Shown piece after piece: positions 1 through 42,160 of a stretch of 42,160 bases of DNA. A program made the translations under genes and the position numbers. Position 1 is the stretch's first letter. The number at the start of each line of letters is the position of its first letter. The notes under the pieces were generated by a model. That model ran no database searches, had not been told where the DNA came from, and saw only the letters and a list, made by a program, of their open reading frames with translations. The DNA is from a virus: positions 1-42,160 of IMG/VR virus record IMGVR_UViG_3300041409_000263. One strand, 5' to 3'.

Positions 1-263
1 TATCCGCCGGACCCGAAGGTCGTGGTCGATCCGGCGTCGATGCTCATGAACACGTACGTCATCGGCCCGAGAGTCTTGTACTTCCCGAGGAGGGTGCCGT
101 TTCCGATGTTGGGTCCGGTCGCCGCCGATGACCACGTCGGGTTGAAGGACGTGAGTGGGCCTTCGAGGAGGTTTTGCAGGTAGTTGATGCCGTCGGCCCA
201 TGAGTCGCCGAGCGCCGCGGAGGTTTGCGTGCTCGCTGTCGGGCTGCCTACCGGGAACGTCAT
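1..263 (-). CDS. Minor tail / receptor-side protein, N-terminal part (truncated by window edge)
   Basis: Only the first 87 codons are visible. The ATG at 263 follows directly on the TAG stop of the upstream tail gene. The fragment contains an NGTLLGKYKTLG...TTTFGSGG pattern. This resembles repeats found in actinophage minor tail proteins that lie after the tail-associated genes, so a role at the tail tip or in host recognition is inferred from both pattern and position. The C-terminal part, which would show any receptor-binding or enzymatic domain, lies outside the window. Confidence 0.7.
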   Translation of the reverse strand, partial: MTFPVGSPTASTQTSAALGDSWADGINYLQNLLEGPLTSFNPTWSSAATGPNIGNGTLLGKYKTLGPMTYVFMSIDAGSTTTFGSGG

Positions 264-2546
264 CTAGGGCCCCCATACTGTTCCGTCGTCCCAGAACGAC
301 ACGTCCCACACGGCGATCGTCGTGGCCTGCCGGGCGGACAGGGCTTGGGTGTAGCCGTCGGTAGGGCTGTGCTCGTCATCGCAGCCGGTGATCCACACGT
401 GGACGTCGGCGGCGATCCCGTCGGGGTCCACGAGCCGCGCCCGGTCACCGAGCTGACGCCGGGGATCACCCAGCACGCGGATGCCGGTGTAGGTGATGTG
501 CGGTCGCGCGAGCCTGCTCAGGAGCGCCTGGGCGACACCGCGGCAGAACGACAGGTCCTGGCGCCACTGGTTGTCCGGGACGTCGAGCGGCTGCGCCCCG
601 AACGCGGCGATCGACGGAGCGTCCTCTTCGTACGCGGCGGTCGCGGTGCGGGTGCTGACGATGACCTGCCGGCCGGCGAGGACCAGCGCCGGGTTACCGG
701 ACGTGTCGACCAGGTACAGGGGTGCGACGTACCGGTTGGAGACGGTCAGCTTCGCGGTCCCGGCGGTCCACGAGTTGACCTGGACGGTGATGTAGCCGGA
801 CCGGTCCAGGCCCGATCCGTCAGGTTTGGTGTTCGCGCGGACCCGGGAGAAGCCGGGAACGTTTCCCATGCCCGACTTCACCGACGTGTCGAGGTCGACG
901 AGCGGATCGTCGAAGGTGACGTTGAAGCTGCGGACCGACCGGCCGGGGAAGCTGAGCGCGTCGGCAGCCCACACGTCCTGCACGCCGGTGACGGTGAGCG
1001 CGTTGACGGGGATGCTGATCTGGTTGCGGACCTGGTCGATGTTGTCGCTGTACGCGAGCTCCAGCAGGTCCCGGTCGGCGTGGATGGTGTGGGACACGGT
1101 CTGCTGCGCGGTGCGGGTCCAGTACTCGCTGGTGCGGTAGTACGCCACCCCGGTTTCGGTGAACCCGATCCACGCGAACTCGGCCTGCGCCAACTCCCGC
1201 AGCAGCTCGTGGGAGTCCCGCTTGTCGCTGGGCAGGGCAGCCACCAGATCGTTTGTGGATGGCCCGAGTTCCGCGCCCGCCGTCCACCCGTAGGTCGTCA
1301 GGGGGGAGACGTCGGTGACGGTGTTGCCGCGGGTGACGAGGAACCCTTCGACGGTGCCCATGGCGGTCATCTGCGCCCGGTCCGCGGCGGCAATGTCGAC
1401 GATGTTCCCGGCGTCGGCCACATCGAAGGTGGTCGTGGTGGCGTTCTGCCGGATCTCGATGCGCCGCCCGGAGGCACGCTGCCGCAAGCTCACCGACAGG
1501 TAAGTGGTGGCGGTCAGCGGCGTGGTGACGGTGGTGGCCCCGGAGGTGCCGCGGTCGTAGGTGAGCTGCAAGGTTTGCACACCGGCGCTGTCGATGAGCT
1601 GCAACGTCACGATCGACCCGGCGTCCGAGCTGTACAGGACGGCGAGGTCGCGGATCGGCGCCCCCACCACGGCGGGGTCGATGCGGCCCCACCACTCCAG
1701 GAGGACGTAGTCGTTGAGAACGTTCGGCAGCGCCACGGGGGTGCTCAGCCGGTACCCGGCCCACGTGTAGAAGTCCGGGTGCCCGGCCGTCACGGTGGGG
1801 CCGGCAAGGGCGTACCCGAACTGGCCCTGCGCGAAGCGGCACGGCTCGTCGAACGTGCCGGCCCCGGAGTTGTACCAACCCGCCCATTGCAGTGTTCCCA
1901 CGTCGGGGGTCGCGGAGCCGTGCATCGTCGCGGACAGGACGGTGCCGGTGCGCGCGGGGGATGCGTAGAACGCGTTGGCGCGGAGCACGTAGTCGACGAG
2001 CCACTGCGCGTTCAGGCCGGGCTTCACGTTCGACCCCGAGCCGACGTCGGCGGTGACCGCGGGGACGGCCACCTTGGTGCGCAGCCGTTCCCGATTGTCG
2101 AGCGCAGTCAACGTCGCGGTGCGGTTCGTCGACGACACGGGCAGCGACCGGGACAGGCCCGTGAAGCGGCGCACGTACGCGGTCACACCCGGCGACGTGT
2201 CGAACCCGATGTCGACCGTGACCGGCCGCGACAGCCGCTCCTTCCCAGCGAGGGGAGACGCGCCGTTGAGGCGGGAGAAGTACCAGGCGGCGTGCTTCGC
2301 GTTGTCCGTCGAGTCCCCGACCGCGAGTTCCACCGTCGCCTCGGCGACCGACGAGCCCTCCACCTGCGTGACCTCGTCCGGGAGGTCCCCGCTGATCTGC
2401 CGGGACACCTTCACCGACCCGACCTGCGCGGACACGTCGTCCACGCCGGCGACACCGTTGTTGTCCCAGTCGACCGTGACCTTCGCCCGCGGCGCCCGCT
2501 CCGCGTTCGCGGCGGCAGCCGCGACACCACCCGGGTCGGTGATCAC
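264..2546 (-). CDS. Minor tail protein with LamG-like domain (tail hub/baseplate type)
   Basis: The product is 760 aa. Residues about 15-180 look like a phage tail-hub/distal tail beta domain (VTVDWDNNGVAG..., VTVDIGFDTSPGVTAYVRRFTGLSRS). A concanavalin/LamG-like beta-sandwich stretch follows at roughly 230-400 (FTYDRGTSG..., LSVSLRQRASGRRIEIRQ). The C-terminal hub-like segment ends in a phage-tail motif (QLGDRARLVDPDGIAADVHVWI). The ATG at 2546 overlaps the stop of the preceding tail gene by 4 bp (ATGA). Gene order after the tape measure and a small distal-tail protein supports a central tail-tip protein. No protease or peptidoglycan-hydrolase motif was seen. The specific hub assignment is inference; a tail role is well supported. 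Confidence 0.8.
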   Translation of the reverse strand: MITDPGGVAAAAANAERAPRAKVTVDWDNNGVAGVDDVSAQVGSVKVSRQISGDLPDEVTQVEGSSVAEATVELAVGDSTDNAKHAAWYFSRLNGASPLAGKERLSRPVTVDIGFDTSPGVTAYVRRFTGLSRSLPVSSTNRTATLTALDNRERLRTKVAVPAVTADVGSGSNVKPGLNAQWLVDYVLRANAFYASPARTGTVLSATMHGSATPDVGTLQWAGWYNSGAGTFDEPCRFAQGQFGYALAGPTVTAGHPDFYTWAGYRLSTPVALPNVLNDYVLLEWWGRIDPAVVGAPIRDLAVLYSSDAGSIVTLQLIDSAGVQTLQLTYDRGTSGATTVTTPLTATTYLSVSLRQRASGRRIEIRQNATTTTFDVADAGNIVDIAAADRAQMTAMGTVEGFLVTRGNTVTDVSPLTTYGWTAGAELGPSTNDLVAALPSDKRDSHELLRELAQAEFAWIGFTETGVAYYRTSEYWTRTAQQTVSHTIHADRDLLELAYSDNIDQVRNQISIPVNALTVTGVQDVWAADALSFPGRSVRSFNVTFDDPLVDLDTSVKSGMGNVPGFSRVRANTKPDGSGLDRSGYITVQVNSWTAGTAKLTVSNRYVAPLYLVDTSGNPALVLAGRQVIVSTRTATAAYEEDAPSIAAFGAQPLDVPDNQWRQDLSFCRGVAQALLSRLARPHITYTGIRVLGDPRRQLGDRARLVDPDGIAADVHVWITGCDDEHSPTDGYTQALSARQATTIAVWDVSFWDDGTVWGP

Positions 2547-2908
2547 ACCTGCCTCAGCACCAGGACACCCGCGTGCCAGCCGGGGCTGAGCGCGTACGGG
2601 GTGGTGTCACTCAGCGACGCCACGTTCACCAGCACAAACCCGGCGTAGGCAGGCTCGCGGTACTCGAACGGGCCCAGACCCATCGACCCGTCGTAGTACT
2701 GCTCCACCAGCCGCCACTGCGCATCGGTGAGCTTGTTCCACGGCAACGAGTAGGTCCGCTTCCGGCCCGCCACGTCCTGCGTCCGCGCGGCCCGCAGACT
2801 ACTGTGCTCCGAGCCGACGATCTCCAAGTTCCGGGAGTAGTCACGGCCAGGCGCAGGGAGCACCGTGGCGGGCATACCGCGGCGGGCAAGAGACCACGTC
2901 GAAGCCAC
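2543..2908 (-). CDS. Small minor tail protein (distal-tail type)
   Basis: This 121 aa protein lies between tape measure and tail hub. It has the pattern of small actinophage tail proteins: an internal SLPWNKLTDAQWRLVEQYYDG segment (about 52-75) followed by an FEYREPAYAGFVLVNVASLSD beta stretch and a C-terminal VLVLRQV. The family position suggests a tail-tip adaptor. The start at 2908 opens after a 235-bp gap from the tape measure gene, which is filled on the other strand by a membrane gene. Its stop overlaps the next tail gene by 4 bp. Confidence 0.75.
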   Translation of the reverse strand: MASTWSLARRGMPATVLPAPGRDYSRNLEIVGSEHSSLRAARTQDVAGRKRTYSLPWNKLTDAQWRLVEQYYDGSMGLGPFEYREPAYAGFVLVNVASLSDTTPYALSPGWHAGVLVLRQV

Positions 2909-2965
2909 CGCTCACCCCCAGGTCGGTTTTGGTGGATGTCCCTGCGGACTGAGGCGCGGTGCGCG

Positions 2966-2971
2966 TACGGT
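2966..2971 (+). promoter_or_regulatory. Possible -10 element for the lone plus-strand membrane gene
   Basis: TACGGT ends 7 bases before the ATG at 2979. That is the spacing expected for an actinobacterial leaderless transcript starting at the A of the ATG. A weak -35-like TGCGGA lies at 2943-2948 with a 17-bp spacer. This is suggestive only. Confidence 0.3.
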
Positions 2972-2978
2972 GCTCCGC

Positions 2979-3143
2979 ATGAAGGGCATCGGAGCGATCC
3001 TGACCGTGGTCGGCCTGCTACTTGCCGGCGTTCAGCTGGCCGCGTTGGCGACCGGGACGCTGATCTCGGCAGGACACCTGGTGGTCGGCGTGGTCCTGGT
3101 GCTGGCCGGCGCGTTTGTGCTGCGTTCCGCGGCCAGGGGCTAG
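2979..3143 (+). CDS. Two-helix membrane protein on the opposite strand (moron-like)
   Basis: This 54 aa protein is almost entirely two hydrophobic helices (about residues 4-24 and 32-48). A short polar turn joins them and the tail is basic (LRSAARG). It is the only plus-strand gene inside the leftward structural operon. It exactly fills the gap between the tape measure gene, whose stop abuts at 3144, and the next tail gene. The open frame extends upstream to 2865, but that part is basic and low quality and overlaps the neighbouring gene, so the ATG at 2979 is preferred. Such isolated reversed genes are often lysogenically expressed morons. A role in superinfection exclusion or the host envelope is inference only. 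Confidence 0.6.
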   Translation: MKGIGAILTVVGLLLAGVQLAALATGTLISAGHLVVGVVLVLAGAFVLRSAARG

Positions 3144-6059
3144 TCAGCCCTGCCTGTCGATGTCCCGTTGGCCTTCGGCGACCGCGTGCGCGAGTGTTTT
3201 GTTCGTGGTCCTCAGCTCAGCCCGCACCTGAATCGGCCGGTCGGCGACCGCCCGGAGCAGCGCACGGTCGGCGGGGTGAAGCTCGGCCACCACGCTCCCA
3301 CCGCCAGCCGACGTGGCCACCCGGGACGCGGTCATGCCTCCGGCGGCCCACGCGACGGTGCCGCCGAACATGCCCACCACGTCTTCGGCGATGGACTTCG
3401 ACCGGCTGCGCTTCGACGTGGCGAGGGGGATGAACGCCTCACCCGCGGTTTCGGGCTCGTTCCACTGGTACAGCGTCCCCATGCTCGGGGTGGCGACCAT
3501 GGCCTGCTGCGGCAGGTAACCGTCGGCGGCGCTGCGGACGTGGATGCCGCCGTCCGCGTTCGGGATCGTCTTCCCCGCGCGAGGTCCGGAAGTGAGCCGC
3601 GTCGTGTTCATCACGATGTCGATACGCCGCGACCGCAACGCCTCGATCTGCCTGCGCAGGGCGATGACCTGCGCCGTCTGCTGGACAAGCGGGCCCTGGA
3701 CTGCGACCCGAATCTCTTTGCCCTTCAGGCGGCGGATCTCGGCGTTCAACTGCGACACGCTCATGCCGGCGATACCGGTGGTCCTGGCGACCTTCGCCGC
3801 CGCAGCTGCCGCCTCGCCGGCCGGTGAGGGCAGCAGCCCATACGCCGTCGCCAGCATGTTCGCCGCATGCCGCGACATCCCGGCGGCCATGGCCGCCTGC
3901 ACCATCTGCGACCGCATCCCCGCCAACGCCGCATCCGCGTCCGCGATGCCCTCCGGACCCATCGCCGACATCTGCGACGTCAGATCACGGGCCTTCCCCG
4001 ACATGGCGATGAACGCCTCGGCGAGCTTCTGCCCCTTCTCGCTGGTCAGGTCGAAGTCGGTCCGCTGCCCGTTCAGGGCGCCCCGGTTCTCCGTCACTGC
4101 GGCAGTCAGTTCCTTCAACGACCGCTGGTAGGCGATCGTCGCCTGGTCAACCGACGCGACACCGGTAATGCCCTCCAACGCGCCCTGGTACTCCTTCAAC
4201 TGCGCGGTCGCATCTTCCGCCGTCTTCGCGACCGAGCCGGTCACCTCGGCAACCCGCTGCGCCGAATCCGCGGCGGGACCACCCGCGCCGGCCGCTGCGT
4301 CGAGCGCGGCCTTGTACTTCGGCAGCATGTCTGTGGTGATCCCGGTCTGCCGGGCGATCTCCGCGAACGCCGTCCCGGCATTCGTCGAGTTCCCCGAGTC
4401 CATCATCGCGGACAGAGACGCGTCGAGGTTGTCGAGGTTCCGCTGAGCCTCCGACACCGAGAAGGAGAAGTTGGACAGATGGAAGATGTCCTCCAATGCC
4501 GTCGCGTTCTTCATCCCACTGGCGCCGCCGTTGCCGGTGAAGAAGTTCGCCGACCGCTTCAGCCCATCGAGATCCCGCCCGAAGTTCCGTACCAGCTCAC
4601 CGTTGGACTTCCCCGACATGGCGAGGTTGTCGAGCGCATCCGCGAGCTTCTCCACACTGACCGCGGTGTCGTTGACCGCACCGGCGACCGCGCCGACGAT
4701 CTGCATCCCGACGAACGCGGCGCCGAGACCACCGGCCAGTCTCCCCGCGCGGCCGAGCCCGTTCGCCGCCATGTTCCCCGCGCCGCCCATGCCGCGGAGC
4801 GCGGCCATCGACGCGGCCATCCTCGGCGCGAGTGTCCCGTACGCACCACCCAGCGCGAGCACTGCACCAGTCAGAGCAACCGTTATGGTCACCGTGGTCT
4901 GGATCGGCCCAGGCAGGCCAGCAAACCCGTTCAGCGTGCTCGTCGTCTCCTTCGCCAGGGCCCGCAGCACTCCCGTCGCGCCGGACCCGGCGCCGATCAT
5001 CGCCGTCTCAAACGAGCCCTTCAACGTCTCCAGGTCACCGGCGAGGTTGTCCATCTTCTTCGCAGCCATGTCGGCCGCGAACCCGGCGTCGTTGACCTTC
5101 GCGATCCACTCGTCCGCGCCGGCCGCGCCTGCCTTCATGGCGATCGCGGCGACACGGTACGCGTCCGCGCCGAAGATGGTCTTCAGCGCCGCACCCTGCT
5201 GCTCCTGCGAAAGCCCACCGAGCTTCGACTGCAAGATGCCGGCGATCTGCGAGAACGACTTCATCGACCCGTTGGTGTCGAAGAACGAGATGCCCAGGTC
5301 CTGCATCAGCCCGGCGGCCTTGTCGGTGGGGGCGACCATCATCAGCATCGCCTGCTTCCACGACGTGCCCGCATCCGACCCGGTGATCCCGGCGTTCGCG
5401 AACATCGCCAGCGCGCCCGCGGTCTCCTCAATGGAGAACCCGAGCTGCGCCGCGATTGCCGACGACTGCCTGAACCCCGCGGCCATGTCCGAGACCTCGC
5501 CCTGCGCCTTGCCCGCCGCCGCGGCGAGAACGTCCGCGACGTGCGTGACGTCGGAGCCCTTCAACCCGAAGGTGACCATCGCCGACGCCGCGACCTCAGC
5601 CGAGTCCGCGACAGACAGGTTCCCCGACGCGGCCAGATCCAAGGCGCCCTTGAGCGCGCCGCCCAGGATGTCCTTCGTGGAGACACCCGCCTTCGCCAGC
5701 GCCTCCTGGCCTTGCGCGGCCTCGGTCGCGGAGAACTTCGTCGCCGCACCCATCTCCAACGCGGACCGCTTCAACGCGTCGAGGTCCTTACCCGTCGCCC
5801 CGGTCGCAGCCGACACCGCAGACATCTGCTTCTCGAACGCCATCGCGGCCTTGACCGCGTACCCGGCCATACCCAGCAGAGCGACACCGGCGATGCCCAC
5901 ACCGGTAGAAATCTCGGACATGCCCTTCTTGCCCTGCCGGGCCGCGCCGTCCATCTCCTTACCTAGATGCTTCACGGAAGCCCCAGCGGCGCGCGTAGCG
6001 GCCATGAACTCGGCGTTGAGGAGCCTCAGGCGAACGGCGACAGTTCTATCCATCCCCAT
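3144..6059 (-). CDS. Tail tape measure protein, TP901 family
   Basis: At 971 aa this is the longest gene in the window. Residues about 50-350 match the TP901 tape measure core: AMAFEKQMSAVSAATGATGKDLDALKRSALEMG, the AAQGQEALAKAG segment and the MLMMVAPTDKAAGLMQDLGISFFDTNGSMKSF segment. Alanine/glycine-rich hydrophobic stretches near 385-410 and 440-465 are the usual membrane-like part. The protein sets tail length and occupies the tube lumen; by the usual rule of about 1.5 angstrom per residue it would correspond to a tail near 145 nm. The start overlaps the frameshifted tail chaperone by 14 bp. No lysozyme or peptidase domain was recognised in the C-terminal part. Confidence 0.95.
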   Translation of the reverse strand: MGMDRTVAVRLRLLNAEFMAATRAAGASVKHLGKEMDGAARQGKKGMSEISTGVGIAGVALLGMAGYAVKAAMAFEKQMSAVSAATGATGKDLDALKRSALEMGAATKFSATEAAQGQEALAKAGVSTKDILGGALKGALDLAASGNLSVADSAEVAASAMVTFGLKGSDVTHVADVLAAAAGKAQGEVSDMAAGFRQSSAIAAQLGFSIEETAGALAMFANAGITGSDAGTSWKQAMLMMVAPTDKAAGLMQDLGISFFDTNGSMKSFSQIAGILQSKLGGLSQEQQGAALKTIFGADAYRVAAIAMKAGAAGADEWIAKVNDAGFAADMAAKKMDNLAGDLETLKGSFETAMIGAGSGATGVLRALAKETTSTLNGFAGLPGPIQTTVTITVALTGAVLALGGAYGTLAPRMAASMAALRGMGGAGNMAANGLGRAGRLAGGLGAAFVGMQIVGAVAGAVNDTAVSVEKLADALDNLAMSGKSNGELVRNFGRDLDGLKRSANFFTGNGGASGMKNATALEDIFHLSNFSFSVSEAQRNLDNLDASLSAMMDSGNSTNAGTAFAEIARQTGITTDMLPKYKAALDAAAGAGGPAADSAQRVAEVTGSVAKTAEDATAQLKEYQGALEGITGVASVDQATIAYQRSLKELTAAVTENRGALNGQRTDFDLTSEKGQKLAEAFIAMSGKARDLTSQMSAMGPEGIADADAALAGMRSQMVQAAMAAGMSRHAANMLATAYGLLPSPAGEAAAAAAKVARTTGIAGMSVSQLNAEIRRLKGKEIRVAVQGPLVQQTAQVIALRRQIEALRSRRIDIVMNTTRLTSGPRAGKTIPNADGGIHVRSAADGYLPQQAMVATPSMGTLYQWNEPETAGEAFIPLATSKRSRSKSIAEDVVGMFGGTVAWAAGGMTASRVATSAGGGSVVAELHPADRALLRAVADRPIQVRAELRTTNKTLAHAVAEGQRDIDRQG

Positions 6060-6441
6060 CGCCGATCACCTCGTCCCGCCTCGTGAGAATCTTCAGACCA
6101 TCGGTCGGTTCGTTGCCGGGGTCCTCGCGGGTGGAGACACGCCGCGACGCCCTGTCGAACGCGGCGCAGCCACCGCACCAGTACAGATCGGAGTCGAACG
6201 CGTCCCGGTTGTGGATGAGATCTTTCGGGTCCCACGCTTCGTCGATCGGGTGCCCGCATCCCTTGCACAGCGCGTCCTCGTACGCCTGCAACCCGAGGAG
6301 CAGCGCGAGGTCGTCTTCGGTCCACTCCGGTTCGCCGCGTTCCACGACGCGCCCGCGGATCACCGACAGCGGCCGGCCGACGGACCGGGCGGCGCGGACC
6401 TGTTCCCTCAGCCGTCTCGACTGGGCCAGACGGTCTCGGCT
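6046..6441 (-). CDS. Tail assembly chaperone, -1 frameshift extension (gpT-like), zinc-ribbon type
   Basis: This is the extension reached by -1 slippage from the upstream chaperone frame; the fused product is 302 aa (171 + 131). After the slip the protein continues PKSRDRLAQSRRLREQ. It carries two CxxC pairs (CKGCGHP and CGGCAAFDRA), consistent with a zinc ribbon. No independent start with a good ribosome binding site was seen at the junction; the open frame reaches upstream to 6570 only as an out-of-frame shadow. Position between the tail tube and tape measure genes is the hallmark of the gpG/gpGT pair, which loads the tape measure during tail assembly. Confidence 0.85.
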   Translation of the reverse strand, partial: SRDRLAQSRRLREQVRAARSVGRPLSVIRGRVVERGEPEWTEDDLALLLGLQAYEDALCKGCGHPIDEAWDPKDLIHNRDAFDSDLYWCGGCAAFDRASRRVSTREDPGNEPTDGLKILTRRDEVIGDGDG

Positions 6442-6953
6442 TTTGGGATGTCCACCGCCGCCTTGTTGACCGTCTGCGCGGCCCGCCGCAGCGGCATCGT
6501 CTGCCCGTCGGTCCACTCGTTCCAGATGCCGGTCCAGTCGTCGAGGGTCATCCCCTCGGGCTCGACGCATGCGGCGTGGAGGAGGGCCGGGATGTAGGTG
6601 TCGGGGTTGACGAGGAGCTCGGTGATCTCCTTCTTCTGATCGTTCGTCGGCGGGTGCGCGTCGATCAGCTCCTGCTCACGCAGCCGGCCGAGGCCCTGGA
6701 ACACGAACGTGACGTTCGAGTCCAGCATCTCCTCGCGGAGAGCGAGCAGCTTGTCCGCCAGCAGCGGGGCCTTCGGCTCGTCGGCCGCGGTGCCGCCGTC
6801 GCGGCGGTCATCGGCCTTCGCCTGCTCGTACTCGGCGAGGAGCGTGTCGTACTCCGCCGCCAGATCGGCGCGGGCACAGACGGTGGCCTGAGCCTTCGGC
6901 GTCTTGAACGTGCCCTTGACGTCGGCCCATGCCCGCTTCCTGCCTTCGCCCAT
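6408..6953 (-). CDS. Tail assembly chaperone (gpG-like), unshifted product
   Basis: The unshifted product is 181 aa, acidic and helical. It contains a conserved-looking stretch on tail tape loading (LADKLLALREEMLDSNVTFVFQGLGRLREQELIDAHPP) and a C-terminal VEPEGMTLDDWTGIWNEWTDGQ segment. The start ATG overlaps the tail tube stop by one base (TGATG). Ribosomes that do not slip at the CCCAAAA heptamer stop at 6408. A fraction continue into the downstream frame and make the longer form. The two products are expected in unequal amounts, which is known to matter in lambda-like tails. Confidence 0.9.
   Translation of the reverse strand: MGEGRKRAWADVKGTFKTPKAQATVCARADLAAEYDTLLAEYEQAKADDRRDGGTAADEPKAPLLADKLLALREEMLDSNVTFVFQGLGRLREQELIDAHPPTNDQKKEITELLVNPDTYIPALLHAACVEPEGMTLDDWTGIWNEWTDGQTMPLRRAAQTVNKAAVDIPKAETVWPSRDG
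6441..6447 (-). promoter_or_regulatory. Programmed -1 ribosomal frameshift site, CCCAAAA
   Basis: On the minus strand the heptamer C CCA AAA is in the correct X XXY YYZ register of the gpG-like frame, at codons 170-171. Slipping back one base yields CCC AAA AGC CGA and enters the 131-codon extension. The heptamer lies 11 codons before the normal stop. GC-rich sequence downstream could form a stimulatory structure, which I did not fold. Confidence 0.85.
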
Positions 6954-7447
6954 CAGGCGACCGTGGCGTTCATGTTCGGCTCACCGGTGACGGCGAACGT
7001 GGCGGTGAACGTCTGCATGCCGTCGCCGATGTCGTCCGGCGGCCGGGAGTTCACGTTGACCGGGGCGACCTCGACCTTGTTGCCGGCGGCCCACGCCGTG
7101 CTGGATCCGCCGACGCGGCGGATCACCAGGAACCCGGCGGTGCCATCCGGAAGCGCGGTGGACGGCGGGACGAGAGCATTCCACGCGGTGTCCGCGGTGG
7201 AGTCCCGGTACCCCTGGTACGACCAGGCGTCCCCGCCGAACGTGCCGACACCGGTCTTGTTGAACCGGGACGCTGCGTCCGCGGCGTCGACCGTGTTGCC
7301 GCTCATCGGCGTCTTGAGACCGTCGCGCCGCATCTGCGGCGTCAGGTCCACAGCGGCGTTCAGTTCGGCGACGGTGGGCGTGGCCTGGGCGGCGAGGGAT
7401 GCGGCGAATACGACGCGGATCTGTCCGGTCGGCTGGTAGCGGGCCAT
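6953..7447 (-). CDS. Major tail tube protein
   Basis: This 164 aa beta-rich protein has the size and composition of a siphovirus tail tube subunit. Features include AELNAAVDLTPQMRRDGLKTPMSGNTVDAADAASRFNKT near residues 28-66, a GFLVIRRVGG segment and the terminal MQTFTATFAVTGEPN motif common in actinophage major tail proteins. It sits between the connector genes and the frameshifted chaperone, the canonical place. Its stop overlaps the chaperone start by one base. Confidence 0.9.
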   Translation of the reverse strand: MARYQPTGQIRVVFAASLAAQATPTVAELNAAVDLTPQMRRDGLKTPMSGNTVDAADAASRFNKTGVGTFGGDAWSYQGYRDSTADTAWNALVPPSTALPDGTAGFLVIRRVGGSSTAWAAGNKVEVAPVNVNSRPPDDIGDGMQTFTATFAVTGEPNMNATVA

Positions 7448-7449
7448 GG

Positions 7450-7734
7450 TCAGCTCTCCTCAGCGGGCTTGTCGGTGTCCTGCCCGGCGATCTGCTCGAG
7501 CTGGTTTGTGAGGGTGGCGCGGTCGCGGCCGGTCTTCTCGGCGCGGAGCGCGGCGCGCGCCTTGGCGGGGTCGTCGCCGACCGCCTTGACGGCCTCGGGG
7601 ACGGTCATGTCCTCGACGGCCGGGGCGTCTCCGGAGAACTCCACCCAGTCGCGGTGCCGCCACACGTCGCGGAACGCGGACTCAGGGACCTCGACCGGGG
7701 GACTGGCGGGCAGGTTGGGGTGCGACATCAGCAT
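7450..7734 (-). CDS. Small acidic structural-operon protein, unknown
   Basis: This 94 aa protein has the pattern PESAFRDVWRHRDWVEFSGDAP near residues 17-40 and a helical, charged C-terminus ending in acidic residues. A GAGGAG ribosome binding site lies 8 bases before the ATG at 7734, which favours this start over the in-frame ATG two codons later. The gene lies between the tail tube and a small structural protein. Tail accessory or assembly function is inferred from position only. Confidence 0.7.
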   Translation of the reverse strand: MLMSHPNLPASPPVEVPESAFRDVWRHRDWVEFSGDAPAVEDMTVPEAVKAVGDDPAKARAALRAEKTGRDRATLTNQLEQIAGQDTDKPAEES

Positions 7735-7745
7735 GGGGAGACTCC

Positions 7746-8069
7746 TCAGACCCGGAAGAAGCCGTGCGTCACGGTGGCGACGGACGAGTAGTTGACGGTG
7801 ATCAGGTTCGTTGCGGGGTCGGCGAACGCCTGCGTGAGCGGGCCGATCTTCGCCTCGGCGTTCGCCGCGATGACCCGGACGAGGTCCGCCTCGGGCTGCC
7901 CGGCTGGGCCGCTTCCAGGGGTGACGACGGTGACCGTCGTCCCGGTCGCACCGGTGCGGACTTCCAGGTGCAGCCGGTCATCCGGGGCAACAGTGTCCGA
8001 CGTGGTGGGTGCGATCAGCGCGGGGGTGAGTCCCGCCGCGCTGATCTGCTGGTAGGTGCGCAGTGTCAT
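7746..8069 (-). CDS. Small structural protein, unknown (tail/connector region)
   Basis: The product is 107 aa and mostly beta in character (LHLEVRTGATGTTVTVVTPG, NLITVNYSSVATVTHGFFRV). A clear GAGGAG ribosome binding site precedes the ATG at 8069. Similar short beta proteins occur between tail terminator and tail tube genes in actinophages. The exact role is not recognisable. The 70 bp before it contain only a weak CCCGC/GCGGG hairpin at 8106-8120. Confidence 0.65.
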   Translation of the reverse strand: MTLRTYQQISAAGLTPALIAPTTSDTVAPDDRLHLEVRTGATGTTVTVVTPGSGPAGQPEADLVRVIAANAEAKIGPLTQAFADPATNLITVNYSSVATVTHGFFRV

Positions 8070-8139
8070 GAGTTCTCCTCAGGCGGGGTTCGGGCATGGT
8101 GAAGACCCGCGCGAGGCGGGGAGACGAGACGGGGGTTGG

Positions 8140-8532
8140 TCAGGCGGGGGTGAGGTAGTACCGGTACACGTCGTCGGCGTAGAACAGCGGCGGATTCGTG
8201 GAGTCGTCACGGAGCACACCGCGGCCCAGCTCATGCGACGGAGCGCCGCTGTACCTCTGACCAGTCGGAGCCGCCAAGGCGCCGAGCATCACCGCGCGGG
8301 CCTCCACGCCGACGTTCTCCGCCGCGCCGCGGGTCTTCCCCACGGCCTTGATCTGGATCGCGGACTCGCCGTCCGCGTTCCGGTCAGTGACCGGCCCGTC
8401 GTAGGTCGCGGTCCACGGGTACACGACCACGTACGGCGGGGCCAGGTCGACAGCGCCGTCCTTCGCGATGCCGTCGCCGGTAGCGATCCCCGCCCCCTTC
8501 AACGCCGCGACCACCACATCGGTCAGCGTCAC
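8140..8532 (-). CDS. Tail terminator / tail completion protein
   Basis: This 130 aa protein follows a HK97 gp10-like gene, the usual place of the tail terminator. Internal features include a PPYVVVYPWTATYDGPVTDRNAD stretch (about 32-55) and an arginine/tyrosine-rich C-terminus (FYADDVYRYYLTPA), typical of the small alpha/beta terminator fold. The GTG start overlaps the preceding stop by 4 bp (GTGA). The assignment rests on size, pattern and gene order. Confidence 0.7.
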   Translation of the reverse strand: MTLTDVVVAALKGAGIATGDGIAKDGAVDLAPPYVVVYPWTATYDGPVTDRNADGESAIQIKAVGKTRGAAENVGVEARAVMLGALAAPTGQRYSGAPSHELGRGVLRDDSTNPPLFYADDVYRYYLTPA

Positions 8533-8909
8533 CGCAGCGACTGCTCAGCCGCGATCGCGATGCCCCGCTCGAAGTCCGCGAGGTGCGGATCCAGCGCCGC
8601 CAGAATGTGCGGATGGGGGCCCGATTTCGCCCCGCCGAACTCCAGCAGCCCGGCGAGCTCGCCCTGCCCCTCGTCACGCGGCCCGATCTCCGCCTCGCCA
8701 CCGGAGAACGAGTTCTTGATGTCGTAGCTGATGGTGGAGGCATACCCGGGAAGGTGGGGGCCGGCGGGCGCCAGTTCCCGCTGCGTGTCCTTCACTTTCC
8801 GTGCGGTGACCTCCATGGCCTGCCGCGCCTTGATGAGGGAGATGCCGGGCGCCTTGGCGAGGTCCGCGACGAGCTCGTTGAGCCCTGTGGTGTCGACCTG
8901 GAAGTCCAT
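8529..8909 (-). CDS. HK97 gp10-like tail component / neck protein
   Basis: The product is 126 aa. A helical N-terminal half (NELVADLAKAPGISLIKARQAMEVTARKVKDTQRELAP) is followed by a beta segment (ISYDIKNSFSGGEAEIGP) and LLEFGGAKSGPHPHILAALDPH. This last stretch is the typical gp10 signature of a conserved glycine-rich LEFG followed by histidine/proline. The protein acts at the head-tail joint. The ATG at 8909 overlaps the previous stop (TGATG). A longer open frame upstream is a shadow of the neighbour. Confidence 0.85.
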   Translation of the reverse strand: MDFQVDTTGLNELVADLAKAPGISLIKARQAMEVTARKVKDTQRELAPAGPHLPGYASTISYDIKNSFSGGEAEIGPRDEGQGELAGLLEFGGAKSGPHPHILAALDPHLADFERGIAIAAEQSLR

Positions 8910-9328
8910 CAGCGCGATTCCTCTCCGCAGCTCAGGCGCCGGGCGCTGACGTGCGTCCCCGACTCCACGCCCTCCACCCGCAGCGTCTTCCCCGTGAGAT
9001 TCGCGTCCTGCGAGACGATGTCCACCACCACCTGCCCCAACTCCAGGCCGGTCACACTGAACGGCACCGACACCAAGTACGGGAACACGGCCAACTGTGA
9101 ACCAGCCGACTCCCGCGCCTGAGCGCGCGTGCCAGCCGTCGGGCGGATACGACACGGCCCGGGTTCACCCGCCACAGCACCCTCGTAGATGACCGTCTCC
9201 GCGGTCGTCTCCGTCTGCGTAACCGGATCCCACACGGGGGCGCCGCGTTCCACGATGCGACACAGGTCCGTCATCATCGACTCGGCACGCTCACGGCCCC
9301 GTACCGCGGCCACGTCGATCAGTACCAC
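8909..9328 (-). CDS. Head-tail connector protein (DUF6093-like)
   Basis: From the GTG at 9328 the product is 139 aa. The MTDLCRIVERGAPVWDPVTQTETTAETVIYEG pattern followed by PCRIRPT matches small head-tail joining proteins of actinophages. The rest is a beta-rich barrel (LVSVPFSVTGLELGQVVVDIVS...). The start is uncertain. GTG at 9328 gives a 10-bp overlap with the upstream connector, while ATG codons at residues 18-19 would give a shorter form. Gene order (adaptor, this gene, gp10, terminator) supports a stopper/joining role. Confidence 0.7.
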   Translation of the reverse strand: MVLIDVAAVRGRERAESMMTDLCRIVERGAPVWDPVTQTETTAETVIYEGAVAGEPGPCRIRPTAGTRAQARESAGSQLAVFPYLVSVPFSVTGLELGQVVVDIVSQDANLTGKTLRVEGVESGTHVSARRLSCGEESR

Positions 9329-9993
9329 GAGCGGTCCCGCTGCCTCGGCGGCGTGTACGACGGCCGGATCGTGAACGCCCCCGTTGTTGCACCTGCCGGC
9401 GCGAGGAGGTCCATGTCGTCGCCGTCGAGGACGAGGCGGGCGACGACCTCCGTGTACCGCTCCGTGTAGTCGTCCACGGTCCACGACTGCATCCCGGGCG
9501 GCGGGGCCTGCATCAGCCGCCGCACCATCCGGGCCACCACGGACGCGACGAGGTCAGCGGACAGGGTGCCGCCGGCGATCCGGGCGTCCACGCTGGGGAC
9601 GCGTTGCCGGATGATCAGCGACGCCTCGTCGATCAGCGCCGACGCCACATCTTCCTCGGCGGCGGTCAGCGCCCGCCACGTGGCCTCCACGTCCTCCGGT
9701 GTCGCCAGCGGCGGAACCGTGGACAGGGCACGGACGCGCACCCACCTGGTTTGCACCGCGGTAACGACCCCGGCCGCGCGGAACACGACCCGCCACATCC
9801 CGGCCTCGTCGGGGACGAACGTGAACGGGTACAGCCCCGAGCTCGCGGGGTACTCCGCCACCGCGACGGGCCCAGCTGCCACTTCGTTGGGGCTCAGGGT
9901 CTCCGCAGTCACAGTGGCGCCGGTAGCCGTCTCGAACGTCAGCGTGACCGCAGAGAAATCGGAACCACCGGGCAGCGGCGGGATGAATGGCAC
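9319..9993 (-). CDS. Head-tail adaptor (Gp15/Gp19/Gp42-like) with N-terminal Ig-like extension
   Basis: The product is 224 aa. The C-terminal half (from about residue 98) has the Gp15/Gp19/Gp42 adaptor pattern TPEDVEATWRALTAAEEDVASALIDEASLIIRQRVP, followed by a helix with VASVVARMVRRLMQ and a WTVDDYTERY segment. This protein docks on the portal. The first ~95 residues are an extra beta domain (VTLTFETATGATV..., GLYPFTFVPDEAGMWRVVFRAAG...) that resembles an Ig-like fold; such an addition is not part of the core family. A GGGAGGG ribosome binding site precedes the GTG at 9993. Confidence 0.8.
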   Translation of the reverse strand: MPFIPPLPGGSDFSAVTLTFETATGATVTAETLSPNEVAAGPVAVAEYPASSGLYPFTFVPDEAGMWRVVFRAAGVVTAVQTRWVRVRALSTVPPLATPEDVEATWRALTAAEEDVASALIDEASLIIRQRVPSVDARIAGGTLSADLVASVVARMVRRLMQAPPPGMQSWTVDDYTERYTEVVARLVLDGDDMDLLAPAGATTGAFTIRPSYTPPRQRDRSWY

Positions 9994-10003
9994 GGCGCCC
10001 TCC

Positions 10004-12445
10004 CTAACTCACGTAGGCGTACGGGAGGGCCTTCAGGGTCGTGCTGAGCGCCCCCGCGGTGAACGGCAGCCCCGGCGGCCCGGTGAGGGCAGCCGTACTG
10101 TTCCCCGACAGGACCGGAGCCTCACCCTGAACGTTGCCGTTGTACGGCGCCAGGCCGTTGAGCGACATCATCGTGGTCGCGGCCACACAGATCCCCAGGT
10201 AGTACATGCCAGTCGCCGGCACGGTGTACGAGGCCGTGAGGGCGAGAGTCTTCTTGGCGAATCCGGCCCACGCGGCTGTCGTGGCATCGGCTGTGAGGGC
10301 GACCGCGTTGCGGCTGGAGTCGAACAGTCCGAACCACTGGTTCGTCGGCGTGGCTACCGCGGTGCCCCCGGCGTAGAAGGTGACCGAGGTGATCACCTGG
10401 CCGGCGGTCAGCAGGACCGGTGTGAGGAACAGGGTGCCGGAGGTGAACCCGGGAAGGTTGGTGATCACCAGCCCCCGGGGGATGGTCTCGGCGAGGGCCG
10501 CAGTGGTCGGCACCTGTAGGGCGCCCAGGTTCAGCACCGATCCGCCGCCGCCACCGGTGACGGTGACAACCGTCTCGCCTGCCGTGTCCGCGACGGCCAC
10601 TCCGGACCCTGCGAACTTCAGCACGGTCCGCTGCGTCACCGCGGCCCCGGCGAGGTCCTTCACCGTGGTGTACCCGGCACCGGCCGCACCAGCTGCGCCA
10701 GCCGTTCCCTGGATGCCCTGCGGGCCCTGCGCGCCGACCTGCGGGTTACCCGGGGCGGTGAACAGCCCCGTGTTCACGGTGGCGGCCATCGCTGCGTGCG
10801 CGGTCGCGTTCGGGTGCGTGCCATCGGTCGTGTACCCGGGCTTCCACGCCCACGTCACGGTCGCATCCGTCACCGCGGCGGCCACGTCGAGGTACCCGGT
10901 CAGCGGTGCGGGGGTGGTGCGGATCCAGTCGTTGAGTTGCGACCAGATCGACGCCGCCCCGAACCCGGCACGGGCCGTCTGGTTCGCGCTCGTGGCGTAG
11001 GCGTCGGTCGTGTCGGTCTGCGGCGTGATCGTCGCCTGGTACACCCTGGCGCCGCGGGCCGCGGCCGAGTCCCAGATTGCCTGGAGCCGGGCCTTCATCG
11101 TCGCGAGGTCGGCGACGGTGCCGAGGTCGTTCGTCCCGTACTCCACGATCACGTGCGTGGCGCCGCCGAGCATGAGCCGCCGGATACGCGACCCGGCACC
11201 GGTGAAGAACTGCGCCTTGTCACCGCCCCGGGCGATGCGCATGTGGGAGAACTGGCCGCCGCCGAATGCGCGGATACCCCAGCCGCCGGGCTCGTTGCCG
11301 TATTGGGTCGAGTCGTTCGACCCGGCCATGATGGAGTCCCCGACGAGCGCGATCGACGGGACCGACCCGGCGCCGTTCTTCGGCACGCCGACCACGGCCA
11401 TCGGGCCGTACACCGTCATCGCGCCGGCCGACGCGACCGAAGTCGGGCCGGTGAGCGTGTAGTCGACAGGGGCGGCACCGGTCAATGCCGTGGCGGTGTA
11501 GTCAGTGGCCGCCGCCGCTGACTGCCCGACCGGGTACTGGCCCGTGTTCGCGGTGCCATTGTTCGGCTGCACCAGCGTGTTCGTGTACAGCACCGCGCCC
11601 TTGACGATGTCGACGCCGATCGGCTCGGACACCACTACCTGCCCGGGGCGGATCGTCACATCACGCGACGCCGACTCGCCGGGGAAATGGACCGGGAAGA
11701 ACTGCACCTGATCCCAGTAGACGGTGCCGCCGACCTGCGGTGTCTGATTCGAGAACGACGACTTCGCGACGTACGAGTTGCCGCTGTACGTCACCTTGTC
11801 ACCCACGACGTACGCCGTGGACGCGGAGTAGGCCGTCGAGCCCGTGGTGAGCCGGGGCACCCCTGACGGGTACTCGACCGACGCCCTGACGAGGATGTCG
11901 TTCGGACCGGCGACCTCGCCGGGGATTGACTGCTGGGTGTAGTGGTTGCCGAACACAAGCCGCAGCTCGAACGCGTCCGCGCCGACCACATGCTTGATCG
12001 ACGCGAACCGGCCGCCATCGTTCGGCAGCCCCGCCGAGCCGCTGCCCGGGTTCGGGTACACGGTGGTGTTCGACGCCACCGGCACCGTCTGCGTGCCGAA
12101 CAGTCCGCGGACCGCCGGGACACCCGTAGCTCCAGCCGCGCCCGCAGCTCCATTCGCGCCCGGCGTGCCCGACCCGTAGTCCGCCGGGTCGGCCGGCACG
12201 AGGATCGTGAACGTGCCGCCGTTCGCGGTGCAGTCGTACAGGCCCGGGTCGGCGTACACCGCCAGGTTCCCGTTCCCGTCCGTCGTCGTCGGGTTCGGCG
12301 CCGTAGCCGTCTTCGTGCGGTCCGTGTACAGGACCGCCAGCGTGGCCGTGCCGTGAACCTTCACTGTCACCGGGACGTTCGCCGCCGCGGCCCCATTCGT
12401 GGTCTCGATGCCATCGAGGTAGAAGCCAGCGTGAGCGAACGGCAC
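10004..12445 (-). CDS. Large structural fibre protein with CBM-like, SGNH esterase and collagen-like parts
   Basis: The product is 813 aa. Domains in order: beta-rich N-terminus (1-90); collagen-like GXX run (93-110); a chitin-binding/CBM5/12-like motif at about 205-247 (AYVVGDKVTYSGNSYVAKSS ... VYWDQV); an SGNH/GDSL hydrolase domain at about 362-560 with GDS (Ser371), an ARGGDK block near 405, GTND (Asn439) and DGTH (Asp541, His544); a second collagen-like run (571-590); and a beta C-terminus. All catalytic blocks appear intact. Such esterases on virions deacetylate or deesterify surface glycans. A GAGGAGG site precedes the GTG at 12445. Its place among head-side genes rather than after the tape measure is unusual. 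Confidence 0.8.
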   Translation of the reverse strand: MPFAHAGFYLDGIETTNGAAAANVPVTVKVHGTATLAVLYTDRTKTATAPNPTTTDGNGNLAVYADPGLYDCTANGGTFTILVPADPADYGSGTPGANGAAGAAGATGVPAVRGLFGTQTVPVASNTTVYPNPGSGSAGLPNDGGRFASIKHVVGADAFELRLVFGNHYTQQSIPGEVAGPNDILVRASVEYPSGVPRLTTGSTAYSASTAYVVGDKVTYSGNSYVAKSSFSNQTPQVGGTVYWDQVQFFPVHFPGESASRDVTIRPGQVVVSEPIGVDIVKGAVLYTNTLVQPNNGTANTGQYPVGQSAAAATDYTATALTGAAPVDYTLTGPTSVASAGAMTVYGPMAVVGVPKNGAGSVPSIALVGDSIMAGSNDSTQYGNEPGGWGIRAFGGGQFSHMRIARGGDKAQFFTGAGSRIRRLMLGGATHVIVEYGTNDLGTVADLATMKARLQAIWDSAAARGARVYQATITPQTDTTDAYATSANQTARAGFGAASIWSQLNDWIRTTPAPLTGYLDVAAAVTDATVTWAWKPGYTTDGTHPNATAHAAMAATVNTGLFTAPGNPQVGAQGPQGIQGTAGAAGAAGAGYTTVKDLAGAAVTQRTVLKFAGSGVAVADTAGETVVTVTGGGGGSVLNLGALQVPTTAALAETIPRGLVITNLPGFTSGTLFLTPVLLTAGQVITSVTFYAGGTAVATPTNQWFGLFDSSRNAVALTADATTAAWAGFAKKTLALTASYTVPATGMYYLGICVAATTMMSLNGLAPYNGNVQGEAPVLSGNSTAALTGPPGLPFTAGALSTTLKALPYAYVS

Positions 12446-12479
12446 AGCGGCCTCCTCTTGTAGTCAGACGGTCGTCAGG

Positions 12480-13787
12480 TCAGCGAACGGAGCCGTGGAC
12501 ACTTCCCGGTGACACAGCAACCCCGATCCGGGACGTACGCGTCGACTGTCCGACGGCCGCAGGCGGTGACGTGTCGTGGATCGAAGCCGGCGTGTCCGTC
12601 CGCCGGATGACTGTCGGCCCGGACACCGAAACCCCCGGCACCGAACCAGCCGTCGCTGACACGGCCACCAGGGCAGGCACCCCGACCAGGCCTGCGCCCG
12701 CGGTGACAGTGCCGCCGGTGGCGGACACCGCCGCGAGGGCAGTGACACCGGCAGCTGTCAGGCTGACCGTGACCGCACCAGGAGCCGCAGACACTGACAC
12801 TGCCGCAGGGACACCGACAGCCGACATGGCTGCCGACACCTGCCCGGGCAGGCCGACCGCCGTGACTGTCACTGTCACACCGACCGGCTGAGCGGACGCC
12901 GCCGTCACGCCAGGAGCCGCAGCGGCCGACATGGCAGCGATGACACCTGACACCGTGACGGAGCCACCCGCGACAGGCGAACCGGCAGGCGCCGCCACGG
13001 CGACGGACGCCGCGACACCTGCCACGATCGAACCGGCCGTGCCTGCACCCGCTAGCGCCGCCGCGGTGCCCGTGGCCGTGGCGCCGGGGAGTTCAGATGA
13101 GGAGGACACCGACCCGGCGGTCGCGGTGGTGGTGGAAGTGGCAGTGACGCCAGTGACGGCCGCCGAAGTGCTGCCGGTGGGGGCCGGGTAGACGGCACTG
13201 TCGAGGGCAACATCGTCGAACCAGACCGTCCAAGTCGCCGCCGTCTGCGACCCCAGCCGGTAAGTGTCGAACGTCGCGTTCGTGAACACCGCCGCGGCCC
13301 CGACCGTGGTCGTCGGCGTCGAGCCATGCAAGTCCGCACCCCAGTAGGCGCGCAACTCCTGCGTCCCAGCCCCGCCATCGACCTTCCACTCGACCCGAAC
13401 CCACTCGCCCAGCGGCAGCGCAGCAGTCGCGACACCCGTAACCGTGGTCACGTTCCGCACGTTCAGCGTCCGGTCCGCGTTCATGCGAATCTCGGCGCGG
13501 CTGGTAGTACCAGACAGCAGCCGGGCAATCAACGTAGCGGCCGACGTAGCAGCATCCATCCACAGGTAGAACCGCTGGTACTGCACGTTCGCCGCGGTGA
13601 ACGTCTTCTGCGAGTACGCGGTGTTCGCCGCCAGGGCGACGTTCACGGAGAACGTGCCGGTGACAGCGTGCGTGCTGTCGAACGTCTGCTGCGCCGCCGC
13701 GGAGAACGACGACCAGCCGGTGTTCGACGTGGTGACAGTGGCGCCCTGCGTGCCACCCTCGTACGCCTCAGAGAAGACGACGGCCAC
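12480..13787 (-). CDS. Structural protein: LamG-like N-terminus plus V/A/T/G/S-rich repeat tail
   Basis: The product is 435 aa. Residues 1-200 look like a LamG/concanavalin-like sandwich (YQRFYLWMDAATSAATLIARLLSG, GEWVRVEWKVDGGAGTQELRAYWGADLHG, WTVWFDDVALDS). Residues ~205-400 are low-complexity Val/Ala/Thr/Gly/Ser with a loose repeated unit such as VGVPAAVSVSAAPGAVTV, like a fibrous stalk. A surface fibre or glycan-binding role is inferred. The GTG start lies 3 bp past the stop of the glycosidase gene. The tail end is richer in polar residues and its last ~35 codons are less certain. Confidence 0.65.
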   Translation of the reverse strand: MAVVFSEAYEGGTQGATVTTSNTGWSSFSAAAQQTFDSTHAVTGTFSVNVALAANTAYSQKTFTAANVQYQRFYLWMDAATSAATLIARLLSGTTSRAEIRMNADRTLNVRNVTTVTGVATAALPLGEWVRVEWKVDGGAGTQELRAYWGADLHGSTPTTTVGAAAVFTNATFDTYRLGSQTAATWTVWFDDVALDSAVYPAPTGSTSAAVTGVTATSTTTATAGSVSSSSELPGATATGTAAALAGAGTAGSIVAGVAASVAVAAPAGSPVAGGSVTVSGVIAAMSAAAAPGVTAASAQPVGVTVTVTAVGLPGQVSAAMSAVGVPAAVSVSAAPGAVTVSLTAAGVTALAAVSATGGTVTAGAGLVGVPALVAVSATAGSVPGVSVSGPTVIRRTDTPASIHDTSPPAAVGQSTRTSRIGVAVSPGSVHGSVR

Positions 13788-13790
13788 CAG

Positions 13791-14696
13791 TCAGGCCAGG
13801 TGCTCGGCGTACGCGGCGACACTCGCCGACGAAGAGTCCACCAGACAGTTCGACGTGCTCTTCGCCTTGTTGTTGTGGAACCAGCACGCGAACTCGGCGC
13901 CCACATCACGAAGCCAACCGGTGCCCGAGCGGACAAACCCTGCCCGGTCGGTGCCGGGCAGGTCGTAGCAACCCCACTCGGCGATCCCGAACGGCTTGCC
14001 GTGGTCGACCGCGAACGCGTGCGCCGCCACCGCACCCACAGCGGACTCGGTGAACAGCGCCGGCCGGGTCGTGGTGAAGCTGTACGGATCCGGGCACACC
14101 ACGTCCACTGCGGCGTCGCCGGGCCACCAGTCGAGCGGGTTCCGCCCCGACGCCGCAGTGAACGTGTACCCCATCAGGCAGTGCCCCACCCGAACGGCCG
14201 GCGGGGCGTACTCGTGGACGACCGTCGCGAACCGGGCCGCGGCCTTCCTGTACAGGGCGGGGTCGTTGGCCTTCGACGGATTCTCCGGCTCGTGCTGCCA
14301 GATCAACGTCACCGGCCAGCCCGCCGGGATCGACTGCACGAACCCGGCCACCAGCGCATCATCGGCACCGGACGCCATGCGGGCGATGTCGGACTTCACC
14401 GACGCCACCGACGCCACGCAGCCCAACGCCTCGTCCTTCGCCGACGTGTGCCCCGACCACAGGGTCGGGAACCCGGTGTTGAACCCGCGGCGCACCTGCA
14501 ACCGGCCACCGAACATGGCCTGCATGCGGGTGAACTCTCCGTCGGCCGTCACCCCGGTCAGGTCCGGGCGCTCCGCCGACATTCCGGCCAGCATGACCGG
14601 GGGCGGTTCGGGCGTGTAGTCGACCGTGACGGTCAGGGTGGTGCGGCCGTTGACCGGGTCCTGCGACGCCCCGTCGAGGGTCGCGGCGAACGTCAC
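13791..14696 (-). CDS. GH26-like glycosidase in the structural operon
   Basis: From the GTG at 14696, which overlaps the previous stop as GTGA, the product is 301 aa. A TIM-barrel glycosidase pattern is visible: VTLIWQHEPE with Glu136 after a Trp/His (acid-base), and FGIAEWGCY with Glu240 (nucleophile). In between are LYRKAAARFATVVHEY, the VGHCLMGYTF strand and a DPYSFTT segment. This spacing is that of family 26 glycoside hydrolases (beta-mannanase type). The N-terminal 35 residues are a beta linker. The open frame upstream to 15035 belongs to another frame. Neighbouring fibre genes suggest it is displayed on the virion to cut host-surface polysaccharide. The substrate is unknown. Confidence 0.75.
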   Translation of the reverse strand: MTFAATLDGASQDPVNGRTTLTVTVDYTPEPPPVMLAGMSAERPDLTGVTADGEFTRMQAMFGGRLQVRRGFNTGFPTLWSGHTSAKDEALGCVASVASVKSDIARMASGADDALVAGFVQSIPAGWPVTLIWQHEPENPSKANDPALYRKAAARFATVVHEYAPPAVRVGHCLMGYTFTAASGRNPLDWWPGDAAVDVVCPDPYSFTTTRPALFTESAVGAVAAHAFAVDHGKPFGIAEWGCYDLPGTDRAGFVRSGTGWLRDVGAEFACWFHNNKAKSTSNCLVDSSSASVAAYAEHLA

Positions 14697-15127
14697 GCCG
14701 CTGCCACAGTCAGGAACCCGCCCACCGGGATCTGGTACGTGAACGTGCCGCTCGTGCTGGACACGTCCGCGCCGAAGTCCACATACGCCAGCAGCGGCGA
14801 CGTCCCCGCCGTGCCGGTGTCCACGTAGAACACCAGGTAACGGGCCGTGATCGTCGAGCCGGTCCACGACGGATCGTCCGCGTCCAGGGCGAGCGTGTTC
14901 GTGCCCGCCGTGTACGTGACCGTCTTCGTGGTCAGCGCCACCCCACCCGCCGTGTACCCGGCCCCGACGACCTCGTTCGTCACCGACGACTTGTACCGGT
15001 GAGTGTCCTGAGCAGGCACGTACGACGACGTGCACAGCATCGCCCTCACCGTCGCCGTGTCGAAGTCGATCTCCGCATTGAACAGCGACGTCAGCGCCAG
15101 GCCATAGACGAAACTCGTTACGGCCAT
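14693..15127 (-). CDS. Small beta-structured head/fibre protein
   Basis: The product is 144 aa. It begins MAVTSFVYGLALTSLFNAEIDFDTATVRAMLC and continues as alternating beta segments with VSSTSGTFTYQIPVGG near the end. This matches short actinophage proteins that precede accessory virion enzymes. A GGAGGGC ribosome binding site lies before the ATG at 15127. It is the first gene after the strong hairpin at 15167-15202, so it may head a separately attenuated accessory cassette. Function as a head fibre is inference. Confidence 0.65.
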   Translation of the reverse strand: MAVTSFVYGLALTSLFNAEIDFDTATVRAMLCTSSYVPAQDTHRYKSSVTNEVVGAGYTAGGVALTTKTVTYTAGTNTLALDADDPSWTGSTITARYLVFYVDTGTAGTSPLLAYVDFGADVSSTSGTFTYQIPVGGFLTVAAA

Positions 15128-15166
15128 CAGGCCCTCCGGTCAGTCGAGAGTGGTGGTGGCGCCCTA

Positions 15167-15202
15167 CCGCCCGGCGGGAACAGGTCCCGTCCCGCCGGGC
15201 GG
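15167..15202 (-). terminator. Strong GC hairpin between head genes and accessory structural genes
   Basis: There is a perfect 13-bp stem (CCGCCCGGCGGGA at 15167-15179 pairing with 15190-15202) and a 10-base loop, in the 79-bp gap after the small head gene. There is no U-run, which is common for actinobacterial terminators. It should reduce read-through from the capsid genes into the downstream fibre and enzyme genes. Confidence 0.7.
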
Positions 15203-15206
15203 CAGA

Positions 15207-15500
15207 TCAGGCGGCGTTGTGCGCGTCGACCGCCGCGACGATGTCGTCCCGCGACGCATCCTCCGGAACCTCGACACCCAGCGACGCGGCGTACTTCTGC
15301 CACGCCTCCGTGCTCGAGCCCTTGCCTGACCGCGGCGGTTCCCCGCCACTGTCCGGCTCGTCCGCGCTCACCGGCGCATCGCCATCCCACACGATGTCCG
15401 GGTTCGTCCACTTCGACGCCACCGCATCCGGCACATCCATGCCAGGGTCGTACCGCACCCCGTCACCCCAGATGGACCACTCACCACCGAGCTTCGCCAT
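15207..15500 (-). CDS. Small head-region protein with SAP/Rho-N-like C-terminus
   Basis: The product is 97 aa, Trp-rich at the start (GGEWSIWGDGVRYDPGM). A flexible acidic/proline middle and a C-terminal helix-extended-helix (WQKYAASLGVEVPEDASRDDIVAAVDAHN) follow, resembling SAP/Rho-N-like motifs in head-associated proteins. The AGGAGG at 15509-15514 is 8 bases before the ATG at 15500 and overlaps the in-frame GTG at 15509, so the ATG is the better start. The gene lies immediately downstream of the major capsid gene. Confidence 0.75.
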   Translation of the reverse strand: MAKLGGEWSIWGDGVRYDPGMDVPDAVASKWTNPDIVWDGDAPVSADEPDSGGEPPRSGKGSSTEAWQKYAASLGVEVPEDASRDDIVAAVDAHNAA

Positions 15501-15512
15501 GACAGCCACCTC

Positions 15513-16553
15513 CTACTTGACGTCCGCGACCATGAGGGCGCGGGGGTTGGAGATGACCGGCATCCCGACAGCGTCCACGTACGTGAACTCCCGGTACGGC
15601 GGACCCATCTTCTCGACCACACCAACGATCCCGTTCGCATCCTGGAACGACATGTCCGACGCGTTGGAGTTCACGAGCTCCAGCGCCGTCGCCGAAACAC
15701 CCCACGCCGTGTACCCCAGGTCACCCGGGTTCGACGGCACCAGCAGCACCTTGTCGTCCGCGATGATCCGCGTCGTCACACCATCCAGGTCCACGTTCGC
15801 GTCGTACGTGCGGATCGGCGGAATGTTCTCCGACGACAGCAGATCGTCGATCTCCGCACGCGTCACCCGGGTACGACCCGCTGCCGCGCCGGACACCGCG
15901 TTGATGATCTCCGTGTTCCGCTGCAGCAGCCGCGCCACCGCGTTCGACATCCAGAGCGCCCCCGGAGGGCCACCGTTGTCCGTGATGTACGTGTCGATCC
16001 AGCCGATCAGGTCCGTCAGCGGCGTCGACGTAGCCACCGTTGACCACAGCGTCCCCGGCGCCACGATGTGACCCGCCGGCGCCACAAAGTCCGCCTCCAG
16101 GGCGGGCTCCCCGTTGCTGGACAGCATCGTGAACTTGAAGTCCGTCAGCGCGTCGCCGCGGGCCAGCTCCATGCGGTTGTTGATCTCCCGCACCAGCTGT
16201 TCCGCGTCGTTGTACACGGCCTGCGTGAGCGCCGCCCGGTTCGTGCCACCGGTGCGGGTGAACTCCAGCTGCAGCCGCTCGTACTCGCCCTTGGACAGCG
16301 ACGTGGACAGCGGCGGGAGCTTGACCTTCTTCTCGCTGAACGTGTCCCGCTCGGACACGTGGAGCCGACCGTCGTAGCTGCGGAACCGGGCGACACGGTT
16401 CGTCCGCGTGAGTTCCGCGAAGTCGATCTCGTTGTCGTTGAAGAACCGGTTCGGCAGCAGCTGATCGAGCTGGAACTGGTCGCTCTGCGGCACCTGCCGC
16501 ACGAACGACGTGACGTCGTCAGGGCTGACCGGCCCGTCGAAGACGATTGCCAT
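15513..16553 (-). CDS. Major capsid protein, lambda gpE family
   Basis: The product is 346 aa. The pattern throughout is that of the gpE-like HK97-fold capsid family: LLPNRFFNDNEIDFAELTRTNRVARFRSYDG (35-64), an E-loop-like region with KKVKLPPLSTSLSKGEYERLQLEF, a long helix with QLVREINNRMELARGDALTDFKF, and a C-terminal P/A-domain ending GPPYREFTYVDAVGMPVISNPRALMVADV. Decoration-protein and scaffold genes lie directly upstream, as expected. Confidence 0.95.
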   Translation of the reverse strand: MAIVFDGPVSPDDVTSFVRQVPQSDQFQLDQLLPNRFFNDNEIDFAELTRTNRVARFRSYDGRLHVSERDTFSEKKVKLPPLSTSLSKGEYERLQLEFTRTGGTNRAALTQAVYNDAEQLVREINNRMELARGDALTDFKFTMLSSNGEPALEADFVAPAGHIVAPGTLWSTVATSTPLTDLIGWIDTYITDNGGPPGALWMSNAVARLLQRNTEIINAVSGAAAGRTRVTRAEIDDLLSSENIPPIRTYDANVDLDGVTTRIIADDKVLLVPSNPGDLGYTAWGVSATALELVNSNASDMSFQDANGIVGVVEKMGPPYREFTYVDAVGMPVISNPRALMVADVK

Positions 16554-16576
16554 GTCTGTGTCTCCTCAGGTCTCGA

Positions 16577-17008
16577 TCAGGCGATCAGGAAGATGAAGTT
16601 GGCCTTGACGTCCGTCTGCCCGTTCGCGTCGAGGAACCCAGTCCCCGAAGTGAACGGCAGCTTCGACGTCTTCACGACCGCGAACGCGGACAGCATCGCG
16701 CCGCCGACGTCCTTGGTCGTGTCGGCCAGGTTCGGGACCTTGACCGCCGAGAACAGGAACCCCGCGGCAGTCTGCGTACCATCGGCCAGCGCGTCGTTGT
16801 ACGGCGCGTACAGCCCGGTGGCAGTGATCTTCCCGAGTACGGTTCCCGACGGGATGTACCCGTTCGGGTAGTGCGTGCCCGCGGTGAACGCGGACACATC
16901 CAGGACGACGGACTGCGTGAAGCCAGCCCCGATGCCGCCGGGCTGAGGGATCAGCCACGACCGCTTCTCGACCTGGAACGAAGTGGTCGACACGGTGATG
17001 TCGGTCAT
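16577..17008 (-). CDS. Head decoration protein, lambda gpD-like
   Basis: The product is 143 aa. A glycine/proline-rich YPNGYIPSGTVLGKITATGLYAPYND segment (46-71) is followed by AAGFLFSAVKV, the hallmark of gpD-like trimeric decoration proteins that stabilise the expanded capsid. It lies between scaffold and major capsid genes. The ATG start is at 17008. Confidence 0.9.
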   Translation of the reverse strand: MTDITVSTTSFQVEKRSWLIPQPGGIGAGFTQSVVLDVSAFTAGTHYPNGYIPSGTVLGKITATGLYAPYNDALADGTQTAAGFLFSAVKVPNLADTTKDVGGAMLSAFAVVKTSKLPFTSGTGFLDANGQTDVKANFIFLIA

Positions 17009-17058
17009 GCCGTTCCTTCCTGAGTGTCAAGCGGACCGGACATCCCGAGCCGCACTCG

Positions 17059-17784
17059 TTACTGCTTCTGCTTGGCCTTACCGAAGCGACGCTCCGCCTC
17101 AGCCCGACCGGCTTCGCCCTTCACAGGCTCGGAGCCCCGCGCGCCCTGGCCCCTGTCGGCCCGCAGCTTTCGCTTGCCGTCATCGTTCTTGCCGCCTTGC
17201 GCGGCCAGGTACTTCTTCCGGTCGAGCAGATCGTCGAGGGCCTCGACGATCGAGTCGGTGTCGATGCGGCCGTTGTCGATGAAGTCGTCGAGCTGATCGG
17301 CAAGGTGGAACCGGGCGTCTTCCGGGTCGTTGAACTTCCCGCCGGCCTTGGCTTCGATCTTGTCGAGGACGCGCTCCCGCAGTGCTGCGGTGCGTTCCTC
17401 GGCGCGGATCTGCTCGCGGATCTTCTCCGCGTCGCCGTCGCCGCTGCCCTTCTTGGACTTCTCGGCGTCGCGGTCCTTCTCGGCCTGGACGCGCTTCGCC
17501 CGCTCGGACTTGAGCCGAGCCTTCATACGGTCGAGGGCTTTCTTCCCGGCGTCGCCGAGCTTGTCGGCCCCTTCGTCGTCCTCGTCGGCGTCACCGCTGT
17601 CGGTGTCGTCGCCCGAGCCTTCGTCGTCCCCGCCGTCTCCGCCGCCGTCGTCTTCCGCGGCGCCGAGGACCGGCCAGATCGGGTCACCGTTGCGGCGAAT
17701 CCCCACGGCCGCCAGCGGCTCACCCGTCAGCGGGTGACGCATCGACGGATGCACGGGCAGGGTCTTGCTGATGCTCCGGAGCAT
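17059..17784 (-). CDS. Scaffolding protein
   Basis: The product is 241 aa and highly charged. An acidic, Gly/Asp-rich stretch (about 44-72) is followed by a long helical, coiled-coil-prone segment rich in Lys, Arg, Glu and Ala (ALDRMKARLKSERAKRVQAEKDRD; EKIREQIRAEERTAALRERVLDKIEAK). The C-terminus is basic (RRFGKAKQKQ) and could bind the capsid inner face. Size and place just before the decoration and capsid genes are typical. No protease motif is visible. Confidence 0.85.
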   Translation of the reverse strand: MLRSISKTLPVHPSMRHPLTGEPLAAVGIRRNGDPIWPVLGAAEDDGGGDGGDDEGSGDDTDSGDADEDDEGADKLGDAGKKALDRMKARLKSERAKRVQAEKDRDAEKSKKGSGDGDAEKIREQIRAEERTAALRERVLDKIEAKAGGKFNDPEDARFHLADQLDDFIDNGRIDTDSIVEALDDLLDRKKYLAAQGGKNDDGKRKLRADRGQGARGSEPVKGEAGRAEAERRFGKAKQKQ

Positions 17785-17828
17785 TGCGCTCCCTCTCTAC
17801 CTCGCCCCGCCCTTGCGGCAGGGAAGTC

Positions 17829-18932
17829 TCAGACGATGTAGCCGAAGCGGCGGAGAAGCCTCACCAGCTCAGCCCGGTCATCGCCAGCGATCTGCATCAG
17901 CGACTCAGGCATCAGCCGCGGCGTCCGGGCGCTGCGATACCGGGCGCCGGGCAGCTTCGTCCCCGCCTGCTTCGCACCCAGGCGCTGCCCGGCCAGACCC
18001 CGCCTCGTCGTCCCCTCCGTGGTGACGAACATCTGCTGCCCGAACACGTCCACCGACTGCAACCGGCCACGAACCAGACCGCCGCGCAGCATCTGCGCCT
18101 CGGCATCAGTGAGCCGCGCACCCGCCGGAGCAAGACCGCGCGCCCCGCGTCGGGCGTTCACAACCTGCCCGATGTCCGCGCCAGCCCGGACCGCCTCAGC
18201 GCCCGCGTTCGTGAAAACCCGGTTCTGCTCCGCGGCCGACAGGGACCGGAAATACGCCGCCGGATCCGTCCGCAGGTCCCCTGCCATGTCCTCATTCGCC
18301 GGAATGTGCACGCAGTCGCAGCGGGGGTGCCGAGCGAAGCCCTGGTTGAACCGGAACCACTTCCCCGCCAACACAGCGCACCGCGAGCAACTGGGCGGGT
18401 TGAGCATCCGCACATACCCGCCGACGTGCGGCCGGGCAGCGATCCCCACACCCGAGGCGCCGCGCGCCGCGTCCGCGATCTGCGTCCACACCGCCATGTC
18501 CAACCAGCGGCCACCCCGCGCAAGCGCCTCTTCGACGCCGACGCCCGGGTACATGGTCACGGTCATGCCATCGTCGTCGCTCGTGATCGTGCTCCGCATC
18601 GCGTCCTTCGCGGCCGTCACCGCCCCATACAGCAGCGGCTCCAACTCCCGGCCATCCGACGCCACACCCGCGAACGCCCGCGGGTCGATGTCGCCCGCCG
18701 GATCGTCCCGCTGCCCCGTCTCCGCCAACACGCGAGGCACATACGCCGCGCCATTCTTGGCCGCACCCAACTGCCCCGCCGACACCAACACCGTCAAAGC
18801 CGGACCAACCACAGCCCACGACCGGTCGAAATCGACACCCATCCGCGCCCACACACGCCGCGCCGCCGCGATCGACGCCACCGTCAACCGCTGCTGCGCC
18901 CTGTAATGCGCAACCGCAGCGTCAGGCAGCAC
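17829..18932 (-). CDS. MuF-like minor head protein
   Basis: The product is 367 aa. The C-terminal two thirds contain the MuF head-morphogenesis signature: CSRCAVLAGKWFRFNQGFARHPRCDCVHIP around residues 190-220, with paired cysteines and a histidine. Upstream helical segments cover ALTVLVSAGQLGAAKNGAAYVPRVLAETG. The protein attaches to the portal and is packaged inside the head. The GTG start overlaps the portal stop by 11 bp. No fused toxin domain was recognised: the C-terminus after ~250 is a plain basic tail. Confidence 0.85.
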   Translation of the reverse strand: MLPDAAVAHYRAQQRLTVASIAAARRVWARMGVDFDRSWAVVGPALTVLVSAGQLGAAKNGAAYVPRVLAETGQRDDPAGDIDPRAFAGVASDGRELEPLLYGAVTAAKDAMRSTITSDDDGMTVTMYPGVGVEEALARGGRWLDMAVWTQIADAARGASGVGIAARPHVGGYVRMLNPPSCSRCAVLAGKWFRFNQGFARHPRCDCVHIPANEDMAGDLRTDPAAYFRSLSAAEQNRVFTNAGAEAVRAGADIGQVVNARRGARGLAPAGARLTDAEAQMLRGGLVRGRLQSVDVFGQQMFVTTEGTTRRGLAGQRLGAKQAGTKLPGARYRSARTPRLMPESLMQIAGDDRAELVRLLRRFGYIV

Positions 18933-20376
18933 CGGGCACCGGCGGAGTCACGGCCGGCGCCGGGTTGCCGGCCAGGTCGCGCGCCACACGCTCGAGCAGC
19001 GGATCGTCCTGCTGCGCGGCGAACTGCTCCGCCAGCTTCTCCCGCGCGATCGGCCCGTACCCCAACTCCGCCTGCGCCGCCGCGATCGGCAGAATCGGCC
19101 GCTGGCCCTGCGTCAACTTCACCGCAAAGTCCGCGGCCTGCGCCTTCGTCGGAGTCGCCGGGTCACGCCACAGCGTCTCCAGCGACTTCAGCTTCGGATC
19201 CCAGCCACCGTCGATGATCCGCCGCACGATCCGCTGCGTCTGCTCGTGCGCGCCGCCCCACGACCGATGCCGGCGCTCCGCGGTCTTGATGATCCGCGCC
19301 TCGTCCGCCCGAATGCCCTCCGCAGAAGGCGGGTTCGCCGAGTTCTGCCCGAAGTACCGGACCGGAAGACCCTTCAGCCCGGCCACCAAGGTTGCGTAGT
19401 GGTCCACGATCGTCTTGAAGTTCGCCAGATCCGCGGCAGTGAACTGCCCGACCTTCGCGTTCTCGTTCATCAACGCCCAGATCGCGCCCATGCGGGCTTC
19501 CCACGCGGGGATCTGCTTGCCGTCCTGGTCCTCGAAGTCTTCCTTCTTCGCGCCGAGGACGTACCGCTGCGGAACCGCGAGGGCTTCGGTGGCGATCTGC
19601 GCGTTCGTCAGCGCACGCGCCGCCGCGTCCGCCAGCGGGATCACGTCCACCAGCTCGGACACGCCGTACCGGTTCGTCAGACGGGGCCGGTTCGTCAGCA
19701 CAGACACCGGGGGCATCCCCAGTTCGTGGTCATCCCGGTCTTCCTCGACCCAGCCGCGACGCCCGGCCTCGCCGGTGCTCCACCGCAGCCAGATAGTGGA
19801 GTTCGGGAGATACAGCGTTCCCAGCTTGTCGTTGCCGTCCCGGTACACCTTCGCTGCGGCCTTCACCCGTCGGGTCCGCGGATCGAGCTCGTGGAACATC
19901 TCGAACGGCGACTCCACCGTGATCAACGGCGTCGCCGAATCCCGATCCACCACCTCGCCTGTGCCAGCGTCCGGGCCCTTGTCGCCCGCACCGACACAGA
20001 TGTACGAGCGGCCGAAGACCAGCGCATCCAGATGCGCAAGCTGCGACTCCTCATCCATGCCGTTCTCTTGCCAGATCCGCCACAGCTCCTTGTCCGCGGA
20101 CTCCTCACCCGGCAGACGGAAGCCCTCCAGGTCGACCCGCTCTTCGATCGCATCCGGGCACGTACGGCACCAGTTAGCGATCACCAGGAACTGCTCCAGC
20201 TCAGGCGGAACCGCCATCCCCAGCTGCTGAACCCGCTGCATGCCCTCGTAGTACGAGTCCAGAGTCTCCAAGCCGTACACCAGGCGGCCACGAGCGTCGA
20301 GGTGGTCCTTCCGGGCCTGCCCCAGCTGCGTCTCCAGCCGGCGGAACGTCGACAGTTCCTCTTCGGACAGGGCCAC
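18922..20376 (-). CDS. Portal protein, SPP1 Gp6-like
   Basis: The product is 484 aa. Family landmarks include an N-terminal RLVYGLETLDSYYEGMQRVQQLG, the LVIANWCRTCPDAIEERVDLEGFR region, a clip/stem region with VDRDSATPLITVESPFEMFHELDPRTRRVKAAAKVYRD, and the AANPPSAEGIRADEARIIKTAERRHRSWG helix conserved in SPP1-type portals. It forms the dodecameric vertex through which DNA is packaged. The GTG at 20376 is the start, 9 bp after the terminase stop. Confidence 0.92.
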   Translation of the reverse strand: MALSEEELSTFRRLETQLGQARKDHLDARGRLVYGLETLDSYYEGMQRVQQLGMAVPPELEQFLVIANWCRTCPDAIEERVDLEGFRLPGEESADKELWRIWQENGMDEESQLAHLDALVFGRSYICVGAGDKGPDAGTGEVVDRDSATPLITVESPFEMFHELDPRTRRVKAAAKVYRDGNDKLGTLYLPNSTIWLRWSTGEAGRRGWVEEDRDDHELGMPPVSVLTNRPRLTNRYGVSELVDVIPLADAAARALTNAQIATEALAVPQRYVLGAKKEDFEDQDGKQIPAWEARMGAIWALMNENAKVGQFTAADLANFKTIVDHYATLVAGLKGLPVRYFGQNSANPPSAEGIRADEARIIKTAERRHRSWGGAHEQTQRIVRRIIDGGWDPKLKSLETLWRDPATPTKAQAADFAVKLTQGQRPILPIAAAQAELGYGPIAREKLAEQFAAQQDDPLLERVARDLAGNPAPAVTPPVPGAA

Positions 20377-20385
20377 CAGGTCCCC

Positions 20386-22023
20386 CTATCTGAAGACGAT
20401 CACTCGACGGTCTTGCGGCTCATTCGTCCAACCGGCCGCGAGGGCATCGCACACGGCCTCATGCACAAGCGTCGACGTCATGGCGTGGTCGATTTTCTGA
20501 TGCTGCGTCGGCTTCCCCAGCAGGTACTTCTGCGCCGGCTTCGCGACCTTCCGCGCGTTCCCCAGATGCGTCCCGGCGATCTGGCACGCGTCGTGCGTCA
20601 ACCGGCCGGACTGCAAGTCGATCAGGAACCGCTGCAACACCGCATGCATCTGGTTCGTCCGGTACGTCGGCCACTCCGTCACAGCCTCGCCGTACCGCAA
20701 CGCCCAGTTCTCCACCTCAGTCGACCAATCCGGCGGGTCGCAGTACATGCGCACCACCGTGAAGCGGGTGAACAGCTCATCCACCGCCGCGTCCACTTCG
20801 CCGCGGGGGATCCGGCCACCGAACTCCGCCGGATTCCACACCGACGGCCTACCATCCGGCCCCACCCGGGGCGTGAACTGCCAGCCGTCCATCGTCTCCG
20901 CGCGAATCGACGTCCAGTCATCCGAATCGGAGCCGTCGAACGCCAAGCACACCGGCCCCGAGGCCGGCGCCGGCTGATCGACCAGGGACTTCTCCCACGC
21001 CGCCAACCCGAACTGATCCAAGAACGCGTTCAGGCCGGCGACCAGACGGTTACCGAAGAACCGCTCCGCCTGCCCAGGGTCACGCTCGAGCAGATCCGCG
21101 GCCTCCGCCTCGATCGCGTCGAGGTCAACATGCCCGCCGTGCTGCTTCAACGCCTCCCCGTACACCAGCGTGTGGATCTTCCGCCGGTCCCGCTTGTTCG
21201 TGTACGACAGGCTCTTCGGCGGCTGCACAAACTGCCGGTACACGTCCTGGGCGGACGACTCGAACTGCTGCTGGGCAACCGAATTCTCCGCCGGATCCCA
21301 CGCGTTGGTCGTCAACGACGCCCGGCCACCCATACCCGCCAAACCGCGGTACTGCGTGTCCGCGACCTTCGCCATCTTGTTCCGAACCGTCCACAGCCCC
21401 GTCTCGTCCTGCGGCGCGAACGTGATCCGCTGCCCCAGCCGCGACTGCGCACTCGAAGTGACCGTGTCGATCCGCCCACCACCCGGCAGGCGAATGAACT
21501 CCTCACCCGTCTTCGGGATCACATCCGCCAACGGCCCGAACTCGATCATCGGCCGCAACGCCCCATAGATGTTGTCCGTCTGCTCCTCGCTCAACGCAGT
21601 CACCTGAATCAGCGGAGTCGGCCACGGCATACCCATCGGCTCACCACGCCGATACCCGTACTCCCAGCCGCAACCACAACCATGATCCGAACACGCATAC
21701 CCGTCATCCCGACCAGCCCACCCGGCGAACAACGCCGGACCCACACCCTCAACACAGATGTGCGCCGCCGACAGCGGACCCTTGCCCTTCTTCTGCGGAT
21801 CCACCAACATCCCGCGCCGATACACAAACGCCGGCGCCAAGATCGGATCCTCAGGCAGCCACTCCGCGTCCCCACGGACCAGATAGAACTGCGTCAGGTA
21901 CCGGAACTGGAAGTCGTACAGCAGAAACGGCCGCCCCCGGCGGAACCCATCCGGGACAACACAATGCGCCTCCGTCCACTCCGGAACAACCAGCAGCGGC
22001 TGCGGCTCAGACACCTCCACCAT
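20386..22023 (-). CDS. Terminase large subunit
   Basis: The product is 545 aa. The ATPase half has a deviant Walker A (VDPQKKGKGPLSA, residues 74-86) and an acidic FAPQDETGLW segment near residue 212 consistent with Walker B. An interposed CGCGWEYGYRRGEP segment may be a small insertion. The nuclease half begins with CLAFDGSDSDDWTSI near residue 365, an acidic RNase-H-like motif, and ends with HLGNARKVAKPAQKYLLGKP. It cuts and pumps DNA with the small-subunit-like protein, whose 3' end overlaps its start by 17 bp. Confidence 0.93.
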   Translation of the reverse strand: MVEVSEPQPLLVVPEWTEAHCVVPDGFRRGRPFLLYDFQFRYLTQFYLVRGDAEWLPEDPILAPAFVYRRGMLVDPQKKGKGPLSAAHICVEGVGPALFAGWAGRDDGYACSDHGCGCGWEYGYRRGEPMGMPWPTPLIQVTALSEEQTDNIYGALRPMIEFGPLADVIPKTGEEFIRLPGGGRIDTVTSSAQSRLGQRITFAPQDETGLWTVRNKMAKVADTQYRGLAGMGGRASLTTNAWDPAENSVAQQQFESSAQDVYRQFVQPPKSLSYTNKRDRRKIHTLVYGEALKQHGGHVDLDAIEAEAADLLERDPGQAERFFGNRLVAGLNAFLDQFGLAAWEKSLVDQPAPASGPVCLAFDGSDSDDWTSIRAETMDGWQFTPRVGPDGRPSVWNPAEFGGRIPRGEVDAAVDELFTRFTVVRMYCDPPDWSTEVENWALRYGEAVTEWPTYRTNQMHAVLQRFLIDLQSGRLTHDACQIAGTHLGNARKVAKPAQKYLLGKPTQHQKIDHAMTSTLVHEAVCDALAAGWTNEPQDRRVIVFR

Positions 22024-22507
22024 CGAGCGCCTTCAACCGGTCACGCGCCGACCTCCGCGGAGCCACCTCAGCCACCTGCTCCCGCTTCGCCCGCACCTCA
22101 TCCGGCGCCACCCGCCACCTGTTCCGCAACATCGCACCCGGATTCAACCCAAGCCGATCCGACCACTGCCGCGCCTCGCTGGCCGCCTTCATGTCGCCGA
22201 GCTCCGCCATCGCAAGATGCCGGCAATACAACGCCACCTCATGCGTCCAACCCAACCGATCCCACGCCACAGCCTGCGGCGTCAACCACACAGCAGCCCA
22301 ATGCGCAGCCTCCTGCACAGCCACCGACTCCACCATCACCACATCGTCAGAACGAACCCGCCCAGACAACGGCCACACAGGCGCACCACCCTGACGGCCC
22401 TCCGCCGGCAGAACCGTCCACCCATCCCGGTCATCCTTCCGATCCCGCCGCAACGCCAGCGGATCCGGCGGAGGACCAGAATTGACCCGCGCACCACCTC
22501 TCGGCAT
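22007..22507 (-). CDS. Small terminase subunit-like protein
   Basis: The product is 166 aa and starts MPRGGARVNSGPPPDPLALRRDRK, a basic proline-rich N-terminus found in actinophage small terminase or DNA-packaging partners. A helical middle (EAAHWAAVWLTPQAVAWDRLGW; VALYCRHLAMAELG) and a basic C-terminus follow. An AGGGAGGGG ribosome binding site lies just before the ATG at 22507. It directly precedes the large terminase gene. The assignment as TerS is from position and the N-terminal pattern, without a clear HTH seen. Confidence 0.75.
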   Translation of the reverse strand: MPRGGARVNSGPPPDPLALRRDRKDDRDGWTVLPAEGRQGGAPVWPLSGRVRSDDVVMVESVAVQEAAHWAAVWLTPQAVAWDRLGWTHEVALYCRHLAMAELGDMKAASEARQWSDRLGLNPGAMLRNRWRVAPDEVRAKREQVAEVAPRRSARDRLKALDGGGV

Positions 22508-22552
22508 GACCCCTCCCTCCCCTCGGCAGCCTTGCGCCACCTCGGCACGACA

Positions 22553-22567
22553 GTGACGTTGCGTCAC
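22553..22567. repeat. Palindrome GTGACG-TTG-CGTCAC
   Basis: A perfect 6-bp inverted repeat with a 3-base centre, in the intergenic region upstream of the terminase genes. It could be a binding site for terminase or a regulator. Confidence 0.6.
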
Positions 22568-22657
22568 CGCCAAGATCGGTAGAACCTGCCCAACCAGCGA
22601 GACACCTCTCCGGCGGTTCGGCTGCCTCGCCGGTCGAGGGGCCACCCCCCGGGCTCG

Positions 22658-22672
22658 GTCACTTAAAGTGAC
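22658..22672. repeat. Palindrome GTCACTT-A-AAGTGAC
   Basis: A perfect 7-bp inverted repeat with one central base, AT-rich against its background. It uses the same GTGAC half-site as the repeat at 22553. Confidence 0.6.
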
Positions 22673-22716
22673 GCTGCCGGGGTGCTGGGTGGGTCTGTGT
22701 GTGGGTGTACGAGTGC

Positions 22717-23190
22717 TCAGGGCGAGGCGGTGTGCGTGTGTCTGGTCCACCAGTCGTCGATGAGCGTGTGGGTCTGTGGTCTGCGTCCGTCGGCTGTGGC
22801 TCTGGCTTTGCACTGCTCGGCTGGTACGGCGAGGGTGACGGTCTCGGTGGCTGTGTCCCGGTCGGCAGGGGTGGGGTCGCACTTGATGTGCCATACGTTG
22901 CGGACGGTGTGTTGCCTGGTGAGCCTGTCGAGGACGGCGTCGCGTGCCGTGAGGATGAACGGCCAGAGTGTGTCTGGGTGGTCGTGCTCGTGGTCTGATC
23001 CGAGGGCGACGGCGAGCGCGTCGTAGTCGAGGACGAGGTCGCCGGGTTGCTTGTGCTGCTGCACGTACGTGGTCTTGCCGGAGCAGGGTGGCCCGGTGAC
23101 GAGGGTGATGTGGACTCCGCGTTGCGGTGTGCGGGGGCCGCGCATGGCTTGTGCTCGGGCGAGGCGTGAGGCCATGTCGTGCACGGTCAC
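22717..23190 (-). CDS. P-loop kinase-like protein (polynucleotide-kinase type)
   Basis: From GTG at 23190, which overlaps the HNH stop as GTGA, the product is 157 aa; an ATG five codons later is an alternative. It has a Walker A GPPCSGKTTYVQQH (about 33-46), then a D-Y-D strand motif (LVLDYDALAVAL) and a lid-like RDAVLDRLTRQ segment. This is the pattern of small phage polynucleotide/nucleoside kinases of the zeta-toxin/PNK group. Placed between HNH and terminase, it may act on DNA or RNA ends. Substrate is not determinable. Confidence 0.75.
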   Translation of the reverse strand: MTVHDMASRLARAQAMRGPRTPQRGVHITLVTGPPCSGKTTYVQQHKQPGDLVLDYDALAVALGSDHEHDHPDTLWPFILTARDAVLDRLTRQHTVRNVWHIKCDPTPADRDTATETVTLAVPAEQCKARATADGRRPQTHTLIDDWWTRHTHTASP

Positions 23191-23516
23191 TCCCTCGGCG
23201 GTAGTCCGTGTGCTGCTCGTCCGCCGGCTGACCGGTTGCAGCTGGTGTGTTCGGGGCCGCGGTGTTGGCCGTTGTCGTGGCCGAGGTCCCAGGGTGTGCC
23301 GGGTTGGATGGGCTGTTGGCATCGCCAGCAGTTGACTTCGCCTCGCGCTACGGCTGGTTCCCAGCGTCTGCGTTCGGCGTCGTGGTCTGCGTTGTAGCTG
23401 CGCTGCTGTCGTGTGCCGCGTGCCCGGTCGGCTTGTCGCGCGTGGGTGTTGCAGGCTCCGCGTTGTGTGGCTCTGGCGGGGCAGCCTGGTTTCTTGCACA
23501 CCTTCGATGCGGGCAT
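23187..23516 (-). CDS. HNH endonuclease (terminase-associated type)
   Basis: The product is 109 aa. A basic N-terminus with CKKPGCPARATQRGACNTH may bind zinc. It is followed by CWRCQQPIQPGTPWDLGHDNG, then GPEHTSCNRSAGGRAA: the CxxC, D-L-G-H, histidine and asparagine of a small HNH (beta-beta-alpha-metal) nuclease. In many actinophages such a gene lies beside the terminase and is needed for cos cleavage. The same arrangement here supports that role. Confidence 0.9.
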   Translation of the reverse strand: MPASKVCKKPGCPARATQRGACNTHARQADRARGTRQQRSYNADHDAERRRWEPAVARGEVNCWRCQQPIQPGTPWDLGHDNGQHRGPEHTSCNRSAGGRAAHGLPPRE

Positions 23517-23517
23517 G

Positions 23518-23727
23518 TCAGTCGTCGACGAGGGCGTCCGTCATCACGGTCTCGGCGTACACGGCCATGCCAATCGCCTCGACGGTGGTCAGACTGTCCG
23601 TCGCCCTGGCGTAGTAAGCCACGTCACCGTCAGCGTCCAACGCCTTGAGCACGACAAGTGCGGCCAGCGGCGTGACGTCATCTGGCATGCCTTTGATCGG
23701 AAGGGCGCAGACCGTGGCGTCATCCAC
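23518..23727 (-). CDS. Small acidic protein, unknown
   Basis: From the GTG at 23727 the product is 69 aa (LAALVVLKALDADGDVAYYARATD...). It overlaps the preceding gene by 8 bp and ends 1 base before the HNH gene. A short EF-hand-like DADGD is present but isolated. No function is recognised. It belongs to the same co-translated cluster as the HNH protein. Confidence 0.65.
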   Translation of the reverse strand: MDDATVCALPIKGMPDDVTPLAALVVLKALDADGDVAYYARATDSLTTVEAIGMAVYAETVMTDALVDD

Positions 23728-23977
23728 GGATCTGCCGCCACTCTTCGTACAACAGCCAGTCATGGACTTCGATGCCGTGCTTGCTGTCCAGCGCAGCGCA
23801 TGACTCGCCAAGTCCTGTGTCCAGCTTGAGATCGCCGTCGTGTTGCGCGACGTCCAGGACTGTGGCAGGCATCCAGCCACGGTGTGATTGGTGGTACAGA
23901 ACCTCGTCGCCGACCTCGGGCCAGTCGATGCGGTCGAGGGTGGACGGTTTCCGCTCATCGATGGGACGAGTCAGCAT
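23720..23977 (-). CDS. Small SH3-like protein, unknown
   Basis: The product is 85 aa. The core IDWPEVGDEVLYHQSHRGWMPATVLDVAQHDGDLKLDTG has the G-D-x-V...W-x-x-A-x-V...G-x-L pattern of small SH3/Tudor-like barrels, so a binding role is possible. The ATG at 23977 overlaps the preceding tiny frame. Confidence 0.65.
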   Translation of the reverse strand: MLTRPIDERKPSTLDRIDWPEVGDEVLYHQSHRGWMPATVLDVAQHDGDLKLDTGLGESCAALDSKHGIEVHDWLLYEEWRQIRG

Positions 23978-24045
23978 GTGTCCTCCGAACGCACGAAGAC
24001 ATCGTGGACGGCGACGTTGATAGCGAACGCGACGACGGTGGTCAC
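23971..24045 (-). CDS. Tiny 24-aa open frame linking two genes (coupling ORF?)
   Basis: GTG at 24045 forms a GTGA overlap with the upstream stop, and the TGA at 23971-23973 lies inside the ATGCTGA start of the downstream gene. The frame encodes a short hydrophobic peptide with acidic end. It could be a translational coupling device or an unannotated peptide. The evidence is only the precise overlaps at both ends. Confidence 0.35.
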   Translation of the reverse strand: MTTVVAFAINVAVHDVFVRSEDTC

Positions 24046-24212
24046 TGGGTCTCGGTCTGTTCGCGTCCGTCGAGGCTGTGGTGGATGACCTGCCAGCCGA
24101 TGGTGCCGTCGTCGCGCGGCACGGGTTCGGTGGCGGGTCCGCATGGGCAGTCGCCGCCGTCGGTGTCGTGCTCGATGAGGTCGTTCACGGGGTACGTGTG
24201 GACGGTGGTCAT
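24042..24212 (-). CDS. Small conserved-type phage protein, unknown
   Basis: The product is 56 aa, TDGGDCPCGPATEPVPRDDG followed by IGWQVIHHSLDGRE. This Cys/His-containing pattern is common in short actinophage proteins of unknown role. The start ATG is at 24212 and overlaps the upstream stop (TGATG). Confidence 0.65.
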   Translation of the reverse strand: MTTVHTYPVNDLIEHDTDGGDCPCGPATEPVPRDDGTIGWQVIHHSLDGREQTETQ

Positions 24213-24433
24213 CAGGCCGCGGCCAGGGCTGCGGTGAGCTGTGGGGCGGTGAGCCAGACGACGCCGAGGAGCGCGAGGACAGCGGCGGTACGGAGCAGGT
24301 GCCGCATGTTCGTCTCCATCCAGGCGGTGACACGTTCTTCGAGGGGTGTGCGGGCGATGAGGTGGTCTATGAGCCACATCTCGGTCCGGATGTTGCGGGG
24401 GAGCCGGTTGAGTGGCCCGTTCGGGTGGGCCAT
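24212..24433 (-). CDS. Small single-pass membrane protein
   Basis: The product is 73 aa. A charged N-terminal 45 residues is followed by one hydrophobic helix (HLLRTAAVLALLGVVWLTAPQLTAALAAA), giving a C-terminal anchor. It lies in the co-translated cluster of small genes and overlaps both neighbours by one base. A holin role cannot be excluded, but one helix and the early-gene position argue against it. Confidence 0.65.
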   Translation of the reverse strand: MAHPNGPLNRLPRNIRTEMWLIDHLIARTPLEERVTAWMETNMRHLLRTAAVLALLGVVWLTAPQLTAALAAA

Positions 24434-24795
24434 CAGGTTGCGTATCGGAGAGCGCTCTCGACGCCAGTCACCGGGGCGGCCTCAGAGCAATCCGGACACG
24501 GGACGACCAACGCAAAGCCACGACGAAGCTCGTCGGGATCGAACACGTCGCCGTGACCCTGACACCGCCCGCACTCCAGAAAACTGGCCTCACGGATGAG
24601 CGGCTTCAGGGCACCGAGGACCCGCTGCATGCCCTGCTGCTGCGTCTCTCCGGCGTGGCAGGCGACGTTCCACGCGTCGAGCGCCGCCGTGACGCCCGCG
24701 CAATCGTGGGGCGCCTGCCTGCCGCCTACGACGCTGACGGTGCACCCGTACTCACACTTGAACGTGAACGTGCCGTAGGTGTCGATGAGGTTCAT
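24433..24795 (-). CDS. Zinc-ribbon small protein
   Basis: The product is 120 aa from ATG 24795, which makes an ATGA overlap. Cysteine pairs CEYGC (near 15) and CGRCQGHGD ... CPDC (near 80-105) suggest two metal-binding knuckles. The middle is helical (LDAWNVACHAGETQQQGMQRVLGALKPLI). A nucleic-acid or protein-binding role is inferred. A longer upstream frame to 24846 is not supported. Confidence 0.65.
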   Translation of the reverse strand: MNLIDTYGTFTFKCEYGCTVSVVGGRQAPHDCAGVTAALDAWNVACHAGETQQQGMQRVLGALKPLIREASFLECGRCQGHGDVFDPDELRRGFALVVPCPDCSEAAPVTGVESALRYAT

Positions 24796-25004
24796 GCCGC
24801 CGTCCTCGGTGTCGGGTGGTCCCACAGGTGAGCGCAGGCGGGGCATTGCAGGTGCAGCACATGCCCGGTGTTTGCAAGCAGGAACTGCCAGTGGCTTGAG
24901 CAGGTGCGGCCGGCTTCGCAGGTGTCGCAGTTCCCGCCGTGGTTGCAGGCGGGGCAGGGAAGCCAGGCGCGGCGCGCACGGTCAGCGGTGGGGTCGAGCG
25001 GCAT
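24792..25004 (-). CDS. Cysteine-rich small protein
   Basis: The product is 70 aa. It has CPACNHGGNCDTCEAGRTC and LQCPACAHLW: six or more paired cysteines, so likely zinc-binding. The ATG at 25004 overlaps the upstream stop by one base. The function is unknown. Confidence 0.65.
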   Translation of the reverse strand: MPLDPTADRARRAWLPCPACNHGGNCDTCEAGRTCSSHWQFLLANTGHVLHLQCPACAHLWDHPTPRTAA

Positions 25005-25201
25005 CAGGGAAGCACCCCAGCCGAACGGAGCTCGCTGTAGATGGCGGTCTGCGCCGGGTCCAGGCCCGAGTACAGCAGGGCGTACGCCTCGGCCTCGCCA
25101 TCGAGGACAGCAGCAGGGTCCCAGTCGGGGATGGCGTTGAGGACCTCGGCCCGCCGGCGTGTCTCGTGCGCGGTCAGGTCGAGTTCGTGGATCAGGATCA
25201 C
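25004..25201 (-). CDS. Small helical protein, unknown
   Basis: The product is 65 aa from the GTG at 25201, which sits in a TCGTGA stop-start overlap. It is predicted mostly helical (ETRRRAEVLNAIPDWDPAAVLDGEAEAYALLYSGLDPAQTAIYSELRSAG). No motif was identified. Longer open frame upstream is a shadow. Confidence 0.6.
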   Translation of the reverse strand: MILIHELDLTAHETRRRAEVLNAIPDWDPAAVLDGEAEAYALLYSGLDPAQTAIYSELRSAGVLP

Positions 25202-25791
25202 GACGCCTCCGCGGCGTACGGGTTGTACCGGATGTGCGGGGCGGTCACGTCCAGCCACAGGTCACCCGGGCTGACATCACCCGGAGCGCGCTGGTCGTCG
25301 AACAGTTCGGCGACGGTGGCCCGCACCTTCCGGGCATGCACGAACGCCTCGTCGACTGTCTGTGAGCAGATGACCCGGCGGCTGTCGGCGATGTACCGCA
25401 GCAGCCACCCGGGGCGCAGTTCCTGCTTCGGCTTGCCGGTGAGCTTCGCCGCCCATTCGGATGCGGCGAGGAGCCCGAGTGCCGGGTATTGGGCGTAGGA
25501 GTAGCGGCGGCCGAGGAGCGCGAGGCCTTGCCGGGCGACTTCCCACCGGTCGTCGTCGCTCTGCTCGGCGCGGAGGTAGACGGTGCGCGCCGGGTCGTAG
25601 TTGTCGGCGTGGTTGGGGCGGACTCCGCGCCGGCCGGGCATCGCTTCGATCGTGCCGCCGTCGTCGTCGGTGACGAGGAACGCGTGCTGGTACGGGGCCC
25701 CGTCGAGGCTGGCCCACTGTCCGACACGGATCATCCAACCCAGGGGGCCGGTGATGACGGTGAGCCCGATGTCACCCGCTTGGGGGATCAC
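25198..25791 (-). CDS. Circularly permuted NlpC/P60-like cysteine hydrolase (YiiX/YebB type)
   Basis: From GTG 25791 the product is 197 aa. GDIGLTVITGPLGWMIRVGQ... is followed by PYQHAFLVTDDDG with His36. Much later comes RRVICSQTVDEAFVHA with Cys142. The order His then Cys is the reverse of ordinary NlpC/P60 enzymes and typical of permuted papain-like YiiX/YebB proteins. Such enzymes hydrolyse amide or thioester bonds in lipids, peptidoglycan or protein. In the early operon it is unlikely to be the main lysin. Catalytic residues look intact. Confidence 0.7.
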   Translation of the reverse strand: MIPQAGDIGLTVITGPLGWMIRVGQWASLDGAPYQHAFLVTDDDGGTIEAMPGRRGVRPNHADNYDPARTVYLRAEQSDDDRWEVARQGLALLGRRYSYAQYPALGLLAASEWAAKLTGKPKQELRPGWLLRYIADSRRVICSQTVDEAFVHARKVRATVAELFDDQRAPGDVSPGDLWLDVTAPHIRYNPYAAEAS

Positions 25792-25946
25792 TTGCGGAGT
25801 CTGGACAGTTCATCGAGGCGGAGGTCGATCTGGTCTTGGACGTGGGGGAATGCGTCGGGGCATGCCCGGTATTCGGGGGTGCGGAGCTCGTTGATTTGTG
25901 CTTGGAGTGACACGCAGCGCACCAGGTGGAGTCCGGGCAGTGTCAT
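25788..25946 (-). CDS. Small helical protein, unknown
   Basis: The product is 52 aa from ATG 25946. It is a short helix-rich protein (SLQAQINELRTPEYRAC ... QDQIDLRLDELSRLRK), coiled-coil-like at the end. It overlaps the next gene by GTGA. It lies inside the long proline-rich tail of an overlapping open frame, so one of the two must be wrong or both are short. Confidence 0.6.
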   Translation of the reverse strand: MTLPGLHLVRCVSLQAQINELRTPEYRACPDAFPHVQDQIDLRLDELSRLRK

Positions 25947-26346
25947 GGCTTGTCCTTCCGCACGCGGAGGGGGTGAAGGGGGTCCCCGGCTCGGCTGATT
26001 CCCGCGGTGGGGGCGGGCGTTCACCGGACTTGCGGCCTTCGGCTCGTCTCACGCGGGACGGCATGGGCACCGGGGGGCATGAAAGGGCCCCCGCCGTTGC
26101 CGTTGTACGGCTTGGACGGGGGCGGAAGGTGCCTACACCGGGCAGTGGCCACGGGTCAGCGCCTGTACTCGGGGGGCCTTCGACGAGGCTGATGACACCG
26201 AGCCGAACGGTGTTCTCGATCAGGATCAGGCTACGAACCAAGTCGATCGAGATCACCAGCGGAGACAGCTCCGCGTGCTCACTGTGGATAACTTTTGTGG
26301 CCTTGTCAAGCACATCCGTCACACGGGTCACGCCGGTCGTGGTCAT
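25810..26346 (-). CDS. Small early protein with proline-rich tail, boundaries uncertain
   Basis: The frame opens at ATG 26346 with an ATGA overlap and runs 178 codons. The first ~60 residues look genuine (VTDVLDKATKVIHSEHAELSPLVISIDLVRSLILIENTVRLG). The rest is Pro/Arg-rich, contains a strong hairpin at DNA level, and overlaps the next gene by 137 bp. The true protein may be shorter or frameshifted. Function unknown. Confidence 0.45.
   Translation of the reverse strand: MTTTGVTRVTDVLDKATKVIHSEHAELSPLVISIDLVRSLILIENTVRLGVISLVEGPPSTGADPWPLPGVGTFRPRPSRTTATAGALSCPPVPMPSRVRRAEGRKSGERPPPPRESAEPGTPFTPSACGRTSHDTARTPPGALRVTPSTNQRAPHPRIPGMPRRIPPRPRPDRPPPR
26087..26123 (-). terminator. GC hairpin within the early operon
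   Basis: An outer stem GCCCCCG (26087-26093) pairs with CGGGGGC (26117-26123), and an inner stem GCCGT/ACGGC lies at 26099-26111. On the minus strand it is followed by GGGCCCTTTC. It lies in a stretch where coding evidence is weak and resembles intergenic terminators of high-GC phages. Confidence 0.45.
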
Positions 26347-26960
26347 GCGGACTCGTTGACGACGTGGGTCCACACGTCCCACGGCCAACTGGGGTGCTGC
26401 CCGTCCTCGTCGCGGCAGCGGGGGCAGTACACGGCCGGGGCCCGCATGTTCGCCGCACCAGGCGGGAGCACGAGGGCGGTGTCGCAGAACTGGCCGTCGT
26501 GCATCTTCGTAGGGCAGCGCAAACCACCCGGCGCGGTCGTGGGCTTCTCCTCGCCGCGGCGCTGCTCGTCCAGGACCCGGCGGCATTCGCGGGCCCACCG
26601 GTGGAGCTGCTTCGCGGCTTCCTTCGGCAGCGAGTTCCCCGATTGCAGGCTGTCGAGTTGCCGCACGAGCATGGCGATCCGTCGCAGGCAGGACACGGTG
26701 ACTTCATCGGATCCGCCGCGCTGGAACTGATGCGACCGGGCGAGCATGGACAGGGACCGTTCGAGGTCGCGGGCGCCGGCGTGGATGTCGAACAGGATTC
26801 CGGCTGCGATGGGGTTCCAGGGTGCGGGGCTGCCGCTGATTTTGCGGCGCTTGGATCCGTCGTCTTGCTGCGTGGGCTGGTCGGCGAGCATGTCTTGGAG
26901 GCGTGGCAGGTAGCGGGTGAGGTCGTCGGCGTCTGCGTCGGTCTGGTCGTGGTCGAGCAT
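26343..26960 (-). CDS. Early protein with C-terminal zinc motif, unknown
   Basis: The product is 205 aa. A helical N-terminal half (IAAGILFDIHAGARDLERSLSMLARSHQ; CLRRIAMLVRQLDSLQSG; EAAKQLHRWARECRRVLD) is followed by GGLRCPTKMHDGQFCDTALVL and VYCPRCRDEDGQHP, with cysteine pairs. Similar proteins occur in actinophage early regions without known function. A regulatory or nucleic-acid-binding role is only inferred. Confidence 0.65.
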   Translation of the reverse strand: MLDHDQTDADADDLTRYLPRLQDMLADQPTQQDDGSKRRKISGSPAPWNPIAAGILFDIHAGARDLERSLSMLARSHQFQRGGSDEVTVSCLRRIAMLVRQLDSLQSGNSLPKEAAKQLHRWARECRRVLDEQRRGEEKPTTAPGGLRCPTKMHDGQFCDTALVLPPGAANMRAPAVYCPRCRDEDGQHPSWPWDVWTHVVNESA

Positions 26961-26997
26961 GGTGCGGGCCCCCCTCGGGCTGGTGCAGGCGGTGCGG

Positions 26998-27180
26998 CTA
27001 CGCGTCTGGGCTGTAGCGCTGTCGCATGGCTTCGATGACGCCGTCGGAGTTCCAGAAGGTGATCTCGGTTTGGGTGATCTCGCGGCTCCGCCAGTCGCAC
27101 CAGTTGCAGCACTCGACGCCGTACGGGTCCCACACGTAGGTGGTGTGCCAGCCGAGGCGGCACAGCAGCGGCTTCTTCAC
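26998..27180 (-). CDS. Small Cys/Trp-rich protein, unknown
   Basis: From the GTG at 27180 the product is 60 aa: LLCRLGWHTTYVWDPYGVECCNWCDWRSRE, with paired cysteines and histidine suggesting metal binding. GTGA overlap with the upstream gene. Confidence 0.6.
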   Translation of the reverse strand: MKKPLLCRLGWHTTYVWDPYGVECCNWCDWRSREITQTEITFWNSDGVIEAMRQRYSPDA

Positions 27181-27473
27181 GTCGTCTCCTCGGGGTTGAT
27201 GCCGAGCTCGGCGCACAGGTCGAGGAAGTCCGGGCACGGCCACGGCGCGCAGGCCCCGGGGCGGCAGCCGTGGCAGCAGTGCTCCACGCGGCCCAGGTCC
27301 ATCGGCCGATGCCGTTCGGCGCGGCTTCGCAGCGACGGAAGCCACACCTGTCGCGTCCACGGCCCGTTCGTCCACGCCACCTGAAGGGCCTGCCCGTCGA
27401 GCGGTGCCCGACGCAACCGGGTCGTGGCCTCGATCTCGTCGAGCCGGGCCATCACCCGCTCGTGGACGGTCAT
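27177..27473 (-). CDS. Small Cys-rich C-terminal protein, unknown
   Basis: From the ATG at 27473 the product is 98 aa. The N-terminal half is helical (VHERVMARLDEIEATTRLRR) and the second half Cys/His-rich (VEHCCHGCRPGACAPWPCPDFLDLCAELG). It overlaps its neighbours by 4 bp on both sides. Confidence 0.6.
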   Translation of the reverse strand: MTVHERVMARLDEIEATTRLRRAPLDGQALQVAWTNGPWTRQVWLPSLRSRAERHRPMDLGRVEHCCHGCRPGACAPWPCPDFLDLCAELGINPEETT

Positions 27474-27652
27474 GCCGTGCCCCTGTCTGGGGCGCTGAGC
27501 CGCCCGCTGAGCGTTTCGGGGGTACTGGATGACCCGGGGGCGGGTGTTTGAGGCTCCTGCGCGCTCTCCGGGGCCTGAGCGGGGCGGTGTGGATCGGCGC
27601 CGGTCCACGTCCACTCCGCCGGGGCCAGGTCGTCCGACATCGGCGCGGTCAC
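27470..27652 (-). CDS. Small proline-rich protein, unknown
   Basis: The product is 60 aa if it starts at the GTG at 27652, which forms the GTGA overlap used throughout this operon; alternatives are GTG 27661 and ATG 27640. It is low-complexity Pro/Ala/Ser with no motif. Supported mainly by the perfect overlaps. Confidence 0.45.
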   Translation of the reverse strand: MTAPMSDDLAPAEWTWTGADPHRPAQAPESAQEPQTPAPGSSSTPETLSGRLSAPDRGTA

Positions 27653-27861
27653 GGGGTCCACTCCTTACCGTCGGAGAACACGCGGAGGCTGCGGCCGGTT
27701 GGGCTGACGTAGACGTCGATGTGCTTGCCCGCGTCGGTCGCGACCCGAAGGACGTGGTCCTCGCCGGTCCTGCGCGGGAGGGTCGCCATGCGCTTGACGA
27801 CCATCGGTCCCCAGCGGAACCCGTACCGCTCCTCGTCCGGGTCCGGCGTCGCCGCGGTCAC
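27649..27861 (-). CDS. Small protein, unknown
   Basis: The product is 70 aa from GTG 27861, with a beta-hairpin-like core: VVKRMATLPRRTGEDHVLRVATDAGKHIDVYVSPTG. GTGA overlaps at both ends. Function not recognised. Confidence 0.6.
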   Translation of the reverse strand: MTAATPDPDEERYGFRWGPMVVKRMATLPRRTGEDHVLRVATDAGKHIDVYVSPTGRSLRVFSDGKEWTP

Positions 27862-28268
27862 TGAGACGCCTCGGCGTCGGAGAGCCAGGCCTCTGGGTCG
27901 CCGTTCGGAAGCGCACGGCGGATGCCACCGCGAGGGTCTGGCACGTCACCGAAGTGACGCGGAATCAGGTGGATGTGCACGTGGTCGACAGTTCGGCCAG
28001 CAGCGCGGCCGTCGTTGACTGCGATCGTGTAGCCGTCGGGCTGCCACTCCTGATTGATGCGCCACTGGACTTCCCACAGCATCTGGTGCGCATCGGTGGC
28101 CTCAGCTGGTGTGAGGTCGAAGTACGACTCGACGTGTCGCTTCGGGACGATGAGAGTGTGCCCGGGAGTGGCCGGGTACCCGTCGAGGCGGGCGTAGCAC
28201 GTGGCGTTGGCGCCGATCACGTAGCCGTCCACACCGCAGAACGGACACGTGCCCGTCGCCGCGGTCAT
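27858..28268 (-). CDS. HIT-family nucleotide hydrolase/transferase
   Basis: The product is 136 aa. TCPFC (Cys8, Cys11) is followed by GHTLIVPKRHVESYFDL, ending with VDHVHIHLIPRH, in which His96-x-His98-x-His100 form the HIT triad. The enzyme family hydrolyses dinucleotides or AMP/GMP adducts. In this operon it may process nucleotides or deadenylate substrates during infection. The ATG at 28268 overlaps the upstream stop by 4 bp. All key residues are present. Confidence 0.88.
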   Translation of the reverse strand: MTAATGTCPFCGVDGYVIGANATCYARLDGYPATPGHTLIVPKRHVESYFDLTPAEATDAHQMLWEVQWRINQEWQPDGYTIAVNDGRAAGRTVDHVHIHLIPRHFGDVPDPRGGIRRALPNGDPEAWLSDAEASQ

Positions 28269-28498
28269 GACGCGTCTCCACGCGCGCCACCAGCCACGAC
28301 CGGGGGAACCTCGGAACTGTCCTCGCCGGTGATCGACGCGCGCTGCTCCACCCGGATCGCGTGCACTTCGGCGATCACGGCGCGGACGATGTTCGCAGCG
28401 AGCGCAGTCGCAATCGCGTCCACGTCATCGGTCCCGTACATCTCGCGGAGCGCTTCGCGGACCAGGCGGTTCTCGATCTCGTTCGGGTCGGTGGTCAT
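28265..28498 (-). CDS. Small helical protein, unknown
   Basis: The product is 77 aa, an all-helical type: NRLVREALREMYGTDDVDAIATALAANIVRAVIAEVHAIRVEQRAS. No known domain is seen. ATGA overlaps on both sides. Confidence 0.6.
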   Translation of the reverse strand: MTTDPNEIENRLVREALREMYGTDDVDAIATALAANIVRAVIAEVHAIRVEQRASITGEDSSEVPPVVAGGARGDAS

Positions 28499-28680
28499 TC
28501 GCTCTCCTCGGTTGGGTCGGTGGGGTCGGTGAGGGTGTGGAAGGCGCGGACCTCGAAGTCCAGCCGGGCCGGAACACCGCATGGCCAGCCGACGTGGTGG
28601 AGACGACACACGCGCCGCTGGGGCACCGTGTCGGACAGGACGGGCGGGTCGTAGCTGGCCGCCAACTCGACGCCAGTCAC
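28495..28680 (-). CDS. Small protein, unknown
   Basis: The product is 61 aa from GTG 28680, with CRLHHVGWPCGVPARLDFEVRAFHTL containing Cys/His residues. The start lies in a TCGTGA overlap. Function unknown. Confidence 0.55.
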   Translation of the reverse strand: MTGVELAASYDPPVLSDTVPQRRVCRLHHVGWPCGVPARLDFEVRAFHTLTDPTDPTEESE

Positions 28681-28910
28681 GACGACACCTCGGCGAGGTG
28701 CTGTCCGAACGCGAGGTGCGCGCCGCTGATGGTCGTGAACAGCTGCGACTCCCAGCCGCACGAGCAGCGCGCCCAGCAGCCGTGCCGCCCCGTCGCGTAC
28801 AGCCCCGGGTGATGTCCCGTCGCCGCGGTCACTGAGGGCTCAGCCGCCTCCATCTCGACGAGCGTGATCGGTGTCGGCTCGACGTAGTTCTCGATCGTGG
28901 TGTCGGTCAT
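28677..28910 (-). CDS. Small zinc-type protein, possibly a fusion at an old gene boundary
   Basis: The product is 77 aa. The second half carries CWARCSCGWESQLF ... GAHLAFGQH, with Cys/His for one metal site. Residues 27-31 (VTAAT) are encoded by a 19-bp sequence identical to the start boundary of the gene at 27861. An internal start at GTG 28832 would give a 51-aa protein. It may be a fusion of a leader to a former gene. Confidence 0.55.
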   Translation of the reverse strand: MTDTTIENYVEPTPITLVEMEAAEPSVTAATGHHPGLYATGRHGCWARCSCGWESQLFTTISGAHLAFGQHLAEVSS

Positions 28911-29095
28911 GACTCGGTAGCTCCTTCGGTTGGAACCGGTTGGGTCAGGGGACGGCCGGTCACACAGCGACCCGGCCGCGCATTACAGCCCCCCAAATCC
29001 GGGCACGCATCACACGTCCACACCCGCCCCACAGCAGCGTCAGTCACCAAAACCAGATGCCTGCAATGCAGACACCGCTGCTGGACACGGATCAC
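28907..29095 (-). CDS. Small Cys-rich protein
   Basis: The product is 62 aa from GTG 29095. It begins with CLHCRHLVLVTDAAVGRVWTCDACPDLGGCNARPG, four or more cysteines in CxxC-like pairs, so probably zinc-binding. GTGA and ATGA overlaps at its ends. Confidence 0.6.
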   Translation of the reverse strand: MIRVQQRCLHCRHLVLVTDAAVGRVWTCDACPDLGGCNARPGRCVTGRPLTQPVPTEGATES

Positions 29096-29508
29096 GCCGC
29101 ACCGTCCCCACGCGGCAAACGCCGGCCGACACGACGCAACAGCGGAGCCACATCACGGGCAGGCAGCTCCCGGACCGGCGGCACCGGCCGCCCATCAGCG
29201 ATCCGACGGCGCTGAGCCCGATACGCATCCAGATAGGCGGGCACGTTGTCCGGGTCCACATCCGGCGGAGGGGTGATGTCCGCGCGGGCCAGCCGTTCGG
29301 TACGGATCCGCTTCACACCGTCGCGAACATCGGCCACACCCACCCAGTTCGATGTGCGGGTGTAGTGCTCGGTCACCGCGGCCGACGCGTCACCGAACGG
29401 CACATCGTGGAGAGCGTCGTGCCAGGCGGCCACGTCGGCTTCGCCGATGGTGCGGCGGTCGTAGGCGGCGCATTTCGCCAGCAGGGTGGCGACCTCGGAC
29501 GGCGTCAC
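29092..29508 (-). CDS. Replication-associated protein (helicase loader-like, downstream of initiator)
   Basis: The product is 138 aa. The start MTPSEVATLLAKCAAYDRRTIGEADVAAWHDALHDVPFGDASAAVTEHYTR is a conserved type in actinophages, always just after a replication initiator. The remainder is basic and Pro/Arg-rich. It resembles small partners of the initiator (loader function) rather than an enzyme; no Walker motif is present. GTG start at 29508 in a GTGA overlap. Confidence 0.6.
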   Translation of the reverse strand: MTPSEVATLLAKCAAYDRRTIGEADVAAWHDALHDVPFGDASAAVTEHYTRTSNWVGVADVRDGVKRIRTERLARADITPPPDVDPDNVPAYLDAYRAQRRRIADGRPVPPVRELPARDVAPLLRRVGRRLPRGDGAA

Positions 29509-30320
29509 TGGGATTCCTCCTGGGCTCGGAGCTTCGCGGCGAGCGCCAACCCGGCACCCACCCGCTGATCAGTCGTGGACACGGAATGGCCGTTCGTCCC
29601 GCCGCGGACAGCGGGCCCGGCGGGCCGGTTCTGGACCTCGGCGACGACGTGGGGGAGCTGGCTGGGGTGCAGGCCCTTGCCGCGCCACGCTGCGACACCG
29701 CGGCTGACGTCGTTCGCTTCGACGCCCTCCTGGATGAGTGCGGCGATCTGCTTGCCGAGCGCGGCTGTGTTCGCGGCGGGGGGTGTCCGCTCGCAGGCGT
29801 CGAGGTGGGTTCGCAGGATCTGCTCGGCGATGCCGGGGGCGCCGTCTGGCGGCTGCTCGGCTGGTACGGAACGTGACGTTCCTACGGACGTAACTGAGTT
29901 CTTGTCTCCTCTCCTCTCCTCTGCACCCGTGACATCACGTGACATGTCCACGGGACAGTCACGTAGACCGTCACGTGACATGTCACGTGACTTCTCGCGC
30001 TCCCTGGCCTTCCGTTCCCTGTCTGACCTGCGACGTTGCGCCAGAGCGTCATGCTCGGTTTGCAACTTCTCCCATGACCGAATCTGGTAGCCATTTCGCT
30101 CGGAAACTCGCATCCAAAGTCCAACTTCGACGAGCTTTTCTGCTCGCTTTCGTGCACCGCGGGGGCACAGGCGCGGTAACTGTCCGTCAGGAATGAAGCC
30201 TTCGGACTCGGCTCGGCCGGCGTAGGCGATCCCTCGGATGAACAGCAGCTCGGCAGCCTCTCCGGCCGCGACCACGGCAGGGTCTTGGTCGTAGTCGGTG
30301 AAGAGCCGGACGTACTCCAT
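29505..30320 (-). CDS. Replication initiator protein with winged-helix N-terminus
   Basis: The product is 271 aa. Residues ~1-90 look like a winged-helix DNA-binding domain (VRLFTDYDQDPAVVAAGEAAELLFIRGIAYAGRAESEGFIPDGQLPRL). A basic linker with repeated SRDMSRD/VDMSRDV units follows (about 110-135), then a C-terminal helical domain (GIAEQILRTHLDACERTP ... IQEGVEANDVSRGVAAWRG). This is the layout of phage initiators such as lambda O/DnaD-like proteins. The linker-coding DNA holds palindromic repeats, as in lambda where the origin lies inside O. The ATG is at 30320. Confidence 0.75.
   Translation of the reverse strand: MEYVRLFTDYDQDPAVVAAGEAAELLFIRGIAYAGRAESEGFIPDGQLPRLCPRGARKRAEKLVEVGLWMRVSERNGYQIRSWEKLQTEHDALAQRRRSDRERKAREREKSRDMSRDGLRDCPVDMSRDVTGAEERRGDKNSVTSVGTSRSVPAEQPPDGAPGIAEQILRTHLDACERTPPAANTAALGKQIAALIQEGVEANDVSRGVAAWRGKGLHPSQLPHVVAEVQNRPAGPAVRGGTNGHSVSTTDQRVGAGLALAAKLRAQEESQ
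29868..29882. repeat. Palindrome GGAACGT-G-ACGTTCC in the initiator gene
   Basis: A perfect 7-bp inverted repeat with one central base, 53 bases from the larger repeats in the same gene. It may be part of the origin. Confidence 0.5.
29935..29991. repeat. Iteron-like repeats and 22-bp palindrome (candidate replication origin)
   Basis: The 14-mer TCACGTGACATGTC occurs exactly twice, at 29935-29948 and 29971-29984. The second copy lies inside a perfect 22-bp palindrome at 29970-29991, built from two GTCACGTGAC words around CAT/ATG. A further GTCACGTAGAC at 29959-29969 lies between. All are inside the linker part of the initiator gene. This is the expected place and style of a phage origin with initiator sites. 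Confidence 0.6.
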
Positions 30321-30382
30321 CAGGTCCTCGCCGCAGGCTGTCGGTTGTGGATCGGGCGCTTGGTCAGGCGGTCGCGGGCCAT
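30320..30382 (-). CDS. Tiny 20-aa open frame (MARDRLTKRPIHNRQPAART)
   Basis: The frame has one-base TGATG overlaps at both ends, at 30382 with the upstream gene and at 30320 with the initiator start. A 20-residue basic peptide could be real or just a coupling frame that keeps ribosomes moving to the initiator. The exact overlaps are the only evidence. Confidence 0.4.
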   Translation of the reverse strand: MARDRLTKRPIHNRQPAART

Positions 30383-30582
30383 CAGGCGGCCTTCCTGAGT
30401 GCGTGGTGGATGCGTCGGCGCAGCGACCTGGGGTCGTGGCCGACGTGCCACGCTTGGTGGTCGCGGCAGTAGTAGGGCTTGATGTCGGGGCTGCCGCCGT
30501 TGCGGCGGAGGGCTCGGGCGTGTGCCCATGCGGCGGCGGGGGTGGTGTGCCGGAGCTTGTCCGGCCGCGGGCAGGGAGTCAT
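30382..30582 (-). CDS. Small Cys/His protein (HNH- or zinc-knuckle-like)
   Basis: The product is 66 aa: CPRPDKLRHTT ... PYYCRDHQAWHVGHDPRSLRRR, a short Cys/His/Tyr motif often seen in small actinophage proteins before the initiator. The basic C-terminus suggests nucleic-acid contact. ATG at 30582 in an ATGA overlap. Confidence 0.6.
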   Translation of the reverse strand: MTPCPRPDKLRHTTPAAAWAHARALRRNGGSPDIKPYYCRDHQAWHVGHDPRSLRRRIHHALRKAA

Positions 30583-30917
30583 AGCGGCTTCACGTCCACC
30601 GGCACGCGGGCCCTGGGTCCAGGTCGTGCGGCGCGCTGCTCGAGCGCCCGACCGACGACGTACCCGCGTGACTCCATCTCGGCGATCAGTTCGTCGTCTT
30701 CGAAATCCTCGACGGGCGTGGGGTCGCAGCCGCACTCGTACTCGTAATCGGGATGGCGGTCGTAGCTGTCGACCCCCGGGCAGTGCAGCTGGACCACGGT
30801 CCCCGCGGCGGACGTCTCCGCGCGCTCGACGTCCCAAGCGCAGCCGTGGCGATCGACCACGACGACGTGCGCGCGCTGGTCGGCGGACGGGAGGTCCGCC
30901 ACGATCACAGGGATCAC
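30579..30917 (-). CDS. Small acidic protein, unknown
   Basis: From the GTG at 30917 the product is 112 aa. It begins VIPVIVADLPSADQRAHVVVVDRHGCAWDVERAE, a beta-rich N-terminus, with an acidic middle (YECGCDPTPVEDFEDDELIAEMES) and a basic tail. No domain assigned. Its start lies in a copy of the repeated boundary sequence. Confidence 0.6.
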   Translation of the reverse strand: MIPVIVADLPSADQRAHVVVVDRHGCAWDVERAETSAAGTVVQLHCPGVDSYDRHPDYEYECGCDPTPVEDFEDDELIAEMESRGYVVGRALEQRAARPGPRARVPVDVKPL

Positions 30918-31207
30918 GACGCCACCCGCTCGGGTCGATCCGGCACGGGTGGTAGCGGCGTCGGGTCGAGCGAGAGCTGACCGCCGTCCTCCAGCTCGTG
31001 CATCTCGCGCAGGCCGGCGGTGTCGCGCTCCCATGCGGTGGCCTCGCGGCGTACCCGGTTGCGCGCGTCCTGGCGACACTCCGCGGTGGCGTACCGGCGG
31101 ACGGGTGCGTGGGGCCGCCCGCTGTAGCCGGTGGCCGCGTCGAAGCTGCGCTCGCATCCACAGGTGCACGTCCGCATCACGGGCTTGTGTTCGGTCTTGG
31201 CGGCCAT
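30914..31207 (-). CDS. Zinc-motif small protein, unknown
   Basis: The product is 97 aa. MRTCTCGCERSFDAATGYSGRPHAPVRRYATAECRQDARNRVRRE has an N-terminal CxCxC cluster, then Cys with an arginine-rich helix. This type recurs in actinophages and may bind nucleic acid. The TAATG overlap with the upstream gene fixes the start. Confidence 0.6.
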   Translation of the reverse strand: MAAKTEHKPVMRTCTCGCERSFDAATGYSGRPHAPVRRYATAECRQDARNRVRREATAWERDTAGLREMHELEDGGQLSLDPTPLPPVPDRPERVAS

Positions 31208-31476
31208 TACCGCTCCCTCCGTTGCTGCTCGTCCTGCCAGAGTTGGGCGTGCCCGGTGCACAGCAGCGCCGTGCGGGCGCGCTTGCCGGCGCCCGAGGCG
31301 CGCTTACGGGTGGCCTGCCGCGGTGGTGGGCCACCGCCCTTCTGCTCATGCAGCGCGAGCACGCAGTCCTCGCAGAGCGCGCGTTTGCGCACGTGGTAGT
31401 CGGCCCACCGGATCGGCTTGTCGAACCAGAACGGCTCGTCCATCCGGGAGAGGCGCAGAGGGCTCGGGACGCTCAT
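31207..31476 (-). CDS. Small Cys/His protein, unknown
   Basis: The product is 89 aa from ATG 31476: WADYHVRKRALCEDCVLALHEQKGGG and LLCTGHAQLWQDEQQRRER. A CxxC pair plus a later Cys/His suggests a metal site (an HNH-like remnant is possible). Basic central linker. Confidence 0.55.
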   Translation of the reverse strand: MSVPSPLRLSRMDEPFWFDKPIRWADYHVRKRALCEDCVLALHEQKGGGPPPRQATRKRASGAGKRARTALLCTGHAQLWQDEQQRRER

Positions 31477-31649
31477 GCGGCCACATCTCCGGCCGGCGGG
31501 GTGCATTCGCAGTTGCCGCCGTCGGTGATGCTCACGGCGGTGGGCATGAGTGTGGATGTGGTGGTGTCGTGGGCGGTGGTGGTCCAGGTGGTGTCGTGGC
31601 CGCAGTTGGGGCAGGCGGCGGTGTAGGTGACGGGGGCGGCGGGCCTCAT
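31473..31649 (-). CDS. 58-aa zinc-ribbon protein
   Basis: This gene is shorter than usual cut-offs. It starts at ATG 31649 (MRPAAPVTYTAACPNCGHDT) and ends with GGNCECTPPAGDVAA; the CPNC and CEC pairs make a one-site zinc ribbon. ATGA overlaps bound it at both ends, and it fills an otherwise empty stretch of the operon. Confidence 0.65.
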   Translation of the reverse strand: MRPAAPVTYTAACPNCGHDTTWTTTAHDTTTSTLMPTAVSITDGGNCECTPPAGDVAA

Positions 31650-31867
31650 GCGGCGGACCTCGCTCTCTGGCCGCGCTTCTTGACTTGCCGGTATGCGCGT
31701 TCCCCGCCGGCGGGCAGTCGGAGGAGTTCGCGGCGTCGAGCGGCAACGGCGAGGTCGTGGTCGGTGTCGGCGATGTGCCGGTCGGGTCCGTCGGCGTGTC
31801 GGTGTTCGGGGGTGGTGTGCCCGAACTGCTCGACGAGGAGCTCTGTCCGGAACTGGTCGGCGTTCAT
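31646..31867 (-). CDS. Small basic protein, unknown
   Basis: The product is 73 aa from ATG 31867: FRTELLVEQFGHTTPEHRHADGPDRHIADTDHDLAVAARRRELLRLP, then a lysine/arginine-rich C-terminus. ATGA overlaps with both neighbours. Confidence 0.55.
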   Translation of the reverse strand: MNADQFRTELLVEQFGHTTPEHRHADGPDRHIADTDHDLAVAARRRELLRLPAGGERAYRQVKKRGQRARSAA

Positions 31868-32268
31868 GCGGCGGTCTTCTTGCGGGATTCGTCGGTGTGC
31901 CGGCAGGTGACGGAGCAGTAGATCTGGGTGTTGTCGCGGGCGGCGAACAGTTCGCGGCAGCCGTACAGGTGGCAGGTGCGGATGGGGCGGATGCTGACGC
32001 CTCGGGTGACGCGGACGTAGGCGACGGCGGCGCGGATTTGGTCGATGGCGAGTTCGGGGTTTGCGGTGGCTTCGGTGTGGCATGCGAGCTGGCTGGCGCA
32101 TCTGAGGCAGTGGCGTGAGGCTTCGAGGTTGGTGTCGGTGACGGCGGTGCCGGGGATGTGCCAGTCGTCCATGTCGTTGTCGGGGTTCATGCAGGGCCCG
32201 TCGATGGGTGTGATGTCGCGGTAGGTGACGCCGGATGCGATGCGTGTGGGGTTCCTGCGGCTGGTCAT
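31864..32268 (-). CDS. WhiB-like Fe-S transcription factor with an added C-terminal zinc motif
   Basis: The product is 134 aa from ATG 32268. Cys26, Cys54, Cys57 and Cys63 follow the WhiB pattern C-x27-C-x2-C-x5-C (GPCMNP ... HCLRCASQLACH), which would hold a [4Fe-4S] cluster. A helix follows (ELAIDQIRAAVAYV). The C-terminus carries RTCHLYGCRELF and YCSVTCRHTDESRKK, a second Cys/His site beyond the usual family length. Actinophage WhiB proteins bind host sigma factor and block or redirect transcription. The usual basic AT-hook-like end is replaced by this zinc part. Confidence 0.75.
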   Translation of the reverse strand: MTSRRNPTRIASGVTYRDITPIDGPCMNPDNDMDDWHIPGTAVTDTNLEASRHCLRCASQLACHTEATANPELAIDQIRAAVAYVRVTRGVSIRPIRTCHLYGCRELFAARDNTQIYCSVTCRHTDESRKKTAA

Positions 32269-32516
32269 GACGTCCACCGGGCGAACACGACGCCCTTGCC
32301 TTCGATCGTCCGCGACGCGGTCTCGACGTTCGGGTGGACGTTGAGAATCCGCGCGGTCACCGCGGCCTGGTTCTGCTTCTGGTACTCGGCGACGCGGCAC
32401 CACTGGTCGACGTTCTGCTGGAGCAGGAGCAGGATCGGTTCGATGACGTTGGACCAACCGCCGGCCCCGCTGGGCCGCTTCGACGGCGGCGGGTCTTCGA
32501 TGCGGAAGACGATCAC
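32265..32516 (-). CDS. Small early protein, unknown
   Basis: The product is 83 aa from GTG 32516: NVIEPILLLLQQNVDQWCRVAEYQKQNQAAVTARILNV, a helix-rich protein, followed by beta-like TASRTIEGKGVVFARW. GTGA overlap at the start. Confidence 0.6.
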   Translation of the reverse strand: MIVFRIEDPPPSKRPSGAGGWSNVIEPILLLLQQNVDQWCRVAEYQKQNQAAVTARILNVHPNVETASRTIEGKGVVFARWTS

Positions 32517-32731
32517 GATGCGATCTCCTCTCGGGTGATGGGGGCGGCGGTGGCAGCGTGCTCGTGCCACTCGGCGGCGGCCTGGTGGATGAGGTCCCAG
32601 TGGCCGGCCGCGGTGGGCTGCCACGGCGTGCCGGTCCAGTCGCCGCAGACACAGGCGGGGACGACTCGCCCGGCGGCGTAGTACCGCAGCGTGTACTGGT
32701 GGCCGTTGATGCGCTGGTCGGTGGCGATCAC
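32513..32731 (-). CDS. Small Cys/His protein, unknown
   Basis: The product is 72 aa from GTG 32731: GHQYTLRYYAAGRVVPACVCGDWTG with later paired histidines (GHWDLIHQAAAEWHEHAA), a CxC..H..H metal-site type. GTGA overlaps on both sides. Confidence 0.6.
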   Translation of the reverse strand: MIATDQRINGHQYTLRYYAAGRVVPACVCGDWTGTPWQPTAAGHWDLIHQAAAEWHEHAATAAPITREEIAS

Positions 32732-32958
32732 GGGGCCAGCTCCTTCCGGAATGCGGCGTCCCAGTCGTTGCCGACGAGGTGCAGCGCGTCATCGACGTAC
32801 TGGTCGAACTCCGTCGACAGGTCCGGCGGTTCGATGGTGTTGAGGCATGTGGTGACCCGGGCGGATGCGTCGCACCAGCCCTGCCACGCGGCGGCGCCGA
32901 GCCCGGCGAGTGACCCGCCGGCGAGGACCACGAACGCGGCCAACAGGACGATGGTCAT
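32728..32958 (-). CDS. Small membrane protein
   Basis: The product is 76 aa with one N-terminal hydrophobic helix or signal anchor (TIVLLAAFVVLAGGSLAGLGAAAW), then a soluble acidic tail (EPPDLSTEFDQYVDDALHLVG). ATGA overlap with the resolvase gene. Confidence 0.6.
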   Translation of the reverse strand: MTIVLLAAFVVLAGGSLAGLGAAAWQGWCDASARVTTCLNTIEPPDLSTEFDQYVDDALHLVGNDWDAAFRKELAP

Positions 32959-33515
32959 GACGGCACCGCCTTCGGCCAGGCGACCTTGTCGAGGACGGCG
33001 CGCTGCGCGGCCGGGACAACGGAGTCACCGCAGAGGTGGTCGATGCCCATGGCGGACAGCCACAGGGCGTCGCAGCGGTTGTCGTCACCGCCGCCCGTGT
33101 CCACCTCCGGGAACCGGCGGGCGGTCGCGTCGATGACAGCGGACTTCTTCGCCGCGCCCGACCCGGTGGCGTACTTCTTGAGCGCGGTCGGGGACACCTC
33201 GACGACGGGGATGCCGTGGAACACGGTCCAGTCGACGACGAGCCACCACAGCCCGGACCGGTCGTGCATGTGGCCGTTCTGCCGGGAGAACGCGGGCTGC
33301 TCGATGACGACCAGGTCGACGTGTGGGCGGGTCTCGATGTGGTTGGTGATCGCGGCGCGAAGCTCAGCGAGCCGCCAGGACCGGTCGGACAGCGTCGCGT
33401 CCCCGGTTCCCTTGGACTTGACCAGCCACGTCGCGCAGCCGTCGCTGATGCCGGTCGCGGTGAGACTCGGGTCGATGCCGAGCACAGTGGGCCAGCGGTT
33501 CGTGGCGGCGGTCAC
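32955..33515 (-). CDS. RuvC-like Holliday junction resolvase
   Basis: From GTG 33515 (GTGA overlap) the product is 186 aa. VLGIDPSLTATGISDG holds the first acidic residue of the RNase-H fold, LVVIEQPAF the second (Glu), and GGGDDNRCDALWLSAMG the C-terminal acidic pair. This is the RuvC/phage resolvase layout. It cuts branched DNA made by recombination or replication before packaging. Longer open frame upstream is a shadow. Confidence 0.85.
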   Translation of the reverse strand: MTAATNRWPTVLGIDPSLTATGISDGCATWLVKSKGTGDATLSDRSWRLAELRAAITNHIETRPHVDLVVIEQPAFSRQNGHMHDRSGLWWLVVDWTVFHGIPVVEVSPTALKKYATGSGAAKKSAVIDATARRFPEVDTGGGDDNRCDALWLSAMGIDHLCGDSVVPAAQRAVLDKVAWPKAVPS

Positions 33516-33874
33516 GACGCACCACCGTCGGCAGCGGCAGCGCGGGCGGTCGCGGCATCCCGGGTCACGGCTGCAATGCGCGCGATCCACCTGTCCGGGT
33601 CCGGGCAGCCGCCCTGGGCCTTGTCGTGCTCGGCCAGCAGGCGAAGCCACTCCGCCACACTCTCGGCGCCTCGCTGCTCGGCCGCCGCCAACTCGGCGCG
33701 CAGACGAGCTACCTCGCGGGACAGGCTGGCTTCGGCGTACTTCGTGATCCGCAGGCTCAGAACCACATCGTCGTAGTTGCTGTCGCCGTACGCGTCCTCG
33801 GCCATCCGGTCGACCTCGGCGTCGATAGCGGACGTCTCTGCGGCCGGCGTGCCGGGCGTGTCGGCGGTCATCAC
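33512..33874 (-). CDS. Coiled-coil early protein, mosaic paralogue of 35860-36324
   Basis: The product is 120 aa. The N-terminus MTADTPGTPA, the central AAAEQRGAES and the C-terminus AAADGGAS are shared in order with the protein at 35860-36324, while the sequence between differs. Long helices (LSREVARLRAELAAAEQRG) suggest a coiled coil. GTG 33874 or ATG 33871 are both possible starts. Confidence 0.6.
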   Translation of the reverse strand: MMTADTPGTPAAETSAIDAEVDRMAEDAYGDSNYDDVVLSLRITKYAEASLSREVARLRAELAAAEQRGAESVAEWLRLLAEHDKAQGGCPDPDRWIARIAAVTRDAATARAAAADGGAS

Positions 33875-34797
33875 GCACCGTCCAGCGGCGGCTCGTCGCC
33901 ATCCGCGGGCGGCTGCGGGTCCAGCGCGTCGATCACGCGGCTGGCCTCGGCCTTCGTCATGTCGCTCGACGTGGCAACGTCCCGGCCGATCAGGTCCGCG
34001 ACGTACGACAGGCGCACGTCCCGGTCCGACATGCCGTGTTCGGTGAACAGGGCCTGCATCTTCCGCATCTGCGGCTGCGTGATCGGCTCGTCATCCGGCG
34101 CGGCCGGCGGTTCCGCGTCGGCGGGCTGCTCGTCCAGGGCGGGCTCGGGCATCGGCGGTGCGGCCTTCACCGCGCGCCGCGCCGTCCGCCGCGCCGGCGC
34201 CACATCCGCCACAGGCTCGGCGTCGAGCGTCCCGTCCCACAGTTCCTCGACCGCGTACGGCATGCCCAGGATCGCGTCCGACGCCACCAGGCGGCAGCAC
34301 TCCGACGTGGCGCGGGCCACGAGCATCGCCTGCGGCTGGTTCAGCCAGTTCGTCTTCGAGGTGAGCTTGAGCTGCTTCGCCCGGTCGATCGTCCACACGG
34401 ACCTCTGGACGCGGGTGGAGTCCTTCCGCTGCCCGCACACGACGGCGCGGGTGGCGGTGGACTCCTCGACCCACACGTCGTGGCCCTGGGACTGCACGAT
34501 CGCGCGGAGCGTGTTCGCCCGCGGTGCCGCAGTGCCCTGGATGATGTCGAAGCTGCGCAGCGACCCCATCGGGGACAGCCCGACTTCGGCTCCGGCGAGG
34601 ATCGCGGCGGTGGCCTCCTCGGGCTTGCCGCGGAACGCCTCGGGCACGAACGACGTCTTGACGAGGCTGAGGGAAATCTTGTGGGCAGCACTGGCGGACT
34701 CGGCCCACTGCATGAGCCGCGCCATCTGCGGCGCGATGTCAGGCGCGGGCTGGGCTGGCGCCGGTGAGGTGTCGGGGCGGACTGCGAGTTCACTCAT
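33871..34797 (-). CDS. RecT-like single-strand annealing protein
   Basis: The product is 308 aa. Residues 1-190 match the RecT/Redbeta superfamily: SLVKTSFVPEAFRGKPEEATAAILAGAEVGLSPMGSLRSFDIIQGTAAP, the VQRSVWTIDRAKQLKLTSKTNW segment, and the RATSECCRLVASDAILGMPYAVEELWDG signature. A proline/alanine linker and a small C-terminal domain follow. It anneals complementary strands together with the downstream exonuclease. ATG 34797, ATGA overlap. Confidence 0.85.
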   Translation of the reverse strand: MSELAVRPDTSPAPAQPAPDIAPQMARLMQWAESASAAHKISLSLVKTSFVPEAFRGKPEEATAAILAGAEVGLSPMGSLRSFDIIQGTAAPRANTLRAIVQSQGHDVWVEESTATRAVVCGQRKDSTRVQRSVWTIDRAKQLKLTSKTNWLNQPQAMLVARATSECCRLVASDAILGMPYAVEELWDGTLDAEPVADVAPARRTARRAVKAAPPMPEPALDEQPADAEPPAAPDDEPITQPQMRKMQALFTEHGMSDRDVRLSYVADLIGRDVATSSDMTKAEASRVIDALDPQPPADGDEPPLDGA

Positions 34798-35549
34798 GAG
34801 GCGTCCTTCAGCGTGGTGGGGGCGGGCTGCGCCTCGCCCATGTAGGACTTGATCCGCTCTTCGGCTTTCCCGACCCACGCCACGTGGAGGTAGTCCTTCC
34901 AGGCGGCGTCGGGGTCGGTGAACCGGTAGAAGTCGGCGCCGTCGGCGCGGACGTGGACGACTCCGAGGCCGTCCACCTTGGGGAGTGGCTGTTCGTTGCC
35001 GTCGGCGTCCAGGTAGAACTCGGCGTTGGCGTACGCGGCGGTCTGCAACGCGGTCTCCCCGTAGACGCCCTTGGAGGTCTTCCAGTCGAGGAGCAGGGTT
35101 TCGCCGCCGATACGGACGATGGCGTCGAAGGTGCCCGCGTACCACCACTTCCGGGATGCGACGGGCTGCTCGGTCAGGATCGGTTCGACGTCGAATCGGT
35201 CGAGCCACGTCACGTACGCCTCGACGTGTCCGGCCAGGTGCTCGGGGACGTCGACTTCGGTGCCGTGGATGAGTTTGTCGGCGAGGGCGTGGACGTCCGT
35301 GCCCCGTACCGCGGCCTGGTCGCGTTGGGTCCAGGGGGCCTGCTTGATCGCGGCGACGCGGGCGTCGCGGTCGAGGTTGAGGAGCGTTTCGGTGTTGTCG
35401 GCGGCGTATTCGGCGGCGACCTTGGCGGCCCACCGGGGGAGCGCCGGCTTGGGGAGGCCTTTGCTGATGAGGGTGGTGACGCCGGGGACGGCGCGGCCGT
35501 CGAGGGTGTACCGGTGGCCGTAGCTGGTGGGGATCCGCTTGAGCGTCAT
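34794..35549 (-). CDS. PD-(D/E)XK exonuclease (RecB/Cas4-like), partner of the annealing protein
   Basis: From ATG 35549 the product is 251 aa. Motifs: RGTDVHALADKLIHG, WWYAGTFDAIVRIGGETLLLDWKTSKG (Asp ... Asp-x-Lys of the nuclease core), and QTAAYANAEFY. This is the lambda-exonuclease/RecB type that resects DNA ends to supply single strands. Immediate overlap with the RecT-like gene shows a two-component recombination module. The PD-(D/E)XK residues are all visible. Confidence 0.85.
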   Translation of the reverse strand: MTLKRIPTSYGHRYTLDGRAVPGVTTLISKGLPKPALPRWAAKVAAEYAADNTETLLNLDRDARVAAIKQAPWTQRDQAAVRGTDVHALADKLIHGTEVDVPEHLAGHVEAYVTWLDRFDVEPILTEQPVASRKWWYAGTFDAIVRIGGETLLLDWKTSKGVYGETALQTAAYANAEFYLDADGNEQPLPKVDGLGVVHVRADGADFYRFTDPDAAWKDYLHVAWVGKAEERIKSYMGEAQPAPTTLKDAS

Positions 35550-35863
35550 CGCACACCTGCCTGCTGGAACGCGGTGTCGAGGTTGTGTTGGGCGATCTTG
35601 CGGGCGAGGTCGTCTTCGGTGCCGATGGTGGGGTCGTCGAGTGCGGCGACTTGGTCTTTCACGTCGTGGAAGAGCAGGTGTCGTTGGGTGAGGGTGAGGT
35701 GGGGGAGGGCGACGGCGAGGATGGCGTCGATGGTGAGCGGGTCGGGGTCGTCGTGGTTGACGGCGGCGCGTGCGAGTCCGGTGAGTGCGTCTTGGAGGAC
35801 TGCGGCGGGTACGGGTGGGGTGTCGGTGCGGCGCCGCTGCGGCACCATGGGCGCGGCAGTCAC
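35546..35863 (-). CDS. Small helical early protein, unknown
   Basis: The product is 105 aa from GTG 35863. A proline/arginine start is followed by helical AVLQDALTGLARAAVNHDDPDPLTIDAILAVALPHLTLTQRHLLFHDV. No domain assigned. The start lies in a TCGTGA boundary. Confidence 0.6.
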   Translation of the reverse strand: MTAAPMVPQRRRTDTPPVPAAVLQDALTGLARAAVNHDDPDPLTIDAILAVALPHLTLTQRHLLFHDVKDQVAALDDPTIGTEDDLARKIAQHNLDTAFQQAGVR

Positions 35864-36324
35864 GACACACCGCCGTCGGTGGTGGCAGCGGCGGCGGCGG
35901 CCTCTGCACGTTCGTCGAGGTGTTCCAGCACGCCGCTCATGGCGTAGGCGAAGCCCTTGGAGAACTCGCTCTCGACGGGCTGGACCTGGAACAAGCGGTC
36001 CATGAACGCGAACGCGTCTCTGAGTGCCTTCTCGGCTCCCCGCTGTTCGGCCGCCTCCTCGCGGGCAGCCATCGGCAGGGCCAGTTCGACGAGGACGTGC
36101 CGGTCGTGCTCGGCCCGTGATGTCTCTTTCGTTTCCCACGGGCTACCGGCCCACCCGCATTCACATCGCGAGCGGCGGTAGCCGTAGGTGTCGCTGGAGA
36201 TGCCCTTGAGCCGGTGGGCGGCGAGGGTGGAGATCGCGGCCTGCTCCGCCTCGTCGCGCTTCCGCCCCTGGTCGAGCGCCGCCTCCGCGCTGGTTGCCGG
36301 CGTGCCGGGCGTCTCGGCGGTCAT
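35860..36324 (-). CDS. Early protein with zinc motif, mosaic paralogue of 33512-33874
   Basis: The product is 154 aa. MTAETPGTPA at the start, EEAAEQRGAEKALRDA in the middle and AAATTDGGVS at the end mirror the protein at 33512-33874. A unique insert has SRCECGWAGSPWETKETSRAEHDRH, a Cys/His site, at about 52-80. Function unknown. Good evidence of two genes sharing cassette parts. Confidence 0.65.
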   Translation of the reverse strand: MTAETPGTPATSAEAALDQGRKRDEAEQAAISTLAAHRLKGISSDTYGYRRSRCECGWAGSPWETKETSRAEHDRHVLVELALPMAAREEAAEQRGAEKALRDAFAFMDRLFQVQPVESEFSKGFAYAMSGVLEHLDERAEAAAAAATTDGGVS

Positions 36325-36617
36325 GAGGCCACCGCCGCGGTGACCCAGCGGTAGTACCGGTGCTCACCGGAGCAGGGCCTGCTGTAGTTGCAGCCCAGGA
36401 AGACGGTCCGGGCTACCGGGGTTTCCCCGTCATCCAGGCCCCATTCGGTCTCCGTCCGGACGCCAGTCTGGGTGTACGAGGCGTACACGGTCAGGCCAGC
36501 GTGGTCCGGGCCGACGATCTCCCAGTACGCCTCTCGGGTGGTCGGCTCCCAGTGGCCCAGGGGCTCGCCATCGGCGTCGAAGTAGTTCATCTCGCCATCG
36601 GCGTCGAAGTAGTTCAT
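36321..36617 (-). CDS. Small early protein with duplicated N-terminus
   Basis: The product is 98 aa and starts with MNYFDADGE repeated twice in tandem at the DNA level (27-bp units at 36564-36590 and 36591-36617). Each unit brings its own ATG. The body (LGHWEPTTREAYWEIVGPDHAGLTVYASYTQTG) is beta-rich. The outer ATG at 36617 is placed in a TGATG overlap, so the outer start is preferred. Confidence 0.65.
   Translation of the reverse strand: MNYFDADGEMNYFDADGEPLGHWEPTTREAYWEIVGPDHAGLTVYASYTQTGVRTETEWGLDDGETPVARTVFLGCNYSRPCSGEHRYYRWVTAAVAS
36564..36617 (-). repeat. Exact 27-bp tandem duplication carrying a start codon
   Basis: Units at 36564-36590 and 36591-36617 are identical and in frame, so each encodes nine residues MNYFDADGE. 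Confidence 0.95.
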
Positions 36618-36922
36618 CAGGCCACCGCCGCGGTGGGCTCGGCGTCGGCCGCGTGGTGCTCGTACGAGGCGACCCGAATGTGCAGCCCGTCGTGGACGAC
36701 GTCCACGGACCACAACCGGACACCGGCCGCGACGCTGAGGTGCGGGTTCGCGTGGAACTCGTTGGCCCACTGCCACACATCGCCGTGTTCGGTGAGGTGC
36801 AGGGCCACGAAGTCCGCCACATCCGGCGTGGCGGCGAGGTTGACGGAGACGATGCGGGGGGAGGGGAGGGAGCGGTACTCGATGAGCCCGCACACCTGCC
36901 GCAGAACATCCACAGTCCTCAT
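36617..36922 (-). CDS. Small early protein, unknown
   Basis: The product is 101 aa from ATG 36922: CGLIEYRSLPSPRIVSVNLAATPDVADFVALHLTEHGDVWQWANEF, alpha/beta. The C-terminal TAAVA shares an 18-bp DNA stretch with the end of the next gene. It ends in a TGATG overlap. Confidence 0.6.
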   Translation of the reverse strand: MRTVDVLRQVCGLIEYRSLPSPRIVSVNLAATPDVADFVALHLTEHGDVWQWANEFHANPHLSVAAGVRLWSVDVVHDGLHIRVASYEHHAADAEPTAAVA

Positions 36923-37083
36923 CGGTCGGTCCTCCGGGGCTTGGTGGTGGCGTAGAACCAGAAGCGGCGGCCGGTCGGGCGGAACACGCGGCCGATGAGG
37001 GTGATGTCCGTTTCGATGGCGTGGCGGGGTTGGTGTGTCGCGGGGCCGGACGCAACCTGGTCCCGAGACGCAGCGGCCGTCAC
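36919..37083 (-). CDS. Small basic protein, unknown
   Basis: The product is 54 aa from GTG 37083: IETDITLIGRVFRPTGRRFWFYATTKPRR, a basic beta-hairpin type. The TCGTGA boundary fixes its start. Confidence 0.55.
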   Translation of the reverse strand: MTAAASRDQVASGPATHQPRHAIETDITLIGRVFRPTGRRFWFYATTKPRRTDR

Positions 37084-37433
37084 GACGTCGCCTCGCGGGG
37101 GCGCACGACGCGGATCTCGTCGGGAAGCCCGGCACGCCGGACGCAGGAACCGGAACGCTCGATGAACCAGCAGTCCGCGCCGACGTAGGGGGACGCCGCC
37201 GCCACCCACCACTCGCGGTCGTCGTCCGCGTCGAGCGGCGCGACGACCATGCCGGGCACCAACTCCGGGTCCACGTACAACGGCTCCGGAACGGGGCGGA
37301 GAAGGCCGGGCGGAACGACGACGCTGGCCCTCGCCCAGCCGGGGGCGGAGAAGCGCACGCCAGCATCGCAATCGTCGATCCACGCCAGCTCGGCCTCCAC
37401 GAGCACCCGGTCGCCGGGCTTGAAGGCGGTCAT
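37080..37433 (-). CDS. Small SH3-like early protein, unknown
   Basis: The product is 117 aa from ATG 37433: MTAFKPGDRVLVEAELAWIDDCDAG, then VVVPPGLLRPVPEPLYVDPELVPGMVVAPLDADDD. The repeating G-D-R-V / P-G-M-V pattern suggests one or two SH3-like barrels. No enzymatic motif seen. Confidence 0.6.
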   Translation of the reverse strand: MTAFKPGDRVLVEAELAWIDDCDAGVRFSAPGWARASVVVPPGLLRPVPEPLYVDPELVPGMVVAPLDADDDREWWVAAASPYVGADCWFIERSGSCVRRAGLPDEIRVVRPREATS

Positions 37434-37669
37434 GCCGCGACCGCCGACACCAAGTAGGTGAGCTCGATGTGCGCGAACCAAGCCGAATGATTCGCGATCA
37501 CCTGCGCGTGCTCCACCGCGTCCCGACGCGACCGCGCCGTCGTACGCAGCACATTCACCTTCCGGTGGTCCCGAAAAAACACCACCGTGTACGGCCGGCC
37601 GTGCGGCTGCCCTGCTGCGACAGCCCGCGCCAGGGCCTGGGCGTTCACGTTCACCACCGCGGCGCTCAC
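37430..37669 (-). CDS. Small early protein, unknown
   Basis: The product is 79 aa from GTG 37669: PYTVVFFRDHRKVNVLRTTARSRRDAVEHAQVIANHSAWFAHIELTYLV. A mixed alpha/beta protein of unknown function. TCGTGA boundary. Confidence 0.6.
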   Translation of the reverse strand: MSAAVVNVNAQALARAVAAGQPHGRPYTVVFFRDHRKVNVLRTTARSRRDAVEHAQVIANHSAWFAHIELTYLVSAVAA

Positions 37670-37905
37670 GACTCGACCTCGTAAACCAGCTCGTAGTACG
37701 CCGATGAGCCGTCGACCCAGATCTGCCCCGTGGTGATCAGATGGCCCTCACCGGCTGCGGTCTGGATCCCCCGCCGGGCGACGATCAGGAACAGCTCGTC
37801 GATCCGGTCCAGAGGCCACGTCGTGAACGGGACTCCCTCGTCGGCGCCAATCTCCCGGAGACGTACCGAGACGGTGCCTGTGTTGGTGCTGGGCTGGTCG
37901 GTCAT
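37666..37905 (-). CDS. First gene of the long early operon, unknown
   Basis: The product is 79 aa from ATG 37905, preceded by an AGGAG ribosome binding site. VSVRLREIGADEGVPFTTWPLDRIDELFLIVARRGIQTAAGEGHLITTG is beta-rich. It is the first gene after the hairpin at 37925-37964, so it is likely under antitermination or read-through control. Confidence 0.6.
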   Translation of the reverse strand: MTDQPSTNTGTVSVRLREIGADEGVPFTTWPLDRIDELFLIVARRGIQTAAGEGHLITTGQIWVDGSSAYYELVYEVES

Positions 37906-37924
37906 GCGATGCTCCTCATGTCTG

Positions 37925-37964
37925 GGGCCTGCGCCGGTCTCTGTCGGAGGGGCGGCGCAGGCCC
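37925..37964 (-). terminator. Hairpin between control genes and early operon
   Basis: An 11-bp perfect stem (GGGCCTGCGCC at 37925-37935 with 37954-37964) and an 18-base loop. It lies in the 68-bp gap after the excisionase-like gene, in the leftward transcript. A terminator or attenuator here would separate immediate-early from delayed-early transcription. Confidence 0.7.
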
Positions 37965-37973
37965 TCGCTGTGT

Positions 37974-38165
37974 TCAGGCAGTACGGGTGCGGGCGTCGAT
38001 GAACCGCGCCAAGTCGTCGTCACGGATCCGCGTCTTCGACCGCGTGCCCCCGGCCGACAGGTCCACGGCCTTCAGGGCCCCGGAGGCGATGAGCCGGTAC
38101 ACGGTGTTGTCGCCGCAGCGGAGCCGTTGGGCGGTCTCGGGGACGGTGTAGAGCTGCGTGCTCAC
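37974..38165 (-). CDS. HTH excisionase-like protein
   Basis: From the GTG at 38165 the product is 63 aa. LYTVPETAQRLRCGDNTVYRLIASGALKAVDLSAGGTRSKTRIRDDDLARFI is a MerR/excisionase-type helix-turn-helix followed by a wing and a second short helix. Such proteins direct integrase toward excision or bind DNA near early promoters. The gene is co-transcribed with the Cro-like gene. TCGTGA start overlap. Confidence 0.75.
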   Translation of the reverse strand: MSTQLYTVPETAQRLRCGDNTVYRLIASGALKAVDLSAGGTRSKTRIRDDDLARFIDARTRTA

Positions 38166-38311
38166 GACGCCACCGCCAGCACCACGAACACGGCAGCCAA
38201 GGTGGCGAGGAGAGCGGCGTTGATCCACCGGCCGGCGCTGCGCCGGTAGAACGCGGCGAGCGTGTTCCCGCCGACGTAGCAGGCGGACGACATGATCAGC
38301 AGGCCAGTCAC
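38162..38311 (-). CDS. Small two-helix membrane protein in the control region
   Basis: The product is 49 aa from GTG 38311. Two hydrophobic segments (VTGLLIMSSACYVGGNTLAAF and WINAALLATLAAVFVVLAV) flank a short basic loop (YRRSAGR). It is translationally coupled between the Cro-like and excisionase-like genes. A role in superinfection exclusion is inference. Confidence 0.6.
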   Translation of the reverse strand: MTGLLIMSSACYVGGNTLAAFYRRSAGRWINAALLATLAAVFVVLAVAS

Positions 38312-38538
38312 GACGCCACCGACTCGTCGGCCCGGGTGGAGATGTCGTCGAGGTCCACGCCGAGGGCCTTCGCGATGCGGAGGAGCGTGGCCGGTCGGGG
38401 CTGGACGGCGCCGGTCTCGATCTTCGACAGGCCGCCCTTGGAGATGGGGACACGCGCGGCGAGGGTCGGAAGTGTGACGCCGAGGTCTTCTCGTCGGGCG
38501 CGGATCACTGCGCCGTTGGTCTTCCTCGTTGCTCCCAT
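38308..38538 (-). CDS. Cro-like XRE family HTH regulator
   Basis: The product is 76 aa. VIRARREDLGVTLPTLAARVPISKGGLSKIETGAVQPRPATLLRIAKALGVDLDDI covers a five-helix XRE domain with the recognition helix near SKGGLSKIE. It is the first gene of the leftward transcript. The ATG at 38538 lies 6 bases after a consensus -10, so the mRNA is probably leaderless. The promoter overlaps an operator (38543-38560). It should compete with the rightward repressor for these sites. Confidence 0.85.
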   Translation of the reverse strand: MGATRKTNGAVIRARREDLGVTLPTLAARVPISKGGLSKIETGAVQPRPATLLRIAKALGVDLDDISTRADESVAS

Positions 38539-38542
38539 GTGA

Positions 38543-38560
38543 GAAACCTATGGAAACTCG
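38543..38560. promoter_or_regulatory. Operator site 1 (GAAACCTATGGAAACTCG)
   Basis: This is the first of three related 18-bp sites. It overlaps the -10 of the leftward promoter, so binding should block transcription of the Cro-like gene. Two GAAAC half-units are spaced 10 bases apart within it. Confidence 0.75.
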
Positions 38561-38573
38561 TACTGGCTGTCAA
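38545..38573 (-). promoter_or_regulatory. Leftward early promoter (TTGACA-17-TAGGTT)
   Basis: On the minus strand a perfect -35 TTGACA (38573-38568), a 17-bp spacer and a -10 TAGGTT (38550-38545) end 6 bases before the ATG of the Cro-like gene, which suggests a leaderless transcript. An 18-bp operator covers the -10 and most of the spacer. Confidence 0.85.
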
Positions 38574-38583
38574 CGGGTTCGGG

Positions 38584-38601
38584 GAAAGTTGTGGAAACTC
38601 G
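38584..38601. promoter_or_regulatory. Operator site 2 (GAAAGTTGTGGAAACTCG)
   Basis: It is 15 of 18 identical to site 1, in the same orientation, 41 bp away and just upstream of the leftward -35. The GGAAACTCGT core is exact. Confidence 0.7.
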
Positions 38602-38671
38602 TTCCGCGGGACGGACATGGGGTGGTATGCGGGGCCACAATGGGCATCTCCGGCAGAAGGGTCAGAACCCC

Positions 38672-38702
38672 ATGACACAGGTGGTCGAGTTTCCTCAGGT
38701 TT
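38672..38702 (+). promoter_or_regulatory. Possible rightward promoter for repressor (ATGACA-19-CAGGTT)
   Basis: A -35-like ATGACA (38672-38677, 5/6 match) and a -10-like CAGGTT (38697-38702) lie 19 bp apart. The layout mirrors the leftward promoter relative to its operator. If real, the ATG at 38672 is part of the -35, and translation starts later. Confidence 0.5.
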
Positions 38703-38703
38703 C
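38686..38703. promoter_or_regulatory. Operator site 3 (inverted)
   Basis: In inverse orientation it reads GAAACCTGAGGAAACTCG, 16 of 18 identical to site 1. It covers the presumed -10 of the rightward promoter, so it could mediate autoregulation of the repressor. Confidence 0.75.
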
Positions 38704-38719
38704 CTGCAACGATGTGCAC

Positions 38720-39097
38720 ATGAACGCAGGGAAAGTCGGCGAGCGCATCCGCTCCGCACGTCAGAGACTCGGCTGGGACCGCGAACGACTCGCCGCGGAA
38801 CTCACCGCACTAGGTGGCAGACCCATCACCACGAGAACCATCGACAACTGGGAGAACGGACGCACCTACCCACGCGACCGCCTCGGCGCCCTCGAACGGC
38901 TCCTCGGAGTCGACCTCCGCGACGGCCGGGCCCTCGACATACCCGTCCCGAGGGCCGGCCGGGAGATCGTCGTCAGACTCCACGTCCAGGGCAGTCTCAC
39001 CGATGAGGCAATCCAGAGGGCCACGACCGCAGCGCAGGCCGTGGTCGATGCCGTGATTGCCATGGAAACGGCCGACAACGACCCGGAAGGGCAGTAA
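38720..39097 (+). CDS. Phage repressor, XRE family HTH
   Basis: From ATG 38720 the product is 125 aa. MNAGKVGERIRSARQRLGWDRERLAAELTALGGRPITTRTIDNWENGRTYPRDRLGALERLLGVDL is an XRE HTH domain with recognition helix TTRTIDNWE. The C-terminus (IVVRLHVQGSLTDEAIQRATTAAQAVVDAVI) is helical, likely dimerising. The open frame also starts at ATG 38672, but that ATG lies inside a promoter-like element and the extra 16 residues cross operator site 3. No LexA-type serine peptidase part is visible, so induction would be RecA-independent or use another route. It is oriented with integrase, as in many actinophages. Confidence 0.8.
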   Translation: MNAGKVGERIRSARQRLGWDRERLAAELTALGGRPITTRTIDNWENGRTYPRDRLGALERLLGVDLRDGRALDIPVPRAGREIVVRLHVQGSLTDEAIQRATTAAQAVVDAVIAMETADNDPEGQ

Positions 39098-39112
39098 CAG
39101 ATAGGCCGTTCG

Positions 39113-39145
39113 GGTGAGTACCTAGTGAACGATCATGTACTCACC
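39113..39145. repeat. Inverted repeat after repressor gene (GGTGAGTAC ... GTACTCACC)
   Basis: A 9-bp perfect inverted repeat with a 15-base loop in the 104-bp gap between repressor and the small gene before integrase. It may terminate the repressor transcript or bind a regulator. A second pair, ACGATCATG (39129-39137) and CATGATCGT (39201-39209), spans the next start codon. Confidence 0.55.
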
Positions 39146-39201
39146 GTAACCTCAGGGTCGCTCGGTCGTTGGTCACCTTCCGTCCCCCGGAGGTTCAAAA
39201 C

Positions 39202-39360
39202 ATGATCGTCAGATCCGCCGACATGGCCCCTCGCATCGCCCTAGTGACCACCGGCACCGACACGTGGCTCGTCTTTCAGCGCGGCCTCCTCCCCAACGAC
39301 GTAGAGGAGGAGCTCGACATCATCCTCAGTGACGTCGAGCTGGTCGAAACGGGCGACTGA
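39202..39360 (+). CDS. Small acidic protein coupled to integrase
   Basis: The product is 52 aa from ATG 39202 with GGAGG at 39189-39193, an 8-base spacer. The longer frame from 39169 lacks a site. MIVRSADMAPRIALVTTGTD is followed by LVFQRGLLPNDVEEELDIILSDVELVE. The stop overlaps the integrase ATG (TGATG), so translation is coupled. An integrase-modulating role is possible but unproved. Confidence 0.7.
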   Translation: MIVRSADMAPRIALVTTGTDTWLVFQRGLLPNDVEEELDIILSDVELVETGD

Positions 39361-40559
39361 TGCCTTGGATCCGCAAGCTGCCATCCGGGAAGTGGAACGC
39401 CGTCGTCCGGCTCCCCAACGGGAAACGCGCGTCGAGAACCGACCCCCTCAAGGGTGTGGTGAAGCGGTGGGCCGACGACCTGGAATCTGCCGTCCGGAGC
39501 GGTGACTGGCTCGACCCGTCCGCCGGCAAGGTGACCGTCGCGGCGTTCCACGACCAGTGGTGGCCGTGGCCGGGCCGGAAGGGCCAGCCGCTGTCGGACC
39601 ACACGGTGCGGAACTACGAGCAGCAGTGGCGGCTCCGCGTCGAGCCGTACTGGGGGCGGTGGCAGTTGTCGGCGGTCCAGCGCAAGGACGTGGCCGACTG
39701 GTGCGACCAGATGAACCGCTCCACCCGCATCACCCACACCGACCACCCGTCGAAGATCATCGACGGGTCGAAGCTGGCGACGTACGAGGCCGACGGGTGG
39801 GAAGACGTCGGCCGGGCGACGCGCGTCAACGAGATCTCCCGCACCATGTTCGCGTCGCTGCTCCGCGTCGCCGCCGAGAAGGGCGTCATCCGGGCGAACC
39901 CCGCGGACGGGGTGTACCCGGCGAAGCCGCTCGTAGCGCCGCCCCGCTGGTTCACCAAGGACGAGGCCGCCCGAATCTTGGCGTCGGTGCGATCGGATGT
40001 GGACCGGCTGATGGTGGAGTTCAACCTGCTGGCCGGGCTGCGGTGGGGTGAACTCGCGGCACTGCGCGGAATGCGGATCGACCAGCTGCGTGGCGTGGTG
40101 GTGGTGCAGGACGTGCTGATGTACGACGGGAAGCTGCGGCCGTACCCGAAGGAGCACCACTCGCAGCGGGAGGTGCCGATCCCGCCGCACCTGCTGGCAC
40201 GGATGAAGGCGCGCGTGGGGGATGACCTGACGAGGTGGCTGTTCCCGGCCCCCGCCGGCGGGCCGCTGCTGTACGCGAACTGGTATGCGCGGGTGTGGGT
40301 TCCGGCGCTGGCGAAAGCGCAGGTGCAGGGGACGCCGCATCACATGAGGCACACGGCGGCGTCGTGGCTGGTGCAGGACGGCGTGGACTTGGGGCGGGTG
40401 CAGAGGCTGCTGGGGCACGCGTCGTACACGACGACGCAGCGGTACGCGCATCTGGCGCCGGATTACCACGGCGCGATCACGGATTCTTGGCGCCGTGACA
40501 CACAGGTGACACACGAGCCGCCTGAGGAGGCGGCGGGTGAGGGCCCGCAGGGGTCCTGA
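39360..40559 (+). CDS. Tyrosine recombinase (phage integrase)
   Basis: The product is 399 aa. An AP2-like arm-binding N-terminus (IRKLPSGKWNAVVRLPNGKRASRT, 4-27) is followed by a SAM-like core-binding domain (about 58-170). The catalytic domain has Arg228 (AGLRWGE), Lys264 region, His327-x-x-Arg330 (PHHMRHT), His353 (LLGHAS) and Tyr362 (RYAHL), all present. The gene is adjacent to a tRNA fragment at 40573, the expected attachment site. It is complete and should be active. The gene is coupled to the small upstream protein. Confidence 0.95.
   Translation: MPWIRKLPSGKWNAVVRLPNGKRASRTDPLKGVVKRWADDLESAVRSGDWLDPSAGKVTVAAFHDQWWPWPGRKGQPLSDHTVRNYEQQWRLRVEPYWGRWQLSAVQRKDVADWCDQMNRSTRITHTDHPSKIIDGSKLATYEADGWEDVGRATRVNEISRTMFASLLRVAAEKGVIRANPADGVYPAKPLVAPPRWFTKDEAARILASVRSDVDRLMVEFNLLAGLRWGELAALRGMRIDQLRGVVVVQDVLMYDGKLRPYPKEHHSQREVPIPPHLLARMKARVGDDLTRWLFPAPAGGPLLYANWYARVWVPALAKAQVQGTPHHMRHTAASWLVQDGVDLGRVQRLLGHASYTTTQRYAHLAPDYHGAITDSWRRDTQVTHEPPEEAAGEGPQGS
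40494..40515 (+). repeat. 22-bp direct repeat, left copy (near integrase end)
   Basis: CGTGACACACAGGTGACACA... lies in the last codons of integrase. It differs from the copy at 40734-40755 at two positions. The two flank the attachment core, in the same orientation. Confidence 0.8.
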
Positions 40560-40572
40560 CCTGCGGCGATAG

Positions 40573-40619
40573 TGGTGCCCCCGGCAGGATTCGAACCTGC
40601 GGCCTACCGCTTAGGAGGC
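40573..40619 (-). other. Attachment-site core: 3' part of tRNA-Arg(CCU)-like gene
   Basis: On the minus strand this holds an anticodon loop CTCCTAA, the anticodon-stem 3' side, a variable region, the T-arm (GCAGG TTCGAAT CCTGC), the acceptor 3' strand and CCA. The 5' half of a tRNA is absent: sequence beyond 40619 cannot pair with the acceptor or D arm. Such a 3' fragment next to integrase marks an attL/attR (or attP) site, with crossover likely at the anticodon loop. The intact tRNA should be at the other end of the element. Confidence 0.85.
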
Positions 40620-40931
40620 ACTTCCGGACTGCGGGTGGTGGAGCGTGGTGGAGTGTCTTGGCTGGTGGGAGGTGCCGTGCCACGTCGGGTCACGCTCCAG
40701 GACCCGTCAAGGTCCTCCACCGCCATTCGGCCTCGTGACACACCGGTGACTCACGTTCCGGCGGGTGTAGCGTCAGGGTGTCCGTCGCGATGGGACTGCT
40801 CAGCCGCGCCGCTTCCCGGCCAAGGGGGAGCGGCGCGGTGGCGTATGCGGAGCTACAGGCCGAGTTGCCCGGACGCGGGTGACGCCCACCGGGACGACCG
40901 GTCGTAGCCGCGGAGGGGAACCAGCTCGCCG
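40620..40931. other. 312-bp region without a supported gene, between attachment core and second element
   Basis: An open frame on the plus strand across the tRNA fragment (40572-40907) has no start signal and reads through structural RNA sequence, so it is not counted. The region contains GTGGTGGAG twice near 40634-40655 and the 22-bp repeat copy at 40734-40755. No promoter is clear. Confidence 0.6.
40734..40755 (+). repeat. 22-bp direct repeat, right copy
   Basis: 20 of 22 bases are identical to 40494-40515. It could be an integrase arm site or a remnant of the end of a related integrase gene. Confidence 0.75.
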
Positions 40932-41132
40932 TCAGGCATCGGAATTGAGCTCTAGCCCGGCGCCGATGACGTGCTCGCGAATCCAGTCCTCACACTTCTC
41001 TTTCGAGTCGAACCAGACATCGAAGCACGGGATGTGACCGGTCCCGGTCTCCAAGCACGGCTGCCAGACGTAGGGCGGGACCCCATCCTCGTCGTCGACG
41101 TCGGCGAACCAGTGGCTCACGCCGCCGCCCAC
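40932..41132 (-). CDS. Small acidic protein of the neighbouring element, unknown
   Basis: The product is 66 aa: VSHWFADVDDEDGVPPYVWQPCLETGTG, then CFDVWFDSKEKCEDWIREHVIG. An aromatic/acidic small protein, downstream of the HTH gene with a 16-bp overlap. No function recognised. Confidence 0.6.
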   Translation of the reverse strand: MGGGVSHWFADVDDEDGVPPYVWQPCLETGTGHIPCFDVWFDSKEKCEDWIREHVIGAGLELNSDA

Positions 41133-41338
41133 CGCAGCAGGGACTTGGCGCTGTCGAGGCGACAGTCGAGCACGCCTTCCTCCACGCGCATCATCGTGGA
41201 CGCAGCGACCCCCGCCTCGTCGGCTGCCCGGCGCAGACTCAAGCCCTTGCGGCGCCGGGCCTCACGGATGATCAGGGGCAGGGCGTCGAGAACGGCCAGG
41301 ATCTCGCCGTACGGCGTCGGCGCGGTGCGGTCACTCAC
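41117..41338 (-). CDS. Small XRE-type HTH protein of the neighbouring element
   Basis: The product is 73 aa from GTG 41338, overlapping the second integrase stop by 8 bp. EILAVLDALPLIIREARRRKGLSLRRAADEAGVAASTMMRVEEGVLDCRLDSAKSLLRWA is a compact helix-turn-helix (recognition helix near AASTMMRVE). It may regulate its element or act in excision. Confidence 0.75.
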   Translation of the reverse strand: MSDRTAPTPYGEILAVLDALPLIIREARRRKGLSLRRAADEAGVAASTMMRVEEGVLDCRLDSAKSLLRWAAA

Positions 41339-42160
41339 GGTTCGTCTCCTTCGGGGCGGGGGACCAGGGGAAGTGGAGGCGGCCGGTCGCGTCGAGCTTC
41401 GCCCGCTCACCGCGGCGGTCGTACCGGGACGTGGTAGTCGGGGAGGCGTGCCCGGCCATGTGCTGGACGGTGGCAATGTCGGCGCCGGCGTCGAGGAGGT
41501 TGCCGATCCAGGTGCGGCGGGCGTCGTGGGGGGAGAACGCGGCGGCCAGCCCCGCTTCTTGGCCGCGGATGATGAACCGTTCGTGGACGGCTTGGGTGGT
41601 GATGCCGCGGACGGTGACGCGCCCGGCCTTGTTGACGGGGCAGAACAGGGCGCCCGGGTCGGAGCTGCGGATGTCGAGCCAGTCGCGGACCGCGGCAAGG
41701 CTGCCGCCTTGGACGTACGCGGTGCGCTGCTTCCGACGCTTCGCCTTCCGAACCTTGATCTCGCCTGTCTCAGTGTTGAGGTCATCGAGTTCGATGCTGA
41801 CGAGTTCGCCGACGCGGAGCCCGGCGCCGAAGAGGACGCCGAGCATGGCTCCGTCGCGGAGGCCGATGGGCTTGCGGTCGCGCTGGCACACGTTGACGAG
41901 GGCGTGGATTTCGCCGGTGTCGACGTGCCGGCCGGCGGGTAGCCGGGTTTCGGTCAGGTTTTCGATGTCGGCGGCGCGCTGGTAGTCCTCGGCGGTCATG
42001 AGGCCGAGCCGCCACGCTTCTTTGAGGACGCCGCGGAGCGCGGATAGGTGCTTGTTGACGGTGGCGGGGGCCATGCCTTCGGTGAGGTGGGCGCGGAGGG
42101 CTTGGGTGTGTTGGTAGCGGAGTTGGTGCCAGGGGAAGGTTTGTGCGGTGTGTTGTCCGT
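41331..42160 (-). CDS. Second tyrosine recombinase, N-terminus cut by window edge
   Basis: The visible 276 codons run from a core-binding domain (ATVNKHLSALRGVLKEAWRLGLM) into a full catalytic domain. LFGAGLRVGELVSIELDDL has the first Arg, VRKAKRRKQRTAYV the beta-strand Lys, FSPHDARRTWIGNLLDAGADIATVQHMAGHASPTTTSRYDRRG the His-x-x-Arg, His and Tyr. The start is beyond 42160. It is unlike the phage integrase in sequence and faces it across the tRNA fragment, so it probably belongs to another integrated element or to host DNA. Confidence 0.88.
   Translation of the reverse strand, partial: GQHTAQTFPWHQLRYQHTQALRAHLTEGMAPATVNKHLSALRGVLKEAWRLGLMTAEDYQRAADIENLTETRLPAGRHVDTGEIHALVNVCQRDRKPIGLRDGAMLGVLFGAGLRVGELVSIELDDLNTETGEIKVRKAKRRKQRTAYVQGGSLAAVRDWLDIRSSDPGALFCPVNKAGRVTVRGITTQAVHERFIIRGQEAGLAAAFSPHDARRTWIGNLLDAGADIATVQHMAGHASPTTTSRYDRRGERAKLDATGRLHFPWSPAPKETNRE

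Follow-up and report, generated by a model that had tools for sequence, protein, structure and literature searches.

What regulatory code lies between the two divergent HTH genes of this phage, and which protein reads it? The window, that is the whole IMG/VR virus record of 42,160 bases, belongs to a tailed temperate phage, as evidenced by its tape measure, capsid, scaffold, portal, terminase and RecT genes, and has no near match in the phage collection searched. The first gene of its leftward operon encodes a 76-aa XRE protein (38308..38538, minus strand; HTH_31 2.5e-13, HTH_3 1.2e-11), followed by a 49-aa ORF, an HTH_17 excisionase (37974..38165, minus strand; HTH_17 2.1e-12, PHROG excisionase 1.1e-7) and, farther out, exonuclease, RecT and RuvC genes. 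Rightward, a 125-aa HTH_3 protein (38720..39097, plus strand; HTH_3 6.3e-6) with homologues in 18 relatives precedes a small ORF and a tyrosine integrase (39360..40559, plus strand; PF00589 1.7e-22, phrog_1 5.1e-56). A lytic operon on one side and lysogeny genes on the other is the usual division, and the two divergent HTH regulator genes sit between the lytic operon and the integrase side here as in the type A relatives, which carry a gene homologous to that of the 76-aa protein. From this gene order we infer that the 125-aa protein is the repressor and the 76-aa protein is Cro-like. An AlphaFold2 model of the repressor is confident for the HTH domain (residues 1-65) and less certain for a two-helix C-terminus, which is plausibly the oligomerization part. 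The fold search returned generic HTH matches only, none with E <0.001 in the PDB, and tblastn gave no near match for the protein.

The interval between the two genes holds three 18-bp sites, which the earlier note had recognized as operators and which are present where it placed them. Operator O1 (GAAACCTATGGAAACTCG, 38543..38560, plus strand) has GAAAC half-sites at 38543-38547 and 38553-38557 and lies on the -10 of the leftward promoter Pcro. O2 (GAAAGTTGTGGAAACTCG, 38584..38601, plus strand), with half-sites at 38584 and 38594, lies upstream of the Pcro -35; both placements agree with the earlier reading. O3 (GAAACCTGAGGAAACTCG, 38686..38703, minus strand; half-sites 38689-38693 and 38699-38703) is inverted relative to the other two. 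The outer sites O1 and O3 are identical at 16/18 positions, as had been noted, and O1 and O2 at 15/18, with 41 bp or about four turns from O1 to O2. Dinucleotide shuffling of the 181 bp that separate the start codons, repeated 1000 times, gave an equally good direct pair four times and never an equally good inverted pair or both at once (0/1000 each). The three sites are real and beyond chance. All lie within 161 bp, and the 42,160-base contig contains no others.

Each window operator is a tandem direct repeat, (G)GAAAC-N5-GAAAC, on one strand with a period of exactly 10 bp, the repeated five-mer being GAAAC or GGAAA. At every site the direct match at lag 10 is better than the best dyad match, and the switch region contains no perfect 6-bp palindrome. 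Unlike lambda-type operators, the window operators are not dyad-symmetric; the earlier note had overlooked their repeat structure.

Profile searches with the repressor yielded 18 further switches, mostly from metagenomic virus contigs; one comes from a prophage of Actinomadura sp. KC06 (L126) and another from a Streptosporangiaceae MAG. Their HTH regions are roughly 30-50% identical to that of the window, which forms a long, unresolved branch in the repressor tree. Type A relatives carry the Cro-like gene; in type B an excisionase replaces it or no divergent gene is present (L148, L149). These last two lack a divergent regulator gene immediately upstream yet keep TTGCC-N5-TTGCC at the repressor promoter, about 200 bp upstream of the repressor start, as though only autoregulation had survived there. 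A profile search of 300 and 396 actinobacterial genomes added almost no members among the 11-15 candidates scored per genome. A single-site pattern scan of IMG/VR proved too unspecific and gave chance matches. One locus, L145, was a chance match of TTGACTTTCG-N5-TTTCG with no repressor gene at that place, and L005 was left out, as it showed weak HTH similarity only and the shared layout was not seen. A three-site pattern scan returned L133 and L134, which are repeat arrays without a switch. The array of the unrelated contig L134 (6240-6410) consists of GAAACTCGTG-type 10-bp tandem words among replication-type genes; the word resembles that of the window operators, and the array could possibly represent origin iterons or a dispersed repressor array.

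We counted exact five-base direct repeats in the 200-bp stretch preceding each of the 19 repressor starts and found 82 matches at lag 10, compared with 4.0 ± 2.5 in shuffles (z = 31). Every locus has at least one such repeat (19/19, with 2.7 loci expected). Across lags 5 to 40 none came near lag 10, the runner-up being lag 20, two turns, with z = 5. Restricting the set to one locus per operator word still left 48 lag-10 matches where 2.4 were expected. Coding DNA of the same 19 loci gave seven matches at lag 10, and its peaks fall on multiples of three.

The period is shared while the words vary between phages. CGTAA/CGAAA is found in L004, L125, L126, L128, L129 and L131, GGCAAG in L132, L137, L140 and L149, GGGAAG in L135, CGAAC in L143, GCAAC in L138 and ACACATC in L139. 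Within one phage the words co-vary at O1, O2 and O3. Some sites consist of three or four consecutive units, for example ACGAAtttgtACGTAgttctACGTAA in L128. The more distant relative L143 (Streptosporangiaceae MAG, G002:C94) has four consecutive 10-bp units, TCGAAcagtaCCGAAgagtgTCGAAcagtgTCAAG, at about 1391-1425, a run which suggests that unit number varies between elements.

Despite the different words, the units keep their distances from the two start codons to within 1-2 bp in the window, L125, L128 and L131. Counting half-site starts from the Cro ATG for O1 and O2 and from the repressor ATG for O3, the window has O1 at +4 and +14, O2 at +45 and +55 and O3 at -31 and -21. The corresponding offsets are +4, +14; +45, +55, +65; and -29, -19 in L131, +3, +13; +44, +54; and -29, -19 in L125, and +4, +14; +46, +56, +66; and -30, -20 in L128. 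The distance from O1 to O2 is 41 bp in the window, L125 and L131 and 42 bp in L128. In L004, L129 and L126, O1 and O3 are retained and O2 is shifted or partly missed by the pattern. The strongest argument that the three window sites are functional is this persistence of a three-operator layout through the divergence of both word and protein.

Pcro (38545..38573, minus strand) consists of a -35 TTGACA (38573-38568), a 17-bp spacer and a -10 TAGGTT (38550-38545), which the 6 nt TCTCAC separate from the Cro-like start codon, ATG, at 38538. In 9/9 switches TANNNT is found 6-7 nt ahead of the Cro start codon, against a background of 0.2%, accompanied by a -35 starting with TTG at 17-18 bp. This conservation in nine divergent switches supports the leftward promoter and leaderless Cro-like gene that the earlier note had read from the window, and the Pcro transcript is predicted to be leaderless with its start at 38538 (minus strand).

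The rightward promoter had to be reassigned. In all 19 switches a -10-like hexamer NANNNT lies 6-7 nt before the repressor start (background 4.8%), a statistic that is slightly circular since we assigned the relatives' starts ourselves as the nearest start codon before the conserved domain. A -35 of the form TTGAC, TTGCG or TCGAG starts at -34 to -37 in 17/19. Applied to the window, the conserved hexamer and -35 spacing place Prep at 38685..38713 (plus strand), with -35 TCGAGT (38685-38690; a poor match, 3/6), a 17-bp spacer and -10 AACGAT (38708-38713) at a spacing of 6 from the ATG. The start is hence predicted at 38720 and the transcript as leaderless (plus strand), with O3 between the Prep -35 and -10. 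The promoter proposed earlier, ATGACA-18-CAGGTT, does exist on the plus strand, but by this comparison it is probably not the rightward promoter. With TCGAGT-17-AACGAT in its place, the predicted start at about 38709 gives way to one 11 nt downstream, and O3 no longer falls on the rightward -10. The translation start at 38720 that had been suggested is supported; the 16 residues said to be removed from the longest frame count from ATG 38672, and the figure is 43 from the longest ORF (GTG 38591). With O1 overlapping the Pcro -10, O3 inside Prep and these positions conserved, the three sites look like operators shared by both promoters.

The integrase side shows several further features. By eye, two overlapping inverted repeats, GGTGAGTAC/GTACTCACC at 39113-39145 and ACGATCATGT/ACATGATCGT at 39129-39209, lie between repressor and integrase; they have no T-run and are perhaps regulatory sites for the integrase. 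Beside the integrase, also by eye, we found the 3' half of a tRNA-Arg(CCU) gene (40574-40618), of which ARAGORN finds no whole tRNA and which is likely the attachment core. Adjoining this fragment is a repeat with a 10-bp period, GTGGTGGAGC/GTGGTGGAGT at 40635-40654, whose word is unlike the operators; it is a candidate excisionase or integrase arm site. Past the att-like fragment there is a second tyrosine recombinase (41331-42074), overlapped by a frame (41117-41785) that reads as an XRE-like HTH. This region may be host DNA, a neighboring element or phage.

Which protein, then, reads the operator words? Of the regulators, only the repressor occurs in all 19 switches, a count that holds by construction because the loci were found with the repressor; the Cro-like gene and the HTH_17 gene are each missing in some. 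The repressor helix is SQKTIDNWE in the elements with the CGAAA word (TQKTIDNWE in L128) and TTRTIDNWE in the window. A serious alternative is that the 10-bp repeats are read by the HTH_17 excisionase, which would serve both as recombination-directionality factor and as promoter repressor in the manner of phage 186 Apl, while the XRE proteins bind elsewhere. It is serious because binding to one-turn direct repeats is known from HTH_17 proteins, and proteins of the Apl, BldC and RdfS type do so head-to-tail on units about one turn apart. The HTH_17 gene is present in the window and most relatives, word similarity correlates with HTH_17 similarity too, and a Mantel test does not separate HTH_17 from the repressor. 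Nevertheless, HTH_17 cores are only 20-29% identical among four elements that share the same word, while those of the window and L131 reach 56% identity although the words differ. Moreover, no HTH_17 gene was found in the L138 record, and the operator word is absent near the att site of the window (the contig holds one att end), where the other 10-bp repeat at 40635-40654 is found. We consider it unlikely that the excisionase is the reader. That the Cro-like protein alone reads the words, with the repressor acting via other sites or via Cro, is improbable. Both proteins are XRE/HTH_3-like and O1 lies at the start of cro, but the type B switches keep the repeats without Cro, and L138 has the Cro recognition helix of L131 yet another word and another repressor helix.

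The remaining alternatives concern the nature of the sites themselves. XRE repressors usually bind dyads as two-fold dimers, those of lambdoid phages among them, and O1 and O3 hold CC-N3-GG; each 18-mer could be a degenerate dyad with a CCTnnGG core, bound by a classical repressor dimer, and the 10-bp period incidental. This is very improbable given that all 19 loci carry direct repeats at lag 10, built on a variety of words, and given the sites of three or four units in a row and the absence of a 6-bp palindrome from the window region. The distant XRE gene at the contrast locus L151 has palindromic operators, ACAGGG-N3-CCCTGT, and these clear dyads show that our analysis was able to detect such symmetry. 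Part of each repeat overlaps promoter elements (TTGAC/TTTCG, TAGG/TTTC) and the two window promoters are alike beyond the operators, as would be expected if the repeats were duplicated promoter elements and not operators. However, O2 lies outside both promoters with the same word and period, and the words shift jointly across the three operators of any one phage and are not the same from phage to phage, which leaves hardly any room for an explanation by promoter architecture.

We therefore return to the repressor as reader, and propose with a probability of roughly two in three that the locus is the lysis-lysogeny switch of a temperate tailed actinobacterial phage, in which an XRE/HTH_3 repressor reads head-to-tail 10-bp words, silences the lytic operon at O1 and O2 and limits its own synthesis at O3. 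The model starts from what is observed, namely the sites, the promoters as conserved sequence, the gene order, the geometry and the 10-bp period. Divergent Pcro and Prep would give leaderless mRNAs for the Cro-like protein and the repressor, the former leading the lytic operon with xis, exonuclease, recT and ruvC and the latter followed by integrase. The repressor HTH would read the 5-6 bp word (G)GAAAC, with at least two monomers lined up head-to-tail along a single DNA face, each occupying one 10-bp turn. Bound to O1, the repressor would cover the Pcro -10; O2, about four turns away on the same face, would add cooperativity, and the two together would shut down the lytic operon. Repressor on O3, between the Prep -35 and -10, would restrain repressor synthesis, and Cro probably competes at the same words. 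As to the repressor/Cro switch that the earlier note described, the three operators, the leaderless Cro and the start at 38720 find support in gene order and geometry among divergent relatives; the rightward promoter and the simple lambda-like reading do not, the latter because the operators are head-to-tail 10-bp repeats and not dyads.

The odds are even, in our judgement, that these loci represent a widespread, undescribed class of actinobacterial phage switches in which an XRE repressor binds head-to-tail with one monomer per 10-bp turn. If true, the operator word is free to diverge (at least six words were seen) while unit phase and position are fixed, and a new immunity specificity would need one recognition-helix change plus unit conversion, with or without Cro. 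With one simple rule, at least two words spaced by 10 bp and set at constant distances from a pair of leaderless starts, raw sequence is enough to read off switches, operators, promoters and exact transcription starts even where phages have diverged widely, and the pairing of words with recognition helices makes immunity specificity in the group directly testable.

Few actinophages have an immunity repressor that has been characterized in detail, and operators built as direct repeats are less common than dyads. In the literature searched, which excludes most subscription journals, we found no description of an actinophage switch whose operators are tandem repeats of one turn. Repeats of this kind do occur in a cultured phage, Thermobifida phage P1312 (L152; KT021004.1, 1315-1475), as AGGCAAC pairs: AGGCAACggtAGGCAAC and CAGGCAACagCAGGCAAC, each at a 10-bp period, lie around its XRE regulator gene, although their orientation relative to the promoters is unlike that in the window's family. 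Lag-10 repeats were not found in Gordonia phage SallySpecial, whose switch comes next after P1312 in Cro similarity among annotated actinophages. Mycobacteriophage BPs resembles the window in its divergent Prep and PR, an operator between -35 and -10 and an integrase beside the repressor, but has 12-bp palindromic half-sites, five regulatory regions and integration-dependent immunity (PMC4557955). The repressor of mycobacteriophages L5/TipsytheTRex is likewise an actinophage repressor with asymmetric sites; it is a monomer with two DNA-binding domains whose 13-bp sites are dispersed genome-wide, whereas the window has three sites in the switch only (PMC9283540).

Outside actinophages, Staphylococcus phage phi11 similarly has three homologous operators between divergent cI and cro, with O1 at cro and O3 at cI, but these are 15 bp long and its 239-residue CI, with a LexA-like C-terminal domain, binds as a dimer (PMC3991615). 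The C repressor of P2 and Pf4r are, like the proposed window repressor, small HTH immunity repressors with non-palindromic direct repeats at the lytic promoter (PMC4752584, PMC8402870). P2 C binds as a symmetric dimer to two 8-bp direct repeats 22 bp apart, two turns, at one promoter (PMC4752584), while the window has 5-6 bp words 10 bp apart at three operators and does not show the P2 C type of spacing. The switch region of coliphage 186 likewise contains direct repeats, spaced 10-11 bp, and its Apl has a Cro-like role, yet Apl is an excisionase that also binds att, with face-to-face promoters, seven units and a separate immunity repressor CI (PMC7498355). The window shares the one-turn direct repeats of Apl/RDF-type sites but lacks the same repeats at the one att end that the contig holds. 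BldC of the actinobacterium Streptomyces (PMC5859096) and RdfS (PMC11963761) bind head-to-tail on direct repeats, as our model proposes for the repressor; these are MerR-like winged HTH proteins with 9-bp units, whereas the regulator proposed for the window is an XRE/HTH_3 protein.
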